Positions 1 to 64,000 of a stretch of DNA of 64,000 nucleotides are shown here, one piece after another; within the stretch, counting starts at the first letter, position 1, and each line of letters opens with the position of its first letter. Under the pieces are notes generated by a model that was not told the DNA's origin, did not search any database, and saw nothing but the letters and a program-made list of their open reading frames with translations. Both the position numbers and the translations under genes were made by a program. Origin of the DNA: an uncultured cyanobacterium (GTDB taxonomy: Bacteria > Cyanobacteriota > Cyanobacteriia > Cyanobacteriales > Nostocaceae); assembly GCA_903848645.1 (NCBI GenBank), contig CAINGU010000029.1, forward strand, positions 1-64,000. Direction: 5' to 3'.

Positions 1-154
1 CCTCTCCTACAAGGAGAGGGAAAAGGAATAACTCTTAATACTGGAGAGGCTTTGACTCCCCCTTCCAGCTAACAAACCTCTCCCTAACCCTCTCCTTGTA
101 GGAGAGGGAAAAGGAATAACTCTTAATACTGGAGAGGCTTTGACTCCCCCTTCC
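1..154. repeat. Two direct copies of a 66-bp intergenic repeat
   Basis: Positions 1-66 and 89-154 are nearly identical. Each begins with a palindrome (CCTCTCC, 5-6 bp, GGAGAGG) and ends in a C-rich tract; only the centre of the palindrome differs (TACA against TTGT). The 22 bp between the copies and the tail to about 186 are also C/G runs. It looks like a dispersed cyanobacterial intergenic repeat. The first copy may continue beyond the window edge. There is no gene in 1-226. Confidence 0.85.
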
Positions 155-226
155 CTGGTAGGGAAGGGGGTTGGGGGGTTAGGTTTATATTATATTTTTT
201 CACGCCCACTTACTTACCAATTACCA

Positions 227-802
227 TTAAATTAATTTACCAGGACTTGATAATGCTAGTTTTAGTAAAATTTCATATTCTTTACCACTAACCTGATAAG
301 CACCAAATCTAGCTAAATGAGGATTCATCATTTGTGCGTCAAATAGTATAAATTTCCTTTGACGCAATCTTTCTACCAATTTCACCATTGCCACTTTAGA
401 ACCTTCAGAAATATTGAAAAACATAGATTCACCAATAAAAGCACCACCAATGACAATTCCTAAAATTCCCCCTGCAAGTTTATCATCTTGCCAAGTTTCA
501 AAACTATAAGCGTAACCAGTTTGGTAAAGTAACCAATAAATCTTTTCTAATTCTGGGGAAATCCAAGTTTTATCGCGGTTAGCACATCCAGCAACTACAC
601 CCAAAAAGTCCCGGTTCACGGCTACTGTGAATCGTTCTTGGTTAAGAACGCGCTGTAATGACTTAGGATAGCGAAAGCGTTCATCCAAAGGGATTAAAGT
701 CCGTTCCTTACTTCCATACCATCCCAGGTTATTACTCTCATCAGCCATGAGAAAATAACCTTGAGCATAACCCCGAATAATAGCAGCAACATCATATTCC
801 AT
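227..802 (-). CDS. aat: Leucyl/phenylalanyl-tRNA--protein transferase
   Basis: Aat transfers Leu or Phe from aminoacyl-tRNA to N-terminal Arg or Lys of proteins, marking them for Clp degradation (N-degron pathway) in the cytoplasm. The 191-residue product has the family signatures GYFLMAD near the N-terminus, [10 protein letters not shown] in the middle and [15 protein letters not shown] near the C-terminus. The frame stays open 31 codons upstream, but the internal ATG at 802 leads directly into conserved sequence and avoids overlapping the divergent gene's leader, so I start there. Length fits the short cyanobacterial form; E. coli Aat is longer. It is transcribed away from the next gene and stands alone. 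Confidence 0.93.
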
Positions 803-917
803 AGTTGAGCAAATCATCAAAAAAATCCTCAGATGAGAGTAATAGGCTGCTATCAGCATTTTCTTACATTCTTCTGAGATTACATTGGTAAACAAAATCT
901 ATATAAGATATACAAAG

Positions 918-1247
918 ATGATTCCAGCAATTCCACCCATTACTCTACCTCCTTCGGAAAATCCCCAGCAAGAAGGAGAATGGTTACAACAAAACTTACT
1001 ACAGTGGCTTGATGAAGAGTTTATTCCTGAAGCAATCAATCAAAATATTGCCCAGCGAGCATCACAGATTTTTGTTAGACAACGCATGGAAGGAGAAAAT
1101 GACTTAGGTTCTCTGGTAATTGCCATTGTCACAGAGATGCAATCATTTGATTTTTCTAAAAGCTTTTTTGGAGAGTTTGCGATCGCCAACGCCGTTAGCG
1201 ATCTACTCTTAGACAGCCTGGGAATTGATCATTGTTGTGGTCAATAA
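918..1247 (+). CDS. Small conserved-type hypothetical protein
   Basis: I do not recognise a family. The 109-residue product is acidic and helix-rich, with a Pro-rich start (IPAIPPITLPPSENP), a possible amphipathic helix in residues 20-55 and a C-terminal Cys-Cys (DHCCGQ). There is no signal peptide or membrane segment. The ATG at 918 is preferred over an upstream TTG at 885, which would overlap the leader of aat on the other strand. It is divergent from aat, so the short gap between them probably carries both promoters. A HIP1 site lies in the coding region, as in resident cyanobacterial genes. It is probably a real lineage-specific gene. Confidence 0.6.
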   Translation: MIPAIPPITLPPSENPQQEGEWLQQNLLQWLDEEFIPEAINQNIAQRASQIFVRQRMEGENDLGSLVIAIVTEMQSFDFSKSFFGEFAIANAVSDLLLDSLGIDHCCGQ

Positions 1248-1255
1248 TACCTTAG

Positions 1256-1375
1256 TCATTGGTAATTGGTAATTGGTCATTGGTAATTGGTCATTGGTCA
1301 TTGGTCATTGGTCATTGCTTATTGGTTCATAATAACTGACCACTGACCACTGACTACTGACTACTAACTACCAGC
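1256..1375. repeat. Short tandem heptamer repeats
   Basis: Runs of TTGGTAA and TTGGTCA heptamers are followed by CTGACCA/CTGACTA heptamers. This is the STRR type of repeat common between genes in filamentous cyanobacteria. It fills the gap between two convergent genes and touches the 3' end of rpsN. Confidence 0.85.
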
Positions 1376-1670
1376 TACTTTTAACAACACCAGGTAAAAG
1401 ACCCTCATGGGCCCATTCCCGGAGTACGTTCCGAGATAGCCCGAAATCACGGTATACACCTCTAGGACGACCAGTTAACCAGCAACGGTTGTGCTTACGA
1501 GTTGGCGCACTGTTGCGGGGTAATTGTTGAATTTTACGGTGAACTTCTAGCTTCAGCAACGGAGATTCTGCTGTTCTAAACTCTTCTAACAGTGCTTCCC
1601 GCTTTTCAGCATATTTAGCTACCATTTTAGCGCGTTTCTTCTCGCGCTCAATCATACTCTTCTTCGCCAT
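1368..1670 (-). CDS. rpsN: 30S ribosomal protein S14
   Basis: This is a component of the small ribosomal subunit head, needed for 30S assembly. The 100-residue length and the signature block with [11 protein letters not shown] and [13 protein letters not shown] are those of bacterial S14. Only one Cys is present in that block, so it is the long, zinc-independent form. The start ATG follows an AT-rich leader and the protein begins [10 protein letters not shown] as expected. In cyanobacteria rpsN usually stands apart from the main ribosomal operon, as here. The last codons run into a heptamer-repeat tract. Confidence 0.98.
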
Positions 1671-1855
1671 GAATTCCCTAATCTAATGAAAGACAGCATT
1701 CCCCATTCTACACCCTTCCTGACAATTGTAGAGAAATTGGTAAAAAAGAGTTGAGTAGTAGCTTTATGTTATGATGAGTTGTGATAATTGACACAAATAT
1801 GAATTCTTATTTTACGAGTATTGTAGCCTTTACTTGAGAAAATATCGGTATAGCA

Positions 1856-2188
1856 ATGGGAAAAGTTCAAATGCGAAAAGTTTTAGAAATTCATGTCATT
1901 TGCCACAAAAATCTTAACGTTAAAGATTTAGGAAATGGGTATTTCAAAAGCGGTAATTGGTGGGTTGCTGAATGTCATGCGAAGAAGGCTAAATTAGAGA
2001 AAGATGTATATCTGGCTCTTCATGAAAGCAAAAATCAGCCGTCTTATCGTCAAGGAATAATTGAAGATTGGGAAAGCTGTTATGAAAGACCTAAACGAAT
2101 CATTTTTGAAGTTAAAGCTACACATGAACCTATGGAATGGAAGGGTGGAGGTACTGGAGAAAAAGGCTATTTTTGGTCTGACGATTAA
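1856..2188 (+). CDS. Hypothetical protein, 110 residues
   Basis: No family is recognised. The product is a small soluble protein with many Trp, Lys and Gly residues and a glycine-rich tail (WKGGGTGEKGYFW). It has no signal peptide or transmembrane segment. The core alternates short hydrophobic strands (VLEIHVICH, RIIFEVKA), which suggests a small beta-rich fold. It ends one base before the stop of the convergent nth gene, so the two share a terminator region. The ATG at 1856 is the first in frame; a second ATG four codons later is possible. A real gene is likely from length and codon use. Confidence 0.55.
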   Translation: MGKVQMRKVLEIHVICHKNLNVKDLGNGYFKSGNWWVAECHAKKAKLEKDVYLALHESKNQPSYRQGIIEDWESCYERPKRIIFEVKATHEPMEWKGGGTGEKGYFWSDD

Positions 2189-2189
2189 T

Positions 2190-2831
2190 TTATTTTGACA
2201 ATTTCATAGCACACAAATCAGCTAATTTACAAACATCACAACCAGGAGAACGGGCTTTACACACAGCCCGACCATGATAAATTAATCTAATTGACCAATT
2301 CTCCCAATCAGGTTGGGGTAATAACTTCATTAAATCTTTTTCAATCCCCACCGGTTCAGTATTTTTCGTCAACCCTAAACGCTGACTTAACCGCTTCACG
2401 TGAGTATCTACTGTCACCCCAGCATTGATACCATAAGCATGAGCTAAAACCACATTTGCAGTTTTCCGCGCTACTCCTGGAAGCTTTAATAACTCTTCCA
2501 TTTTGTTGGGAACAACAGCATTAAAATCTTTAAAAATCATTCGACAAGCACCTTGAATATTCTTGGCTTTATTGCGATAAAAACCCGTCGAACGTACCAA
2601 TTCTTCTAACTCTGATAAATCAGCATTTGCTAAACTTTCCGCATCAGGAAACCTGCCAAATAATCCTGGTGTTACCTTATTTACGCGCTCATCTGTACAT
2701 TGGGCGGAAAGAATAGTTGCTACCAACAATTGTACAGGAGTTGAGTAATCTAAAGAGCAAGTTGCATTTGGATAAAGATGCTGAAGACGGGAAAGAATTT
2801 CTAAAGCCCGTTTTGTTGAGACTGGAAGCAT
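2190..2831 (-). CDS. nth: Endonuclease III
   Basis: Nth is a base-excision repair DNA glycosylase/AP lyase that removes oxidised pyrimidines. The 213 residues show the helix-hairpin-helix LLKLPGVARKTANVV with the catalytic Lys, the catalytic Asp in VTVDTHVKRLS, and a C-terminal [4Fe-4S] ligand set with Cys spacing C-x6-C-x2-C-x5-C. The length is normal for the family. It is convergent with the small unknown gene and divergent from the redox/sugar cluster that starts 420 bp away; it is unlikely to be functionally linked to it. Confidence 0.97.
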   Translation of the reverse strand: MLPVSTKRALEILSRLQHLYPNATCSLDYSTPVQLLVATILSAQCTDERVNKVTPGLFGRFPDAESLANADLSELEELVRSTGFYRNKAKNIQGACRMIFKDFNAVVPNKMEELLKLPGVARKTANVVLAHAYGINAGVTVDTHVKRLSQRLGLTKNTEPVGIEKDLMKLLPQPDWENWSIRLIYHGRAVCKARSPGCDVCKLADLCAMKLSK

Positions 2832-3252
2832 AACTTTGCCCCTGTTTCTATATTAGGCGATCGCACACCATTCTATCTGACTGGAAGCAGAAACTTGCCT
2901 TCAGCTTATCTCCTATCTCTTCATACAGCATATTAAGATTTTTGGCGTAATATTGCTAAATATTACTAAATATTTATGAAATATTAAATAATCCGGTTAA
3001 AATCTCACAATTTGCTTATATTACAACAAATTTACTCAGAAAATTTACTGAATACTTACCAAGTATCAACCAAGTATTTACTGATATTAACCCAATATTT
3101 AATACATCAATAATCAACAAATCCTTCTACAATCAAGTGTATAAAACAATTATCTACTAAGTGTTGACTAAATACATTGATGCTTGGTAGATTACTGGCG
3201 TGAAAGTTCCTGACACCATTGGGTCAATTAAATACGTGCCAAGGAGTAATAT
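2832..3252. other. AT-rich leader region of the redox/sugar cluster
   Basis: There is no gene here. The 420 bp separate nth from the first cluster gene and are very AT-rich. They contain iterated short motifs: several AATATT/AAATATT words at 2940-2990 and two ACCAAGTAT words about 11 bp apart near 3058 and 3069. A good ribosome-binding site (AAGGAG) precedes the ATG at 3253. The iterations could be regulator sites or simple low-complexity sequence; I cannot name a regulator. Confidence 0.5.
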
Positions 3253-5109
3253 ATGAGCCAAAGTCGGACTACAGTAAACTTCGTCACTTCCGAGACAGTT
3301 TCTCAAACCTTCTATGATGTAGTCATAGTCGGAGCGGGAGTAGCTGGAGCCATTGTTGCCAAACAACTCAGTGAACAGGGCAAGCGAGTTTTAATCCTGG
3401 AAGCGGGAACTGGTTATGGTTTAACCCTTGAGGGCTTTCAAAGTCACGTTGATACCTTTTATGGTGCAGTAGACAAAAACGCCAACTCCCCTTATCCCGT
3501 AAACCGTAATGCCCTTAGCCCCACTGATGGCGCTAATCATTATTTTGAAGAAAAAGGACCATTACCTCTTAGCGGTTCTTATACAAGAGTGTTAGGTGGA
3601 ACTACCATGCACTGGGAAGGGAAAACCATCCGAATGTTACCCGAAGATTTTGAGTTACAAACTAAGTATGGAAAAGGTCTTGACTGGCCGATTAAGTATG
3701 AAGAAATCATGCCCTACTACCGCCAAGCGGAGTATGAAATGGGGGTTTCTGGGGACGTAGAAGGACAAAAAGGTCTAGGTGTCCCCTTTAAAGATGGCTA
3801 TGTCTTCCCTATGCTTGAGCTTCCTCCTTCTTACTTAGATAAGAAAGTTACGGAAGGACTGAATGGAGCTACTGTAGAACTTGAAGGCGAGACTATTAAA
3901 TTAGAACTCAGTACATTTCCCCAGGGTCGCAATAGTATCCCTAATCCCAAGTACAACGAGTACGGACATAAAGCTGATATTCGCTTCGTTCCTGATGGAA
4001 TTGCTAGTGTTAAGCCTCTAGAGTATGGGGAACGCTGCCAAGGTAACGCTAACTGTGTCCCTATCTGTCCAGTGCAAGCGAAGTATGATGCTCGCAAAAC
4101 CTTAAATACCATAGCTTTTCCTGATCGAGTACATTTACTTGCCCAGGCTGTAGCCTATAAGGTGGAAGTTGATCCCGCCAACGGTCGTGTTACCGCTATC
4201 CACTACAAGCACTATCAAGATAAGAACTCTCCTACCCATACTGTCGGTATTGCCAAAGGTACTTTATTTGTCCTAGCTGCCCATGCAGTCGAAAATGCCA
4301 AACTGATGCTTGCTTCCGATTTGAAGAGTAGCAATGATTTGATGGGACGCAACCTCATGGATCATCCTTTCCTCTTAGCTTGGGCTTTGATGCCGGAAGT
4401 AACTGGGACAATGCGAGGACCCTTAGTGACATCAGGAATCGGGACTTTCCGTAAAGGTAAGTTTCGTCACAACCAATGCACATTTGCCATGGATATCCAC
4501 AATGATGGTTGGGGATGGTCAGGAACAGGTGCTACTGACGTGGTAAGAGATGCTGTAGAAAAGGGTAATCTGTATGGTTCTGAACTACGTCAAGAACTAA
4601 TTAGCAAGATATCACGGCAGTTACTATTAGCCTTCATGTGCGAATTACCCGCCGATTCCAACAACCGAGTCACCATTGATCCTCGATATACAGATCAATT
4701 GGGTAATTATCGTCCCGTCATTCATTTTGACCTACCCGATTATTGCAAAAAAACCTTTGCTTACGCCCGAAATCTCTCCAAAACCATTTTCAATCATGTA
4801 GGTGCGGAAGATCATACCCATTACGATAATACAGACCCTGCCTATTTTGAGTATGAGGGTGAAGGCTACTGGTTCCGAGGAGGAAATCACTTTTCAGGAA
4901 CTCACGTCATGGGAACGACTAAATCCAACTCAGTTGTGGATAAATATATGCGTTCTTGGGATCATCAGAATCTTTACATGGTTGGTGCAGGAAGTATGCC
5001 CTCCATTGGTAGTTCCAATACTACCTTGAGTATCGCCGCTCTAACTTTCATGGCTACTGAAGAGATGCTTAGGGACTTAGATATTGCGTCTAAGCCTGTA
5101 AATCTCTAG
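3253..5109 (+). CDS. GMC-family FAD-dependent sugar/alcohol oxidoreductase
   Basis: This is a flavoprotein oxidising an alcohol or sugar hydroxyl. The 618 residues hold the FAD dinucleotide motif GAGVAG at 27-32, an E in the following LILEAG, the GMC signature around GSYTRVLGGTTMHW, and a C-terminal active-site region with His546 and His551 (HFSGTHVMGT) and Asn in GSSNTTLS. The Cys-rich stretch near residues 260-280 (CVPICPVQAKYD) resembles the large subunits of membrane-bound gluconate, sorbitol and fructose dehydrogenases. No signal peptide is visible. A gene resembling the small subunit of those enzymes lies two genes downstream, which supports a polyol/sugar dehydrogenase role over choline or cholesterol oxidation. 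Substrate unknown. First gene of the cluster. Confidence 0.85.
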   Translation: MSQSRTTVNFVTSETVSQTFYDVVIVGAGVAGAIVAKQLSEQGKRVLILEAGTGYGLTLEGFQSHVDTFYGAVDKNANSPYPVNRNALSPTDGANHYFEEKGPLPLSGSYTRVLGGTTMHWEGKTIRMLPEDFELQTKYGKGLDWPIKYEEIMPYYRQAEYEMGVSGDVEGQKGLGVPFKDGYVFPMLELPPSYLDKKVTEGLNGATVELEGETIKLELSTFPQGRNSIPNPKYNEYGHKADIRFVPDGIASVKPLEYGERCQGNANCVPICPVQAKYDARKTLNTIAFPDRVHLLAQAVAYKVEVDPANGRVTAIHYKHYQDKNSPTHTVGIAKGTLFVLAAHAVENAKLMLASDLKSSNDLMGRNLMDHPFLLAWALMPEVTGTMRGPLVTSGIGTFRKGKFRHNQCTFAMDIHNDGWGWSGTGATDVVRDAVEKGNLYGSELRQELISKISRQLLLAFMCELPADSNNRVTIDPRYTDQLGNYRPVIHFDLPDYCKKTFAYARNLSKTIFNHVGAEDHTHYDNTDPAYFEYEGEGYWFRGGNHFSGTHVMGTTKSNSVVDKYMRSWDHQNLYMVGAGSMPSIGSSNTTLSIAALTFMATEEMLRDLDIASKPVNL

Positions 5110-5173
5110 GATTGAAAACGACAAAGCGCACTGATTATACAACTTTTGAAAATATTATCAGCAGAGGTATTTG

Positions 5174-6286
5174 ATGATTGATAGTTTAGAGTTGATTACA
5201 ACGGTTGAAGACCTGCATTACTATCTCATCCAGGGCTTGATGATAGAACACGCGACTCTTCCCCCTTATCTGACTGCTCTTTATTCCCTGAAGCCAGGCT
5301 CAAATCTGGAGGCTTTTCACTTTATTCGCACCGTCGCTGTAGAGGAAATGCTCCATCTGACTCTAGTAGCCAATGTGTTTAATGCAGTGGGAGGAAATAT
5401 TCAAGGAGTTTTGACCAATCCTGACTTTGTTCCCACATATCCTACTCATTTACCCACAGGAGCAGAAGACTTTGAAGTTAATGTCGGCAAGTTTTCCGAA
5501 GAAACAGTAAAGACATTTCTCAAGATTGAACGTTCTCATCATGTAGATGACAATGCACCATTAGTGGAGTCTCGAACCAAACAAACAAGGAGACACAATT
5601 TTTTAAAACTTGCTGGTAAAAATGACAACCTAAGCTACCACACCATTGGATTATTCTATACAGAAGTGATTCGGGGCTTAAAGGCACTGGATAAGAAGTA
5701 TAAGAATGAAGGTAAGAATCTCTTCATTGGTGATCCCAAAAAGCAAATTACCCCTGAATATTACTATGATGGTGCGGGAGATATCGTCAAGGTGACGGAT
5801 CTTGACTCTGCTATCAAGGCATTGTATATCATTCAAACCCAAGGTGAAGGATCTGGAACTACAACGATCTATGATTCTGAAAAAGAACTTTCTCATTACT
5901 ATCGTTTCCAACAACTCCTGAAGGGTCGCTACTATAAGATAGACAAGGAAGATCCCACAAACTCAGATAAGCCTGATCATCCTACAGGTGAAGAGTTTGC
6001 TGTAGATTGGAACGCTGTTTATCCCGTGATGGAGAATCTGACGCTGAGTAAACTCAGAAGTTATGCTGACCCAGATTCAGAATTATATGCTCACGCACTG
6101 GAGTTCCAGCAAGCTTACAGCAGATTCCTTGCAGATATTGAACATTCCTTTAATGGTCATCCTGAGTATTTGCTTCCTGCGGTGGGAAGTATGTTCCGAC
6201 TCAAGGAATTGGCTACGAGTCTGATTCGTAACCCCATTCCTGGACTGAGGGGCGTTAATGCAGGTCCGATTTATAAGTTTGAGTAA
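5174..6286 (+). CDS. Ferritin-like protein of the VioB/iminophenyl-pyruvate dimer synthase type
   Basis: The N-terminal domain (residues 10-150) is the ferritin-like fold found in VioB and RebD-associated proteins. It has a Glu-His pair at 25-26 (LMIEHATLPPYL) and an EExxH motif at 57-61 (VAVEEMLHL), which look like metal ligands. The remaining 200 residues are helical and unassigned. Family members sit in indolocarbazole/violacein clusters, but most bacterial homologues are uncharacterised. There are no tryptophan-dimer genes nearby, so violacein-like chemistry is not supported. A TTG one codon earlier is possible; the ATG at 5174 has AGAGG upstream. It lies 64 bp after the flavoenzyme, so is probably in the same operon. 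Confidence 0.75.
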   Translation: MIDSLELITTVEDLHYYLIQGLMIEHATLPPYLTALYSLKPGSNLEAFHFIRTVAVEEMLHLTLVANVFNAVGGNIQGVLTNPDFVPTYPTHLPTGAEDFEVNVGKFSEETVKTFLKIERSHHVDDNAPLVESRTKQTRRHNFLKLAGKNDNLSYHTIGLFYTEVIRGLKALDKKYKNEGKNLFIGDPKKQITPEYYYDGAGDIVKVTDLDSAIKALYIIQTQGEGSGTTTIYDSEKELSHYYRFQQLLKGRYYKIDKEDPTNSDKPDHPTGEEFAVDWNAVYPVMENLTLSKLRSYADPDSELYAHALEFQQAYSRFLADIEHSFNGHPEYLLPAVGSMFRLKELATSLIRNPIPGLRGVNAGPIYKFE

Positions 6287-6353
6287 AAAGCAAAAGTTGG
6301 GACTCAAAAACCTAGAAATAAAAACCTAGAAATTTTGTGGAGGTAAATAACGA

Positions 6354-6842
6354 GTGAGTATTAAGACACCTGAATTCATGGGGTATTTCCTGGATTTCTC
6401 AGCAGAGGTAACAGGATTTTCTCGGTTTGATCTGGAAGGAACTGGACAAGCTGACCTTTACTTTGACACCGTTCTGAACATGATTGGTGAGAAAATATTG
6501 ACAGAATTGCTAGAAACCTTTCAGAAGTTTGATAAGAGTGCAAAAAAGAAACATAATCCTACAATTTTGACTGAGGGATTACGTTCGGAAATTCTCACTT
6601 CTGCCACACTCGGACCTGTTGCTCGCAACATCATCAAGCTGTGGTATACAGCTACCTGGGAGAAACTCCCCAAGTCTTTGGAGTCCTGGTATGGGATTGA
6701 CCAAACAAATAGCCCTTTTATTCCCAGTCCTCAATCCTATCCAGAAGGACTTGTGTGGAAGGCTATTGGGGTTAACCCTCCCGGCGCGAAAGCACCTGGT
6801 TATGGGACTTGGAGTGAGCCTCCTTCAGTTAGTTTGAGTTAA
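6354..6842 (+). CDS. Small subunit-like protein of FAD-dependent sorbitol/fructose dehydrogenases
   Basis: The 162-residue product has the layout of the FAD-SLDH small-subunit family. Near the N-terminus is a VTGFSRFDL block, and at the C-terminus are ARNIIKLWYTATW, then a Tyr-x-x-Gly-Leu-x-Trp motif, and a final GYGTWSEPP. In known enzymes this subunit stabilises and helps mature the GMC-type catalytic subunit, which here is encoded two genes upstream. Unlike characterised small subunits it lacks a Tat signal. The GTG start has GGAGG 9 bp upstream. No cytochrome c subunit gene is present in the cluster. I am fairly sure of the family and unsure of the electron acceptor. Confidence 0.7.
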   Translation: MSIKTPEFMGYFLDFSAEVTGFSRFDLEGTGQADLYFDTVLNMIGEKILTELLETFQKFDKSAKKKHNPTILTEGLRSEILTSATLGPVARNIIKLWYTATWEKLPKSLESWYGIDQTNSPFIPSPQSYPEGLVWKAIGVNPPGAKAPGYGTWSEPPSVSLS

Positions 6843-6886
6843 TTACAACTTGATTATCTGGCAAACAATTTTAATGGAGATACACC

Positions 6887-7567
6887 ATGAATATTAAACT
6901 TTGGTTTCGGGGAATTTCTGCTTTTGTCCTGACAATTGTTCTGAGTGTAACGCTGTTTAGTTTACCTGCTAATGCCTTCGTTGCTACTAATAGCCGTCTT
7001 GCTCTTGTTCATTTACTGGAGACAAACGAGTGTAATAGCTGTGATCTGTCGGGAGTGGATTTATCCAATAAAGATTTGTATGGTAGCGCACTCATTGGAG
7101 CAAATCTCACAGGGGCTAATTTGTCGAACAGCTTGCTGAATGAAGCCAAGCTAGATAAAGCAAATCTGACAGGAGCGAATCTATCGGCAGCCAGCCTTTT
7201 AGGAATCAGGTTAAACAACGCCATTTTAACTAACGCCAATCTCACAAATTCCCAATTGGCTAATGCAGAGATGGCAGGGGTAAACTTGTCGGGGGCTAAT
7301 CTCACAGAGGCTAATCTAGAATATGCGATCGCCTCTGGTGCAAATTTGTCTAATGCGATCGCCAAAGAAGCAAATTTCACCAACGCATTTTTATCTACCT
7401 CTAAGTTAGATGGTGCAGATTTTTCTGATGCTGTCCTGAGAAATGTCAGATTATCAGGAGCTACTCTGACGAAGACTAACTTCATTGATGCCGATTTGTT
7501 TCGTGCCAGGATGCCTAATGACACCATATATAACGGTAAGGTGGATCAGTTTGGGGCTATTCAATAG
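6887..7567 (+). CDS. Exported pentapeptide-repeat protein
   Basis: The product has a clear signal peptide (hydrophobic residues 10-27, likely cleavage after ANA near residue 30). It is followed by about 30 consecutive A(N/D)LXX pentapeptides from residue 50 to near the C-terminus, predicting a right-handed quadrilateral beta-helix. Two Cys (residues about 49-52, CNSC) precede the repeats. Cyanobacteria carry many such proteins in the periplasm or thylakoid lumen, mostly of unknown role. It lies 44 bp after the dehydrogenase small subunit with a GGAGA ribosome site, consistent with the same transcript. The function in this cluster is unknown; a scaffold role is only a guess. Confidence 0.88.
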   Translation: MNIKLWFRGISAFVLTIVLSVTLFSLPANAFVATNSRLALVHLLETNECNSCDLSGVDLSNKDLYGSALIGANLTGANLSNSLLNEAKLDKANLTGANLSAASLLGIRLNNAILTNANLTNSQLANAEMAGVNLSGANLTEANLEYAIASGANLSNAIAKEANFTNAFLSTSKLDGADFSDAVLRNVRLSGATLTKTNFIDADLFRARMPNDTIYNGKVDQFGAIQ

Positions 7568-7619
7568 GCTGATAGTTAACATATCACCATAAACGGGATA
7601 GTCAGGAAACCCTCTCTGG

Positions 7620-7662
7620 TATAGCAATCCTATTTGTTCACAACTCAAATAGGATTGCTATA
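7620..7662. repeat. Perfect 17-bp inverted repeat
   Basis: The arms TATAGCAATCCTATTTG (7620-7636) and its exact complement (7646-7662) flank a 9-bp loop. It lies between the pentapeptide and the next enzyme gene. Stem strength suggests a dispersed palindromic repeat or RNA hairpin that could attenuate or stabilise the transcript. There is no T-run, so it is not a classic terminator. Confidence 0.8.
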
Positions 7663-7744
7663 TACCCCTAAAACATCCCGCAAAAATGGTGAACGGCTAA
7701 GTAAATAATCAACTTGTTCAAAATAAAAAAACAGAGGAATTCTC

Positions 7745-8863
7745 GTGACACAAATCACCGAAAATACTACTTTTCTCCATGGGCTAAAATCCCTTTCTAA
7801 ACAAATCAGTCGGTTATTAATTTCCCTATTCATAGTGATTTTTATAGGAATCACTACCATACTTCCTGCCAATGCTGAGGTAAGAACTAGCTATTCTGAT
7901 AGTTTAACTTCTCTAGTTCCTAAAACCCCCATTTTCGACCCTCAAAAAGTCCGTTTAGGTATTACCCCTACAGGTTGGAGTAACAGTGATGATCTCACTA
8001 TGGATCTTAATCCTGCCATTTCCTACAAACAGATTATCAGTGAGATTGCCCTATCAGGGTTTAAAGGTCTTCAAGGCGCTCCTAAATTTCCCAAAGACAT
8101 CGCTACATTAAAAAAAGACCTAGAGGTTCGGGGTTTAACAATTTCTGAACCCTGGGTTGGGACTTTCTTCACTATCGGAGCGAAAGAAGATAGCCAAAAA
8201 ATCTTCAAGGATCAGATGGCATTCATGAAGAATTTTGATAGTAAAGTGATTGTCGTTGCCGAACTCGGAGGGGCTGTCCATCAACAACCCATTGAACCTT
8301 TAAATAATCGTCCCCAGTTCACTGATGAACAATGGCAACTCTTGATTGATGGCTTAAATTCTCTGGGAGATCAAGCCTTTGCCAATGGCATGATCTTGTG
8401 TTACCATCCCCACGTCGGCACTGGAGTAGAAATCCGCGCAGATATTGATCGTCTCATGGCAGGAACAAAGGATCATCATCTGAACCTACTACTTGATACT
8501 GGCCATCTTTACTATTCAGGTGTTAGCCAAAGTGAAATTTTGGATCTGATCAATACCTATGGTAATCGGATTAAGCACGTTCACCTCAAAAATATTCGTC
8601 AAAATATCTTGGACGAAGCAAAACAAAAGCAACTCAGCTTTTTAAGTGCAATTCGCTCTGGAGTTTTTACAGTTCCTGGGGATGAAAATGGAATCATTAA
8701 CTTTGATACCATTTTAAATAAACTAGCTGCTGTTAACTATCAAGGATGGTTAATGGTGGAAGCAGAACAAGATCCTAGCAATACCACAATTAAGCCTTTA
8801 CGTGAGCCTTTAGAATATGCGCTCATGGCCCGACGTTATCTCCGTGGAGTGACTGGTTTATAA
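7745..8863 (+). CDS. Exported IolE-like sugar isomerase/dehydratase (TIM barrel)
   Basis: The xylose-isomerase-like TIM barrel (AP_endonuc_2 fold) spans residues about 70-365. The barrel opens with GITPTGWSN, and metal ligands are likely in VVVAELGG, CYHPHVGT, LLLDTGHLY, KHVHLKN and the C-terminal LMVEAEQDP. This pattern resembles IolE, 2-keto-myo-inositol dehydratase. The unusual part is the N-terminus: a hydrophobic stretch at residues 28-43 ending in PANA indicates a signal peptide, whereas IolE is cytoplasmic. The GTG start has AGAGGA just upstream. A strong terminator follows the gene. The substrate is not determinable; another keto-inositol or keto-sugar is plausible. Confidence 0.78.
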   Translation: MTQITENTTFLHGLKSLSKQISRLLISLFIVIFIGITTILPANAEVRTSYSDSLTSLVPKTPIFDPQKVRLGITPTGWSNSDDLTMDLNPAISYKQIISEIALSGFKGLQGAPKFPKDIATLKKDLEVRGLTISEPWVGTFFTIGAKEDSQKIFKDQMAFMKNFDSKVIVVAELGGAVHQQPIEPLNNRPQFTDEQWQLLIDGLNSLGDQAFANGMILCYHPHVGTGVEIRADIDRLMAGTKDHHLNLLLDTGHLYYSGVSQSEILDLINTYGNRIKHVHLKNIRQNILDEAKQKQLSFLSAIRSGVFTVPGDENGIINFDTILNKLAAVNYQGWLMVEAEQDPSNTTIKPLREPLEYALMARRYLRGVTGL

Positions 8864-8877
8864 TTTTTTATTTACTA

Positions 8878-8908
8878 AAAGTCGGAGATTTTATCTACCG
8901 ACTTTTTT
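8878..8908 (+). terminator. Rho-independent terminator
   Basis: An AAAGTCGG stem pairs with CCGACTTT around a 12-bp loop and runs into a T-tract. It follows the IolE-like gene by 14 bp, so the first five cluster genes may form one transcription unit and the genes after it another. Confidence 0.85.
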
Positions 8909-8992
8909 AAAAATTAAATATTAAATAGTCAGGTTTTATAACCACTAAAACCATTTTTGCACAACTCAACAACAATTCTTAGGAGTTTAGAT

Positions 8993-9385
8993 ATGAGCCT
9001 TCACGATAAAGAGGAAATCAGACAAGTATTTGAAGAAACCTATGCCGAGAATGTGAGAACTAGAAATCTTGATGGTTATGGTGATATGTATACAGAAGAT
9101 GCACTTTGGATGGCACCGGATGTAGATGATCGTTGTGGTAGGGCAGATATTATAGAAGGATTTGCTCAAAGCATTGCTACCCAAGACATTGATCCAATTT
9201 TTACAGCGGATGAAATTGAAGTAATGGATGATTTAGGTTATGTCATGGGTATCTCTGTGGCAACTATTTATCCTCATGATGGTAGTCCTGCAAAACAGGT
9301 GAAATTTCGGGCTTTATGGTTAATGAAAAAAGATGCAGGCATCTGGAAAATTGACCGTCAAATTTGGAACAAAAAACCCTTGTAA
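8993..9385 (+). CDS. SnoaL-like / DUF4440 (NTF2-fold) protein
   Basis: This is a 130-residue cone-shaped NTF2-fold protein. It starts with a helical DKEEIRQVFEETYAENV, followed by the typical YGDMYTEDALWMAPD and GRADIIEGFAQ segments and ends in IWKIDRQIWNKKPL. The family includes polyketide cyclases, ketosteroid-isomerase-like enzymes and small-ligand binders, so its presence here suggests isomerisation or binding of a cluster intermediate. The ATG at 8993 is chosen because AGGAG lies 8 bp upstream; a longer frame reaches back to 8957. Short single-domain form, no signal peptide. It follows a terminator and may begin a second transcription unit. Confidence 0.8.
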   Translation: MSLHDKEEIRQVFEETYAENVRTRNLDGYGDMYTEDALWMAPDVDDRCGRADIIEGFAQSIATQDIDPIFTADEIEVMDDLGYVMGISVATIYPHDGSPAKQVKFRALWLMKKDAGIWKIDRQIWNKKPL

Positions 9386-9458
9386 TTTTTGCAGAGATAT
9401 CAGGGAAAACATTGTACCGTAATTCAAATTTACTGGGAATTTTTTGGAACATAATAAA

Positions 9459-10466
9459 ATGAACAACTCATCATCTTTGCCTAATATTTACCTGAGCTTT
9501 TTCATGTTTACCACAGATTTAAAACCCGATAATTTAGAATATCGGAAAACTGTAGTAGCACACATAAAAGAACTGAAAAAATTTGGCTATACTGGGTTTG
9601 AATTTCCCATTGCTTTAACTAATCCTGCAAATTATGCTCAAGATTTAGAAAATTATCAAAATTTACGTCAGTATCTTGATGGCGAAGGTTTGGCAGATAT
9701 TAAAATATCCACCAATGTCGGAGCAACCAGAACTTTCGATCCTAGTTCTCCCTATCCCAAACAGAGACAAGAAGCCCTAGAATATCTGCAATCAAGAGTT
9801 GATATTACGGCTGCTTTAGGGGGTGAAATTATGATGGGGCCTATTGTCATACCCTATGGTGTTTTTCCAACCACAGACTTTAATGATCCTATTTGGAGCG
9901 ATCAACTACAGGATCATTTAGCGGTGCGTTATCAAAATGCTCAACCGATTCTCAATGAATTGGGTAAATATGCTCAAGGAAAAAATGTCAAATTAGCCAT
10001 TGAACCTATTACTCATTGGGAAACTCCTGGCCCAAATAAATTATCTCAATTAATTGACTTTCTCAAAGGTGTGGAAAGTAAACAAGTGGGGGTTGTAATT
10101 GATAGCGCCCATGAAATCTTAGATGGAGATGGCCCAGAAATATTCTCAGAACAAGTTGCCTATTTAGCCCAAGAAGAACGGCTACATTACATTCAAGTCT
10201 CACCTCCTGATCGTGGCGCACTTCATACCAGTTGGCTACCCTGGCAGTCCTTTCTCAAACCAGTTTTAGAAGTTTATACAGGCCCAATTGCTGTGGAAAT
10301 TTTCAATGCTATTCCTCCATTTATTAACTCTCTGCGTCTGTCTCGACGCAAGTTTTGGATACCAGGGGAAGATGAAGCTAATTGCTATCCTAGTGCCTAC
10401 GATATTGTGGATAAAGCTATCCAAGCAACCAAAAAGGAAATCGAAAAAGCTATTAAGCATTGCTAA
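9459..10466 (+). CDS. Sugar phosphate isomerase/epimerase-like TIM barrel (tagatose/psicose epimerase type)
   Basis: The 335-residue protein has the AP_endonuc_2 TIM-barrel fold. Likely metal ligands are the Glu in KLAIEPITHWE, the Asp/His in VVIDSAHEIL, the HYIQVSPPDRG strand and the final Glu in IAVEIFNA, a spacing typical of D-tagatose 3-epimerase relatives. No signal peptide is seen, so it is probably cytoplasmic, unlike the related exported barrel 600 bp upstream. I prefer the ATG at 9459 over a TTG five codons earlier; neither has a strong ribosome site. It is 73 bp after the SnoaL-like gene. Substrate unknown. Confidence 0.78.
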   Translation: MNNSSSLPNIYLSFFMFTTDLKPDNLEYRKTVVAHIKELKKFGYTGFEFPIALTNPANYAQDLENYQNLRQYLDGEGLADIKISTNVGATRTFDPSSPYPKQRQEALEYLQSRVDITAALGGEIMMGPIVIPYGVFPTTDFNDPIWSDQLQDHLAVRYQNAQPILNELGKYAQGKNVKLAIEPITHWETPGPNKLSQLIDFLKGVESKQVGVVIDSAHEILDGDGPEIFSEQVAYLAQEERLHYIQVSPPDRGALHTSWLPWQSFLKPVLEVYTGPIAVEIFNAIPPFINSLRLSRRKFWIPGEDEANCYPSAYDIVDKAIQATKKEIEKAIKHC

Positions 10467-10525
10467 ATTTTCTTAGAGAAATAACGATTTACCATGATCA
10501 TAAATTCTGACTTAGATACTTCATT

Positions 10526-12472
10526 ATGAAGATAGTTCAACCATTACCCAAAAGGATCAAGATTGTCTCAGTTTTTGTGGTGTTTTTCCTATCCTTATGC
10601 CTAACATTTTTAGGTTGGGATGTAGCAATCGCCGGACCCCACGAAACTATGGGAGCATGGACAACTATGCCCATGCCACCTATAGAAGATCGGATGCAGT
10701 CTGTCCATACCATTGTGCTACCGAATGGCAAAGTTTTAATGGTCAATGGTAGTAGTTTTCGTAGCACCCTGATTGAAGAAGATGGCAAATATAAGTTTAA
10801 AGAAGGTGTAGATCCAAAAAACTACAATGCCATCAATAATACAGGCTTACTAGACCCCGAAACGGGAAAATTTGAACGTATTCCCTCACCTCCAGCCTCA
10901 CAAAATGGGACAACAAACGATCTCTTTTGTCTGGGTCATGTGCAGTTAGCCGATGGTAATGTCCTATTCATCGGGGGAACAGGACGTTATTACCCAGGTG
11001 GAGCTTTTACCGGCAGCAAGCAGATTAACCTGTATAAATGGCAAACAGGAGAATGGAAAGCTATCGGGGAGACAAAAGATGGGCGTTGGTATCCGAGTTT
11101 AATTCCCCTGTCCAGTGGAAAAGTGGTCATTTTTTCCGGTTTAAAATGGGATAAACCCAATCAAATTAACCCCAGTATTGAAATTTACGATCCCAAAACA
11201 GAAAAACTCCAATACTTCGACCCCAGACTAATCGAAAATAGTCCCTTCAACACCAAAGTAGAAGGTGAGGACGTTTACGATAGCATTGACCTTTATCCCC
11301 GCGTTTTTCCTTTAAAAGATGGCAGATTGCTGATTACAGGAGATGAAGCCGGTATTGCCGGAGTTACAGTTCCCCATTTCAGTAAAAAAAGCTATTTAAT
11401 GAGCATTCAGGAAGCAGATAATGGCAAGCTCTCCATTAGTTTTGAAGTCGGTCCTGATCGCTTAGAAACCAACAAAGCCTACGGAACCGCCCTACAAGTC
11501 CCTAATTCGGAAGATGTCATTTTATTAGGTGGCATTATCGGTACTAATAATATTAGTTTTGGACGGGGTGGCAATACAGCAGGATTTCCCAAAGAGGTCA
11601 GGGTAGCCAGCAGTTTACAACATTGGATTGCACCTACTGAAAAAAGTGATAACAAGATTGGTAAATGGGAAATATTTGACCATTTCCTTGATAAACCAAG
11701 GGCTAACCTCCAAGCCGTCATTTTACCCACCAAGGAAATTTTAGTGGTTAATGGGGGGCGATATCCCGAATATCAGCCAGTTTACGAACCCTTGCTCATG
11801 ACCCCAGATGCAAAGGCAACCGCAGGTTATAGAACCAAGTCCTTAAACCCTGGTAAATTCCCCAGACTGTACCATAATGGGGCTGTTTTACTACCGGATG
11901 CCCGTGTATTAATTGTGGGTGGCAATGCCAACCGAGCCGCACTCAAAAAAGACGGCACAGTTCGTGTGGATGTTCTTGGTGATGCTCAAACATTTTTTAC
12001 CTTTGCCAAGTTGCACAATCAATCAGGTGAAGCTGAAGAATTTGATCTCGACACCTTTTACAAAGATCCCCAACATTATTACGCCCAAGGAGATTCTGAA
12101 CCCTTTGTGCCGGCGGAAATTTGGCAAGGAGAAATTTTCATTCCTCCCTATCTCTTTAAATCAGGTGAGCGTCCTCAAATCAATCAAGCTCCTGACACTC
12201 TTGAATATGGAAAAACAGGGACAATTAGGGTAGAAAATGGCACTAAAAACCCATCGCTGGTACTCGCCAAATTGGGGGCTGTTACCCATTCCTTTGATTA
12301 TGGACAACGGTTAGCAGAGTTGCCCACTAAGGTCTCGGATGATAGTTCATTGGTGGAATTTACAGCGCCTGACAACGCCAATCTCTATCCTCCTGGATAC
12401 TACATGATGTTTTATCTCAATGATGTAGGCAAACCTGCCAAAGCCAAAATTGTCAAACTTCAAGCTGGATAA
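10526..12472 (+). CDS. Secreted copper-radical oxidase (galactose/glyoxal oxidase family)
   Basis: The enzyme is predicted to oxidise a primary alcohol or aldehyde with O2, giving H2O2. A signal peptide covers residues 11-36 (cleavage after AIA). It is followed by a seven-bladed kelch-type propeller (about 45-530) and a C-terminal DUF1929 early-set domain (about 540-645). The full catalytic set can be placed: Cys135 in LFCLGH and Tyr189 in GRWYPS for the Cys-Tyr cofactor, axial Tyr449 and His450 in FPRLYHNGAVLL, and His588 in AVTHSFDYGQR. The RWYPS context is closer to glyoxal oxidase and Streptomyces GlxA than to fungal galactose oxidase. The DyP peroxidase gene begins 28 bp later. Substrate unknown. 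Confidence 0.87.
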   Translation: MKIVQPLPKRIKIVSVFVVFFLSLCLTFLGWDVAIAGPHETMGAWTTMPMPPIEDRMQSVHTIVLPNGKVLMVNGSSFRSTLIEEDGKYKFKEGVDPKNYNAINNTGLLDPETGKFERIPSPPASQNGTTNDLFCLGHVQLADGNVLFIGGTGRYYPGGAFTGSKQINLYKWQTGEWKAIGETKDGRWYPSLIPLSSGKVVIFSGLKWDKPNQINPSIEIYDPKTEKLQYFDPRLIENSPFNTKVEGEDVYDSIDLYPRVFPLKDGRLLITGDEAGIAGVTVPHFSKKSYLMSIQEADNGKLSISFEVGPDRLETNKAYGTALQVPNSEDVILLGGIIGTNNISFGRGGNTAGFPKEVRVASSLQHWIAPTEKSDNKIGKWEIFDHFLDKPRANLQAVILPTKEILVVNGGRYPEYQPVYEPLLMTPDAKATAGYRTKSLNPGKFPRLYHNGAVLLPDARVLIVGGNANRAALKKDGTVRVDVLGDAQTFFTFAKLHNQSGEAEEFDLDTFYKDPQHYYAQGDSEPFVPAEIWQGEIFIPPYLFKSGERPQINQAPDTLEYGKTGTIRVENGTKNPSLVLAKLGAVTHSFDYGQRLAELPTKVSDDSSLVEFTAPDNANLYPPGYYMMFYLNDVGKPAKAKIVKLQAG

Positions 12473-12500
12473 AAAACATTCATCAAAAAGGTGGAAATTT

Positions 12501-13937
12501 GTGGCACTAACAGAAGAAGATTTAAAAAATGTTCCCGAAAGCGGCATTGATCCAGAAGATACCGAAAGCAAGTATCAAGGACTCCTAGAAGACTTACAAG
12601 GAAACATTTTAAAAGGACATGGACGAGATTACAGCGTGCATCTCTTTTTAGAATGGAAATCGGAAAAAGTTGCTGAAGCTAAGAACTGGATACAGACCTT
12701 TGCAAAATCTTATGTAACATCAGCTAAACAGCAAGCAGATGAGGCTTTACGCTACCGACAAGAAGGTATTCCCGGCAAGGTTTTTGCTAACTTTTTACTA
12801 ACTCGTCGTGGTTATGAGGCTTTAGGATTTAAGCCTTTTCAAGTTCCGAAAGATCAGCCCTTTACGATGGGGATGAAAAACGAGCAAATCAGACAAGATT
12901 TTTTAAAAGATCCAGAGGTTAAAGACTGGGAAGCAGGATTTCAAAAAGATATCCATGCCTTACTATTGATTGCTGATGATAACTTGATTAATTTGTTGCA
13001 AACTGTCAATAAAATTTCTCAAAGTCTGCGTCAAGTTGCTGTGATTATTCACAGAGAAGATGGCTTTATTTTGAGAAATAAAGCCGGACAAATCATTGAA
13101 CATTTTGGGTTTGTGGATGGGGTCAGTCAGCCTTTATTTATCAAACGAGATATTATGAGAGCGCAAACCAATGATTGTAATTTCAGTCAATGGGACCCCA
13201 GAGCCTCTTTAGATATTATTCTCGTTAAAGATTATAATGGAAAAACCGAGGATAGTTACGGTAGCTATTTAGTTTACCGAAAACTCGAACAAAATGTTAA
13301 AGCATTTCATGAGGATCAACAGAAACTTGCTGAAACTTTAAACATCAAAAATGATTTAGCTGGGGCTTTAGTTATGGGTCGTTTTGCCGATGGAACTCCC
13401 GTAACTAAATCAGATATTCCCACCTATGCTGTCACCCCAACTAATAACTTTAATTTTGATGAGGATACAGCAGCCACAAAATGTCCATTTCATGCCCATA
13501 TTCGCAAAACAAACCCGCGTGGTGATACAGGACGGGTTGAATCTGCTCCTGAATTTGATGAAGCTTTACGCATAGAAAGAGATCATCGAATTGCTAGACG
13601 GGCAGTTAGTTATGGAGAACATGATCCTACTGCAAAACCGACAGAGGGTTCAGGATTATTGTTTCTTTGTTTCCAAGCAGATATTGAAAACCAATTCAAT
13701 TTTATGCAATCGAGATGGGCAAATCCTGATCGTTTTGTTGATGTTGGAGTAGGGATCGATCCTGTAATTGGTCAGCCAGGAAAACCAAAAGGTGATCCAT
13801 CCAATGTAATATCAAAATGGCCAACAAAATGGGGTGACAAGGAAACTAAGGAGTATCATTTTGAGCTATGGGTGAAAATGAAAGGTGGAGAATATTTCTT
13901 CGCTCCTAGTATTAGTTTTCTGACGAGTTTAGCTTAA
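12501..13937 (+). CDS. Dye-decolourising (DyP-type) heme peroxidase
   Basis: This haem peroxidase uses H2O2. The family motif GFVDGVSQP (GxxDG) lies at residues 203-211 of the 478-residue product, with the distal Asp. CPFHAHIRKTNPRG near residue 330 carries the proximal His, and the distal Arg is in HRIARRAVSYGE. The order and size fit the larger fungal/actinobacterial-like DyP classes. No Tat or Sec signal is visible. GTG at 12501 has GGTGG upstream; a TTG at 12450 would overlap the preceding gene by 23 bp. The close coupling to a copper-radical oxidase suggests it consumes or controls the H2O2, or helps maturation. Confidence 0.85.
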   Translation: MALTEEDLKNVPESGIDPEDTESKYQGLLEDLQGNILKGHGRDYSVHLFLEWKSEKVAEAKNWIQTFAKSYVTSAKQQADEALRYRQEGIPGKVFANFLLTRRGYEALGFKPFQVPKDQPFTMGMKNEQIRQDFLKDPEVKDWEAGFQKDIHALLLIADDNLINLLQTVNKISQSLRQVAVIIHREDGFILRNKAGQIIEHFGFVDGVSQPLFIKRDIMRAQTNDCNFSQWDPRASLDIILVKDYNGKTEDSYGSYLVYRKLEQNVKAFHEDQQKLAETLNIKNDLAGALVMGRFADGTPVTKSDIPTYAVTPTNNFNFDEDTAATKCPFHAHIRKTNPRGDTGRVESAPEFDEALRIERDHRIARRAVSYGEHDPTAKPTEGSGLLFLCFQADIENQFNFMQSRWANPDRFVDVGVGIDPVIGQPGKPKGDPSNVISKWPTKWGDKETKEYHFELWVKMKGGEYFFAPSISFLTSLA

Positions 13938-13940
13938 AGG

Positions 13941-14104
13941 GTGTTTGAAAAGCGATTAGAAATCGCGGCTACACGGGCAAAACCCACCTATTCCTTCGGA
14001 ACGCTCCGCGAACGTGGGTTAAAACCCTTAATTTTTCTTAGTCCACGACGGTGGACTTTGTTTATGTAGTAGCGACTTATAGTCGCCGAAAACTTTTCAA
14101 ACAA
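13941..14104. mobile_element. MITE-like repeat with terminal inverted repeats
   Basis: Ends GTGTTTGAAAAG and its near-complement CTTTTCAAACAA bound a 164-bp non-coding unit. Inside are three hairpins: GCGATT/AATCGC, GTCCAC/GTGGAC and GCGACT/AGTCGC. No coding potential. It sits between the peroxidase and the glycosidase genes and resembles small non-autonomous elements found in cyanobacterial genomes. Confidence 0.6.
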
Positions 14105-14154
14105 CCTCTAAGACTATTATTGCCAACAGTTCATTGATTAAATCGCAAAAAGCC

Positions 14155-16965
14155 ATGATGCAAATTAAAGACACAGCCGAAAGAAAAAGACTGGTTGAAG
14201 ATAGTAATCGGGAAAAGCACTGGAAACAATGGGGTCCGTATTTAAGCGATCGACAATGGGGAACAGTGCGCGAAGATTATAGTGCTGATGGTAACGCTTG
14301 GGACTATTTTTCCCATGATCAAGCTCGTTCCCGTACCTATCGCTGGGGTGAGGATGGGATTATGGGAATTTCTGATGATCACCAACGTCTTTGTTTTGCG
14401 ATCGCCCTCTGGAATGGGGAAGATGCTATCCTCAAAGAAAGGCTATTTGGGTTAACAAATAGTGAGGGAAATCACGGGGAAGATGTCAAAGAGTATTACT
14501 TTTATTTGGATAGTACCCCCACCCACTCTTACATGAAAGGGCTGTACAAATATCCCCATCAGGCTTTTCCCTATGAAGAGTTAGTGAAGGAAAATGGCCG
14601 CCGCAAAGCCCAAGATTCTCGCGCCTTTGAATTCGAGTTGATGGATACAGGGATATTTGACGATAACCGCTATTTTGATGTTTTCATCGAATATGCCAAA
14701 AATTCTCCCGAAGATATCTTGATTCAAATCACGGTTGTTAATCATGGGTCAGAAGCTAAAGAATTACATCTAGCACCAACTCTTTGGTTTCGTAACACTT
14801 GGTCTTGGGGCGCAACAGACGAAGCTAAACCCTCTCTGGAAGGTGTTAACTCTAGTGGAGATTTTAAGGTAGTTAAAGCTCAATTTACCGACCTCAAATC
14901 AGCGCAACCGGAGGTCAAGAAATGGCTTTATTGCGAAACCCCCGATGCCATGCTGTATACGGAAAACGAAACCAACAAAGAAAAGTTCGGATGGGGAAAG
15001 AATGATTCTTACGTCAAAGATGGCATTAACGATTATATTGTTAATGGTAAAACCAGTGCAGTAAATCCTCATCAACAAGGAACCAAAGTTTCACCCCATT
15101 ATCGTTTAAATCTTGCCCCTGGGGAAACCAAAATCGTGCGATTGCGCCTCAGTGATATTGACGATTTAGCAACACCCTTTGGTAGTGAATTTGGGTCAGT
15201 ATTTGCACAACGCAAAAGTGAAGCTGATCAATTTTATCAAGCAGTCACTCCCTGTGAAGAATTACCAGTGGAAATGCGTAACGTCCAACGACAAGCCTTT
15301 GCAGGGATGTTATGGAGTAAGCAATTTTTCCATTATGTCGTGCAAGATTGGATCAATGGAGACCCAGGCGCACCCCCACCAGAGCAACGCAAGAACTCTA
15401 GCAGAAACAGTGAGTGGACTCACCTGTTTAACGAAGATATCATCTCCATGCCTGACAAATGGGAATATCCTTGGTTTGCTGCTTGGGACTTGGCATTTCA
15501 CACCATCCCTCTAGCCTTAATTGACCCAGAATTTGCGAAAAAGCAATTATATCTCTTCACCAGAGAATGGTTTATGCACCCTAACGGTCAAATACCAGCC
15601 TATGAGTGGAACTTTAGCGACGTAAATCCCCCAGTTCATGCCTGGGCAGCTTGGCGGGTTTATAAAATAGAAGAGAAAATGTATGGCAATGCAGACGGAG
15701 GATTTCTCGAACAACTATTTCAGAAATTATCCCTCTACTTTACTTGGTGGATAAACCGCAAAGATGTAGATGGCAACAATCTGTTTGGAGGCGGTTTTCT
15801 GGGGCTAGATAATATTGGGGTTTTTGACCGCAGTAATTTGAAAATTGCCGGTGCTAGTATTGAGCAATCAGATGGTACTAGCTGGATGGGAATGTTTTGT
15901 CTTAACTTGTTGAAGATGGCAGCAGAATTAGCCAAAAGCCATACAAATTCAAAAGTTTATGACGATATGGCCTCCAAATACTTCCAGCACTTTTTGCTGA
16001 TTGCCGAAGCTATGAACAAACTGGGAGGAAATGAAGTTGATATTTGGGATGATAGTAAATATGAAGATGGCGGTGGCTTCTTCTATGACATTTTGAAACT
16101 TCCGGCTAATGCCATAGAGGGAGGAAATAACGCCTTTTCTTTCTCAATGAAAGTCCGTTCTATGGTAGGACTTATTCCTCTATTTGCAGTGGAAGCGATC
16201 GATCAGGAAACACTAGACAAATATTTGAACTCCGACTTCAAAAAAAGGGCTGATTGGTTTCTAAACCATCGTCAGGATTTGACAAAAAACGAGAACATTT
16301 ACTTTGATAAAACAGATAGTAATTTGATGGAAGGAGGGTTAGCTTTATCCCTAGTCAACCCGGAAAGACTCAGAAGAATTCTCAAAAGAATGCTCGATGA
16401 ATCTGAATTTTTAGGACAATATGGCGTTCGAGCTTTATCTAAATCCCACGAGCCACCCCATCCTTATGAGTTGCCCTTTGCAATCAGAATGGAAGATGGT
16501 AGTTACCAGAAACCTTTGGTAGAATACGAACCAGGAGAATCGAGATTTGGTCTATTTGGTGGCAATTCCAATTGGCGTGGTCCGGTTTGGATGCCTGTGA
16601 ATTTCTTGATTATTGAATCACTCCAAAAATTCCATCGTTATTTAGGAGATGATTTCAAAGTAGAATATCCTACTGGTTCAGGAAAGATGATGAATCTCTG
16701 GGAAGTATCTACAGAAATTTCTCAAAGATTGATTAATATTTTCTTGCCCAAAACAGAAGGTCAAAGTGAGCGACCTGTTTATGGAAGCACTAAAAAGTTT
16801 CAAGATGACCCCAACTGGAATCAATACATTCTCTTCTATGAATATTTTCATGGAGATAACGGTGCGGGCATTGGGGCTAGTCATCAAACAGGTTGGACAG
16901 GAGTAGTCGCAAAACTAATCCAACAACATGGAGCTTATACTGCCCAAGGAAAAAGCCCTGAATAG
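14155..16965 (+). CDS. GH63-like (MGH1-type) glucosidase
   Basis: The large (936-residue) cytoplasmic-looking glycoside hydrolase has an (alpha/alpha)6 barrel. An N-terminal beta-rich region (about 1-370) contains YGRWGED-like [14 protein letters not shown]. The barrel shows [57 protein letters not shown] and [16 protein letters not shown], which are typical of bacterial GH63-type glucosidases; the DVNPPVHAW segment and the later acidic residues are the expected active-site walls. Homologues are often annotated as glucosidases with unproven substrates, possibly small glucosides such as glucosylglycerate. Several ATGs lie near the start, and a TTG at 14134 is also open. It is separated from the peroxidase by a MITE-like repeat and ends the cluster. 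Confidence 0.82.
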
Positions 16966-16992
16966 GAAGGCGAAATCTCTGTGAGCATCCCA

Positions 16993-17040
16993 ATATCAGG
17001 GGTTTGATTTTTCCAAAAATTTTTCAACCCCTGGTATTTT
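16993..17040 (+). terminator. Terminator after the glycosidase gene
   Basis: ATATCAGGGGTTTGA pairs with TCAACCCCTGGTAT across an A/T-rich loop and is followed by TTTTCC. It lies 28 bp after the stop codon and closes the redox/sugar cluster. Confidence 0.75.
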
Positions 17041-17076
17041 CCTTTATTTGAACAATACAGCACTTCCCGGTGTTAT

Positions 17077-17152
17077 GAGGTACATATCTAGCGGGCAAGA
17101 TGCCCGCACTACAAGAGGTATATATCTAGCGGGCAAGATGCCCGCACTACAA
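17077..17152. repeat. Tandem 38-bp repeat with GCGGGC hairpin
   Basis: Two adjacent copies of a 38-bp unit differ at one base. Each contains the palindrome GCGGGCAAGATGCCCGC. The same palindrome recurs inside the inverted-repeat element at 23609-23720, so it belongs to a dispersed family. The rest of 17153-17368 shows no gene. Confidence 0.85.
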
Positions 17153-17368
17153 GAAATTTTGGGATATTTTTTAAATTGGAAGTCTCTATACTTCAACCAC
17201 ACTAAAAAAAGGTGATAGACAGTGAGCCGCTTTTAACTCAATACATAAACAATGCACTCAATAGATAACCTTTGAATCCGCTAGAATAGTGCCAAAATTG
17301 AGTGGGAACACCCCTCAGAGGAAGGGCTTACAATTACACCTTTCGAGGTGAACTCACAGATAAAAGTA

Positions 17369-17442
17369 TGGACGGTATTGGACTCGAACCAACGACCCCA
17401 TCGATGTCAACGATGTACTCTAACCACCTGAGCTAACCGTCC
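17369..17442 (-). tRNA. trnV: tRNA-Val (anticodon GAC)
   Basis: The reverse strand folds as a complete cloverleaf. The acceptor stem is GGACGGT/ACCGTCC with discriminator A; the D-arm contains AGCTCAGGTGGTTAGAG; the anticodon stem CATCG/CGATG holds a 7-base loop TTGACAT (anticodon GAC, reading GUC). The T-arm contains GGTTCGAGTCC. The CCA end is not encoded. No intron. It sits alone, convergent with the glycosidase gene. Confidence 0.96.
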
Positions 17443-17700
17443 GTAATCACATAGCCTATAAGCTTTTGAGCTTTTTAGTTAGGTTTTTAAAATTGTCTTC
17501 ACCTTTTAAAATATACAAGTTTATGCAAATTAAGTCAAGCCAAATATATTAAGAAATATTAACCTATTGTTGGCTGGGTATCTTGTTCTCTGTTCCCTAC
17601 CTACGTAAATAAATATACCTGCGTCTTCCGTCAGGGATACATAAATCAAATCAGATTGCTATATCTATCGCTATAGTAATCTTGTAGCTAGTTTTTATAT

Positions 17701-18627
17701 ATGTTTACCAAAAAATTGATTTTTCTATCGTTGTTAACGATAACTACAACTTTAATATCTGGTTCTCAAGATGTGATAGCTAATTCAGTAGCAAAACAGT
17801 CTGCTAATTGTCCTGGTAAAAATCCTAAATTTAGTATTGAGTTTTTGCAAACTAATAATCATGGTGAAAGATATAGCAAAGGAATTAATCATGTAATTAT
17901 TTTTAATCCTCAATCTCCACAATTAGATTTTAAAGTAAATGTGGGTTTAGCTCATCGGATTTATGCTAAAGATGCTAGGGGAAGATTTCGTAGAGAATAT
18001 GTACCCAAACAGTTTGGAGAAATTATTACAGATGCTAATTCTCAATTAAATGGTAAATCACCAATTGCGGCTATTAATGCTGATTATATAGATCCTAAAA
18101 ATCAACCCCAAGGTTTAAATATTTCTCGCGGTGTTGAGTATTCAGGAGCATTTAAAAATAGACGTTCTTCCTTTGGAATATCAGGAGGAAATCCTCAACA
18201 ACGAAAAGCAACTATGGGAACTGGAAGCAGAGGAGCAAATATTCTGAATTACAATATGGTGGGAGGTAATGGTAGATTTTATAATCAAGGACGATTTAAG
18301 GATATTTGCAAAGCGTTAGGAGAATTTGCTTGTAAAGGTGCTACTAATCGTTCTTTGGTTGCGATTACTAGTAAGGGTTATGTAATTTTTTTGGTAAATG
18401 ATGTAAAAGCTAATTCTAATATTCAAGTTTCTGCTAATAATAAAGAATTACTACCCAATCAATTTGATGATGTGTTAACAGGAATTGCTAAAAATAACTG
18501 TTTAGGGACAATTAAAGAAGGGATGTTATTTGATGGAGGAATGTCTCCAGGATTGTTTTATAATAATAAAGTCTATGTGGAGAATTTAGGACCCATTGGT
18601 TCGGTATTTTTAATTTATCAAAAGTAA
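17701..18627 (+). CDS. Exported phosphodiester glycosidase-like (NAGPA domain) protein
   Basis: The product has a signal peptide (residues about 5-28). The remainder matches the NAGPA/DUF2233 fold of phosphodiester alpha-N-acetylglucosaminidase: a conserved AAINADYIDPKNQPQG region near the middle and the C-terminal LFDGGMSPGLFYNN motif that replaces the usual NLDGGGSS. Proteins of this fold in bacteria act on cell-wall or exopolysaccharide phosphodiesters, but most are uncharacterised. It has four Cys outside the signal, possibly disulfide-bonded in the periplasm. The start ATG lies in an AT-rich leader. moeA follows after 22 bp, suggesting co-transcription but no obvious shared function. Confidence 0.75.
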   Translation: MFTKKLIFLSLLTITTTLISGSQDVIANSVAKQSANCPGKNPKFSIEFLQTNNHGERYSKGINHVIIFNPQSPQLDFKVNVGLAHRIYAKDARGRFRREYVPKQFGEIITDANSQLNGKSPIAAINADYIDPKNQPQGLNISRGVEYSGAFKNRRSSFGISGGNPQQRKATMGTGSRGANILNYNMVGGNGRFYNQGRFKDICKALGEFACKGATNRSLVAITSKGYVIFLVNDVKANSNIQVSANNKELLPNQFDDVLTGIAKNNCLGTIKEGMLFDGGMSPGLFYNNKVYVENLGPIGSVFLIYQK

Positions 18628-18649
18628 CCAAATAACAGATTTATTCACT

Positions 18650-19876
18650 ATGTTATCAGTCAAAGATGCAGAAACGATTATTTTCAATGCTGTCCAACCT
18701 TTCAATCAAGAACATGATCTTGAAATTGTGGATTTATTAACAGCATCTCACCGCATTTTAGCAACTCCTGTCATTAGTGCTTTATATTTTCCCCATTGGG
18801 ATAATTCCGCAATGGATGGTTTTGCTGTACGTTATGAAGATGTGCAAAATTCAAGTTCTGAAAATCCGACAATTTTAGAAATTGTTGAAGAGATTCCCGC
18901 AGGATATCAACCCCAAATTACTATTAAACCAGGACAAGCAGCCAGGATTTTCACCGGTGCGATAATGCCAAAAGGTGCAGATACTGTAATTATGCAGGAA
19001 AAAACTAATCTACAGGAAAATCAAGTTTTTATCTTAGCTAAACCGCAACCGCAAGAATTTGTTAGACACCAAGGAGACTTTTACCAAGCAGGAAAAGAAC
19101 TTTTACCCGCAGGAATTCCCCTCAACCCAGCGGAAATTGCTATTTTAGCCGCAGCACAACTACCTAAAATTAGTGTTTTCCGTCGTCCACGGGTGGCAAT
19201 TTTTTCCAGTGGTGACGAATTGGTAACACCAGAACAAACCCTAAAACCTGGACAAATAGTAGATTCTAATCAATATGCTTTAGCTGCTTTGGTAAAAGAA
19301 TTAGGTGGAGAAGTGTTAATGTTAGGAATTGTTAAAGATAATCCTACCGCATTAACAGAGACTATTAATTATGCAATTAATCATGCGGATATAGTTCTTT
19401 CTTCTGGTGGAGTTTCTGTAGGTGATTATGATTATATTGATAATATATTAGCATCTTTAGAAGCAGAAATTCACTTTCGCGCCGTGCAAATGCGTCCAGG
19501 AAAACCTCTGACATTTGCCACTTTTCCCAATTCTCTCTATTTTGGTTTACCAGGAAATCCCGTTTCGGCTTTGGTGACATTTTGGCGATTTGTGCAACCG
19601 ACAATCAAAAAACTTTCGGGACTTAATACAGGTTGGGAAGCAAAATTTATCAAAGTAAAATCCCATTCCGAATTAAAATCTAACGGAAAAATGGAAACTT
19701 ATATTTGGGGTAACTTAAAATTAAATGATGGTATTTATCAATTTCAGCAAACAAGTGGTAACTTAAATTCTGGAAACTTAATTAATTTAGCGCAAACTAA
19801 TGCTTTAGCTGTTGTACCAGTAGGAAAAACCTTAATTACTCCAGGAGAAGAAACCTTAATTTTACAAATAAGATAA
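18650..19876 (+). CDS. moeA: Molybdopterin molybdotransferase
   Basis: MoeA inserts molybdate into adenylylated molybdopterin, the last step of molybdenum-cofactor synthesis. The 408 residues show the family blocks NSAMDGFAVR near residue 55, RIFTGAIMPKGADTVI, IFSSGDEL, VDSNQYAL, SSGGVSVGDYDY and PGKPLTFA...GLPGNPVSALV. Length is normal. Cyanobacteria need the cofactor mainly for nitrate reductase. The next gene is convergent. Confidence 0.96.
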   Translation: MLSVKDAETIIFNAVQPFNQEHDLEIVDLLTASHRILATPVISALYFPHWDNSAMDGFAVRYEDVQNSSSENPTILEIVEEIPAGYQPQITIKPGQAARIFTGAIMPKGADTVIMQEKTNLQENQVFILAKPQPQEFVRHQGDFYQAGKELLPAGIPLNPAEIAILAAAQLPKISVFRRPRVAIFSSGDELVTPEQTLKPGQIVDSNQYALAALVKELGGEVLMLGIVKDNPTALTETINYAINHADIVLSSGGVSVGDYDYIDNILASLEAEIHFRAVQMRPGKPLTFATFPNSLYFGLPGNPVSALVTFWRFVQPTIKKLSGLNTGWEAKFIKVKSHSELKSNGKMETYIWGNLKLNDGIYQFQQTSGNLNSGNLINLAQTNALAVVPVGKTLITPGEETLILQIR

Positions 19877-19954
19877 AATAAACCTTCTTCTTTTCTTCCT
19901 TCTTCCTTCGTGTTTTTCGTCCCTATCCCTACGGTCCCGTAAGGGATACGTGGT

Positions 19955-20290
19955 TCATTTAACTAAATATTGGCTTAAATTTTCTAATAATCTTTGATGT
20001 CTTTCCGTTGAAATTGCCCCAATTGAACCAATTATACTTTTACGAGAGATAACGGTTAAAAAACTTAGTCGAATAACCGATTGACTAATTAAACTACTGG
20101 ATTGAAAATCCTCATCTTCTGGTGAAATTATTTCATCAAAATTAGCAATATATTGTTTTAATTGGGTACTAATGCCACAAACTAAAAAGTCTTGATATTT
20201 TGGCATTTCTTTTAAAATCAGCGCAGGACGGTTTTTTATTTCTCCATTTGCTTGGGGAATAGGGGTTAATATAATATTACCTTCTTTCAT
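19955..20290 (-). CDS. PemK/MazF-type toxin
   Basis: The 111-residue product matches the small SH3-like barrel of MazF/PemK endoribonucleases. An N-terminal strand with the conserved GxIxLTPIPQ...NRPALILK appears, then a SxLKxYxxNFDE region and the C-terminal IGSIGAISTERHQRLLENL. MazF proteins cleave mRNA at short sites and halt growth until neutralised. The start overlaps the end of the upstream antitoxin gene by 14 bp, so they are translationally coupled. Target sequence unknown. Confidence 0.8.
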   Translation of the reverse strand: MKEGNIILTPIPQANGEIKNRPALILKEMPKYQDFLVCGISTQLKQYIANFDEIISPEDEDFQSSSLISQSVIRLSFLTVISRKSIIGSIGAISTERHQRLLENLSQYLVK

Positions 20291-20531
20291 AATTGTTGTT
20301 ATATTCTTTAATTGATTCTAGGGTGTATTCTGGTTCATTATCTCCATAACATTGATCTAAATTTTTCAAAGAAAAACATTCGGAATCGTCTTGATTTTCC
20401 GTATTGTTATCTACAATAATCGGGGTAATCAACACTTTTGTCCCTTCGGGAATAGATAAAGAATCAATTAATTCTATTTTGCCATTTTTAACAATTGCTA
20501 ACTGTGATGAGATCATAGTTATATCTACCAT
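20277..20531 (-). CDS. Putative antitoxin partner of the MazF-like toxin
   Basis: The short acidic protein (84 residues from the ATG at 20531) has an AbrB-like opening (LAIVKNGKIELIDSLSIPEGTKVLITPI) followed by an acidic disordered tail. This is the usual build of MazE-like antitoxins: a DNA-binding domain then a toxin-binding tail. It lies immediately upstream of the toxin with a 14-bp overlap. Earlier in-frame ATGs at 20549, 20558 and 20564 are possible. Autoregulation of the pair is expected from the family but I see no clear operator. Confidence 0.75.
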   Translation of the reverse strand: MVDITMISSQLAIVKNGKIELIDSLSIPEGTKVLITPIIVDNNTENQDDSECFSLKNLDQCYGDNEPEYTLESIKEYNNNYERR

Positions 20532-20628
20532 TTTTCTATATTTTAGCATTTTTAACATTGACAATAAAATAAAAAAGGGTAATTCCAGAAAAACCAGAAT
20601 TACCCCTATTTTAGATATTTAAGAAAAA

Positions 20629-22473
20629 TTACGCAAAAGCTGCCATTCTCACATCGTTATTACCAAGGATTTCTTGTAATTCCTCAGCGTCCACAGTTTC
20701 TTTTTCAATCAGCATTTGAGCAATTTCATCTAATACCTTGCGGTTATTAACTAAAACTTCTTTAGCTCGAAGATAAGCAGTATCTACTAACTTACGAACT
20801 TCTTCGTCAATAGCAGCAGCAGTTTCTTCCGAAAAATCGCGTTCTGACATAATATCTCGACCCAGGAACATATTTCCTTGTTGACGACCAAGGGCAACTG
20901 GACCCAAGCGATCGCTCATCCCAAACCGAGTTATCATTTGTTTAGCGACTCTGGCAACTTGCTGTAAATCGTTAGAAGCACCAGTAGTCACTTCCTCTTC
21001 ACCAAAGATGATTTCTTCAGCCAGACGACCACCTAAAGCCACAGCCATTTGATTTTCCAGATACGCACGGCTGTATAAACCAGTATCCATGCGGTCTTCG
21101 CTTGGAGTAAACCAAGTTAAACCACCAGCCCGACCACGAGGAATAATGCTAATCTTTTGTACAGGGTCATAGTCAGGCATTAAAGCCCCAACTAAAGCAT
21201 GACCAGCTTCATGGTATGCAACCAAAGTTTTGCGCTTTTCGCTCATTACCCGGTCTTTCTTTTCAGGACCCGCTAATACACGATCAATTGCATCATTAAT
21301 TTCATCCATCGAAATTTCAGTTAAATTCCGACGTGCAGCTAAAATTGCAGCTTCATTCAATAGATTAGATAAATCTGCACCGGTAAAACCAGGAGTCCGA
21401 CGGGCGATTTTATCCAAGTCTACATCTTTAGATAAAGTTTTACCACGAGCGTGAACTCTCAATATTTCGCTGCGTCCAGCGTAGTCAGGACGGTCTACAA
21501 CAACTTGACGGTCAAAACGACCAGGACGTAATAAAGCTGCGTCTAATACGTCAGGACGGTTGGTAGCAGCAATAATAATAATACCGGTGTTACCTTCAAA
21601 GCCGTCCATTTCGGTCAGCAATTGATTAAGGGTTTGTTCCCGTTCGTCGTTACCACCACCTAAACCAGCACCCCGTTGACGACCTACTGCGTCAATTTCA
21701 TCAATAAAGACGATACAAGGAGCATTGGTTTTTGCTTGTTCAAATAAATCGCGGACGCGGGAAGCACCCACACCAACGAACATTTCCACAAATTCAGAAC
21801 CAGAAATTGAGAAGAAAGGAACACCTGCTTCCCCAGCAACAGCCCGCGCGAGGAGGGTTTTACCAGTACCAGGAGGTCCAACTAAAAGCACACCTTTAGG
21901 AATTTTTGCACCAATGGCGGTAAAGCGATCGGCATTCTTCAAAAAGTCTACAACTTCGTTTAGTTCTAATTTAGCTTGGTCAATACCCGCAACATCCCCA
22001 AATGTAACTTGAGTTTGGGGTTCCATTTGCACTCTGGCTTTAGATTTACCAAAGTTCATGGCTTGGCTACCTGGTCCACCTTGAGCGCGACGGAGAAGGA
22101 AAAATAAACCAACTAGCAGCAATACAGGGAAGAATAAACTGCTGAGAGCTTTAAACCAAAATCCTTCGTCTGCTTGAGGTAATACGGAAATATCAACACC
22201 TTTAGTTGTTAGAGTATTGATTAAATCTGGGTCATTGACTAAGGTAACGATCTTTTTGTTAGGATCATATTTGGGTGTTACCAGTGCCGTAGACCGGTCA
22301 GAACTCAAACTGACTCTCTCAACTCTGCCTTTTTCCACTTCTTGGATAAACTGACTGTAGCGCCATGTTTCTCGGCTTTGAGGTTGTTTGTCAAAAAATG
22401 CAGTTCCTAGCGCAATGACAACTATAAAAAGGAGCGCGTACAGCCCCGTATTTCTCCATCTTTTATTATTCAC
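20629..22473 (-). CDS. ftsH: ATP-dependent zinc metalloprotease FtsH
   Basis: This membrane AAA+ protease degrades damaged membrane proteins; in cyanobacteria the closest paralogue (FtsH2 type) turns over the D1 protein of photosystem II. There are two membrane segments near residues 10-26 and 105-125, Walker A GPPGTGKT near 197, Walker [13 protein letters not shown], an arginine-finger region, and the zinc site HEAGH near residue 415. The 614 residues are normal. The GTG start has AGGAGA upstream. A 310-bp leader separates it from the next gene. The assignment to the FtsH2 subgroup is inferred from the C-terminal sequence style. Confidence 0.97.
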
Positions 22474-22746
22474 CGATGTTGGTTCTCCTGTACTTGTTTG
22501 CTGCTTATACTTAGCTTCTCTAAGGAAGAGGACATTATGATAATTATGTTAACTTATCTTAAGATATCTTAAAATAATCCTCCTGTCATGCTAAAAATAA
22601 TCTCCCACTCCTCACAAGTCTAAAACTTGAGGATAGTAGGAGTTCTATTGTAGCGATTCTCAGCAGCAGTCAGGAGAAAAGAGGCAGGGGGCTTTCTAGC
22701 AGGGAGCGGGAGGAGAAGAAGGAAAAAGGAAAAAGAAGAAAATTAC

Positions 22747-22784
22747 CCAGTCCCCAGTCCCCAGTCCCCAGTCCCCAGTCCCCA
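22747..22784. repeat. CAGTCCC heptamer tandem repeat
   Basis: Five head-to-tail CAGTCCC units lie just after the stop of the gene at 22786. The remaining intergenic sequence (22474-22746) holds the ftsH promoter region and a purine-rich tract but no gene. Related GGGGACT heptamers flank the other end of that gene (23575-23610). Confidence 0.9.
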
Positions 22785-22785
22785 A

Positions 22786-23571
22786 TTAATCTTTTTCCGG
22801 TAATCTAATCCTGTTTGTACCGTCGGGATTAATAACTACCTTTCCTCCCAAAGCTTCAATTTCTCGAATTGCTCGTTTGCGAGTTTTTTCGTCGACTTTA
22901 TTATTTAAAACTATCATCCATGTAGCAATTCGCGCTGATTTACTATTAGGATTTTTGCTGAGAAATTCAGCGGTTTTTTGAGAAACAAATGCTACCTGTT
23001 TACTTTCTTCATCCGTGTAAGTGCTTGCCCATTCAGCGGCTTTGAGAAAAGATGTTTGTGCTGCTTGAGCATTACCTAAAAATAATAACTCGTCTGTTCC
23101 TTTATAACGCCAGATAAAATAAGATTTTTGCGGTAATTGTGGGGATAAAGATTTTAATCCTTTTTCCATTAAAGCTATAGATTTTTCCGGTGTGCCAGCG
23201 TATAAAGAGGTACTTACAGATAAACCTAAATAAGCTTCTAAAAACCGGGGATCACGTCCTAAAATAACTTCAAAATATTCTGGGCTAATACTGTACCCTG
23301 TTTTATCTCTGGCTTCATTATCGCCAAAGAATTGCAAAAAATCAATATATACCCAATCTGCAATCAGGTTTTTATAACTAAAGCTGGGTATATTCTGGAG
23401 TAAGTTTAAGCGCAGACTTTCTTTTTTGAGGTCTTTTTCCAGAGCTTCTACGGGAATAGATTGTTTACTGATTAATAGTTTTTGCAGTTTTGGTATTTGC
23501 ATTAAGCTAATGCTGACAATACACAAACAAGCGATTAAGGGTGTGGTAATAGCTTCACGAGATAAAAACAT
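22786..23571 (-). CDS. Conserved-type cyanobacterial membrane-anchored hypothetical protein
   Basis: One N-terminal hydrophobic segment (residues 9-25, LIACLCIVSISLMQI) likely anchors the protein. The soluble part is helical, with TPR-like helix pairs (FLEAYLGLSVSTSLY, IALMEKGLKSL, AAQTSFLKAAEWAS), suggesting a tetratricopeptide-type scaffold facing the periplasm or lumen. No enzyme motif is seen. It is bracketed on both sides by G/C-rich heptamer repeats. Transcribed in the same direction as ftsH and ackA but with long gaps to both. The function is unknown. Confidence 0.7.
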   Translation of the reverse strand: MFLSREAITTPLIACLCIVSISLMQIPKLQKLLISKQSIPVEALEKDLKKESLRLNLLQNIPSFSYKNLIADWVYIDFLQFFGDNEARDKTGYSISPEYFEVILGRDPRFLEAYLGLSVSTSLYAGTPEKSIALMEKGLKSLSPQLPQKSYFIWRYKGTDELLFLGNAQAAQTSFLKAAEWASTYTDEESKQVAFVSQKTAEFLSKNPNSKSARIATWMIVLNNKVDEKTRKRAIREIEALGGKVVINPDGTNRIRLPEKD

Positions 23572-23608
23572 AGCTGGGGACTGGGGACTGGGGATTGGGG
23601 ACTGGGGA

Positions 23609-23720
23609 CTAGTAGTTTGTCAAGATAAAAATGATGGATTGTAGTGTGAGCGTCTCGCTCACGCGGGCAAGATGCCCGCACTACCAAAAACCCGTCAAAA
23701 TAAATTTGACAGACTACTAG
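23609..23720. mobile_element. MITE-like element with 21-bp imperfect terminal inverted repeats
   Basis: The ends CTAGTAGTTTGTCAAGATAA and the complement of the right end (CTAGTAGTCTGTCAAATTTA) match at about 18 of 21 positions. The 112-bp body contains nested hairpins GTGAGCG/CGCTCAC and GCGGGC/GCCCGC, the latter shared with the tandem repeat at 17077. No coding capacity. It is embedded in heptamer repeats between ackA and the hypothetical gene. Confidence 0.65.
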
Positions 23721-23725
23721 GGGGA

Positions 23726-23814
23726 TTTTCTTCTTTCTTCTTTCTTCTTTCTTCTTTCTGACTCCTGATTCCTGACTCCTGATTCCTGACTCCTGACTCC
23801 TGACTCCTGACTCA
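23726..23814. repeat. TTCTTTC and TCCTGAC heptamer tandem repeats
   Basis: About four TTCTTTC heptamers are followed by eight or nine TGACTCC/TGATTCC heptamers that run up to the ackA stop codon. They are of the STRR type. A reverse-strand frame through this sequence encodes a repetitive Arg/Glu/Ser/Gly peptide and is not a real gene. Confidence 0.9.
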
Positions 23815-25026
23815 TTGTTGCCACAATTGCCAACATTGTTGAGCAATTGCCCAATCTTCTTGAGTTTCTATGACTAATACTCGCACTGTGGAATCAGATG
23901 TAGCAATATCAACATCAATAGGTTGTTGTTGATTTTTCTCTGAATCAATTTTCAGTCCCAGAAATTCAAAGGACTCACAAGCAGCTTGACGTATTCCTGC
24001 GGATTTTTCGCCAACTCCGGCGGTAAAGACTAAAACATCTAAACCTGCTAAACTAGCCAGCATTGCCCCGATACCAGCCCGTAAGCGATGTACGTATATA
24101 TCCCAAGCCAGTTGGGCGCGTTGATTACCTTGCTCTTTTGCGGCTATCACCTCCCTCAAGTCACTTGATACTCCAGAAATACCTTTTAATCCAGAAGCTT
24201 TATTTAACACATTATCTAGTTCTTGACTAGAGTAATTATATTGTTGCAATAAATAAATTAAAATCCCTGGATCAACTGAACCACTGCGGCTACCCATCAT
24301 TAAACCATCTAGGGGAGTAAATCCCATCGTTGTGTCAATACTACAACCATTTTTGATGGCAGCTAAAGAACAACCGTTACCTAAATGACAACTAATTAAC
24401 CGCAGAGATGGTAAATCTTGACCCAGAATTTCTGCTGCTCGATGAGCGCAATACTGATGACTGATACCATGAAACCCGTAACGGCGAATACCTTGCTCTA
24501 CTAGCTCATAGGGGATAGGATAGATAGCGGCGGCATCAGGTAAGGTGCTGTGAAATCCGGTATCAAAAACTGCGACTTGAGGAATATTGCCCAAACTTTT
24601 TTCTATGGCTTCAATTCCTGCCAAAGCTGCTGGATTGTGTGCTGGGGCAAGATTGCATAAACGAGCGATCGCCTGTTTGACATCTTCCGTAATTATTACA
24701 GCCTCTCGGTAATCTTGACCACCATGTACTACTCGATGTCCCACCACATCTATAACTGATAAATCATCAATTACCTTAGTTGCACCATTGATCATAGTAG
24801 ATAGCAAATAAGCAAATTGTACCTGTCGGGAATCACCAGCTATGGTTTCTTGCAGCGTTGCGCCGGTAGCTGTTTTCACTGTAATTTCTGCCTGATTTTG
24901 GTCTTGAATCCAGTTAATTTTCCCTTCCCACAGGGGTTGGGGTGCTAGGGTAAGAAGAGAGTCTGTAATCTTATACAGACAACTCTTTTGGCTGCTAGAA
25001 CCGGCATTAAGGATGAGTATCTTCAT
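23812..25026 (-). CDS. ackA: Acetate kinase
   Basis: AckA interconverts acetyl phosphate + ADP and acetate + ATP. The 404 residues begin with the family signature ILNAGSSSQKSCLY and contain VGHRVVHGGQDY, VAVFDTGFHSTLP, YGFHGISHQYC, CHLGNGCSLAAI and a DGLMMGSRSGSVDPG block; all ASKHA-fold phosphate and adenosine motifs are present. The partner enzyme phosphoketolase is encoded 24 kb away in this window, so acetyl phosphate from that route can be used here. Its last codons extend into a heptamer-repeat tract. Confidence 0.97.
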   Translation of the reverse strand: MKILILNAGSSSQKSCLYKITDSLLTLAPQPLWEGKINWIQDQNQAEITVKTATGATLQETIAGDSRQVQFAYLLSTMINGATKVIDDLSVIDVVGHRVVHGGQDYREAVIITEDVKQAIARLCNLAPAHNPAALAGIEAIEKSLGNIPQVAVFDTGFHSTLPDAAAIYPIPYELVEQGIRRYGFHGISHQYCAHRAAEILGQDLPSLRLISCHLGNGCSLAAIKNGCSIDTTMGFTPLDGLMMGSRSGSVDPGILIYLLQQYNYSSQELDNVLNKASGLKGISGVSSDLREVIAAKEQGNQRAQLAWDIYVHRLRAGIGAMLASLAGLDVLVFTAGVGEKSAGIRQAACESFEFLGLKIDSEKNQQQPIDVDIATSDSTVRVLVIETQEDWAIAQQCWQLWQQ

Positions 25027-25118
25027 AAATTAAAATTTACGGATTTTACCAATTTATCTATTCCCTGTTGCCTATTCCCTATCTTCTGAAAACATCATTG
25101 GTTTTAATTAACCTACTG

Positions 25119-25787
25119 TTAATGAACCGCAGATTTGTCACCTTTAGGAACGGAATCATCAGCCCAAGTTATGGCTACAGAATCTTTCTGAGCAGTGCTT
25201 ATACTAGAAATGCTTTCAGAAGTTTCTGGCTGATCATTATTGCTGCCATTATTCTTATTCTCTTCCTGTTTTTTCTCTTGCACAACTTGGGTAGCATAAA
25301 TTTCTACATCCCGTTGAATAATTTCTTCTATCTGTCCAGCAAAAGTGGTAAATGCTTCTTCATGAGTTTTATAAATTATATAAGAACCCGTCAATTGAAA
25401 AAACTGCCAACCTTGGGTTTTTAAAGATTCTACTGTACGGCGATAGTGTCGCCAGCGTTCTCCATAGTGAAAAAATTCTTCCACAGCGGCACTAATTGCC
25501 ACAATTTGACTAAGAGCAAAAGTTGCCCAAACAAGAATATCTCTGACTTTACCATTATTAAAATTCAGACTAACTAAAGCAGGGAGAATTATACCGCCAA
25601 CAATTGTCATCAGTCTGGCACGATAATACCGATTTCGCGCTTGGCCTGCTTGTGCTTCCATCCAGAGAACTTGATCCAACCAACGAGAAGTTAAAAACTT
25701 CTTTTGTACATCAGGCAGTTTCAATGTATCAAAAATCTCGCCAAAATCTTTCTTTAAAAACTCCCGATAAGGGTCTTTATTAGCCAT
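25119..25787 (-). CDS. SLATT-like 2TM protein (DUF4231)
   Basis: The product has an N-terminal helix with the conserved SRWLDQVLWMEAQAG-type segment, then two transmembrane helices at about 58-77 and 84-106. After that comes a conserved amphipathic WRHYRRTVESLK...W helix (about 110-130) and a long acidic disordered tail from about 172. This is the DUF4231 layout, a member of the SLATT group of two-TM proteins that Burroughs and colleagues predicted to be membrane pore-like effectors linked to SLOG sensors and nucleotide second messengers. The upstream neighbour, 10 bp away, is a SLOG protein, which fits exactly. The effector role is inference. Confidence 0.8.
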   Translation of the reverse strand: MANKDPYREFLKKDFGEIFDTLKLPDVQKKFLTSRWLDQVLWMEAQAGQARNRYYRARLMTIVGGIILPALVSLNFNNGKVRDILVWATFALSQIVAISAAVEEFFHYGERWRHYRRTVESLKTQGWQFFQLTGSYIIYKTHEEAFTTFAGQIEEIIQRDVEIYATQVVQEKKQEENKNNGSNNDQPETSESISSISTAQKDSVAITWADDSVPKGDKSAVH

Positions 25788-25797
25788 GATTCACTCC

Positions 25798-26538
25798 TTA
25801 ATTAGACAGTAAATTAGTAATTGTCTGGGTTAATTCTTCTCGTTTTGCATCTAAGTTAATTGTTTGCAATTTACCAGATGCGGCTAATTTTGTCGCTCGT
25901 TCATCGGTGGTATTTCCACCTACAGCCAAAGCCAGTTTATCTGCGGTTCTGCCACTACCAGCGATCGCCATTACTAACCTGCCAGCAGTGACACTATTCA
26001 AAGCATCCATAAAGGTAATTTCCCCGCCGTTAATCAGCACCGTTAGCGATGGATAACCCCCAGCTAAAACATTAGCAACATCTACTATCCAAGGAGATTC
26101 ATCACCCCAATTGTTGCCAGGAACTAACACAAAATGAGTATGATCTGACTGTAGGGGTGAAGCATCATCAGATGGTGTCGTAGTTTGCTGAGGTAGAACC
26201 ACTTTGCCAATAGGTGCTACACCAATCAAAGGAAATTGGGCTTTAATTTGATTACGGGCATAACCCATTAATCGCATGACTCCCGCATCTGTACCTCCAT
26301 CAACAACATACGCGCCCAAAGTTTCGGCAATTGGGGCTAAAACTTCTACAAACAAGCTTTGGATACGGAGAAAATCAGCATCGCTAATCTGACTTGCACC
26401 CCCGACTATGACTAAAATAGGACGGGAATCACCAAGGCTCATTTGTCCCAGTGCAGTAGGCAATTCAGCAACTTCGGATACCCTAATTGCCAGTGCAGTC
26501 TGTTTTTGATTAAAAGTAAGCTTAAAAGGATGCTCCAT
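25798..26538 (-). CDS. TRPM-type SLOG (LSDAT) nucleotide-ligand sensor-like protein
   Basis: The Rossmann-like protein has an early ILVIVGGAS strand-loop (residues 41-49), the phosphate-binding DGGTDAGVM at 80-88 and FPLIGVAPIG at 102-111. A histidine-rich HTHFVLVPGNNWGDESPW segment (133-150) and a late VMAIAGSGRTAD loop follow. This matches the prokaryotic version of the SLOG domain found at the N-terminus of TRPM channels, thought to bind NAD- or ADP-ribose-like ligands. It is the upstream gene of a two-gene operon with the 2TM protein, so it may sense a ligand and gate that effector. No signal peptide. Confidence 0.8.
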   Translation of the reverse strand: MEHPFKLTFNQKQTALAIRVSEVAELPTALGQMSLGDSRPILVIVGGASQISDADFLRIQSLFVEVLAPIAETLGAYVVDGGTDAGVMRLMGYARNQIKAQFPLIGVAPIGKVVLPQQTTTPSDDASPLQSDHTHFVLVPGNNWGDESPWIVDVANVLAGGYPSLTVLINGGEITFMDALNSVTAGRLVMAIAGSGRTADKLALAVGGNTTDERATKLAASGKLQTINLDAKREELTQTITNLLSN

Positions 26539-26616
26539 GTATTCAAATTGACGTAATACAACTTACAGCTTAGTATATTTAATTGTCAACACCAGTACAA
26601 TATCATTTAATGTACC

Positions 26617-28923
26617 ATGAGTAACACCAAGTATTTTAGTCAATATCAAACTAGGTTTTCGGTGGTAATGAGGACAATTACCCTGTTACCTGTCTTACTG
26701 CTATCTATTCCTCAACTAGCCATAGCACAAATTACACCTGATGCCACATTGGGAAGTGAAAACTCCTCTATCACATCAGGAGTTAATAGTAAAAACGAAT
26801 CTGTTGATTTAATAAAAGGTGGGGCAACCAGGGGAAGTAGTCTATTTCATAGTTTTTCAGAATTTAATATCAATAATAGGCAAAAAGTATATTTTGATAA
26901 TCCTCCCAATATAAATAATATTTTTAGTCGGGTGACAGGGAATAACGTTTCTAATATTTTGGGAACGTTGGGAGTAAATGGAAGTGCAAATTTGTATTTA
27001 CTTAATCCTCATGGCATTATTTTTGGTCAAAATGCCCAGTTAGATATCAAAGGTTCATTTTTCGCAACTACGGCAAATAGTTTTACATTTCCTGATGGGA
27101 GTGAGTTTAGTGCAACTAATCCCCAAATGCCATTATTAACAATGAGTGTCCCTTCCGGGGTGCAGTTTGGTTCAAAACCGGGGGATATTAGGATTCAGGG
27201 GAATTTGACAGCAGAGCAAGATTTGACGCTAAAGGGCGAAAATTTGGACTTACAGGGAAAACTAACAGCAGGTAAAGATTTAACCTTCGTAGCATCAGGA
27301 AATATTCAAGTTAGCAACACGAAAATAACTTCAACTTCTGCAAAAGAAGAAGCAGGGAATATTTCTCTAACAGCCAATGGAGATGTTTCTCTCAAAAATA
27401 GCCAGATTACCAGTAATATTCAGGACAATACAAGCGGATACTCTAAAATTCAGATTAAATCTGAAACTGGTTCTATTTATATCAATGGCTCTACAATTAG
27501 CGCCCAAAATAAAAATTCCGGGTATGCTGGTGATATCTACATCAATGCCAGTGATCTCATCGAAATAAACAATAGCAAAATCAATGCAGAGGGAAACTTT
27601 GGACGCATTTTTATTGGCTCTAATAAATCTTTTATTGACTATAATGAGTCCTTAGTTCCAGAAACCATTGAGATTAACAACAGTCACTTAACAACGACAG
27701 ACAAAAATCAAAGTTCTGGAAACACAGAATTCACCCGTCACCCAGGATTAATCAGCATTACAGCCAATGATAGGACCACAATTGCAAACAATAGTAGCCT
27801 TGAGAGTCGTACTTTTGGTGATGCAAAGGGTGGAAGTATTGACATATCCACAGGCTCACTTTTTATTCGTAATAGCTCTAAATTAGATACCTCCACATCT
27901 GGAAAAAGCAGTGCAGGTAATATAAATATTCATGCAGATACCTTAACGCTGGAAACACAAGGAAGCATTATCAGCACTGCCCAAACACAAGCTCAGGGGA
28001 GTGCTGGTGACATTTTCATCAATTCCCCAAATATTAATTTAAGCGATAAGGCTATAATAGCAGTTGATAGTATTAGTCCTGAAAATACAAGTTCTGCGGG
28101 GACTATTACCCTGAACACTAATTTCCTCAAACTAGAGAACGCATTTATATCCGCTAAAAATGCCAGTGGTAATGGTGGTGACATTTTCATCAATACACAA
28201 ATTTTGCTCCTGCGTAATGATAGTGAGATTTCCTCGAAAGCTGGTTCAACAGAGAATCGTGGAAATGGTGGCAAAATTACTATCAATGCTGAAGATGGTT
28301 ATATAATTGCCGTTCCTACAGAAGACAGTGATATTATTGCCAATGCCTTTGGTGGTACTGGTGGCGAGATTAAGATTAAGGCTGTTCAGACTTTTGGATT
28401 GACAATAAGAAAAGGATTAAATACAGATGACTTAAAAAAAATTCCTATGAATGGAAGTAGTGATATTAGTGCTAGTTCTGATATTGGAGAAGATGGTGAA
28501 GTAAATATCAATACTTTAGACATTGATCCCAGTCAAGGACTCGTAGCAATACCGACAAACTTAATAGACCCATCAAAATTAATTGCTCAAGGATGTAATT
28601 CTAGTAACAGTAATGTTGCTCAGGGTCAGAGTGAATTTGTCATTACTGGACGCGGAGGAATACCACCCAGTCCTGATGATGCTTTGACTGCTGGAGCATT
28701 ACCAGCTAAGTGGGTGATTAGGGAAAAAGGTGATCGGGCAATTTTACTTATGGGAATAACACCAGCTACTGTTACTGCTCCCTTAGTAGAAGCTCAGGGT
28801 ATGGTACGTAATGCCAATGGTGATATAGTTTTAATTGCTCAACCTGTAATTTCTACTGATTTTCAGTCTGGGTTGTCTAGTCAATTATGTGGGGTTGCTC
28901 AGAAGGAAAATAATCAATTATGA
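26617..28923 (+). CDS. TpsA-type filamentous haemagglutinin-like exoprotein
   Basis: A signal peptide (about residues 18-38, ending AIAQ) is followed by the two-partner-secretion domain: ITPDATLG, HSFSEFNI, VYFDNPPNINNIFSRVTG and the NPHGIIFG motif near residue 132. The remainder (about 200-640) is a beta-helix of imperfect repeats rich in Asn, Ser and Gly (NISLTANGDVSL, GDIFIN types). A cyanobacterial C-terminal region with GRGGIPPSPDDAL follows. Such proteins are exported through the TpsB partner, whose gene overlaps this stop by 4 bp, and sit on the surface or are released. The ligand is unknown. Confidence 0.92.
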   Translation: MSNTKYFSQYQTRFSVVMRTITLLPVLLLSIPQLAIAQITPDATLGSENSSITSGVNSKNESVDLIKGGATRGSSLFHSFSEFNINNRQKVYFDNPPNINNIFSRVTGNNVSNILGTLGVNGSANLYLLNPHGIIFGQNAQLDIKGSFFATTANSFTFPDGSEFSATNPQMPLLTMSVPSGVQFGSKPGDIRIQGNLTAEQDLTLKGENLDLQGKLTAGKDLTFVASGNIQVSNTKITSTSAKEEAGNISLTANGDVSLKNSQITSNIQDNTSGYSKIQIKSETGSIYINGSTISAQNKNSGYAGDIYINASDLIEINNSKINAEGNFGRIFIGSNKSFIDYNESLVPETIEINNSHLTTTDKNQSSGNTEFTRHPGLISITANDRTTIANNSSLESRTFGDAKGGSIDISTGSLFIRNSSKLDTSTSGKSSAGNINIHADTLTLETQGSIISTAQTQAQGSAGDIFINSPNINLSDKAIIAVDSISPENTSSAGTITLNTNFLKLENAFISAKNASGNGGDIFINTQILLLRNDSEISSKAGSTENRGNGGKITINAEDGYIIAVPTEDSDIIANAFGGTGGEIKIKAVQTFGLTIRKGLNTDDLKKIPMNGSSDISASSDIGEDGEVNINTLDIDPSQGLVAIPTNLIDPSKLIAQGCNSSNSNVAQGQSEFVITGRGGIPPSPDDALTAGALPAKWVIREKGDRAILLMGITPATVTAPLVEAQGMVRNANGDIVLIAQPVISTDFQSGLSSQLCGVAQKENNQL

Positions 28924-30686
28924 ATTGTATTGGGGTCGTATCTAGCAAAAAATCCTTAGAAACAACAAAAAAAACGAGTTTATTTGTGTATTGGCGCGAA
29001 ATATTCGCACTACTAGTTATAGCTATTCCTAGCTTCCATGTAGAACCTTTATTAGCCCAAATACCTCCAGAAATTAAACCACCTTCGGGACAACCTTTAC
29101 CAGAAGCCCAACCGCTGCCAGTATTACCACCACCTGAGCAATTGCTACCAATTCCATCACCAATACCCACTCAGCCGGAAGTGACTCCAGAGATACCATC
29201 TACAACATTGGTAGTGGAACGGTTTGAGTTTGTTGGTAATACGGTTTTTAGTGCTGAAGAATTGGCAAAAGTAACTACTCCCTATACGAAACATCAAATT
29301 ACCTTTACTGAACTACTGCGAGTCCGTTCCGAGATTACAAAACTATATGTAGATAAAGGCTATGTGACATCTGGGGCAATTATTCCCATCCAAACTATCA
29401 AAAATGGCGTGGTGGTGGTGCAGTTGGTGGAAGGGCGTTTAGAAAAAATTAATGTTACTGGTACAAGCCGCTTGAATCCGAGCTATATTAGCGATCGCTT
29501 GGCCATTGCTGCGGGTAAACCATTTTCACGCGATCGCCTTTTGGTAGGATTGCAACTCTTACAACTCGACCCGCTCATCAAAAGTATATCTGCCGATTTA
29601 CAAGCCGGCATCCGTCCAGGGACTAATATTTTAGAAGTTAAAGTTAGTGAAGCTGATTCCTTCCATACCCAATTCTCATTAGATAATGAACGCAGTCCCA
29701 GTGTCGGGAGTTTGCGAAGGCGGATTAATATTAATGAAGCCAACTTGTTAGGAATGGGAGACGGTTTAAATATTGGTTATACCAACACAGATGGTAGTAA
29801 TGGCATAGATATTAGTTATAGTTTGCCAATCAATGCCCGCAACGGTAAACTAATTTTTAACTATGGTGCAACTGCAAATAATGTCATAGAAAGTCCTTTT
29901 AATACCTTAGATATTACCTCTCAGTCCCGCTTTTACGAGTTAACATTTCGTCAGCCACTCGTGCAAACTCCAAGTCAAGAATTGACTGTGGGACTCACGG
30001 CCAGCCAACAAATGAGCCAAACATTTTTGGGAATTGATAATATCGGACCTTTTCCCCTGGGAGTTGGTGCAGATAACAATGGGAAAACGAGAATTTCCGC
30101 ACTACGATTTTTTCAAGAATGGACTCAACGCAGTAGTCAACAAGTATTAACAGCCCGTTCCCAATTTAGTTTAGGGTTGGGTATTTTAGATGCCACTATT
30201 AATAATAATGAACCTGATAGTCGCTTTTTTAGCTGGAGAGGACAAGGACAATGGCTGCGGCAATTAGCACCAGATACCATATTTTTAATGCGAACAGATT
30301 TACAATTAGCAAATAAACAGCTTTTGGGATTAGAACAATTTGGTTTAGGTGGACAAAAAACCCTGCGCGGATATCGTCAAGATAGTTTATTAACAGATAA
30401 TGGTTTTTTAGCATCTACAGAAATAAGATTACCAGTTTTGCGAGTTCCCCAAATCAAAGGACTTTTACAAATAGCACCTTTTTTTGATATGGGAACTGGC
30501 TGGAATAATAGTGCTTCAAATCCTCATCCCAATACTTTAATAGGTGGAGGTATGGGACTACTATGGCGACAGGGTAATAAATTTAATGCTCGTTTAGATT
30601 GGGGTATTCCTTTAACATCAAATGATTCAAAAAAAGAAACATGGCAAGAAAATGGTTTGTATTTTTCTCTCACCTACAATCCTTGA
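28920..30686 (+). CDS. TpsB-type outer-membrane transporter (ShlB/FhaC family)
   Basis: This protein moves the TpsA protein across the outer membrane. The 588 residues show a hydrophobic export segment (about 27-46), a Pro-rich linker (50-95), a POTRA_2 domain from about 98 to 175 (VVERFEFVGNTVFSAEEL), and the ShlB beta-barrel with LGGQKTLRGYRQDSL near residue 480, which contains the conserved VRGY-like loop motif. It begins within the stop codon of the exoprotein gene (ATGA), so the pair is co-translated. The protein has no extra fused domain. Confidence 0.93.
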   Translation: MNCIGVVSSKKSLETTKKTSLFVYWREIFALLVIAIPSFHVEPLLAQIPPEIKPPSGQPLPEAQPLPVLPPPEQLLPIPSPIPTQPEVTPEIPSTTLVVERFEFVGNTVFSAEELAKVTTPYTKHQITFTELLRVRSEITKLYVDKGYVTSGAIIPIQTIKNGVVVVQLVEGRLEKINVTGTSRLNPSYISDRLAIAAGKPFSRDRLLVGLQLLQLDPLIKSISADLQAGIRPGTNILEVKVSEADSFHTQFSLDNERSPSVGSLRRRININEANLLGMGDGLNIGYTNTDGSNGIDISYSLPINARNGKLIFNYGATANNVIESPFNTLDITSQSRFYELTFRQPLVQTPSQELTVGLTASQQMSQTFLGIDNIGPFPLGVGADNNGKTRISALRFFQEWTQRSSQQVLTARSQFSLGLGILDATINNNEPDSRFFSWRGQGQWLRQLAPDTIFLMRTDLQLANKQLLGLEQFGLGGQKTLRGYRQDSLLTDNGFLASTEIRLPVLRVPQIKGLLQIAPFFDMGTGWNNSASNPHPNTLIGGGMGLLWRQGNKFNARLDWGIPLTSNDSKKETWQENGLYFSLTYNP

Positions 30687-30701
30687 TAAATTTAAGCCCG
30701 T

Positions 30702-30724
30702 CTGGGAATAAATTCCCAGTCTTA
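30702..30724 (+). terminator. Possible terminator between the TpsB and CHAT genes
   Basis: CTGGGAAT pairs with ATTCCCAG across a two-base loop and is followed by a short T-containing tract. It lies 15 bp after the transporter stop. The CHAT gene begins 21 bp later, so read-through is possible. Confidence 0.5.
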
Positions 30725-30744
30725 TTCACATTAACTAACTAAAA

Positions 30745-33390
30745 ATGAACTTATTAAGCTCCCATTTCCTATTACCATTACCGCGTCTCTTCCGCTATGG
30801 AGTTTTAGCTTTTATCATGGCTATATTCTGTATATTTACTTCACCAGTAAATGCCAAAAATCCTTCTGAGCAATTCATTGCTCCTCAAGAAAAACAGGCA
30901 CAAATTCTATATACAGAGGGGAGATTTGCAGAATCAATAACTTTATTAAAACAAACTTTAGAAGTTTATCAAGGTAATGGAGATCAGTTAGGAAAAGCTG
31001 TTATTTTAATTAATCTAGCTCTGAATTATCAACAAACTGGAGAAATTCAAGCAGCTAACAAAACGATTACAGAAGCTATTAATCTTCTCCAGAAAATTCC
31101 TAATTCCTCACAGAAATCACCTATTTGGGCGCAAGCTTGGGATGTTAAAGGTAGTCTGCAACTGGCAGAAGGAAAGGCAGAAGATGCTCTATTATCTTGG
31201 CAGCAAGCTGAAACTATTTACCAAAAATTAGGAGATAGTAATCAAGCTATTCTCATGGGAATAAATCAAGGTCAAGCATTACAGAATTTAGGATTATATA
31301 AACGAGCAAATTCTGTTTTTCAAAACTTAGTAGCAACCTTACAAAATCAACCAGATTCACTCACAAAAGCCATTAGCTTTCGTAACTTAGGAACTGCTTC
31401 TCGGTTGTTAGGTGATTTGGAACAAGCAAAATTAAGCTTAAAAGAAAGCCTGAGAATTGCCAAAAAACTGCAATCACAAGAAAATATTGCTACTGCTTAT
31501 CTTACTTTGGGTAATATTGCCCGTGCTGAGGCAAATATCAAAAATGCCCAAGGAAATATTCAAGCAGCAATATTACAAAAAAATCAAGCTATTGAATTTT
31601 ACCAGAATGCAGAAATTGATAAAACCTCAATCCAAATTCAAATTAGGGCAAAAATTAATCGGTTACGGCTGTTGATAGAAACCGAAAAATGGCAAGAAGC
31701 TGAATTACTTTATCCCCAAATTCAAAGTCTCATTTCTAAATTACCTGTTGGTCGTTCGGGAATATATGCTCAGGTGAATTTTGCTCAAAGTTTGATGAAA
31801 TTAAATGAGAAAATTCCCGTTAATTTACAAACAATTGCCCAAATTTTAGCTATAGCTCGTCAACAAGCCGAACAAATTCAAGATGTGCGATCACAATCTT
31901 TTGTTTTGGGTAATTTAGGACATATATATGAATTAACAAAACAGTGGGATATTGCTCAAGACTTAACTCAAAAAGCTCTAAATTTATCACAGTCAATTCA
32001 AGCCCAAGATATCACCTATCGTTGGCAATGGCAAATCGGACGAATTTTTTGTCAAGGTCAAAGCGAATGTAATCAAAAGGGAGATATTAAAGGTGCTATA
32101 ACTACATATACCGAAGCATTTAATACTTTGCAAAGTATTCGCGGTGATTTAATTGCTAGTAGTGCAGATGTACAGTATTCATTTCGAGAAAGTGTCGAAC
32201 CTGTATATCGCGGATTAGTAGATTTATTATTACAATCTCCAGAATCTAGTCAAGAACACCTCAAACAAGCTCGTCAGGTATTAGAAACTCTCCAAGTAGC
32301 GAAATTACAAAACTTTTTGCAACAAGCTTGTCAAGATAGCAAATTACAACTTGATGAGGTAATTGATACTAAAGATCAAACAGCCGCAGTTATCTATTCA
32401 ATTATTTTAAATGACCGCTTAGAAGTTATTCTCAGACAACCCAATAATAAAGATTTATATCACTATCCTCCTACCAAATTATCTAAAGGAGAAATTGAAA
32501 ATACTTTAACCAATTTGTATACATCTCTTCAAGATCCTGGTGCTTATGAAGAAGTCCAAAGTGATGGTCAAAAAGTCTATAATTGGCTAATTAAACCAAT
32601 AGAAGAAAAACTAGAAACAAGCAAAATTAAAACTTTGATTTTTGTTTTGGATGGTTCACTAAGGAAAATTCCCATGGCTGCACTTTATGATGGTGAAAAG
32701 TATCTAATGCAGAAATACGCCGTTTCCTTAGCTTTGGGTTTACAAATTCGTGATCCCATGCCTTTACAAAGAAAAGAAATGAAAATATTGGCAGCTAGTT
32801 TGATAGATCCTCCTAAGAGCGTTCCTGGTTTTTCTTCCTTACCAGGTGTTGCTGAAGAAGTCAAAGAAATTCAGAAAACAGGAGTAGCTGTAACTTGGAT
32901 TGCTGACCAAAAATTTACCACTCAAAACTTTAATAAAGAACTCAATACTGCTAAATTTGATGTTGTGCATTTAGCCACTCATGGTTATTTTGGTGCTGAC
33001 AGAGAAAATACATTTGTGGTGACAGCAGATGGAAAATTGAAAATAGATGAATTTGATAAATTATTCAGAACTCAAAGGAAAAGCAGCAAGCAGGGAATTG
33101 AACTATTAATTTTGAGTGCTTGTCAAACTGCTACCGGAAACGACCAAGAAGTTATGGGTATTGCTGGGACTACAGTTCAAGCAGGAGCTAGTAGTGCGAT
33201 CGCTAGTTTATGGGATTTAGATGATCAGTCAAGCGTACCGTTTATTAAAGAATTTTACCAGCACTTAGGAGAACCAAATATCAGCAGAGCCGAAGCATTA
33301 CGTCTAGCACAGCAAGCTTTACTAAAAAGTCCAAATTATGATCATCCGCGTTTTTGGGCCCCTTACGTATTAGTTGGTAGTTGGCTTTAA
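30745..33390 (+). CDS. Exported TPR-CHAT protease
   Basis: A signal peptide (about residues 13-33, ending VNA) precedes about ten tetratricopeptide-like repeats (40-470) and a C-terminal CHAT domain (about 590-880). The caspase-like catalytic dyad can be placed: His746 in VHLATHGYFG and Cys793 in LILSACQTATG. CHAT proteases cleave other proteins in regulated proteolysis and cell-death pathways; the separase-like relatives are the best known. Cyanobacterial loci commonly place TPR-CHAT genes beside two-partner-secretion and CHASE2 genes, as here. The exported location is unusual for a death protease and suggests a substrate in the periplasm. Confidence 0.9.
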   Translation: MNLLSSHFLLPLPRLFRYGVLAFIMAIFCIFTSPVNAKNPSEQFIAPQEKQAQILYTEGRFAESITLLKQTLEVYQGNGDQLGKAVILINLALNYQQTGEIQAANKTITEAINLLQKIPNSSQKSPIWAQAWDVKGSLQLAEGKAEDALLSWQQAETIYQKLGDSNQAILMGINQGQALQNLGLYKRANSVFQNLVATLQNQPDSLTKAISFRNLGTASRLLGDLEQAKLSLKESLRIAKKLQSQENIATAYLTLGNIARAEANIKNAQGNIQAAILQKNQAIEFYQNAEIDKTSIQIQIRAKINRLRLLIETEKWQEAELLYPQIQSLISKLPVGRSGIYAQVNFAQSLMKLNEKIPVNLQTIAQILAIARQQAEQIQDVRSQSFVLGNLGHIYELTKQWDIAQDLTQKALNLSQSIQAQDITYRWQWQIGRIFCQGQSECNQKGDIKGAITTYTEAFNTLQSIRGDLIASSADVQYSFRESVEPVYRGLVDLLLQSPESSQEHLKQARQVLETLQVAKLQNFLQQACQDSKLQLDEVIDTKDQTAAVIYSIILNDRLEVILRQPNNKDLYHYPPTKLSKGEIENTLTNLYTSLQDPGAYEEVQSDGQKVYNWLIKPIEEKLETSKIKTLIFVLDGSLRKIPMAALYDGEKYLMQKYAVSLALGLQIRDPMPLQRKEMKILAASLIDPPKSVPGFSSLPGVAEEVKEIQKTGVAVTWIADQKFTTQNFNKELNTAKFDVVHLATHGYFGADRENTFVVTADGKLKIDEFDKLFRTQRKSSKQGIELLILSACQTATGNDQEVMGIAGTTVQAGASSAIASLWDLDDQSSVPFIKEFYQHLGEPNISRAEALRLAQQALLKSPNYDHPRFWAPYVLVGSWL

Positions 33391-33445
33391 AAGAGCTAGA
33401 AAAAGTTGTTTTATTAAGATCACTTAGTTTTTTGGAGTTGCCTAA

Positions 33446-36400
33446 ATGAACGATTTTCAAGGTGCATTTATATCTTATGGTAGAGCCGATAGCAAAGGCT
33501 TTGCAACTAAACTCTATGATAGACTCAAAGAACAAAAACTAGAAATTTGGTTTGACCAAAATGATATTCCTCTAGGTGTGGATTTCCAGAAGCAAATTGA
33601 TGATGGCATTGAAAAGTCAGATAATTTTCTGTTTATCATTGCTCCTCATTCCATTAACTCACCATATTGTGGTAAAGAAATTGACTTAGCATTAAAGCGG
33701 AATAAACGGATTATTCCCTTGCTGCACGTAGAGCAAATTACCGAAGAAATTTGGCAGCAACGCAACCCCGGCAAAGATCCCAGCGAGTGGGAAACATACA
33801 AAGCTAAGGGATTACATTCTAGTTATCCCAATATGCACCCAGCTATTGGCAAAATTAACTGGGTATATTTTCGTGAAGGCATAGATGACTTTGAACAGTC
33901 TTTTGCGGGATTATTAGAATTATTGGCTCGTCATCAAGAATATGTGCATCAACATACCTATTTTCTAGCTAAAGCTCTGGAGTGGGAACGAGAACAACAA
34001 CAATCCAGTTACCTCTTAATTGGCGATGAACGGGTACAAGCAGAAAAATGGTTAAAAATCAGGTTCAAGGATGAACAGCCACCTTGTAACCCCACAGATT
34101 TACATTGTGCTTTTATTTGTCAAAGTGTTAAAAATGCTAATAATTTGATGACTCAGGTGTTCCTTTCCTACTCGGACAAAGAACGGGAATTCATGGAAAA
34201 AATCGCCAAAACCTTGATGCGGGAAAGCTTCACAGTTTGGACAAATAAAACTGATATTCAAACTGGAACAGACTTTCAAGCAGCCATTAATCGCGGGATT
34301 GAGGAAGCAGATAATCTGGTTTTTCTCATGTCTCCATCTTCTTTAGCATCAGAATATTGTCAACAAGAACTTACCTATGCGTTGTCTCTAAAAAAGCGGA
34401 TTATTCCCTTGTTAATACAACCATTAGACCTAGAACAGATTCCTCCAGAATTGCGTAATATCCAGTTTATAGACTTTACAGATCAGGAGGAAGAGGGAAA
34501 AGAATCGGCTGATACTGATAATTTAATTAATATTCTCCATCAAGATGCTGCTTACCACCACCAGCATAAACTGATTCTGACAAAGGCTTTAAAATGGGAA
34601 CGACAAAAACGTAATCCTAGTATTCTGGTGCGGAATAACGATCTCCGTAATGCAGAAGCTTGGTTAAAGGTAGCAAAATCAAAAATACAGCAGCCATCTT
34701 TATCTATACAAGCAGAATTCATTGCTGAAAGTTTGAAGCAACCACCAAACGCGGTTTTAGATGTATTTGTTTGCTACTCTAATGCTGATGCAGACTTTGC
34801 CCGCAAGCTAAATGATACATTGCAAATTCAAAATAAAACTACCTGGTTTGATCAGGAAAGCATTATCTCTGGTAGTGACTTTCAGGAAGAAATGTACAAG
34901 GGAATTGAACTTGCTAACAATTTCTTGTTTATTATTTCTCCCAATTCGATTAGTTCCAACTATTGCGCTACTGAAGTGGAATATGCAATCAAACTGAATA
35001 AGCGCATTGTCACAGTTTTATATTTACCCGTTGATTTTGATAGTCTTCACCCTGGTTTAGCCAAAGTACAATGGATTGATTTTCGCAAACATGGCGGCGA
35101 TTTTCTCACCAACTTTGGGGAATTAACCAGAACCTTGGATGCAGATCCAGATTATGTCAAAAATCACACCCGTTTATTGCTCAAAGCCAAGGAGTGGGAA
35201 CAGCAAAAACGTGATGATAGTTTCTTGCTGCGGGGAAAAGATTTAGCAGCATCTGAGGAATGGCTAAAAGAGTCTGAAAACAAACAACCAATTCCCACCA
35301 ACCTTCAGTTAGAATATCTGACCGCTAGTCGCGCTCTCCCCTATCGCAAAATTAAATTCCGTAGTGTCTTATTCACTAGCTTAGGTGTAACAATTTTCAT
35401 GTTCATAGCCCGGTTATTGGGAATTATGCAGCCCTTAGAATTAGCGGCCTATGACCAAGTAGCACGGCTACGTCCCAATGAACCACAAGACGAACGATTT
35501 CTGATGGTGGATGTTGATCCCCAAAGTATTGACAAGATGAACGAAAACCCCAAATATCAAAACGGTAGGGGTTCAATTGCTGATGCGGCTTTGGATGATA
35601 CCCTGAAAATCATCTCGGCAAGTCAACCAAGTATGATTGGTCTGGATTTTATCCGTAATTACTCGGCGGAAAGCAGTTTAAGTCAACGCCTGAAAGCAAC
35701 TAACAATTTCATTGCAGTATGTAAAAATGGTTATGTGAATGAGCGGGGAAACAAAATTCCCGGTTTTAACCATCCTCCAGAAGCTCCATTAGAAAGAGTT
35801 GGTTTTGTTGATCTCATAGATGATGATGCTCAAGGAGGTAGTTTTATTCGCAGACATTACATGATGCAAGAACCAGATCCAAAATCTTGTAATGTCTGGG
35901 AAGCCTTCAGTTTAGTAATTGCCCGACGCTATTTAGAAGCCCAAGGTCATAAATATTTTTCTCCCTTAAATGAGGAAACAAAAATATTTGATCAGCCCAT
36001 GGGATTTGGTGAAAAGTCTATTCCCCAACTTTCAGGTAATGGTGGTGGTTATACAGCACAGAATGATCAACTTAATGGCTATCAAACGCTGCTGAAATAT
36101 CGCGTTTATCAGGGTGATGCTGATAAATTTGCCCCTAGAGTTAGTATCATAGATGTTCTCTCCAATAAAGTCCCTCCAGCAAAGATCAAAAATCGGATTA
36201 TTCTGATTGGTTTTACAGATAGACAATCCCGACAAGCAGATTATTTTAATACCCCTTATGGTGATGTGCCAGGGGTGACATTGCATGGACAAATGATTAG
36301 CCAAATTCTCAGCACTGTGTTGGATAATCGTCCCCTGATTTGGTGGTGGCCTTGGGATTATGAAATCCCTTGGATTTTCGGCTGGTCTTTGGTCGGTGGT

Positions 36401-36595
36401 ATAGTTTGTTGGCGACTTAACCGCACCTCTTATCTAGTTATGGGTATGGTTGGTTCTGTAGCTGTCCTGTACACCGCTTGCGCTGTGATTATGGTATCCC
36501 AAAGCGGTTGGGTTCCTTTAGTTCCCCCAGCTTTGTCCTTGATTGCTTCAGGAAGTGGAGTTTTTTATCTAACTTACAGATTACGTTATTTGTAA
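33446..36595 (+). CDS. Triple-TIR CHASE2 membrane receptor
   Basis: Three N-terminal TIR domains (about 5-160, 235-365, 437-570) each have an SYxxxD opening and a late (S/A)xYCxxE with a candidate NADase glutamate: Glu78, Glu308 and Glu510. After each TIR comes the same 40-residue linker ending AExWLK, so the unit is a tandem triplication. A TM helix at 638-660 leads into a CHASE2 sensor (about 660-955), then three C-terminal TM helices (972-990, 997-1015, 1022-1042). CHASE2 normally senses signals outside the membrane and is fused to kinases or cyclases; here TIR is the output. The start has a GGAG ribosome site. Function inferred: ligand-gated NAD(P) cleavage or signalling. Confidence 0.88.
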   Translation: MNDFQGAFISYGRADSKGFATKLYDRLKEQKLEIWFDQNDIPLGVDFQKQIDDGIEKSDNFLFIIAPHSINSPYCGKEIDLALKRNKRIIPLLHVEQITEEIWQQRNPGKDPSEWETYKAKGLHSSYPNMHPAIGKINWVYFREGIDDFEQSFAGLLELLARHQEYVHQHTYFLAKALEWEREQQQSSYLLIGDERVQAEKWLKIRFKDEQPPCNPTDLHCAFICQSVKNANNLMTQVFLSYSDKEREFMEKIAKTLMRESFTVWTNKTDIQTGTDFQAAINRGIEEADNLVFLMSPSSLASEYCQQELTYALSLKKRIIPLLIQPLDLEQIPPELRNIQFIDFTDQEEEGKESADTDNLINILHQDAAYHHQHKLILTKALKWERQKRNPSILVRNNDLRNAEAWLKVAKSKIQQPSLSIQAEFIAESLKQPPNAVLDVFVCYSNADADFARKLNDTLQIQNKTTWFDQESIISGSDFQEEMYKGIELANNFLFIISPNSISSNYCATEVEYAIKLNKRIVTVLYLPVDFDSLHPGLAKVQWIDFRKHGGDFLTNFGELTRTLDADPDYVKNHTRLLLKAKEWEQQKRDDSFLLRGKDLAASEEWLKESENKQPIPTNLQLEYLTASRALPYRKIKFRSVLFTSLGVTIFMFIARLLGIMQPLELAAYDQVARLRPNEPQDERFLMVDVDPQSIDKMNENPKYQNGRGSIADAALDDTLKIISASQPSMIGLDFIRNYSAESSLSQRLKATNNFIAVCKNGYVNERGNKIPGFNHPPEAPLERVGFVDLIDDDAQGGSFIRRHYMMQEPDPKSCNVWEAFSLVIARRYLEAQGHKYFSPLNEETKIFDQPMGFGEKSIPQLSGNGGGYTAQNDQLNGYQTLLKYRVYQGDADKFAPRVSIIDVLSNKVPPAKIKNRIILIGFTDRQSRQADYFNTPYGDVPGVTLHGQMISQILSTVLDNRPLIWWWPWDYEIPWIFGWSLVGGIVCWRLNRTSYLVMGMVGSVAVLYTACAVIMVSQSGWVPLVPPALSLIASGSGVFYLTYRLRYL

Positions 36596-36603
36596 CCTTT
36601 TAC

Positions 36604-36719
36604 CTCGTTCCTAGTCTCTGACTAGGAATGCTATCATTGAGGCTCTGCCTCAAATATTAGGGATATTAGGGAAGCCAGAGTCTTCCTCAATTCATTCCCA
36701 TGTAGAGCATAGGAACGAG
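36604..36719. mobile_element. MITE-like repeat with CTCGTTCCTA inverted ends
   Basis: A perfect 10-bp terminal inverted repeat, CTCGTTCCTA and TAGGAACGAG, encloses 116 bp with internal palindromes (TAGTCTCTGACTA, GAGGCTCTGCCTC). This type of element is frequent in cyanobacteria. It sits between the convergent CHASE2 and exonuclease-ATPase genes. Confidence 0.65.
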
Positions 36720-36748
36720 ATAATGCAAAATATAGAAACGAGATGATT

Positions 36749-39151
36749 TTATTTTTTTGGTGGAGTAAAACCAAATTTTGTAAAAATCCAATGATACCAT
36801 TCTTGATGAGTGGTAATAAAAGTTAAAGCTGATTCTAAATCTATATCTAAATCTTTGTTATAAATACTGATAATTAGATCATAAATCAAATCAAAGAGAA
36901 TTCTATCTTCTTTATTGAAGAGAACAAAATTCCCATTAGCACTATTTTCCAGTTGTTGGATTCTTTCTTTACCGACTTTACCAGTAATATCTGGTTGACG
37001 TTCATCTCTAATTAAATAAAATTTGCTTTGAGAATTATTAATGACTAATTCATTGAAATTATTAATCCGACTTGTAAAGGAAGTACCACTAATTTCTAAA
37101 AAAGCAATTACATGATATTGATTTCCCTTTTCTATGACAATATGTTCTGGTAATACCTTTTTACCTAAACGATATTGTGTTAATTTAAATGACTGGATAT
37201 GAGTTAAAGCTTCAGCAATATTTTTCAATTTACCAACATCATCACTATCACTAATAATAGATGGATTATGATATTTTTGTTCTAACTCAATTCTATGTTC
37301 ATGGAGATATTCAATTACAGGATTTACGGGAATTGTAGTTTCACCAGATAAATAAGTTGCTAATTTATTCTGTAAGTTGCTTAAATCAACAGCATTAGGT
37401 GATTGTATAGCTTGAATTAGTTGAGTTAAAACTTCTATTGATGTCTGTTGTTGCTGCTGTAAAAATTTTAATTGCTGTTCTATTTTTTCATTACTATCTA
37501 ATTCCCGAATTGGTTTTCTTTCATCTGGTAAAGAAATTCCATTAACTCTATAGTCATAGTATTTAGCCGCCCGATTTAAAGCCGCCCGAATAGGTTTTTT
37601 ACCTAAAATATCATCTAAATCTTCAGGTAAAAATAGCTGTTCTAAGGTAATATCTACAGCTTGCATTTTCACCTTGAGAATAGATTTAACTTCGGCTTCT
37701 GTTGGTTGACGTAGAGAAACTTGATATTGAGATACTCTCCCAATAATAGATTGATCAAATATTGTTTGAAATTTTTCCCACCTATCAGGAAATAAATTCA
37801 AGATAATTAAACTATTGGGAACATGAGTGAAAATTTCTTTGATAGCTTCCCCAAAATTCAACAAGATTTCTTGATTGTGAGGAAGTCCTAAACCTTCTAA
37901 TTGATCAAAAATAATAATTAAAGGTTCATCTAAAATAGATAATTTACCTAAAACGGAAATAGCTTCTAATGAAAAAGCTTCTTTACTAATTTCTTCTCCC
38001 CAATTTGGTAAACCAACAGTTTCAGCTTCTTCGTCAGTTAAAACATTTCCGGCTAACCAACGAGTGGTAATATTTCTATATTTATAATCTGTATAGCTGC
38101 AATATTTAACCATGCCTTTAATGATAGATAAAGCAAAACTTCCTGGAGCATAATTACTCATCCACCATTCATTAATGGTCTTTTCTATATATTGCCAATA
38201 TTCTCGTTTTCGTTGTGTATTTTCTTTACTTAAAGCACTAATACTATTATCTTCTAAATCATATAAGGCTTTTAAAATATCTATATCTTTTTGTTTAACA
38301 TCTCTATCATTAAGACTAATTATTTTCCGAAAAGTGTTAATAATTAAAGAGTCTAATTGAGGTAAATTCCCTGCTTTTTCAACTAGAGATTCTAAAATTC
38401 TACTATAAATATGATAAAGTACAGATTGAGCATTATTAGGTTGACGTATAAACAGTAATCTATTACTTGATAATCTCTCATGAGCAAGTCGCATCATTAA
38501 ATGAGTTTTACCAGTACCGGGTTCTCCAATAACAACTACACCTTTACTTTGATAATTAGCATCTAATTTAATATTATTTAAAGCAGTTTGTAAAATCTGA
38601 AATTCTCGATGATAAGTATCAGCAAAATCTGGATGATGTTGAAAAGGTGTATCAACTCGACTACTACTAAATGGATTAGGTTGTTTCTTTAGATGTTCTA
38701 TCATAATTTTTTTATAAAGATGATAAGTAAATGTGGCATCATAACTAGCGGTATGTGCCATATTCGGCAGAAAATATTGATTATTAGCTCGCAGATTTAA
38801 ATATTTACTCAGATACTCTAAAGAATAACTTTCTAAATCAGCAAAACAGTCTTTAGCTAAAATCCAAGTACAATCAAATTGTAAATTTTGCCAAGGTAAA
38901 CCAACTTGTTCCAAACTACGCTTGAGGATATCAATATCATGTTCTGCATAGTGACAGATAATTTTTTTATTTTCAACAATAGTCAAAAATTCTGTTAATA
39001 ATGTTTTGAGACTTTTGAGATTTAAAACATTTTTAAAACCATGAGAATTACCATCACAAAAACCTTCATAAATTACTATACCTTGACTATCAACAATAGC
39101 TAATTCAGTTAAATTTGGTTTACCCTCAGTATCTAAAACAACAAAGTCCAT
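36749..39151 (-). CDS. DEDDh exonuclease fused to an AAA-type ATPase
   Basis: The N-terminal 150 residues are a DnaQ-like 3'-5' exonuclease: Asp7 and Glu9 (VLDTEG), Asp72 (ICHYAEHD), and His133 with Asp138 (HTASYD), the full DEDDh set. A P-loop ATPase follows, with Walker A GEPGTGKT at 209-216 and Walker B LIIIFDQLEG near 415, then an arginine-rich helical region (RKPIRELD) and about 250 C-terminal residues with no recognised domain. This fusion is not one I know as a characterised protein; nucleic-acid quality control or phage defence are possible roles. It lies on the opposite strand inside a normally one-directional locus. Low-GC coding sequence suggests possible acquisition. Confidence 0.82.
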   Translation of the reverse strand: MDFVVLDTEGKPNLTELAIVDSQGIVIYEGFCDGNSHGFKNVLNLKSLKTLLTEFLTIVENKKIICHYAEHDIDILKRSLEQVGLPWQNLQFDCTWILAKDCFADLESYSLEYLSKYLNLRANNQYFLPNMAHTASYDATFTYHLYKKIMIEHLKKQPNPFSSSRVDTPFQHHPDFADTYHREFQILQTALNNIKLDANYQSKGVVVIGEPGTGKTHLMMRLAHERLSSNRLLFIRQPNNAQSVLYHIYSRILESLVEKAGNLPQLDSLIINTFRKIISLNDRDVKQKDIDILKALYDLEDNSISALSKENTQRKREYWQYIEKTINEWWMSNYAPGSFALSIIKGMVKYCSYTDYKYRNITTRWLAGNVLTDEEAETVGLPNWGEEISKEAFSLEAISVLGKLSILDEPLIIIFDQLEGLGLPHNQEILLNFGEAIKEIFTHVPNSLIILNLFPDRWEKFQTIFDQSIIGRVSQYQVSLRQPTEAEVKSILKVKMQAVDITLEQLFLPEDLDDILGKKPIRAALNRAAKYYDYRVNGISLPDERKPIRELDSNEKIEQQLKFLQQQQQTSIEVLTQLIQAIQSPNAVDLSNLQNKLATYLSGETTIPVNPVIEYLHEHRIELEQKYHNPSIISDSDDVGKLKNIAEALTHIQSFKLTQYRLGKKVLPEHIVIEKGNQYHVIAFLEISGTSFTSRINNFNELVINNSQSKFYLIRDERQPDITGKVGKERIQQLENSANGNFVLFNKEDRILFDLIYDLIISIYNKDLDIDLESALTFITTHQEWYHWIFTKFGFTPPKK

Positions 39152-39230
39152 ATAAGTTTACTTGTAAGTAGAACACCTGTTATAATTCGATTATAAACTA
39201 TAAAAGACTGATTTCACCGGATATCTACTT

Positions 39231-39974
39231 ATGAAAAGTCAACAATTATCACTTTTTTCTCGAACTGTTTTAGTCTGCACCTTGACAACGATTTTCTCTA
39301 GTAGTCTGCTATCTTTGGTGTCTCCTGTACAGGCTTCAATTTTTGACGCTCTCTTTAATAAAAAGGCTGAAGGAAACGCTTCTGGACGTTCCAGAGGTGG
39401 AGCAACTCGTTCTCAATGTTCGCAAATCAGCGATAAAAGCCTCATGGCCTTAGTTCCTCAAAGCAATGAAGGATTAACTACTAAAGATTATCCTGAATTC
39501 TGGTTTTATATCCCATTTGATAGAACTTCTCAATCTCCACCAGGACAATTTAGATTATTAAATGAAAAAAGAAAATCTGTTTTGCAAAAACCACTTTTAT
39601 TCCCTTTACCTGATAAAAAAGGGATTGTCCATTTTAGTCTTCCTGCTACCGAAAAACCATTATTAGCAGGAGAAAGATATCGTTGGTTTTTCAAAATTGC
39701 TTGTGTGAATGATCAAGGTTCACCAACTAATATTAATATTGATGGTTGGATTAAAAGAGTTGAACCAAGTTCTCAACTTGTAGAGCAGTTAAAGCAAACC
39801 CGTCCTCAAGAACAATATGTTCCCTATGCGGAAAATAATATCTGGTATGAAACTTTAAGTAAGCTGGCGGAAAATCGGACTACTTATAAGAAGGAGTGGA
39901 GTGAAATCTTATCGCTGTTTAGTCTGACAGAATTTAAAGAAGCCCCCATTTCTGAACTCAAACCGCAAAAATAA
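39231..39974 (+). CDS. DUF928 exported protein
   Basis: A signal peptide (about residues 10-34, ending VQA) precedes a Gly/Arg-rich linker and the DUF928 domain, with SLMALVPQSNEGLTTKDYPEFWFYIP and GERYRWFFKIAC blocks. DUF928 genes in cyanobacteria occur beside CHAT, CHASE2 and two-partner-secretion genes, as in this locus, so it probably belongs to that module even though another gene separates it. It shares its upstream region with the divergent exonuclease-ATPase gene (79 bp). Function unknown. Confidence 0.9.
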   Translation: MKSQQLSLFSRTVLVCTLTTIFSSSLLSLVSPVQASIFDALFNKKAEGNASGRSRGGATRSQCSQISDKSLMALVPQSNEGLTTKDYPEFWFYIPFDRTSQSPPGQFRLLNEKRKSVLQKPLLFPLPDKKGIVHFSLPATEKPLLAGERYRWFFKIACVNDQGSPTNINIDGWIKRVEPSSQLVEQLKQTRPQEQYVPYAENNIWYETLSKLAENRTTYKKEWSEILSLFSLTEFKEAPISELKPQK

Positions 39975-40040
39975 TCTAGGGAATAGGTGATAGGTAAGAA
40001 TTTTACCAATTACCCATCACCAATTACCCATTCTCAATTA

Positions 40041-41042
40041 TTAAGCAGTTACCTTTTCACTTTCTAAACGAGCCAATCTTTCGGCTAATAGTTGTTCCAA
40101 AGAAATCAAAGCCTTGGTGAAACCATCAATACCTTCTGCAAGTTTATCAGAAGCCATGCGATCGCCATTGTGCATTTGATCAAAGGTGGCTTTATCAAGA
40201 GAAATTTTAGCAATTGATAGATTTGCTACCTTAGCAGGATCAAGTTTGCGGGGTAATTCTGCAACAGTATTTTGCAATTCTGTCAACAACCCTGGAGAAA
40301 TAGTCAGCAAATCGCAACCAGCTAATTCAGTAATTTCACCAATATTGCGGAAACTAGCACCCATTACCTCGGTTTTATAACCAAACTTCTTATAGTAGTT
40401 ATAAATTGTGGTGACAGACAATACACCTGGATCTTCTGCGGAGGGGTAGCTATCCCGGCCAGTATCTTTTTTGTACCAGTCAAGAATGCGACCAACGAAG
40501 GGAGAAATCAAAGTGATCCCAGCTTCCGCACAGGCGATCGCTTGGTGCAGACCAAATAGTAAAGTTAAGTTACAGTGAATACCTTCTTTTTCCAAAATTT
40601 CCCCAGCTTTGATACCTTGCCAAGTAGAGGCAATTTTAATCAAAACCCGCTCTTTAGAAATACCAGCAGCTTTATACTGAGCGATTAAATCCCGTGCTTT
40701 AGCGACAGTAGCATCTGTATTATAAGATAACCGAGCATCTACTTCTGTAGACACACGACCGGGGATAATTTGCAAAATCTTTAATCCAAAAGATACCGCC
40801 AAACGGTCAAAAGCCAGAGATACCACCTGGGCTTGACTAGCACCAGCGCCAGCGTCTTTTTTGGCTTTAAGTAAAGTTTGATCAACAATATCCTGATATT
40901 CCGGCATTTGTGCCGCAGCGGTAATCAGTGAGGGATTGGTCGTAGCATCTTGAGGTTTAAACTGTTCAATTGATTGAATATCTCCGGTATCTGCTACCAC
41001 AACGGTTACTGCCCGTAGTGCTTCTAGTAAGTTCTTAGGCAT
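40041..41042 (-). CDS. tal: Transaldolase
   Basis: Transaldolase of the pentose phosphate pathway transfers a dihydroxyacetone unit between sugar phosphates. The 333-residue protein begins [12 protein letters not shown] and has the Schiff-base Lys in [11 protein letters not shown], the motifs ATTNPSLI and [13 protein letters not shown], and [11 protein letters not shown]. The ATG at 41042 has GGAGT upstream, so the in-frame TTG 12 bp earlier is less likely. It lies downstream of pyk on the same strand, separated by a heptamer-repeat tract of about 120 bp. Standard length for the family. Confidence 0.97.
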
Positions 41043-41054
41043 AACATACTCCAA

Positions 41055-41165
41055 TGTCAGTGGTCAATGGTCAATGGTCAGTGGTCAGTGGTCAATGGTC
41101 AGTGGTGATAGAAATTATTACCAATTACCAATCACCAATTACCAATTACCCATTACCAACTACCC
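41055..41165. repeat. TCA(A/G)TGG and ATTACCA heptamer repeats
   Basis: A run of TCAATGG/TCAGTGG heptamers is followed by AATTACC/CATTACC units, filling the gap between tal and pyk. This is the STRR type, the same kind as at 1256. Confidence 0.9.
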
Positions 41166-41177
41166 ATTTTAGATGCG

Positions 41178-42608
41178 TCATGCCGTAATTGGCTGTCCAA
41201 TAGAATGCACTTTAATTAAACTTGTTGTTCCTGATTGACCAACTGGAACACCAGAGGTAATCACAACCTTGTCTCCTTCCTCGACTAAACCACTATTGAC
41301 AACGGTGTCTAGCACATTCACAAACATTTCTTCTGCATTGTGAACAGGTTGAATCAGTAAGGGTTCTACACCCCAGGATAAAGCTAATTGACGGTAAGCG
41401 GTACATTCAGAAGTCAGCGCAATAATCGGCGTGCTGGGACGGTATTTAGATACCAGTTTAGCTGTACTTCCTGATGAGGTATTACAGAGAATCGCTTTAG
41501 CACCAGTTTCATAAGCAATGCGACATACCGCTTGAGATACTGATTCTGTCACCGTCAGACTACCCGCTGTCGGAGTCCAAGAATGTCTATGTCCCTCTTG
41601 GAGTACGGTTTCTGTTTGTAAGGCGATATTGTGCATAGTTTGCACAGCAGCAATCGGATATTCGCCCATGGCAGTTTCCCCTGATAACATAACTGCATCT
41701 GTACCATCTAAGATCGAGTTAGCCACGTCCGTGGCTTCAGCGCGAGTGGGGTCGGGGGCGCTAATCATAGACTCTAACATTTGGGTAGCTGTAATCACCG
41801 GTTTACCAGCTTGATTACAACGACGCGCAATTTCTTTTTGAATTAAGGGGACTTTATAAATCGGTACTTCCACCCCTAAATCACCACGGGCAATCATAAT
41901 ACCGTCAGCAGCCTCAATGATAGCATCTAGCTGGTCTACAGCTTCCGCCCGTTCGATTTTAGCAATGAGGCGAATTTTTGAGCCAGCACCTTCAATCATG
42001 CGGCGGGCAGGTTCGAGGTCTTGGGGCGATCGCACAAAAGACACCGCCACCCAGTCTACTCCTAATTGTATCCCAAATCGCAAATCCATTAAATCTTTTT
42101 CGGTAATCGAACTCAGAGGTAAAGGAGTTGCAGGTAAATTTACACCCTTATGAGAAGAAATCAAACCGCCAATATTCACCTGAGCGCGAATTCTATCCGC
42201 GTCACGACTGGTAACAGTTAATTTCACCCGACCATCATTAATTAAAATGGGTTCACCACATCGCATCATGGCGAAGAGAGTGGGTAGAGGTAAGGGTAAC
42301 TCGTCAATACTTTCGCCCTTCTCTTGTAAAACAAATGTCACCTCAGTCCCAGCTTCTAACATTAGCCCTTCCGGTGGTAATTTCCCCAACCGAATTTTTG
42401 GTCCACACAAATCCTGCATAATCGCAATGGGCTTATGTAAATCCTTACTAATTTGCCGCAGATGATGAAAAACCTGGGCGTGAGCCTCATAAGCGCCATG
42501 AGAAAAATTCAACCGAGCCATATTCATTCCCGCTCTTACCAAAGCTTCTAACTTCTCAGGTGAAGATGTAGCCGGTCCAATAGTACAAACAATTTTTGTG
42601 CGACGCAT
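41178..42608 (-). CDS. pyk: Pyruvate kinase
   Basis: Pyruvate kinase converts phosphoenolpyruvate and ADP to pyruvate and ATP, the last step of glycolysis. The start MRRTKIVCTIGPATSS is the family's conserved beginning, which is why ATG 42608 is chosen over an upstream frame. Other motifs are MNMARLNFSHG, KIRLGKLP, ARGDLGVEVP and the signature VITATQMLESM. The 476-residue form lacks the extra C-terminal PEP-utiliser-like domain of the longer cyanobacterial isoenzyme. Neighbours tal and gap are on the same strand. Confidence 0.97.
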   Translation of the reverse strand: MRRTKIVCTIGPATSSPEKLEALVRAGMNMARLNFSHGAYEAHAQVFHHLRQISKDLHKPIAIMQDLCGPKIRLGKLPPEGLMLEAGTEVTFVLQEKGESIDELPLPLPTLFAMMRCGEPILINDGRVKLTVTSRDADRIRAQVNIGGLISSHKGVNLPATPLPLSSITEKDLMDLRFGIQLGVDWVAVSFVRSPQDLEPARRMIEGAGSKIRLIAKIERAEAVDQLDAIIEAADGIMIARGDLGVEVPIYKVPLIQKEIARRCNQAGKPVITATQMLESMISAPDPTRAEATDVANSILDGTDAVMLSGETAMGEYPIAAVQTMHNIALQTETVLQEGHRHSWTPTAGSLTVTESVSQAVCRIAYETGAKAILCNTSSGSTAKLVSKYRPSTPIIALTSECTAYRQLALSWGVEPLLIQPVHNAEEMFVNVLDTVVNSGLVEEGDKVVITSGVPVGQSGTTSLIKVHSIGQPITA

Positions 42609-42836
42609 AAGTATGTAAGGAGTAACGGTAAAGTAGCACACCCCGTTAAGCCCTCAGAAATTTTAGATTTTAGATTTTAGATTAGAATTACAGCAATTTT
42701 TGAGCAACCGCACCACAAAAATAACTCTCAGAATAAAACCTATCACTGGTTTTGATCATTACTATCTGTAGCACAATTGATTGCAATTTTCTGTAATTAA
42801 ATACAATCCAAAATTCAAAATCCAAAATTGAATCAC

Positions 42837-43910
<1,074 letters not shown>

Positions 43911-44059
43911 TTAATTCTAGTCTGACTTAGCTGATTCTTACAGTCGCAAAAGGCATAAAGTTAATTTAACTGGCATATTTTAAGGTTTAGTTATTGTTCA
44001 TTGATTACTTGTGATCATTGGCTACTCAGTTTAAATATTTATGTATCTGTATCAATATC

Positions 44060-44578
44060 TCACTTTTTCCCTAATTTCCAATCTTCACCACCGGGTAACT
44101 GAATTAACAGTTCAGCAATAGCTTTTGGTAATTCTTTCACAGAATATAGATGAGTCAATTCCAAAAATTTCCCAGCGATAGAAATTACTTCGTTTCTATT
44201 GACCATTTCCGCTAATTGAAATTCATTATAAATCCCATTCAAAACTTCTAAACTAGCGTCAGCTATGGCTAATTCAATTTCATCTTCTAACAAACTATCC
44301 CATTCATCTTGATTGATATAATAGGATTTTTTATTTTCTTTGAGATTTATTTTTTTAATTTCTACTAATGAATTACGAATAGAAGCAACCCAAGAATTAG
44401 TTAATCGTTGTTCTATTTGATTTTTAATTAAATGAATTAACAAAATTCTCAAAAATGCTTGAATATTTCGTAAAATAGCTTGTTTACTCATCCCCTCTAA
44501 TTCATCAACAATAGCTAAAGCGTCGGTGTAACGTTTTTCTAAAATACTATTTCTGAGGTCTATTAATTCTTGTGTCAT
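44060..44578 (-). CDS. DUF29-type family protein
   Basis: The 172-residue all-helical protein has a conserved MTQELIDLRNSILEKRY start, a middle block KQAILRNIQAFLRILLIHLI and the NSWVASIRNSLVEI segment, which resembles the DUF29 family, often multi-copy in cyanobacteria. Function unknown. The ATG at 44578 matches that start; the frame extends 12 codons upstream. No signal peptide. Next gene upstream is a small HicB-like protein. Confidence 0.7.
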   Translation of the reverse strand: MTQELIDLRNSILEKRYTDALAIVDELEGMSKQAILRNIQAFLRILLIHLIKNQIEQRLTNSWVASIRNSLVEIKKINLKENKKSYYINQDEWDSLLEDEIELAIADASLEVLNGIYNEFQLAEMVNRNEVISIAGKFLELTHLYSVKELPKAIAELLIQLPGGEDWKLGKK

Positions 44579-44644
44579 ATTGATTACCTCAATTTGGAAA
44601 TTTACTAATCTCAAAAAAGAAAAATTAAGAGTTTTGCAGCATTT

Positions 44645-44809
44645 TTAAATATTATTACGGTCAAATTCGTGATATAAATCTAATAAATTACCTTGGAGTT
44701 CTTTTAAGGAATTTCCTTGAGTCCAATAATTAGGATATTCTTCTAAGTAACCGATAAACATATCCTCGTCTTGCCAATAAATATATTTTTTTTTAGTGAT
44801 TGTTTCCAT
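44645..44809 (-). CDS. Orphan HicB-like small protein
   Basis: A 54-residue protein on the reverse strand reads METITKKKYIYWQDEDM, then a GYLEEYPNYWTQGNSLKEL motif and LLDLYHEFDR. This is the partial RNase-H-like fold of HicB antitoxins (UPF0150). No HicA gene is next to it, unlike the complete pair at 47.8 kb. It is missing the C-terminal DNA-binding domain of long HicB forms. It follows a short T-rich leader and has no obvious ribosome site. Confidence 0.7.
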   Translation of the reverse strand: METITKKKYIYWQDEDMFIGYLEEYPNYWTQGNSLKELQGNLLDLYHEFDRNNI

Positions 44810-44883
44810 GATTATCTCAACCTATAAGTAAAGGCTTGATCTAATTATATCAGATTTTTTCAAAAATTAAACATCAACTAGTA

Positions 44884-45150
44884 TTAAGCAATTTTCTGAT
44901 AGACAACATTAATTTTAGGTTGAGATTTATCTTGCTGTTGATTTGTTACCATTATTTCTACATTTTGACCTAATTTAATTAAATAACTTAATAAATTTTC
45001 AATTGTAAATTCTTTGAGAATACCGTTAGTTAAATTATTTATTTGTTCAAGTTCTAAGCCTAAAATTTGTGTAGCTTGTTGAGGTGTAATTTGTTGCTGT
45101 TCTAAAATATCTGCAATAACCGAAGCTAATTTAACTTTGGCTAGTACCGC
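44884..45150 (-). pseudogene. 5'-truncated helix-turn-helix (XRE/HigA-type) antitoxin remnant
   Basis: The reverse strand gives ILEQQQITPQQATQILGLE, a helix-turn-helix, then INNLTNGILKEFTIENLLSY and a normal stop. The frame has no start codon; upstream it runs into the CTAGTACCGCAG repeat and a stop. The family's usual N-terminal 30 or so residues are gone. It looks like a decayed antitoxin gene cut by the repeat. Confidence 0.65.
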
Positions 45151-45225
45151 AGAGCGGAATTAAAAATTAATAATTAAAAATTAAAACAGCAGATTACACA
45201 AGCTTTTCGGGGATTTTTAATAGGT
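45148..45225. repeat. ~80-bp repeat, copy A
   Basis: It begins CTAGTACCGCAGAGCGGAATT, continues with AAAAATTA-type units, a GCAGATT, AGCTTTTC and ends GGGATTTTTAATAG. It matches copy B at 45455 in order and sequence. One side abuts the antitoxin remnant, the other the broken DUF427 gene. Confidence 0.75.
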
Positions 45226-45393
45226 AGGAGGATGACTGGTTTCTAAGACTCTTTTTCATCTGGTTGTTTTTGCTAAAATAATGCCATTAAAAATAATTTT
45301 TAGATGTTTATTGGTATCTTGTAAAATTGCGGGACGGGGATAGTCCCAAACAGATTCTTGGCCAGGTTGGGGAGTAATAGGTTGTGGGTTCAT
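45217..45393 (-). pseudogene. Truncated DUF427-family gene
   Basis: The start MNPQPITPQPGQESVWDYPR is the family's conserved N-terminus, continuing through IIFNGIILAKTTR. An in-frame TGA at 45256-45258 interrupts this before the conserved RVLETSHPPTY block, and the frame then ends in the ~80-bp repeat. The rest of the gene, including the YFPPED region, is missing. The ATG at 45393 is intact. A broken gene by both a nonsense codon and truncation. Confidence 0.75.
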
Positions 45394-45454
45394 GGTTAAT
45401 AATTGAGTGTAAGGTGATATTTTACAGACATTTTGAGCGATCGCTAAAAATAAT

Positions 45455-45535
45455 CTAGTACCGCAGGGCGGAATTAAAAATTAAAAATTGAAAAGCAGAT
45501 TGTATAAGCTTTTCAGGGATTTTTAATGGTTGGTT
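45455..45535. repeat. ~80-bp repeat, copy B
   Basis: This copy aligns with copy A: CTAGTACCGCAGGGCGGAATT, AAAAATTA units, GCAGATT, AGCTTTTC and GGGATTTTTAAT. It lies between the broken DUF427 gene and the radical SAM gene. The rest of 45536-45639 shows no gene. Confidence 0.75.
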
Positions 45536-45639
45536 GATTTACGCCGTTGTCTACTAGGATGTGGTCAAAAGTAAAAATCAACTAACAGTAGATTAGAAAT
45601 GCAGCGATCGCATGATACAGTCAAAGGAAATGATTGAAT

Positions 45640-47187
45640 TTAAGACCTTCCTAACACAACTTTTGAGTCATTGGAAGAAGCTGTACTTACCATTCCTGAA
45701 TATTCCCCATTGTAGTTAGTAAATTCAGCCGGTGATCTGCGAATATTAGATAGGCGAATTTGCCAGTCAGAAACCTGGTCATAGGTTAAATGATGAGTAT
45801 TAGAGGTTGTTGTCCAAACTCCCCATAAACAGGGATCTTCAAATTGTAACAATCCTGCTTTGCGTAAATTAAAGGCTTGGGGTGTTCCAGGTAAAGGAAT
45901 AATGCTATAGCAAGAAGTCTGAAATTCTACCTGAGGGTTAATTTTGACCAGTTCATCTACCAAGTCTGTAATTGCTTCTTCCAGACGTAATAAGTCATCA
46001 TGGTCATCATCAGGTAGGCCGATAATGATGCCATAAGTAACCACAGGTACACCAGTGCTAACCACAGATTTCATCAATGTACAATGCTCTTGCCAGGGTA
46101 GCAACTTTTTGTAGGCTTCCCGTCCAAAAACAGGACGTTCTGCGGGGATATAAGCCAAAGGACAACCAACTTTACCATCCCAACCAAACAAAGCTTGAAT
46201 CAATTCTTCATCAGGTCTAAGATCACTGCTTTCGTAGTTACGCCCACTTCCCAAGGTGGTTTTCCTCAGTTCTAAACCATTTGGCCACATCAGAGATACT
46301 CCTATCTCCCGCGCACCATTGGTAATATCTATAATCTCTTGTCGTCCTTCAGGAAACAGTCCACGGGCGAGAAACTGATCAGAACCGATATTGATCGACA
46401 GCGCCCCCGCTTCTTTCTGGATAGCCAACCATTTCATGGCTGTTTCTGGGGTCATTCTACGATAGCCTGTACCGTAGGTAGGAGTCATGCAAAAATCACA
46501 GGTGCGATCGCAACCAATATCTGCCACCAGTGAACCAACAGGTGCTTTTCCTTGGACATTGGGAAGCATCCCTAAACATTCCTTTGCTACTTCCACCGAA
46601 GGTAGCGCCCACTCCTCTGGGCTTTTGGCTTGAGTCTTTCTGGGATATTGTTTACCGTCGGCAAAAATCACCCCTGAAAGTCCTTCTCGTGGCGTTCTTC
46701 CCAATACATAATCAAAAAGCGCCCAATTTGCTGCCCCAGACTTATCTTGAACAACTGCTGTTGCACCTGCTTTTAAGTAGTGATGGGGTTCAGCCAAAGC
46801 ATCAGAACCACCAACAACAATGGGGCGATTTCCTTTAGCCAAATGTTCAATTAGCATACAGGTAACTTGACGATCTTGAGAGAAATTTACTGTCACACCC
46901 CAAGCATCAAAAGCTTCAGGATCAAGGGCAGAAATTTTGCCTCCCACATAAGTTTTCCGCAAGTTCATCCCTTTCCAGAACACCTCACCAAATTCTTCAC
47001 TATAATTATCATCTCTAAGATTGACCAATTGGGCATCAAATCCCCCCGCTTGCAAATCAGGAATCAACACTTGTTTACTGATTAAAGAACGATGTCTATA
47101 TAAAGAAGTCCAATTTTTTCCTTCCGCATCATATAATCCAGTAGCCGGAACTTCAACTAATCCAATGCTTGGCTTTTTTAATTTCAT
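45640..47187 (-). CDS. B12-binding radical SAM protein
   Basis: A cobalamin-binding-like N-terminal domain (about 1-165) with a Rossmann strand GNRPIVVGGSDA is followed by a radical SAM domain. The [4Fe-4S] ligands are Cys226, Cys230 and Cys233 (GCDRTCDFCMTP). The 515 residues end with a long helical tail. Such enzymes methylate or rearrange unactivated carbons or phosphorus; I cannot name the substrate. No biosynthetic partners lie nearby. The start codon follows AGGAG. Confidence 0.85.
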   Translation of the reverse strand: MKLKKPSIGLVEVPATGLYDAEGKNWTSLYRHRSLISKQVLIPDLQAGGFDAQLVNLRDDNYSEEFGEVFWKGMNLRKTYVGGKISALDPEAFDAWGVTVNFSQDRQVTCMLIEHLAKGNRPIVVGGSDALAEPHHYLKAGATAVVQDKSGAANWALFDYVLGRTPREGLSGVIFADGKQYPRKTQAKSPEEWALPSVEVAKECLGMLPNVQGKAPVGSLVADIGCDRTCDFCMTPTYGTGYRRMTPETAMKWLAIQKEAGALSINIGSDQFLARGLFPEGRQEIIDITNGAREIGVSLMWPNGLELRKTTLGSGRNYESSDLRPDEELIQALFGWDGKVGCPLAYIPAERPVFGREAYKKLLPWQEHCTLMKSVVSTGVPVVTYGIIIGLPDDDHDDLLRLEEAITDLVDELVKINPQVEFQTSCYSIIPLPGTPQAFNLRKAGLLQFEDPCLWGVWTTTSNTHHLTYDQVSDWQIRLSNIRRSPAEFTNYNGEYSGMVSTASSNDSKVVLGRS

Positions 47188-47268
47188 AGAAATCTCCTGT
47201 TAATTCTTGATATTTTGTAGCCTATCATTGTTTTATACTGTGGAAAAGACACAAAAAACAAAACTTAA

Positions 47269-47586
47269 TTAACTGCCCAAATTTCCCAAATTTACACAAA
47301 TAACAACCAAATAGTAATTTTCAAAAAGAATAAAAAAGCCACAAACAATGAGAATTAACCAGTTTAAAGCTGGCTTAACAATAGCAATTAGTTCATCATC
47401 AAGGGTAGTTTCTGTCTTGCTTGTGAACTTTTCAATGGTTTTGATTATAACCGCTAAGACAAATCTTCTTAATGTCTGTATTAGCGTTAATATGACAAGA
47501 ACAGCAGCAATTTTCGCAATGGGAAAATTAGAATAATTGATATTTTTGAGTGCGTTCCAGATAGCTTTGACGGAGAATATTACCAA
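47269..47586 (-). pseudogene. MscS-type mechanosensitive channel N-terminal remnant
   Basis: The 105-residue frame has two hydrophobic helices (AAVLVILTLIQTL and LNWLILIVCGFFIL) and the motif SKTETTLDDELIAIVKPAL found near the membrane start of small-conductance channels. The pore helix and the soluble beta domain of MscS are missing. The start is only a TTG. Probably a truncated gene rather than a working short protein. Confidence 0.5.
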
Positions 47587-47823
47587 TCATAGATTCAATA
47601 GATTCAATAATGTCATTGTTGATGATTGTTCCTGTATTGAGAATTGTTGGGTTGTCAATAGTGCTTATTTTTTGTTGATCATCTTTTGTACTTTATTTAG
47701 TAAACAATATTGAGTTGTTTTGTAGTATTAGTGCTTGATTTTACAGCAAAAATAACTATATCTGATTTTAAAACTAAAAACAAGCGATCGCTTTTGGGCA
47801 AATTTTGCCAATGGTAAAAATTT

Positions 47824-47845
47824 ATGATACTATATGTGGTATCAT
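47824..47845 (+). promoter_or_regulatory. Inverted repeat just upstream of hicA
   Basis: A perfect 7-bp inverted repeat, ATGATAC and GTATCAT, separated by 8 bp, lies 6 bp before the hicA ATG. HicB-type antitoxins bind such palindromes to repress their own operon, so this is a plausible operator. Confidence 0.55.
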
Positions 47846-47851
47846 CGCTCC

Positions 47852-48127
47852 ATGAGCAAATTAAGAAAATTAGTAGTTAAATTCCTCAAACTACCTCCAG
47901 AAGTAAGATTTGAGGATGTGTGCTATCTTTTAGAAGCTTTTGGCTTTGAAGAAAAACGTTCTAAAGGTAGCCATCATAGTTTTAGAGATTCCCAAGGTAG
48001 AAAAGTTACCGTACCGAAAACAGGGGGACAGAAAGTTAAAGGAGTCTATGTTCAGCAAATAGTTGAGTTATTAAATTTAGAAGAGTGGATAAATGAAAAC
48101 ACTGAATCAGACGAACAAGCAGATTGA
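47852..48127 (+). CDS. hicA: HicA mRNA interferase toxin
   Basis: HicA toxins are small dsRBD-like ribonucleases that cut mRNA. The 91-residue product has the double-stranded-RNA-like core and the catalytic His in SKGSHHSFRDS, then KVKGVYVQQIVELL. The ATG at 47852 is preferred over an upstream ATG at 47834 because the latter overlaps the probable operator. The end overlaps hicB by 35 bp. Confidence 0.85.
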   Translation: MSKLRKLVVKFLKLPPEVRFEDVCYLLEAFGFEEKRSKGSHHSFRDSQGRKVTVPKTGGQKVKGVYVQQIVELLNLEEWINENTESDEQAD

Positions 48128-48473
48128 ACCATCACCCCTAGAATACTATTTAAAGCTTCAATACTCTATCACTTTGTACTCAGATGCAGAAGGTGGATAT
48201 GTAGCAGAAATCAAAGATTTACCTGGATGTCTCACTCAAGGAGAAACCCTAGAAGAGACAATGACAAATATCAATGAAGCGCGGGAATTGTGGATAGAAA
48301 CGGCTTATGAAGCAGGTGATAATATTCCTTTACCCAGTACAGATGATAGTTATAGTGGTAAGTTAATGTTAAGAATGCCTAAATCATTACATCGGCGGTT
48401 ATCTGAAACTGCGGAAAGGGAAGGAGTGAGTTTAAATCAATATATTGTATCTTTAGTGAGTACAGCAAAGTAA
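48093..48473 (+). CDS. hicB: HicB antitoxin with ribbon-helix-helix domain
   Basis: The N-terminal RNase-H-like fold (residues 22-85, GGYVAEIKDLPGCLTQGE) blocks the toxin. A C-terminal Arc-type ribbon-helix-helix (GKLMLRMPKSLHRRLS) binds DNA. This is the complete form, unlike the orphan HicB at 44.6 kb. It starts within the end of hicA, so both are translated together. Confidence 0.85.
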   Translation: MKTLNQTNKQIEPSPLEYYLKLQYSITLYSDAEGGYVAEIKDLPGCLTQGETLEETMTNINEARELWIETAYEAGDNIPLPSTDDSYSGKLMLRMPKSLHRRLSETAEREGVSLNQYIVSLVSTAK

Positions 48474-48592
48474 TAATGGGAGTTTAGCCGAAAAGATAGA
48501 TCAGGAATTATATGAATAATAGTCAATTAATGAAATTTAATAATACAAACCGAATATTTTTCACAATTAACAAATTGTTCTTGAATATTGTT

Positions 48593-48619
48593 AACCTCCT
48601 CCCTAAAGAGGAAGAGGTT
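48593..48619. terminator. Bidirectional-type hairpin between hicB and xfp
   Basis: AACCTC pairs with GAGGTT with a CTC/GAG extension and a short A-rich loop. It sits between the convergent hicB and phosphoketolase genes. A following GAGTC/GACTC hairpin (about 48626-48643) may add to it. No other gene in 48474-48648. Confidence 0.55.
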
Positions 48620-48648
48620 AAGAAAGGAGTCAAAAAAGACTCATTCCA

Positions 48649-51030
48649 TTAATATGGCCAAGTCCAATCACGGATTTCTGGCATATCGTCGCCGTGTTTC
48701 TGGATATAATGCTTATGTTCAATCAGCTTATCTTGTAATTGTTGTTTTACATAAGCTGCTTTAGAACCTAACTTTGGTATACGATCTATTACATCCATAA
48801 CTAAATGGAATCTATCTAAATCATTCATCACCACCATATCAAAAGGTGTGGTTGTTGTTCCCTCTTCTTTATAACCACGCACATGAATATTTGAGTGATT
48901 TGTATGCCGATAGGTGAGACGATGAATTAACCAAGGATAACCATGAAAAGCAAAGATCACAGGTTTATCAGTTGTGAAAATTGTATCAAAATCCTTACTA
49001 CTTAAACCGTGAGGATGTTCACTTTGTGGTTGTAACGTCATCAAATCAACAACATTCACAACTCGCACTTTTAAATCTGGGAAATGTTGTCGTAAAATAT
49101 CCACAGCCGCTAAAGTTTCCAAAGTCGGAACATCTCCAGCACAAGCCATAACTACATCTGTTTCACTGTCTTGATCACTACTTGCCCATTCCCAAATTCC
49201 TAAACCTTTGGTACAGTGTTTAATTGCCGAATCCATGTCTAAATATTGTAATGCTGGTTGTTTACCGGCAACAATCACATTGACATAATTACGACTTCTT
49301 AAACAATGGTCGGTTACTGATAGCAAAGTGTTAGCATCAGGTGGCAGATAAACACGAATAATTTCGGCTTTTTTGTTAATTACATGATCAATAAAACCAG
49401 GATCTTGGTGAGAGAAACCGTTATGATCTTGTCGCCAAACATGAGAAGTGAGAAGATAATTTAAAGATGCTATTGGTCTTCTCCAAGTAATATGACGAGT
49501 CGTTTTCAACCATTTGGCATGTTGGTTGAACATGGAATCAATGATGTGAATAAAAGCTTCATAACAGGAGAAGAAACCATGACGACCTGTTAACAAATAT
49601 CCTTCTAACCAGCCTTGACAATTGGTTTCGCTGAGGATTTCCATAACTCGACCGTCAGGTGATAAATGGTCATCTTCAGGAAGAGTTTCCGCATCCCAAG
49701 CACGATTTGTCACTTCAAATAAAGGATCTAACCGATTTGAGGCGGTTTCGTCAGGACCAAAAACGCGGAAGTTGCGGCTTTCGTCGTTTAATTTCATAAT
49801 GTCGCGCAGAAACTTACCAGTAACTTTGGTAGCTTCAGCGTTAACTGTTCCTGGTTTGGCTACTTCTACAGCATAGTTGCAGAAATCAGGCATTTTCAAA
49901 TCACGCAGCAAAATTCCGCCGTTAGTGTGGGGGTTGTCTCCCATGCGACGCTGACCTTTGGGGGCTAATTCTGCGAGTTCGGGAATGAGTTGACCGTTGG
50001 TGTCAAAAAGTTCTTCCGGTTTGTAACTTTTTAGCCAATCTTCCAGTAATTGCAGATGTTCGGGATTACCAACAACATTAGCAAAAGGGACTTGGTGCGA
50101 TCGCCAATAATCCTCTGTTTTCTTCCCGTCCACTTCCTTGGGACCTGTCCAACCTTTAGGAGTGCGTAAAACAATCATCGGCCATTGCGGTCGTTCTTTA
50201 AAACCATGTACCCGCGCTTCTCTTTGGATACCTTGAATTTCGGGAATGATTGTATCTAATACTGCTGCCATTTTTTGGTGAACTTCCGCAGGATCTGAAC
50301 CTTCAACAAAGTAAGGTTTATAGCCATAGCCGATAAATAGGCTTTCTAACTCCTCATGAGGTATCCGTGCTAATACTGTGGGGTTAGCAATTTTGTATCC
50401 ATTCAAATGCAGAATTGGTAAAACCGCACCATCAGTAACAGGGTTGATAAATTTGTTAGAATGCCAGCTAGTTGCTAGGGGTCCAGTTTCTGCTTCTCCG
50501 TCACCGACAACTGCCGCAACTATCAAATCAGGGTTATCAAATACAGCCCCGTAAGCATGAACTAAAGCATAGCCTAATTCTCCCCCCTCATGAATAGAAC
50601 CGGGGGTTTCTGGGGCAACGTGGCTAGGAATACCACCAGGGAAGGAGAATTGCTTAAATAGTTTCTGCATTCCCTCTTCATCTTGGGAGATGTTGGGGTA
50701 ATATTCGCTATATGTTCCTTCTAAGTAGGTATTGGCAACAATTCCCGGTCCACCATGTCCGGGTCCAGCTATGTAAATTGCGTTGAGGTCGTATTTTTTA
50801 ATAACTCGGTTGAAGTGGGCGTAAATCAAGTTTAGCCCTGGAGTAGTTCCCCAATGTCCTAACAATCGGGGTTTAACGTGTTCTTGTTTGAGGGGTTCTC
50901 TCAGTAGAGGATTGTCGAGAAGGTATATTTGTCCAACAGAGAGATAATTGGCTGCACGCCAATAGGCGTTAATTTTTTGTAGTTCTGCGTCTGTTAAAGG
51001 TTTTGCTGGGGTTGTGGTCGCTAAGGTCAT
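48649..51030 (-). CDS. xfp: Xylulose-5-phosphate/fructose-6-phosphate phosphoketolase
   Basis: This TPP enzyme cleaves xylulose-5-P or fructose-6-P to acetyl phosphate plus an aldose phosphate. The 793-residue protein has [42 protein letters not shown], the TPP motif [13 protein letters not shown] and the C-terminal HGLSSKDFD and GYKEEG blocks. ATG at 51030 has GGAG 9 bp upstream; the frame extends 18 codons further. Acetyl phosphate made here can be used by the acetate kinase encoded at 24-25 kb. Confidence 0.97.
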
Positions 51031-51303
51031 TTTCAACTCCAAAAAGGTATTTGCACGAATCAGGTTTATTGTAACATTGCTCATTATTCCCTACAAAAAA
51101 ACAATTATTTTTATATTCACTCACTTAGTTGATTTAACTAAATATTAACGGAGATTTTGTCATAATTTTTGAAGACAATAAAAATGATAACTTCCCTAAC
51201 TAGAGGTATCACTTAATTTGACAGAAGAACTATATTTTTTTGACAAAAGAGCATTATGATAAATAACAAGTAATTTGTGTAAACTGGAGATAAATCGGCA
51301 ATA

Positions 51304-51708
51304 ATGCAAAAGTTCGCTCAATCTATAACTTCTATGCAACAAGCAAAAATTTCTACCATAGGATTATATTTTTCTTTGGTAACAGGACTTTCTGCTTGTG
51401 GGAACATAGAAAAATCTGGTATCAATCTTAAAAAATTAACTATTGGTGCTAATGTTACACAGATTCAAAAAATTACTCAACAAAATCAGGATACTACAGT
51501 TTATATTCAAGGTAAAGTAGAAAAAACTGCTCCTTTAATTAAGCAAAAGGCATATCAAATTAATGATGCAACGGGGAAAATCTGGGTTATTACTAACCAA
51601 GGTAATTTCCAAGTTGGAGAACAGGTAGTATTAAAAGGTAATGTTCGGTACAAAAGTGTTCCTTTAGCTGGTAAAGAATACGGCGAAATTTATTTAGAGG
51701 AAAAATAA
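51304..51708 (+). CDS. Putative lipoprotein with OB-fold-like domain
   Basis: A hydrophobic segment at residues 18-35 ends in a lipobox (LSAC), so the protein is probably lipid-anchored. The rest (about 60-134) alternates short strands with a GKVEKTAPL.. and WVITNQGNFQVGEQVVLKGNVRY pattern like OB folds of the YgiW/NirD type. Function unknown. The stop is 3 bp before the next gene, suggesting a shared transcript with the Nudix gene. Confidence 0.7.
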   Translation: MQKFAQSITSMQQAKISTIGLYFSLVTGLSACGNIEKSGINLKKLTIGANVTQIQKITQQNQDTTVYIQGKVEKTAPLIKQKAYQINDATGKIWVITNQGNFQVGEQVVLKGNVRYKSVPLAGKEYGEIYLEEK

Positions 51709-51711
51709 TTT

Positions 51712-52143
51712 ATGAATAATCAATTAGTTCATGTATCCGTCACAATTCTCTATCAAGAAAATAAATTCTTGATGCAATTACGGGACAATATTCCCAATAT
51801 TATAGCTCCTGGATGTTGGGCTTTATTTGGTGGACATATCGAACCTGGAGAAACTCCAGAAATAGCGGTTCAGCGGGAAGTTATGGAAGAAATTGGTTAT
51901 GAGTTAACTGATTTTACCCAATTTGGAATTTATAGCGATGAAAAAGCTGTACGTTATGTCTTTCATGCACCATTGTTAGTACCAGTAAATCAACTCATAC
52001 TTTCTGAAGGTTGGGATTTAGATTTGTTAACAGCAGAAGATATTCAAAGAGGTGAATGTTATTCCGCAAAAGCAGGAGAAGTAAGACCTTTAGCGACGTT
52101 ACCTCGGAAAATTATGCTGGATTTTATCAACAGCCTACCATAA
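51712..52143 (+). CDS. Nudix hydrolase
   Basis: Nudix hydrolases cleave nucleoside diphosphates linked to another group. The complete Nudix box GHIEPGETPEIAVQREVMEE is near residues 42-61 of the 143-residue protein, in the usual length. The substrate cannot be told. It follows the lipoprotein gene by 3 bp. A trio with the transporter downstream is possible but the gap (80 bp) leaves this open. Confidence 0.93.
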   Translation: MNNQLVHVSVTILYQENKFLMQLRDNIPNIIAPGCWALFGGHIEPGETPEIAVQREVMEEIGYELTDFTQFGIYSDEKAVRYVFHAPLLVPVNQLILSEGWDLDLLTAEDIQRGECYSAKAGEVRPLATLPRKIMLDFINSLP

Positions 52144-52223
52144 GGATTAAAGACTGATTATTTGATTTACAAGCCTTTAAATTTTCCAGATATTTTGCAA
52201 TAATTAGATTATTAATCAATCTC

Positions 52224-53306
52224 ATGCAACCAGTGAACAATCTACTCAATTTACGCAAATGGTTAATTATAGGATTAGCTTTTCCTGTTATTCTTCTTAA
52301 TGGGTGGTTATTAATTCAATTTATTAACTATTTTCAACCTTTAGTCAGCGTCATTTCTATCGCCATTCTCTTGGCTTTCATCTTAGACTATCCGATTCAA
52401 CTATTACAAAAACGTGGAGTCCCTCGCAATTTAGCAGTTGTAGTAGTCTTGCTATTAGCTATTATTATTTTAGGGGCTGTAGGTGTGATTTTAGTACCGT
52501 TAATTCTTGAACAACTGAATGAGTTAGCTAATCTTCTTCCCTATTGGATTGAATCTGGAACTCAACAAATAGAAGCTTTGCAAAATTGGGCATCTACACA
52601 GCAGTTACCAGTAAATTTAAGTGGACTAGCTGCTGAAATTTTAGGAAAAATATCTAGTCAACTGCAATCTTTTACTGGAAAAATTCTGAGTTTTGCTTTT
52701 GATACTATTGGGAATTTATTTAATTTACTGATAACCATAGTTCTCACTATTTATTTAGTATTGAATGGTGAACGTTTATGGGATGGAATTTATCTTTGGT
52801 TTCCTGGCAACATTACTATAAAAGTTAGAGAATTACTGCGGGAAGACTTTAATAATTATTTTATTGGTCAAGCTACTTTAGGTGCTATTTTAGCTGTGAC
52901 AATAACATTGGCATTTGTAGTTTTGCGAGTGCCTTTATCACTACTTTTTGGATTGGGAATTGGTTTATTTTCCTTATTTCCCTTTGGAACGGGTATTGGT
53001 ATTGGTATTGTCAGTTTATTAGTATCATTAAAAGATTTTGGTTTAGGGTTAGAGGTTGCAGTTATAGGTGTAACTCTTGACCAAATTAATTCTAATATTA
53101 TCGCTCCCCGTATTTTAGGAAATTTAACAGGCTTAAATCCTGTATGGGTAGTAATTTCTTTATTAATAGGAGCAAAATTAGGAGGTGTATTGGGTTTGTT
53201 AGTTGCTATTCCTTTAGCTAGTTTTATTAAAGATATTGCTGATACTTGGCGAAATGGTGAATTGAATAAAACCTCTGTTGATAGTGAGTATTTGCAAGAA
53301 TCCTAA
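52224..53306 (+). CDS. AI-2E family transporter
   Basis: The 360-residue polytopic membrane protein has about eight TM helices in the family arrangement, with LAFILDYPIQLLQKRGVPRNLAV early and DQINSNIIAPRILGNLTGLNPVWV late, the latter being the family's most conserved loop. Members export AI-2, sodium/protons or other small molecules. Cargo here unknown. No signal peptide beyond the first TM helix. Confidence 0.9.
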   Translation: MQPVNNLLNLRKWLIIGLAFPVILLNGWLLIQFINYFQPLVSVISIAILLAFILDYPIQLLQKRGVPRNLAVVVVLLLAIIILGAVGVILVPLILEQLNELANLLPYWIESGTQQIEALQNWASTQQLPVNLSGLAAEILGKISSQLQSFTGKILSFAFDTIGNLFNLLITIVLTIYLVLNGERLWDGIYLWFPGNITIKVRELLREDFNNYFIGQATLGAILAVTITLAFVVLRVPLSLLFGLGIGLFSLFPFGTGIGIGIVSLLVSLKDFGLGLEVAVIGVTLDQINSNIIAPRILGNLTGLNPVWVVISLLIGAKLGGVLGLLVAIPLASFIKDIADTWRNGELNKTSVDSEYLQES

Positions 53307-53416
53307 ATAAGTTAGATATTTTATTTTGGGAAATAGGATTCTCTGGGTACAGGCAAAAAATCAAGAATCTGATTACAATACTTAAGGATAAATCTCATTC
53401 TCTTGCGTAAGTAATC

Positions 53417-54571
53417 ATGGAAAATTTTGTTTTTTACAACCCAGTTAAAATCCTGTTTGGTAAAGGTCAAATCGCCAACATTGCAGCGGAAATCCCCGCA
53501 GACGCTAAAATTCTGATCACCTACGGTGGTGGTAGCATTAAAGCCAACGGCGTTTATGATCAAGTAAAATCAGCATTGGCTGGACGGAATGTCTTTGAAT
53601 TTGGCGGAATTGAACCCAACCCCCACTTTGAAACTTTAATGAAAGCAGTGGAATTAATCCGCAAAGAAGGGATTGATTTCCTCTTAGCTGTTGGTGGTGG
53701 TTCAGTTGCGGACGGAACTAAATTTATCGCTGCTGCTGTTCCTTTTGTCGGTGAACCTTGGGATATTTTAGCAAAAGGCGCACCCGTAACTGCGGCTTTA
53801 CCAATGGGGGTGGTATTGACTTTACCCGCGACTGGTTCGGAAATGAATACAAACTCAGTTGTTACCAAGTGGGAAACTCAAGAAAAGTTATTTTTCGCTA
53901 GTCCCTTTGTGTTTCCTAAGTTTTCAGTTCTTGACCCAGAAACGACTTTCTCCCTCCCTCCCAGACAAATTAGTAATGGGATAGTTGATGCTTTTACTCA
54001 TGTAATGGAACAGTATTTAACCTATCCTGTAAATGCGCCATTACAAGACCGCATGGCTGAATCAATTTTAAAAACTTTGATTTCAGAAGGTCCAAAAACT
54101 TTAGCAAATCCCACAGATTATGATGCACGAGCGAATTTAGTTTGGTCAGCGACAATGGCGTTAAATGGGTTAATTGCTGCTGGTGTTCCCCAGGATTGGA
54201 CTACTCACATGATAGGTCATGAATTGACAGCTTTGCATGGTTTAGATCATGCTCAAACTTTGGCGATTGTTTTACCAAACACTTTGACAATTAGACGCGA
54301 TCGCAAATGGCAAAAACTTCTACAATATGCAGATAGAGTTTGGGATATTGTGGGTGGTTCGGAAGCAGAACGGGTAGATACAGCAATTAGTAAAACTCGT
54401 GATTTCTTTGAATCAGTTGGTGTCCGCACTCACTTATCTGATTATGGTGTGGGAGTAGAAACTATTCCCGCAATCATCAAGAATTTAGAAAAGCATGGGA
54501 TGACTGCTTTGGGGGAAAATAAAGATGTTAACCCGCAAGTTGTTGAGCAAATTTTAGCTCTTTGTGCTTAG
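53417..54571 (+). CDS. Iron-containing alcohol dehydrogenase (YqhD-type)
   Basis: The 384-residue protein has the group III dehydrogenase motifs: GGGSVADGTKFIAA (nucleotide site), LPATGSEMNTNSV, metal-binding residues in VDAFTHVMEQYL and HGLDHAQTLAIV. It likely reduces aldehydes with NADPH in the cytoplasm, detoxifying aldehydes or making alcohols. A terminator follows. The start is preceded by a weak ribosome site. Confidence 0.93.
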   Translation: MENFVFYNPVKILFGKGQIANIAAEIPADAKILITYGGGSIKANGVYDQVKSALAGRNVFEFGGIEPNPHFETLMKAVELIRKEGIDFLLAVGGGSVADGTKFIAAAVPFVGEPWDILAKGAPVTAALPMGVVLTLPATGSEMNTNSVVTKWETQEKLFFASPFVFPKFSVLDPETTFSLPPRQISNGIVDAFTHVMEQYLTYPVNAPLQDRMAESILKTLISEGPKTLANPTDYDARANLVWSATMALNGLIAAGVPQDWTTHMIGHELTALHGLDHAQTLAIVLPNTLTIRRDRKWQKLLQYADRVWDIVGGSEAERVDTAISKTRDFFESVGVRTHLSDYGVGVETIPAIIKNLEKHGMTALGENKDVNPQVVEQILALCA

Positions 54572-54584
54572 AAATTAAATAATT

Positions 54585-54607
54585 AGGTCAGGCTTTTTGT
54601 CTGACCT
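54585..54607 (+). terminator. Hairpin after the alcohol dehydrogenase gene
   Basis: AGGTCAG pairs perfectly with CTGACCT around GCTTTTTGT. There is no long T-run downstream, so termination efficiency is uncertain. Confidence 0.55.
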
Positions 54608-54851
54608 CTGTTATCAAACGGAAGTAAATTAAAGAGCTGTAAACGAGAAATAAAATTCAATTTTATTCATTTTTCTAGACAGATATTCTTAATCAAATAA
54701 AATTAATTTATAAGCGTAAGCCATTTCAGATAAATGGTAGTTGTGGAGTTTTCTCAACCCAACTGATAAAACCGTCACACATAAATATTACATATATAAT
54801 TACCTAATAAATATCAGATTTCTGTATCTAACGATATTTAAGCCGTGATCA

Positions 54852-54867
54852 TGAGATCCAGATCACA
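54852..54867. promoter_or_regulatory. CRP-like site upstream of a small ORF and amt
   Basis: TGAGATCCAGATCACA matches 14 of 16 positions of the CRP consensus TGTGATCTAGATCACA. An overlapping perfect inverted repeat, GTGATC and GATCAC, spans 54845-54866. Cyanobacterial cAMP receptor proteins use this consensus. No experimental support. Confidence 0.45.
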
Positions 54868-54902
54868 GCAAATGCCGATAGTATCAACGATGGAGGAATT
54901 TT

Positions 54903-55013
54903 ATGTGTTCTTGCAGAGTTGATAATTCACATAATCACAAAAAAAATGTATTTTTTGATACAGAATATTTACTTTTATTAAATACAAAATCAACCAACTT
55001 TATTAAGAAATAA
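54903..55013 (+). CDS. Possible 36-residue Cys/His small protein
   Basis: An ATG with a strong GGAGG ribosome site 6 bp upstream opens a 36-codon frame with the beginning MCSCRVDNSHNHKK, rich in Cys and His, and a hydrophobic-rich middle (FDTEYLLLLN). It is the only good ribosome site in this 650-bp gap. It overlaps the NtcA-like site, which argues either for a shared transcript or for chance. Not a known family. Treat as a candidate. Confidence 0.35.
   Translation: MCSCRVDNSHNHKKNVFFDTEYLLLLNTKSTNFIKK
54948..54961 (+). promoter_or_regulatory. NtcA-type site upstream of amt
   Basis: GTATTTTTTGATAC is a perfect GTA-N8-TAC palindrome core, the consensus of NtcA, the nitrogen regulator of cyanobacteria. 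Centre 54954.5 would place a class II start near 54996, with AT-rich sequence such as AATACAAAAT at the -10 position. The next large gene is the ammonium transporter, a known NtcA target in cyanobacteria. Confidence 0.65.
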
Positions 55014-55224
55014 TTGAGAAGTCAGAATTAAATTTTGATTTCTGCTGACATTCAAGTTGATAACTGTTCCACTTAACTAAAAGCAGAAATTATCGAATAA
55101 ATTTCTGTTAATGTTCTATGTTTATTTTTTATAACCATATTGAACAAGTGTGACAGATTTGCAAACATGAACATGAGATAAAAAGCCTAACTTAATTACA
55201 GCTTTTCTAGCAGGAAAAACAGTA

Positions 55225-56682
55225 ATGAATAAACCTATTCGCCCCTTGTATCGCCTTCTAGCACTAGCTATAGGTTCAATGCTGTTAGCAATTTTCGCGC
55301 CTACAGTTGTCCAAGCCGCAGACCCTGTAACACTGGAATCATTAGACGCAACAACCAAACAATTACAAATTTCTATTGATACTACCTGGGTACTCCTCAC
55401 AGGCTTTTTAGTATTCTTCATGCAGACCGGTTTTTCGATGTTAGAGGCAGGTTTGCTGCGCCAAAGAGGTGTAGTTAATGCCCTATTGGAAAACTTTATT
55501 GATGCCGCTGTCACTATTTTAATCTGGTGGGGTGTGGGCTTTGGTATTGCCTTTGGTACAAGTGCTGGTGGATTTATTGGTACAGATACCTTTTTCCTAA
55601 GTCAACTACCCGTTGACGGCGCTTTTACCAATGCTGGTGTCCCCGGAATAGCTTCTGGCCTCAATGCTTACACCTTGTTCTTCTTCCAGTTTGCCTTTGC
55701 CGCTACTGCCAGTACAATTACTACTGGGTCCATGGCTGGGAGAACAGACTTTATAGGTGATTTAATTTATAGTGCCATCATGGCTGCATTCAGCTATCCC
55801 GTAGTTGTACATTGGGTGTGGAACTCCAGTGGCTGGTTATCAAAAATTGGTTTTCATGACTTTGCTGGTAGTACCGTAGTTCACACCGTTGGGGGTTGGA
55901 CAGCTTTAGTCGGTGCTTTTTTACTTGGACCCCGCCCTGGACGGACTCCTTGGGGACAAATTCCCCCCGCCCATAACTTAGGTTTGGCGGCTTTGGGAAC
56001 AATGATTCTTTGGTTTGGCTGGTACGGCTTTAACCCCGGTTCAACCCTTGGTACTAGTAGTCCTGGCTTAATTGGTTTAATTACCTTGAATACTACCCTG
56101 GGCGCTGGTGCTGGGGCGTTATCAGCGTTGTTTTATCAATATCAACGTTCAGGTAAATGGGATTTAGTCTATTGTTTGAATGGTTCTTTAGCAGGGTTGG
56201 TAGGTATTACCGCTGGTTGTGCATTTGTCGCACCTTGGGCTGCGGTTGTCATTGGTTTAACTGGTGGGATTTTGGTAGTTTTGGGTATTGATATTATTGA
56301 AGCGTGCAAAATTGATGACCCTGTGGGAGCATTTGCAGTTCATGGTATTAATGGCATGATGGGTACACTTGCGGTGGGCTTTTTAGGTCAATCAGAATTG
56401 ACTTTGAATAAAAAAGCTGGACTGTTTTTAGGTGGTGGTTTTGATTTGTTGGGTATACAGATTTTGGGCGTAGTGGCAATATCAGTTTTTACTATTGCTT
56501 TTGCCCTTTTAATGTTCACTGGACTCAATGCTATTGGTAGACTGCGGGTTAATCCTGAAGCTGATAAAGTTGGGATTGATAATTATGAACACGGTGCAAC
56601 TGTCTGGCCTGATGTTTATGCAGTTGAGGAGTTTGTAGAAGAGGAAAAAAATCACTCCAAAAATCCTCAAGCAAGTCCGTAG
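55225..56682 (+). CDS. amt: Ammonium transporter
   Basis: Amt proteins conduct ammonium/ammonia across the cytoplasmic membrane. The 485 residues include a leader (residues 8-32, ending VQAA), eleven TM helices, the twin-His pore residues in TVVHTVGGW and FAVHGINGMMG, and the DFAGSTVVH signature. The C-terminal tail is the normal P-II-contacting type. Upstream lies an NtcA-like site, consistent with induction when nitrogen is scarce. A hairpin follows. Confidence 0.96.
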   Translation: MNKPIRPLYRLLALAIGSMLLAIFAPTVVQAADPVTLESLDATTKQLQISIDTTWVLLTGFLVFFMQTGFSMLEAGLLRQRGVVNALLENFIDAAVTILIWWGVGFGIAFGTSAGGFIGTDTFFLSQLPVDGAFTNAGVPGIASGLNAYTLFFFQFAFAATASTITTGSMAGRTDFIGDLIYSAIMAAFSYPVVVHWVWNSSGWLSKIGFHDFAGSTVVHTVGGWTALVGAFLLGPRPGRTPWGQIPPAHNLGLAALGTMILWFGWYGFNPGSTLGTSSPGLIGLITLNTTLGAGAGALSALFYQYQRSGKWDLVYCLNGSLAGLVGITAGCAFVAPWAAVVIGLTGGILVVLGIDIIEACKIDDPVGAFAVHGINGMMGTLAVGFLGQSELTLNKKAGLFLGGGFDLLGIQILGVVAISVFTIAFALLMFTGLNAIGRLRVNPEADKVGIDNYEHGATVWPDVYAVEEFVEEEKNHSKNPQASP

Positions 56683-56702
56683 GGTTTGCGAAATCAGTTG
56701 TT

Positions 56703-56730
56703 GGTGGGTTAACGTGTAAGCTAACCCACC
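56703..56730 (+). terminator. Terminator after amt
   Basis: GGTGGGTTA pairs with TAACCCACC with a 10-bp loop, 20 bp past the amt stop. Downstream bases are not T-rich, so it may be a stabilising hairpin. Confidence 0.65.
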
Positions 56731-56942
56731 GCCGTCTAAAATAAAAACGCCAGCCGGAAAAAAGTGATTTTATGGTATTGACAAAAAATTTTCAGTGTGT
56801 TATCATATATATGACAAGGAAGAACTATTTTGCATTAAGTAGTTGTGCAAAATTAATTGAACATTGTAAAAATCCCTAAACCAATGAATTTTGTAGGGGC
56901 AAACCCCCTGTGGTTGCCCCAAATATCTAAAATAACCAGATA

Positions 56943-56965
56943 CCCGACTTCTTTAAGAAGTCGGG
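56943..56965 (-). terminator. Hairpin downstream of the M16 gene pair
   Basis: A nearly perfect palindrome, CCCGACTTCTT and AAGAAGTCGGG, lies 19 bp beyond the stop of the second peptidase gene on the reverse strand. Likely ends that transcript. The region 56731-56942 shows no gene, only a hairpin around 56895-56920. Confidence 0.6.
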
Positions 56966-56983
56966 GATATAAATTGAATTCTA

Positions 56984-58498
56984 TTAATTCTTAGCTGATG
57001 GTTGAGTGCCAGGAATTGTGATGTCTATGGTTGTTACTTTCGCGGCTAAATCGGTTAATGGTTGTTTCATACCTGTTTGATTTCCGACTACTAAGGTGAC
57101 TAAATTTTCTGGTTTCAGGTATTTTTGTGCCACCCGTTTAACATCTGCTGCTGTAGTAGCAGTAATGGCTTTTTGATAGCGAAATAGGAAATCAGCGGGA
57201 TAACCATAATATTCGTATCGCATTAACCTAGATAAATTTTGACTAGGATTTTGAAAATTGAAGACAAAGGAGTTGAGTGTAGAATCCTTTGAATTATTTA
57301 ATTCTTTGGCTGTCACATTTTCAGTTTGCAAACGTTTAATTTCTGTTTCCAGTGATTTGATAAACTGAACTGTGGTTTCTGTGCGAGTTTGTCCCCCAGC
57401 CACGAATGTTCCAGGATAGTCAAACCGGGGACTCCACATCCCATAGACAGAATAAGCTAAACCTTGACGCGATCGCAATTCATTAAATAAGCGTCCCCCA
57501 AAGCCATTTAATACGCCATTCATTACGTCCAAGGCTGGATAGTCAGGATTATCGAATTTGCCGCCCAAATGACCAATTAAGACGCTACTTTGGGTAAGTT
57601 GGGGTTGATTAACAAAAAATACACCGCCTAAATTAGCTTGTGTAACTTGTGGCAATTGGGTTTTAGCAATTTGAGTATTTGGTTTCCAGTCACCAAATTT
57701 GGCTTGAATAAGCGATCGCATTTTTTGAGGATTAAAATCACCCACAATCCCTAAAATAATATTATTGGGGTGAAAATATTGTTGATAAAACTTCAGTAAA
57801 TCCTCACGAGAAATTTTATCGAGAGTTGTATATTCAACTGTGCGGGAGTATGGACTTTCTTTTCCATAAATTAATTTTCTCAACTCTCGACTAGCAATAC
57901 TATTAGGGCTATCATTGCGACGAGCAATACCACCACGAATTTGAGTTTTTTCCAAATCCAACTTTTCCTGTGCAAAAGCCGGTTCTCGTAGTACCTCAGT
58001 AAATAGCCCAAATGCCATTTCTATATCTTCACTCAGGGTTTCAAAACTAGCACTACCAGCAGCTTCACTCATATCTGTTTCGACAGAAGCGGCACGTTGT
58101 TCTAAAATCTCATTTAGTTCATCAGCAGAATGCTTTTTAGTGCCACCACTTCGCAATGTAGAACCCACTAAACTAGCTAAACCTGCTTTTTCACCTTCCA
58201 ACCGGCTGCCTGTTCTGATCAATGCTGTACCAGTTACCAATGGTAGTTCATGATCTTCCATCAAATAAACTACTAAACCATTTTCTAGTACATACCTTTC
58301 ATACTTAGGTAATTTAACTGCCGAAACTGGCGGAAACTTTAAATCAGTGTAATGCTTTGCTGTTGTTGCTGCCCAAGAAAAATTCAAATTTACGAGCAAA
58401 CAAGCCACAACAATCACCAAGGTAAAAACAAATCTTTGTCCCTTGGAAAACTGGAATTTTTTGCTTTTCAAATCAAACCTCAACATATCTATTTTCAA
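56984..58498 (-). CDS. M16 peptidase-like protein, non-catalytic subunit
   Basis: The 504 residues have the two M16 beta/alpha lobes and a signal peptide (about 25-42). The zinc motif HxxEH is replaced near residue 92 (GLASLVGSTLRSGGTKK), so this subunit cannot cleave by itself. It keeps the Arg/Tyr substrate-binding region (LRSRQGLAYSVYGMWSPR). M16 proteins often work as a catalytic plus non-catalytic pair, and the catalytic partner gene is 70 bp upstream. Confidence 0.9.
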   Translation of the reverse strand: MKIDMLRFDLKSKKFQFSKGQRFVFTLVIVVACLLVNLNFSWAATTAKHYTDLKFPPVSAVKLPKYERYVLENGLVVYLMEDHELPLVTGTALIRTGSRLEGEKAGLASLVGSTLRSGGTKKHSADELNEILEQRAASVETDMSEAAGSASFETLSEDIEMAFGLFTEVLREPAFAQEKLDLEKTQIRGGIARRNDSPNSIASRELRKLIYGKESPYSRTVEYTTLDKISREDLLKFYQQYFHPNNIILGIVGDFNPQKMRSLIQAKFGDWKPNTQIAKTQLPQVTQANLGGVFFVNQPQLTQSSVLIGHLGGKFDNPDYPALDVMNGVLNGFGGRLFNELRSRQGLAYSVYGMWSPRFDYPGTFVAGGQTRTETTVQFIKSLETEIKRLQTENVTAKELNNSKDSTLNSFVFNFQNPSQNLSRLMRYEYYGYPADFLFRYQKAITATTAADVKRVAQKYLKPENLVTLVVGNQTGMKQPLTDLAAKVTTIDITIPGTQPSAKN

Positions 58499-58568
58499 TT
58501 TTGGATCAGGATTGAAAGATTAAAGGATTAACAGGATTAAAGATTAATCCTGTGGGAATTTTGAATTT

Positions 58569-60119
58569 CTAACCAGGTTCTTTTGACAACAATTTACCAA
58601 CTATGCGATTTTCTGGCGTAAAAGTTACCTTGGCAACTCTTTGAATATCTTCAGGAGTGACTGCGGCAATTTTGTCTAATTGCTGAAACAAATTGCGCCA
58701 AGAACCTGTTTTCACTTCATATTCTAACAACTGTGCTGCCATACCTGAATTAGAATCAAGACTGCGTAATAACCCGGCTCTAGCTTGGGTTTTTAGTCTT
58801 GCTAATTCCACCGCAGATACAGGTTCAGTTTTCAATTTATCAATTTCTTCTCTTAATGCGATCGCTACTTGATCTACTGTTTTTCCTGGAGATGTGAGCG
58901 CGTAAAAGAAGATAAGATTAGGATATTTATCCCCTGGAAATCCACTAGAACCTTCAGCATTCAGGGCTAAACTTTGTTTTTCTACCAAAGACTTATAAAG
59001 TCTTGATGTTCTCCCGTCACTCAATAAACTGCCAATTATTTCATAAACTGCATTGTCAGGATGAGTAACAGCAGGACGATGATAACCTTCTAAATACCAA
59101 GGTTGGGTAGGTAATTCTAAAGTAACTTCCCTTGTAGCAGTTTGCTGGGGTTCTACTGGTAGTTTTTGCTGGGGTTTGGGTTTAGCTGGATAACGGCCAA
59201 AGTAAGTTTGTGCCAGTTTTTTCACTTCCGCAGGATTAACATCTCCCACAATAGCAATTGTTAAATTGCTGGGGACATAGTAAGTATTGAAAAACTTCCT
59301 AACATTTTCCGGTGTTAAGTTGCGAATATCCTGATCATAACCAATTACTGGTCGTCGGTAAGGATGAACTTTGAAAGCAGCATCTATGAATTTTTCCACC
59401 ATCTTGCCGATAGGGGAATTGTCTACCCGCATCCGTTTTTCTTCTAAAATCACTTCTTTTTCTTTATAGAATTCCCGAAATACAGGATCTAAAAAGCGAT
59501 CTGATTCTAGAGACATCCACAGTTCTAATTTATTAGCCGGAAAACTGTAAAAATAGCGCGTAGCTTCGGAGGAAGTATTGGCATTTAAACCCACACCTCC
59601 AGCTTGTTCGACTATTTGCCCCATTTCGTTTTGTTTAACTAATTTCAGGGCTTGGGATTCTACTGATTTAAACTCAGTTTCTAACCGGGCTATTTCATCT
59701 TTTTTGCCGCTGGTTTTTGTGGTTTTGATTTGGTTATCTAACCGTTCTAACTTTTCTAAAAGTGGTGCTTCGGCTTTATAGTTTGTAGTGCCGATGCGTT
59801 TTGTTCCTTTAAATGCTAAATGTTCGAGAAAGTGCGCTACCCCTGTTTGTCCATCGGGTTCATCAATCCCACCAACATCAGCATAAGTGAGAAAGGAAAC
59901 TACTGGAGCTTGATGTCTTTCTAAAACGATGAATTTTAGCCCATTATCCAAGCGAAATTCTGTTAATTGATTAATTACTCGTTCTAGATACGGTTGAATG
60001 GAATTTTGGGATTTTTGTAGAGCTAAAGCCATTTCTGGCATCCACCCCCAAGCAAATACTATCAACGCCAAGGTAGTGGCTAGGAAACGACGAAATGGGG
60101 ATTTTTTCAGGCTACCCAT
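58569..60119 (-). CDS. M16 zinc peptidase, catalytic subunit
   Basis: This is a 516-residue exported zinc peptidase. A hydrophobic export segment (residues 13-33) precedes an active-site HFLEHLAFKGTKR with the inverted zinc motif HxxEH, and a distal Glu is in the NANTSSEATRYFYS region. The second lobe has TSRLYKSLVEKQSLAL. Likely clears peptides in the periplasm. The ATG at 60119 is used instead of one 11 codons earlier because it leads directly into the signal sequence. Paired with the downstream non-catalytic gene. Confidence 0.93.
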   Translation of the reverse strand: MGSLKKSPFRRFLATTLALIVFAWGWMPEMALALQKSQNSIQPYLERVINQLTEFRLDNGLKFIVLERHQAPVVSFLTYADVGGIDEPDGQTGVAHFLEHLAFKGTKRIGTTNYKAEAPLLEKLERLDNQIKTTKTSGKKDEIARLETEFKSVESQALKLVKQNEMGQIVEQAGGVGLNANTSSEATRYFYSFPANKLELWMSLESDRFLDPVFREFYKEKEVILEEKRMRVDNSPIGKMVEKFIDAAFKVHPYRRPVIGYDQDIRNLTPENVRKFFNTYYVPSNLTIAIVGDVNPAEVKKLAQTYFGRYPAKPKPQQKLPVEPQQTATREVTLELPTQPWYLEGYHRPAVTHPDNAVYEIIGSLLSDGRTSRLYKSLVEKQSLALNAEGSSGFPGDKYPNLIFFYALTSPGKTVDQVAIALREEIDKLKTEPVSAVELARLKTQARAGLLRSLDSNSGMAAQLLEYEVKTGSWRNLFQQLDKIAAVTPEDIQRVAKVTFTPENRIVGKLLSKEPG

Positions 60120-60308
60120 GCAGAAATTTAAAATTATCTGGTGCATAAGCAAAAGTTAAAGTAAATTTACATTACTTGAGAAATAGAGTAATTAACACAG
60201 TTACAGTTAACCTTCTATTAAGCTTTTTGTTTTTTTTGCATTTGATGTTGCACAATAAGGCTACAAATCTTGTTTTGGAGATATCAAAATAACTACTATA
60301 TAACTACT

Positions 60309-60923
60309 ATGCGAGTTTTTAATTCTCCGCCATCATCAGAAGCACAGACGCGCACACGTATTTTGCAAGCAGCGCAACGGTTGTTTGCTGCTAAAGGGTT
60401 CGAGGGAACTACCACCCGTGAGTTAGCACAAACCGCCGGCGTAGCTGAAGGAACTCTCTTTCGTCATTTTGCCAATAAAAAAGCAATTTTGGTGGAAGTG
60501 GCCACTAGCGGCTGGGTGGATATTCTCACAGATTTACTCACAGAACTCAGCGAAATGGCGAGCTATAAGGCTATAGCCCAAGTTATGCGCCGACGGATGT
60601 GGAATTTACAAAAAAACGCCGATATTATGCGTGTTTGCTTTATGGAAGTGCAATTTCACCCAGATTTGCGCGATCGCATTCAAACCGAAGTTATTGATAA
60701 AATGACAACTGTTGCTGAAGCATTTTTTCAAACTGCAATAGATAAAGGCATCTATCGTCAGATGGATGCCAAGCTTGGAGCTAAAGTTTTTTTAGGTTTA
60801 TTTGCAATTGCCGGTTTTTCTGATCATACCCTCATAGAACCCAACGCCTCCCCCCAAGAAATACAAAAAATGGCAGAAGGACTAGCGGATATATTTCTGA
60901 ACGGTGTCTTAGCCAAGGAATAG
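60309..60923 (+). CDS. TetR-family transcriptional regulator
   Basis: The N-terminal helix-turn-helix (about residues 12-58, TRILQAAQRLFAAKGFEGTTTRELAQ) is the typical TetR DNA-binding domain; the C-terminal 140 residues are a ligand-binding helical domain of unknown specificity. It is divergent from the M16 gene pair (190 bp), which is the natural target for autoregulation. ATG 60309 is favoured over an upstream frame. Ligand unknown. Confidence 0.92.
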   Translation: MRVFNSPPSSEAQTRTRILQAAQRLFAAKGFEGTTTRELAQTAGVAEGTLFRHFANKKAILVEVATSGWVDILTDLLTELSEMASYKAIAQVMRRRMWNLQKNADIMRVCFMEVQFHPDLRDRIQTEVIDKMTTVAEAFFQTAIDKGIYRQMDAKLGAKVFLGLFAIAGFSDHTLIEPNASPQEIQKMAEGLADIFLNGVLAKE

Positions 60924-60978
60924 GCAAGAGGCAAGGGGAAATAATTATTACCACTGACAACTGACAACTGACAACTAA

Positions 60979-61419
60979 CTAATTACCCATTGCTTGCGCT
61001 TGATGACTCCACTGTTGCACTAATTCAACTGCTGGACACATATCGCGGCTGTGTAAAGTTGCTACCTGTAAGCGCATAACCTGTCTATGCAATCTGTGAG
61101 TGGGAGTTTGCGCTAATTGGGATATAGAAATAACGCCAGCGTGAAGCAATATCCCGCAATATTGAGTTCCTACACTAGGAACACGGGCTAAACCTGCCAA
61201 AACTACCCATTTATTCACAGAATGGATATTTACCTGTAATTTACCTGCTAATACTATTCTCTCCTCTGGAGTTTTTCCTCTTTTAATTAGTTCTTCTGTG
61301 GTATTAATGCCACAATTTTTCAGTTGAACTTGATCTTCTGGGCTTAATCCTGGTAAGTCTTTTACAGGCCAATCAGATTTTTGAAGTAAATTGCTATTAT
61401 TTGCACGGTTAATGGTCAT
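60979..61419 (-). CDS. DUF4332 protein
   Basis: A small protein (146 residues) of helix-hairpin-helix type. The repeats DLPGLSPEDQVQLKNCGINT and RVPSVGTQYCGILLHAGVIS resemble the non-specific DNA-binding HhH units of the DUF4332 family, common in cyanobacteria. A role in DNA binding is inferred from the fold. Alone on its strand, followed by a heptamer-repeat stretch. Confidence 0.85.
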   Translation of the reverse strand: MTINRANNSNLLQKSDWPVKDLPGLSPEDQVQLKNCGINTTEELIKRGKTPEERIVLAGKLQVNIHSVNKWVVLAGLARVPSVGTQYCGILLHAGVISISQLAQTPTHRLHRQVMRLQVATLHSRDMCPAVELVQQWSHQAQAMGN

Positions 61420-61835
61420 TTTTTCAGTTTTTAGTATGGGTTTATTTATGTAAAAATTCAGGATTTACTGGGATTTCACTTTCTGAATTCTAACATTTTT
61501 ATCAAATGGCCATCCTTCTTTAGGACGGTATTATTGACATTATGACCTATAAAAAATTAAAACCTCAATTTATTTATTGCCCAACTTCCTTCATTAAAGG
61601 ATGTTCACAGTCAATAATGCCCGATAAGTATCAGATTAAATCTAAAATTTTCATTACAAATATTAACTTATAGAAGAATTCAGGAGTCAGGAGTCAGGAG
61701 TCAGAATTCAGAGGAAATAAGGCTTGCTGTATGGCTTTTTCGTAAATTTTGGCTCTCATTTAAGCGCACATTGCTATCATATTTGTTAAGTATTAAGAAA
61801 ACTTTATCTCCCGGATTTTTCTAAAAAGTCAATCG
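61420..61835. other. Intergenic region with CAGGAGT heptamer repeats
   Basis: No gene in these 416 bp. At 61678-61706 there are three CAGGAGT heptamers followed by a CAGAATT variant, of the same STRR family as upstream of ackA. The rest is AT-rich with no strong hairpin. Confidence 0.6.
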
Positions 61836-62636
61836 TTAACCTATAGTTAATTTTCCTCGCATTACTGTTACAGCTTGTCCAGATATAAAGACGCGGGTTG
61901 CTCCTGGATAGTACACTTTTACCACTCCACCCCGACTAGAAGCTTGATAGGCTAAAAATTCATCTTTTCCCAATTTATCCCGCCAAAATGGGGCTAAACA
62001 ACAATGGGCTGCACCTGTTACCGGATCTTCATTAATCCCTAAACCTGGGGCAAAAAAGCGGGAGATAAAATCATATTCCGAGTCAGAATTAGCGATGCTA
62101 GTAACGATAATATCAGCCTTAGTTAAGGTTTTCATCTGCTGGAAATTCGGCTGCATTTCTCTGACTAATTGCTCAGATTCTACTTCTACTAAATAACCGA
62201 GAGAATTTTGAACAACAGATTTACAAATTACTCCTAAAACTTGATTTAATTCTGGCGGTGATTCTACAGCTTGGGAAAGATTTACTGGAAAATCTAACTG
62301 AATCCAATCATTTTCTAGTTTAGCTATTAGTATACCACTTTTTGTATAAAAACGCGCTGTTTGATTTGGTAATAAATGTTCTTGTGACCATAATACATGG
62401 GCGCTGGCTAAAGTTGCGTGTCCACAAAGGGGAACTTCTGTTGTTGGTGTAAACCACCGCAAATTAAAACCGTCATCTTGTTTGACTAAAAAAGCGGTTT
62501 CTGATAAATTCATTTCCTGGGCAATATTTTGCATCCACGATTCAGATTTTGGACTATCTAAAACACAGACAGCCGCAGGATTTCCTTTAAATGGGGTATT
62601 AGTGAAAGCGTCTACTTGAGTAATAATTTGGTTCAT
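61836..62636 (-). CDS. PhzF-family isomerase
   Basis: The 266-residue protein has the diaminopimelate-epimerase-like double fold with the family motifs FKGNPAAVCVL, the catalytic Glu in MNLSETAFL, VPLCGHATLA and DPVTGAAHCCLAPFW. Named from phenazine synthesis, but the family is widespread and no other phenazine gene is near, so a general isomerase role is more likely. Alone with heptamer repeats on one side. Confidence 0.92.
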   Translation of the reverse strand: MNQIITQVDAFTNTPFKGNPAAVCVLDSPKSESWMQNIAQEMNLSETAFLVKQDDGFNLRWFTPTTEVPLCGHATLASAHVLWSQEHLLPNQTARFYTKSGILIAKLENDWIQLDFPVNLSQAVESPPELNQVLGVICKSVVQNSLGYLVEVESEQLVREMQPNFQQMKTLTKADIIVTSIANSDSEYDFISRFFAPGLGINEDPVTGAAHCCLAPFWRDKLGKDEFLAYQASSRGGVVKVYYPGATRVFISGQAVTVMRGKLTIG

Positions 62637-62700
62637 TTTGAGTCAGAAGATAGAAATAAGGAATCAGGAGTGTAATTTACGCCATGCTACGCTATTAGAA

Positions 62701-63522
62701 TTACTCTGTGCGGGATTTTAGCCATTGTTCTAAGTCGCTAATTTCTACAAAATCTAATAATGCTTCTCCCAGGTCTTCTAGCTGTGCTATTGTCAAGCTA
62801 TTGATGCTTTTGATATACGCATCTCCCAATTTTCCAAATCTCTTCGATAATATTCGCAGCAGTAAGTTTTTCTCACCTTCTTCCTTGGCCTCTTGATATA
62901 CTCTTGTTTGCTTAATATCACTCACTAAAAACATGGCTTCTATCTCCTGACGGCTTAATTGTGAAAACTTTGACATCAACACACTTTCCAGTAATTCTAT
63001 AATACCTTGTCTTTCACTATCATTGCTAACTTCTGTCTTTGTTCTTGCCATTAAGGTTTTCACCAATTCCTGTGATTGGTTTTCTTTACTGACAATTAAT
63101 TCAATTAATCCCATCCCTATTGAACCTGATGGTATTTCATCTAAATAAATTCGTTTGATTCGACCACTATTGACTAATTCTTGTTGGTAAGTAGTTAACT
63201 TTTCTACATCCAAACTCCGTTTCGCAAATAAAGCTACTGCTTGCCAATCTGGTTCGGGTTTATATTGATTGAGATAAATGTTTATTTCTGTAATTAATTC
63301 CCAGTAAAATTCTGGTTTGTTTTGAAATTGTACCTCGACAAAATAGATGGGTTTTTCTAAACTATCTGGCATAAATATTCCATCAAATCGAAAGGCTTTT
63401 TCTTTGACTTCTACAGAAGTAAATTGATAACCTGCCGCATTTTCCGTTGGTTGTCCCAGTAGTTCAAAGAGGAGAGTATGGAAGGTGAGGAAGATTTGGT
63501 AAAATATGGTATCTGTGTGCAT
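62701..63522 (-). CDS. Rpn/DUF2887-type PD-(D/E)XK nuclease-like protein
   Basis: The 273-residue protein has the cyanobacterial DUF2887 layout: an early nuclease core (FRFDGIFMPDSLEKPIYF then VEVQFQ, the D...ExQ variant of the PD-(D/E)XK site) and a C-terminal DUF4351-like tail (LLLRILSKRFGKL). Related Rpn proteins promote recombination and some act in phage defence, but this subgroup is uncharacterised and present in many copies in cyanobacteria. Its start overlaps the stop of the next gene by one base. Confidence 0.85.
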   Translation of the reverse strand: MHTDTIFYQIFLTFHTLLFELLGQPTENAAGYQFTSVEVKEKAFRFDGIFMPDSLEKPIYFVEVQFQNKPEFYWELITEINIYLNQYKPEPDWQAVALFAKRSLDVEKLTTYQQELVNSGRIKRIYLDEIPSGSIGMGLIELIVSKENQSQELVKTLMARTKTEVSNDSERQGIIELLESVLMSKFSQLSRQEIEAMFLVSDIKQTRVYQEAKEEGEKNLLLRILSKRFGKLGDAYIKSINSLTIAQLEDLGEALLDFVEISDLEQWLKSRTE

Positions 63523-64000
63523 TATTTATGATTTAATTCCCAGTTATTAGCTTCTGCCAAATGTTTAATTAATGTAGACTGTGGTAAAGGTCCATGTAAG
63601 TGATTCCAAGGTAGAATTTTCTCAGTTAACCAATTACTATGAACGTAAAAATCTAAGTCGGGAATTTGTCCTTTGAGTTGTTTAAAAGCCCGTTTGTAAC
63701 TTCCCAAAGAGTCACCAAAATCACGGGTTAATTCTAATAATTGGCCAAGTCGGCGATCGCCTCTGGACAACAAAGCCTGTATAATTGACCAATTATAGCT
63801 TTCTGGTCGAAATTCTATTCCTTGGGGTTTGATTTGCTTTTGTAATAACTGCAATCGTTTTTCCGCTTGTTTATTGACCCCAAACCATTGAAATGGAGTA
63901 TGGGACTTGGGAACAAAGGTACTACATCCCAGTGTTAACCGCAAACCAGGAGCAGCTTTTTTCACACTTTGCATCATTTTTACAGTTGCGTCTATATCTT
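63522..64000 (-). CDS. C-terminal part of a B12-binding radical SAM protein
   Basis: The reverse-strand frame is open to the window edge and covers the end of a protein with GCSTFVPKSHTPFQWFG, FRPESYNWSIIQALLSRGDRRLG and LPWNHLHGPL, like the large cobalamin-binding radical SAM proteins common in cyanobacteria. The catalytic Cys motif lies outside the window. Its stop overlaps the nuclease gene start by one base. Confidence 0.85.
   Translation of the reverse strand, partial: DIDATVKMMQSVKKAAPGLRLTLGCSTFVPKSHTPFQWFGVNKQAEKRLQLLQKQIKPQGIEFRPESYNWSIIQALLSRGDRRLGQLLELTRDFGDSLGSYKRAFKQLKGQIPDLDFYVHSNWLTEKILPWNHLHGPLPQSTLIKHLAEANNWELNHK

Follow-up and report, generated by a model that had tools for sequence, protein, structure and literature searches.

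A patchily distributed cyanobacterial gene cluster whose five-gene core may oxidise and dehydrate glucose from alpha-glucan

The window, a stretch of 64,000 nucleotides from an uncultured cyanobacterium of the Nostocaceae, carries a cluster of ten open reading frames, all on the (+) strand between 3253 and 16965 (Table 1), where the original prediction had placed them. The operon is jointly inherited and patchily distributed. What is conserved as a unit is not the predicted ten genes but five, frequently accompanied by an alpha-glucosidase. This core comprises an FAD dehydrogenase, a ferritin-like protein, a small protein, an IolE-like dehydratase and a sugar epimerase. It is found in cyanobacteria, in alphaproteobacteria (including root-nodule bacteria) and in one gammaproteobacterium, implying one shared chemistry that was not found named in the literature searched. 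There is about an even chance that the operon serves an oxidise-then-dehydrate metabolism of glucose freed from alpha-glucan. Such a route from a starch-type sugar to an oxidised, dehydrated product, built of known enzyme kinds, looks undescribed: a literature search that included locus tags found no description of the gene set, as had been predicted.

Table 1. Genes of the cluster and one hairpin within it (window positions)
Feature	Position	Strand	Match or remark
Gene 1, FAD- and 3Fe-4S-type GMC sugar dehydrogenase, catalytic (alpha) subunit	3253..5109	+	PF05199/PF00732
Gene 2, ferritin-like (VioB-type) protein	5171..6286	+	PF12902, E 7.7e-68; likely start ATG 5174
Gene 3, small helical protein	6354..6842	+	no family match of its own; helical model, pLDDT 71
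Gene 4, pentapeptide-repeat protein, predicted exported, of cyanobacterial loci	6887..7567	+	PF00805
Gene 5, IolE-like keto-sugar dehydratase	7745..8863	+	TIGR04379, 307.5 bits (cut-off 290)
Gene 6, SnoaL/DUF4440 protein	8957..9385	+	PF14534, E 5.3e-16
Gene 7, TIM-barrel sugar epimerase/isomerase-like protein	9444..10466	+	PF01261
Gene 8, GlxA/galactose-oxidase-family copper-radical oxidase, predicted exported	10526..12472	+	PF09118; 4unm, E 2.8e-29
Gene 9, DyP-type peroxidase lacking a signal peptide	12501..13937	+	GTG 12501 likelier start than TTG 12450
Terminator-like hairpin, interval between genes 9 and 10	14040..14057	+	scan; site number not above chance
Gene 10, GH63/MGH1-like alpha-glucosidase	14134..16965	+	PF22422, PF03200

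The whole or partial set occurs at 28 cyanobacterial loci, its order conserved or modular. Among 12 plasmid regions viewed, eight (seven from proteobacteria) also contain the five-gene core, in every case near an alpha-glucosidase gene. The close ferritin-like genes have the flavoenzyme within the fetched stretch in 20 of 21 cases, the 14 closest oxidase genes are all cluster-linked, and so are all 11 gene 7 matches in the family. At the cyanobacterial loci, some of which are cut by contig ends, gene 5 was not seen in two of the 28 (G421 and G059) and gene 7 in five (the same two with G285, G451 and G435). Distance matrices of the genes correlate with r of 0.51-0.99, species phylogeny not being corrected for. 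The search of the order by ferritin-like genes is the better census; a search of the phylum by GMC genes found at least six of 244 genomes, with a maximum of five candidates scored per genome and a different sample. The set is thus a real unit and not chance adjacency, as the joint occurrence in this gene-neighbourhood comparison shows. Scattering of single genes among relatives, named in the original prediction as the refuting pattern, is seen in the synteny only at the outside (GH63, oxidase-DyP), while the inner genes hold together. A ten-gene unit was rejected: GH63 follows a distribution of its own, as does the oxidase-DyP pair.

The flanking terminators that had been proposed are not supported as boundaries: 12 terminator-like sites were observed, as compared to 15.0 +/- 4.0 in shuffled sequence, no excess over chance, and the first one listed sits within the cluster, 5' of gene 10. 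Intergenic gaps across genes 1-9 are 28-177 bp, given the GTG start of the DyP gene, which is equivalent to the start used by a relative in G077 (the open reading frame itself opens at the TTG); the gap between genes 9 and 10 is 196 bp. The flanking genes at 2190-2831 (which we take to be nth-like) and 17701-18627 are present in 16 and 11 of the 16 genomes of the genus, respectively. In an empty-site test of these genomes, they lie within 20 kb on one contig in the window genome only, so no insertion site can be read.

Conservation, linkage and the cofactor residues are shown by the comparison, while the substrate, the position oxidised, the path of the electrons, the order of the steps and the product are inferred. 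The proposed route would begin with the release of glucose by an alpha-glucosidase, GH63 here and GH15 elsewhere. Gene 10 has D452 and E903 in 8/8 aligned cluster-linked copies. GH63 is only loosely attached to the cluster and has been recruited to it repeatedly: in 40 GH63 regions fetched, genes 1-9 (beyond weak likenesses) were found in two. Counted by cyanobacterial copies, GH63 is at nine of the 28 loci and GH15 at four (in G399 assigned by likeness only), and neither is seen at 15 within the stretches fetched. At the G436 locus, a glycogen debranching enzyme is beside the cluster copy. All eight core-bearing plasmid regions have a GH15-type gene (L214 by annotation only).

Next, gene 1 would act as a cytosolic 3Fe-4S flavoprotein dehydrogenase, turning a ring hydroxyl into a ketone, most likely at C2 (giving an aldos-2-ulose, glucosone) or C3. 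Its best PDB matches are the alpha subunit of BcGDH, the FAD-glucose dehydrogenase of Burkholderia (6a2u, E 7.6e-69), and the large subunit of fructose dehydrogenase (FDH). In all 30 aligned homologues, C262, C268 and C272 are kept, corresponding to the 3Fe-4S cysteines Cys212, Cys218 and Cys222 of BcGDH, as are H546 and N589, corresponding to the catalytic pair His476/Asn519. Against oxidation at C2 or C3, BcGDH acts on C1 of glucose, yielding the lactone. Cys213 of BcGDH, which forms the bond to the exported gamma subunit, is replaced by Gln in 30/30 gene 1 homologues, and one simple twin-arginine (Tat) pattern matched none of 32 gene 3 homologues; together these fit a cytosolic dehydrogenase complex.

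Gene 3, whose product begins MSIKTPEF, is probably a gamma-like small subunit that lacks a Tat signal and holds gene 1. The predicted family labels were confirmed for nine genes by family scans and PDB matches; the exception is gene 3, labelled a dehydrogenase small subunit. It has no family match at E<=0.01 in family scans and no convincing PDB match by sequence or fold (none at E<=0.001 in the fold search with the model). The evidence is remote and comes through relatives: PF12318 (FAD-SLDH) is matched by one from Agrobacterium (E 2.1e-4; 22.0 bits, below the cut-off of 24.2) and one from Pararhizobium (E 0.006), both encoded next to a second flavoenzyme. PF12318 matched two of 20 gene 3 homologues (best E 0.026) and not gene 3 of the window. 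A scan of the window genome found no match, and likewise 0/14 control genomes had one over the cut-off, so the scan says little.

Gene 2 adjoins gene 1 in most loci and is a candidate diiron partner for it, with E58, E59, H62, E120 and H242 in 32/32 aligned proteins and E26 in 31/32; the structure model (mean pLDDT 44.2) was too poor and was set aside. Electrons could leave gene 1 through the Fe-S cluster to this ferritin-like protein, which would replace a cytochrome c subunit; family scans found no multiheme cytochrome c gene among the ten. The cluster resembles the gamma-alpha-beta complexes of BcGDH and FDH in its homologous catalytic subunit, with the 3Fe-4S and His/Asn residues, and in the small gene nearby. 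However, unlike them it lacks the Tat pattern, the inter-subunit cysteine and a cytochrome among the ten genes, has a ferritin-like gene by the catalytic gene, and has a small protein that falls under family cut-offs. A ferritin-like protein in the cytochrome's place would, if true, be a new electron route, relevant to glucose sensors and ferritin-like enzyme chemistry.

In the third step, gene 5 would dehydrate next to the ketone, and gene 7 would epimerise or tautomerise. Both had been predicted to be isomerase-type barrels. This holds for gene 7, whereas gene 5 is a dehydratase-type barrel because its TIGR04379 (IolE) score is above the cut-off. Gene 7 matches 2qw5 (E 2.4e-180) and, from about 2e-7, ketose 3-epimerases; E187, D220 and E285 are present in 28/28, whose residue 251 is a glutamine in 23 and a histidine in the other five. 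A homologue of the fungal aldos-2-ulose dehydratase (4a7k, E 8.4e-56) directly follows iolE in G285, and G435 is a second case; homologues of genes 6-10 were not found near the cluster in these two loci. The dehydratase family occurs in seven of 252 genomes, two with it beside the cluster. Four of the other five were viewed; the fifth, G283, is without a close gene 2 and its region was not fetched. DJ-1/HchA-like genes in the G183 and Gloeothece loci, below NCBIfam cut-offs, fit a dicarbonyl intermediate. The product is perhaps a pyranone- or diketo-sugar-like metabolite. The fungal glucosone route, from pyranose 2-oxidase and aldos-2-ulose dehydratase to cortalcerone, is similar in its flavoenzyme superfamily and in the dehydratase homologue by iolE in the two loci. 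It differs in that the cluster flavoenzyme is of dehydrogenase and not oxidase type, that the cluster has IolE-like and epimerase genes, and that the window genome has no match to aldos-2-ulose dehydratase.

A less probable, still credible alternative is C3 oxidation of intact glucosides, the IolE and TIM-barrel proteins then eliminating or hydrating in the breakdown of glycosides (e.g., plant glucosides in rhizobia). Gene 5 does match 2-hydroxy-3-keto-glucal hydratase weakly (8ro4, E 6.3e-7), but it is much closer to IolE (9zmu, E 1.7e-57). The precedent is A. tumefaciens, for which C3 oxidation by a flavoenzyme followed by a TIM-barrel eliminase is described (PMC10628242). The cluster shares this sequence of flavoenzyme oxidation and TIM-barrel chemistry; however, its barrels are nearest IolE and ketose epimerases, and its hydrolases are operon-linked. 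Hydrolases near the core in 8/8 core-bearing plasmid regions would make elimination needless, and the extra dehydratase by iolE is of the aldos-2-ulose type.

Returning to glucose oxidation and dehydration, a fourth step may follow in most cyanobacterial loci, in which gene 8 oxidises a primary alcohol and gene 9, as its partner, handles H2O2 or copper loading. Alcohol oxidation with H2O2 release would be expected from the family of gene 8, whose match 4unm is presumably GlxA. C135, W188, Y189, Y449, H450 and H588 are all kept in 20/20 proteins, and we take them to be the Cys-Tyr cofactor, the stacking Trp and the copper Tyr/His/His. Gene 9 matches Alr1585 (5c2i, E 3.4e-227) and keeps D223, H379 and R383 in 21/21. 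The oxidase and peroxidase are added in 22/28 cyanobacterial loci, and homologues of neither were found in six proteobacterial core regions searched, so the H2O2 handling predicted for the set is a cyanobacterial add-on and not a property of the core.

That the exported oxidase and DyP are instead central, modifying surface glycans while the other genes supply or recycle sugars and H2O2, is quite unlikely. The invariance of the six copper-radical residues speaks for it, as do oxidase-DyP pairs in six genomes (G009, G301, G400, G421, G448 and G085) whose viewed stretches of 4-20 kb show no core, and the need of GlxA for DtpA in its maturation (PMC4736821). Against it speak the same six proteobacterial regions and the Tat export of DtpA, unlike the DyP here; nor was a glycan synthase noticed at the loci. 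The linked oxidase and DyP with their copper-radical residues are like Streptomyces GlxA/DtpA; unlike that system, the pair lies inside a sugar operon, the DyP lacks an export signal, and a cellulose-synthase-like gene is absent among the ten.

By a crude signal-peptide test, genes 4, 5 and 8 look exported and genes 3, 7, 9 and 10 do not. The N-terminus is signal-like in 25/27 gene 4 proteins (C49 and C52 in 27/27), in 20/20 gene 8 proteins, and in 24/24 cyanobacterial rows of gene 5 (23 genes, G183 twice) as against 0/6 proteobacterial ones, suggesting an exported form of gene 5 in cyanobacteria. Since the test also flags 29/30 flavoenzymes (FAD-binding fold), 9/20 gene 6 and 7/32 gene 2 proteins, only its negatives, its calls on genes 4 and 8 and the gene 5 contrast are relied on. 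The mixture speaks against the proposed route, whose steps would be spread across two compartments. A fuller version of the route, which would make it a new class of bacterial pathway, is unlikely, namely glycogen-type glucose going through glucosone and a diketo-deoxy sugar to a secreted pyranone-like signal or antibiotic, the entry dehydrogenase, itself of a new kind, passing electrons from its flavin/3Fe-4S subunit to an O2-reacting diiron ferritin-like protein, in cyanobacteria and nodule bacteria alike.

The original prediction of a pathway that releases, isomerises and oxidises a sugar or inositol derivative is best read for the sugar. Inositol metabolism, in which the flavoenzyme would form inosose for IolE to dehydrate as in myo-inositol catabolism, is very improbable. 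The cluster does have an IolE-family dehydratase with conserved His/Asp/Glu, and gene 5 and its Pararhizobium and Gloeothece forms pass the TIGR04379 equivalog cut-off. However, the best IolD score in the window genome is 210.1 bits vs 715 (3/14 control genomes pass), and ordinary inositol breakdown was judged unlikely on this ground. No second iol family is over the cut-off among the ten genes, alpha-glucosidases are linked instead, and the cyanobacterial IolE is predicted to be exported. That unrelated sugar and redox genes merely came to lie together, as hinted at by the absence of gene 7 from 13/16 genomes of the genus, mostly unlinked GH63 and solo oxidase-DyP pairs, is hardly conceivable and already refuted for the core by synteny, with the linkage of the ferritin-like, oxidase and gene 7 families and its reach across phyla.

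Solved structures of close relatives of two members (2qw5 and 5c2i) gain a genomic context. Among laboratory strains, A. variabilis carries the cluster, by inference. R. etli CFN 42, another such strain, carries the genes, and in R. etli they adjoin an acyl-homoserine-lactone synthase.

The operon is a real unit, modular and patchily distributed, and its core (genes 1, 2, 3, 5, and 7, in the numbering of the table below) is common to different phyla. Its genes were labeled from Pfam and NCBIfam scans and PDB sequence searches. The intergenic gaps are 28-177 bp across genes 1-9, and 196 bp ahead of gene 10. The terminators originally predicted to flank the cluster do not stand out, terminator-like sites showing no excess in the region (12 vs. 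15.0 ± 4.0 in shuffled sequences).

The ten open reading frames occupying 3253-16965 of the window
Gene	Assignment	Strand
1	GMC flavoenzyme	+
2	PF12902 ferritin-like protein	+
3	small protein, no family	+
4	pentapeptide repeats	+
5	IolE-like barrel	+
6	SnoaL/DUF4440	+
7	second barrel (TIM)	+
8	GlxA-type copper-radical oxidase	+
9	DyP peroxidase	+
10	GH63/MGH1-like glycosidase	+

Linkage has been studied in 252 evenly sampled genomes of the order (G numbers denote sampled genomes, L numbers fetched sequence regions). A gene 2 homologue (E<=1e-20) is present in 24 of them, 21 of which have close copies (at least 59% identity); distant homologues are found in G303, G313, and G444. The prediction that the genes form a unit is borne out: a flavoenzyme homologue lies in the fetched neighborhood of 20 of the 21 close copies, the lone exception being an orphan copy in G395, and gene 7, found in 11 of 217 genomes of the family, adjoins other cluster genes in all 11. 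Within the genus of the window, gene 7 is confined to 3 of 16 genomes (G000, G013, and G014). Gene 8 occurs in 25/252 genomes of the order, its 14 closest copies all being inside the cluster, and gene 9 in 40/252.

A total of 28 cyanobacterial loci can be compared, from 21 genomes in one set, six further genomes, and Gloeothece PCC 7822. Gene 5, whole or in piece, is at 26 of these, gene 7 at 23, and genes 8 and 9 at 22 each. Some loci are partial: in G013 the contig begins within gene 5, in G421 and G059 genes 1-4 alone are seen, and in G285 and G435 genes 1-5. Two more (G451 and G522) are broken. Gene order shuffles in modules: genes 1-4 diverge from 5-9 in G183, genes 8-9 come after gene 1 and before gene 2 in G339 and G376, and genes 5-9 are ahead of 1-4 in Gloeothece. 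Decay of the cluster is also seen repeatedly (L068, 15301-18308; L161, 2615-3766; L194; L211, 8060-9888). The flavoenzyme is cut next to a transposase-like gene (named by eye) in G077 and G451, several cluster genes are broken in G522, and the S. medicae flavoenzyme is split.

Outside cyanobacteria, the core was sought by tblastn against 72,556 plasmid records. Gene 2 (E<=1e-3) matches 170 records and gene 3 (E<=1) 111, mostly from Rhizobium and Sinorhizobium. Eight of 12 plasmid regions viewed hold all five core genes (L208-L214 and L219), counting L208, which is the Gloeothece locus also included among the 28, L211, with a split flavoenzyme, and L214, assigned by annotation only. Near the core, each of the eight has a GH15-type gene (by annotation; Pfam-checked in L209). 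The core was not seen in the other four regions viewed: flavoenzyme fragments and a ferritin-like gene are annotated in L215 and L218, in L216, a record without annotation, a ferritin-like gene alone was detected by tblastn, and in L217 such a gene adjoins an ebo operon. In this last region, from an Aureibacter plasmid, the gene 2 relative immediately precedes the ebo operon (7086-16643), and a 587-residue protein upstream of it has no Pfam match (E<=0.01). At the six proteobacterial loci compared, the proteins are 37-52% identical to those of the window. A metallo-beta-lactamase-fold protein and a thiamine-diphosphate enzyme accompany the loci of R. etli, R. sullae, S. medicae, and Pseudoalteromonas. 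The core operon of R. etli p42f has genes for LuxR and an acyl-homoserine-lactone synthase immediately upstream (L213, 4222-5747).

In agreement with the original prediction that no system of this composition had been described, a search of the open-access literature, with most subscription journals outside its scope, gave no recognizable description of the gene set. Single members are known as structures. The gene 7 protein of G614 is identical to the 2qw5 chain, presumably from Anabaena variabilis ATCC 29413, over the part of the alignment compared by eye. The DyP structure 5c2i, found by PDB sequence search, carries the name Alr1585, a protein we take to be from Nostoc PCC 7120.

In PDB sequence searches, the nearest solved relative of gene 1 is the FAD-glucose dehydrogenase of Burkholderia cepacia, which has Cys212/218/222 as 3Fe-4S ligands and His476/Asn519 as the catalytic pair (PMC6719666). 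These align with C262/C268/C272 and H546/N589 of gene 1, which are kept in 30/30 homologues. Cys213, which makes a disulfide with the exported gamma subunit in B. cepacia, is replaced by Gln in all 30. The cyanobacterial pyranose oxidase described in PMC11650716 is only a distant relative of gene 1 (9fl2, E 1.2e-9). Gene 3 itself matches no Pfam or NCBIfam family. In Agrobacterium and Pararhizobium, the small proteins encoded alongside a second flavoenzyme match PF12318 with E 2.1e-4 and 0.006, scores that do not reach the curated cut-off. G303 has a distant trio in the order small protein, flavoenzyme, ferritin-like protein (L199, 6031-9605), and a search of 16 kb there detected no counterpart of genes 4-10. 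The kept residues of gene 1, the PF12318 matches and the G303 trio together suggest that the likeliest arrangement would be a gamma-alpha dehydrogenase partnered by the ferritin-like protein in place of a cytochrome. In gene 2, E58, E59, H62, E120, and H242 are kept in 32/32 sequences and E26 in 31/32; at a guess, these might suffice for a putative diiron site.

The sugar oxidized may be sought among the neighbors of the cluster. GH63 adjoins it in nine cyanobacterial loci (G000, G013, G014, G077, G436, G427, G335, G349, and G356), being broken in G013 and a contig-end piece in G427. GH15 is at four (G123, G183, G399 by likeness only, and Gloeothece by annotation), one of which, the G183 copy, exceeds the glucan 1,4-alpha-glucosidase cut-off. 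The G436 locus has a glycogen debranching enzyme, and the G296 locus a carbohydrate phosphorylase on the other strand. At 15/28 loci, neither GH63 nor GH15 is in the fetched stretch. Since GH63 is also found apart from the cluster (30 of 60 genomes searched carry it, and only 2 of 40 GH63 regions fetched have genes 1-9), it looks to have been recruited repeatedly. The recurrence of alpha-glucan enzymes beside the cluster thus points to glucose out of starch or glycogen as the substrate.

By NCBIfam and PDB sequence search, gene 5 is an IolE-family dehydratase, but no IolD over the cut-off is found in the genome of the window; because of this, gene 5 probably acts on a ketone other than the inosose of the IolE route. 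In G285 and G435, a homologue of fungal aldos-2-ulose dehydratase directly follows iolE (E 8.4e-56 across ~440 residues in G285), with PF22301 in both. IolE and aldos-2-ulose dehydratase both abstract the proton beside a ketone and then lose the following hydroxyl, and their chemistry would therefore be equivalent. DJ-1/HchA-like genes, which score under the NCBIfam cut-offs, adjoin the cluster in G183 and lie inside it in Gloeothece; they fit with dicarbonyl intermediates. We infer that the cluster serves an oxidize-then-dehydrate metabolism of alpha-glucan glucose, in which the sugar would be oxidized first and dehydrated next. The main alternative is oxidation at C3, as in the Agrobacterium glycoside route (PMC10628242).

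PF22301 is rare (7/252 genomes). Of the other five genomes with it, all but G283 were viewed, and these four have no cluster genes within 20 kb; in G329, a DyP of 47% identity is ~20 kb from the PF22301 gene. All four have a similar trio (L232, L233, L235, and L236, from G055, G329, G355, and G298), comprising an aldos-2-ulose dehydratase homologue, a 237-280-residue protein (no Pfam match in the one scanned) and a 1029-1121-residue protein that is GH31 in 3/3 scanned (all but L236). This dehydratase/GH31 trio looks like a bacterial anhydrofructose-type pathway.

The oxidase-DyP pair (genes 8 and 9) is an add-on known from cyanobacterial loci. The six copper-radical residues of gene 8 are all kept in 20/20 sequences. 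In G009, G301, G400, G421, G448, and G085, the pair stands apart from the core as far as the stretches viewed extend, which is just 4-7 kb in G301 and G448. In Streptomyces, maturation of GlxA requires DtpA (PMC4736821). Gene 5 has a signal-like N-terminus, by a crude test, in 24/24 cyanobacterial rows (23 genes, G183 being counted twice) vs. 0/6 proteobacterial ones, and for this reason the pathway seems to have partly left the cytosol in cyanobacteria. In G614 and G436 (the latter by sequence likeness only), a multicopper oxidase gene separates gene 5 from gene 6. A second, more distant DyP-like gene is in or adjoining the cluster in L166, L168, L171, and L172 (G427, G335, G296, and G356).
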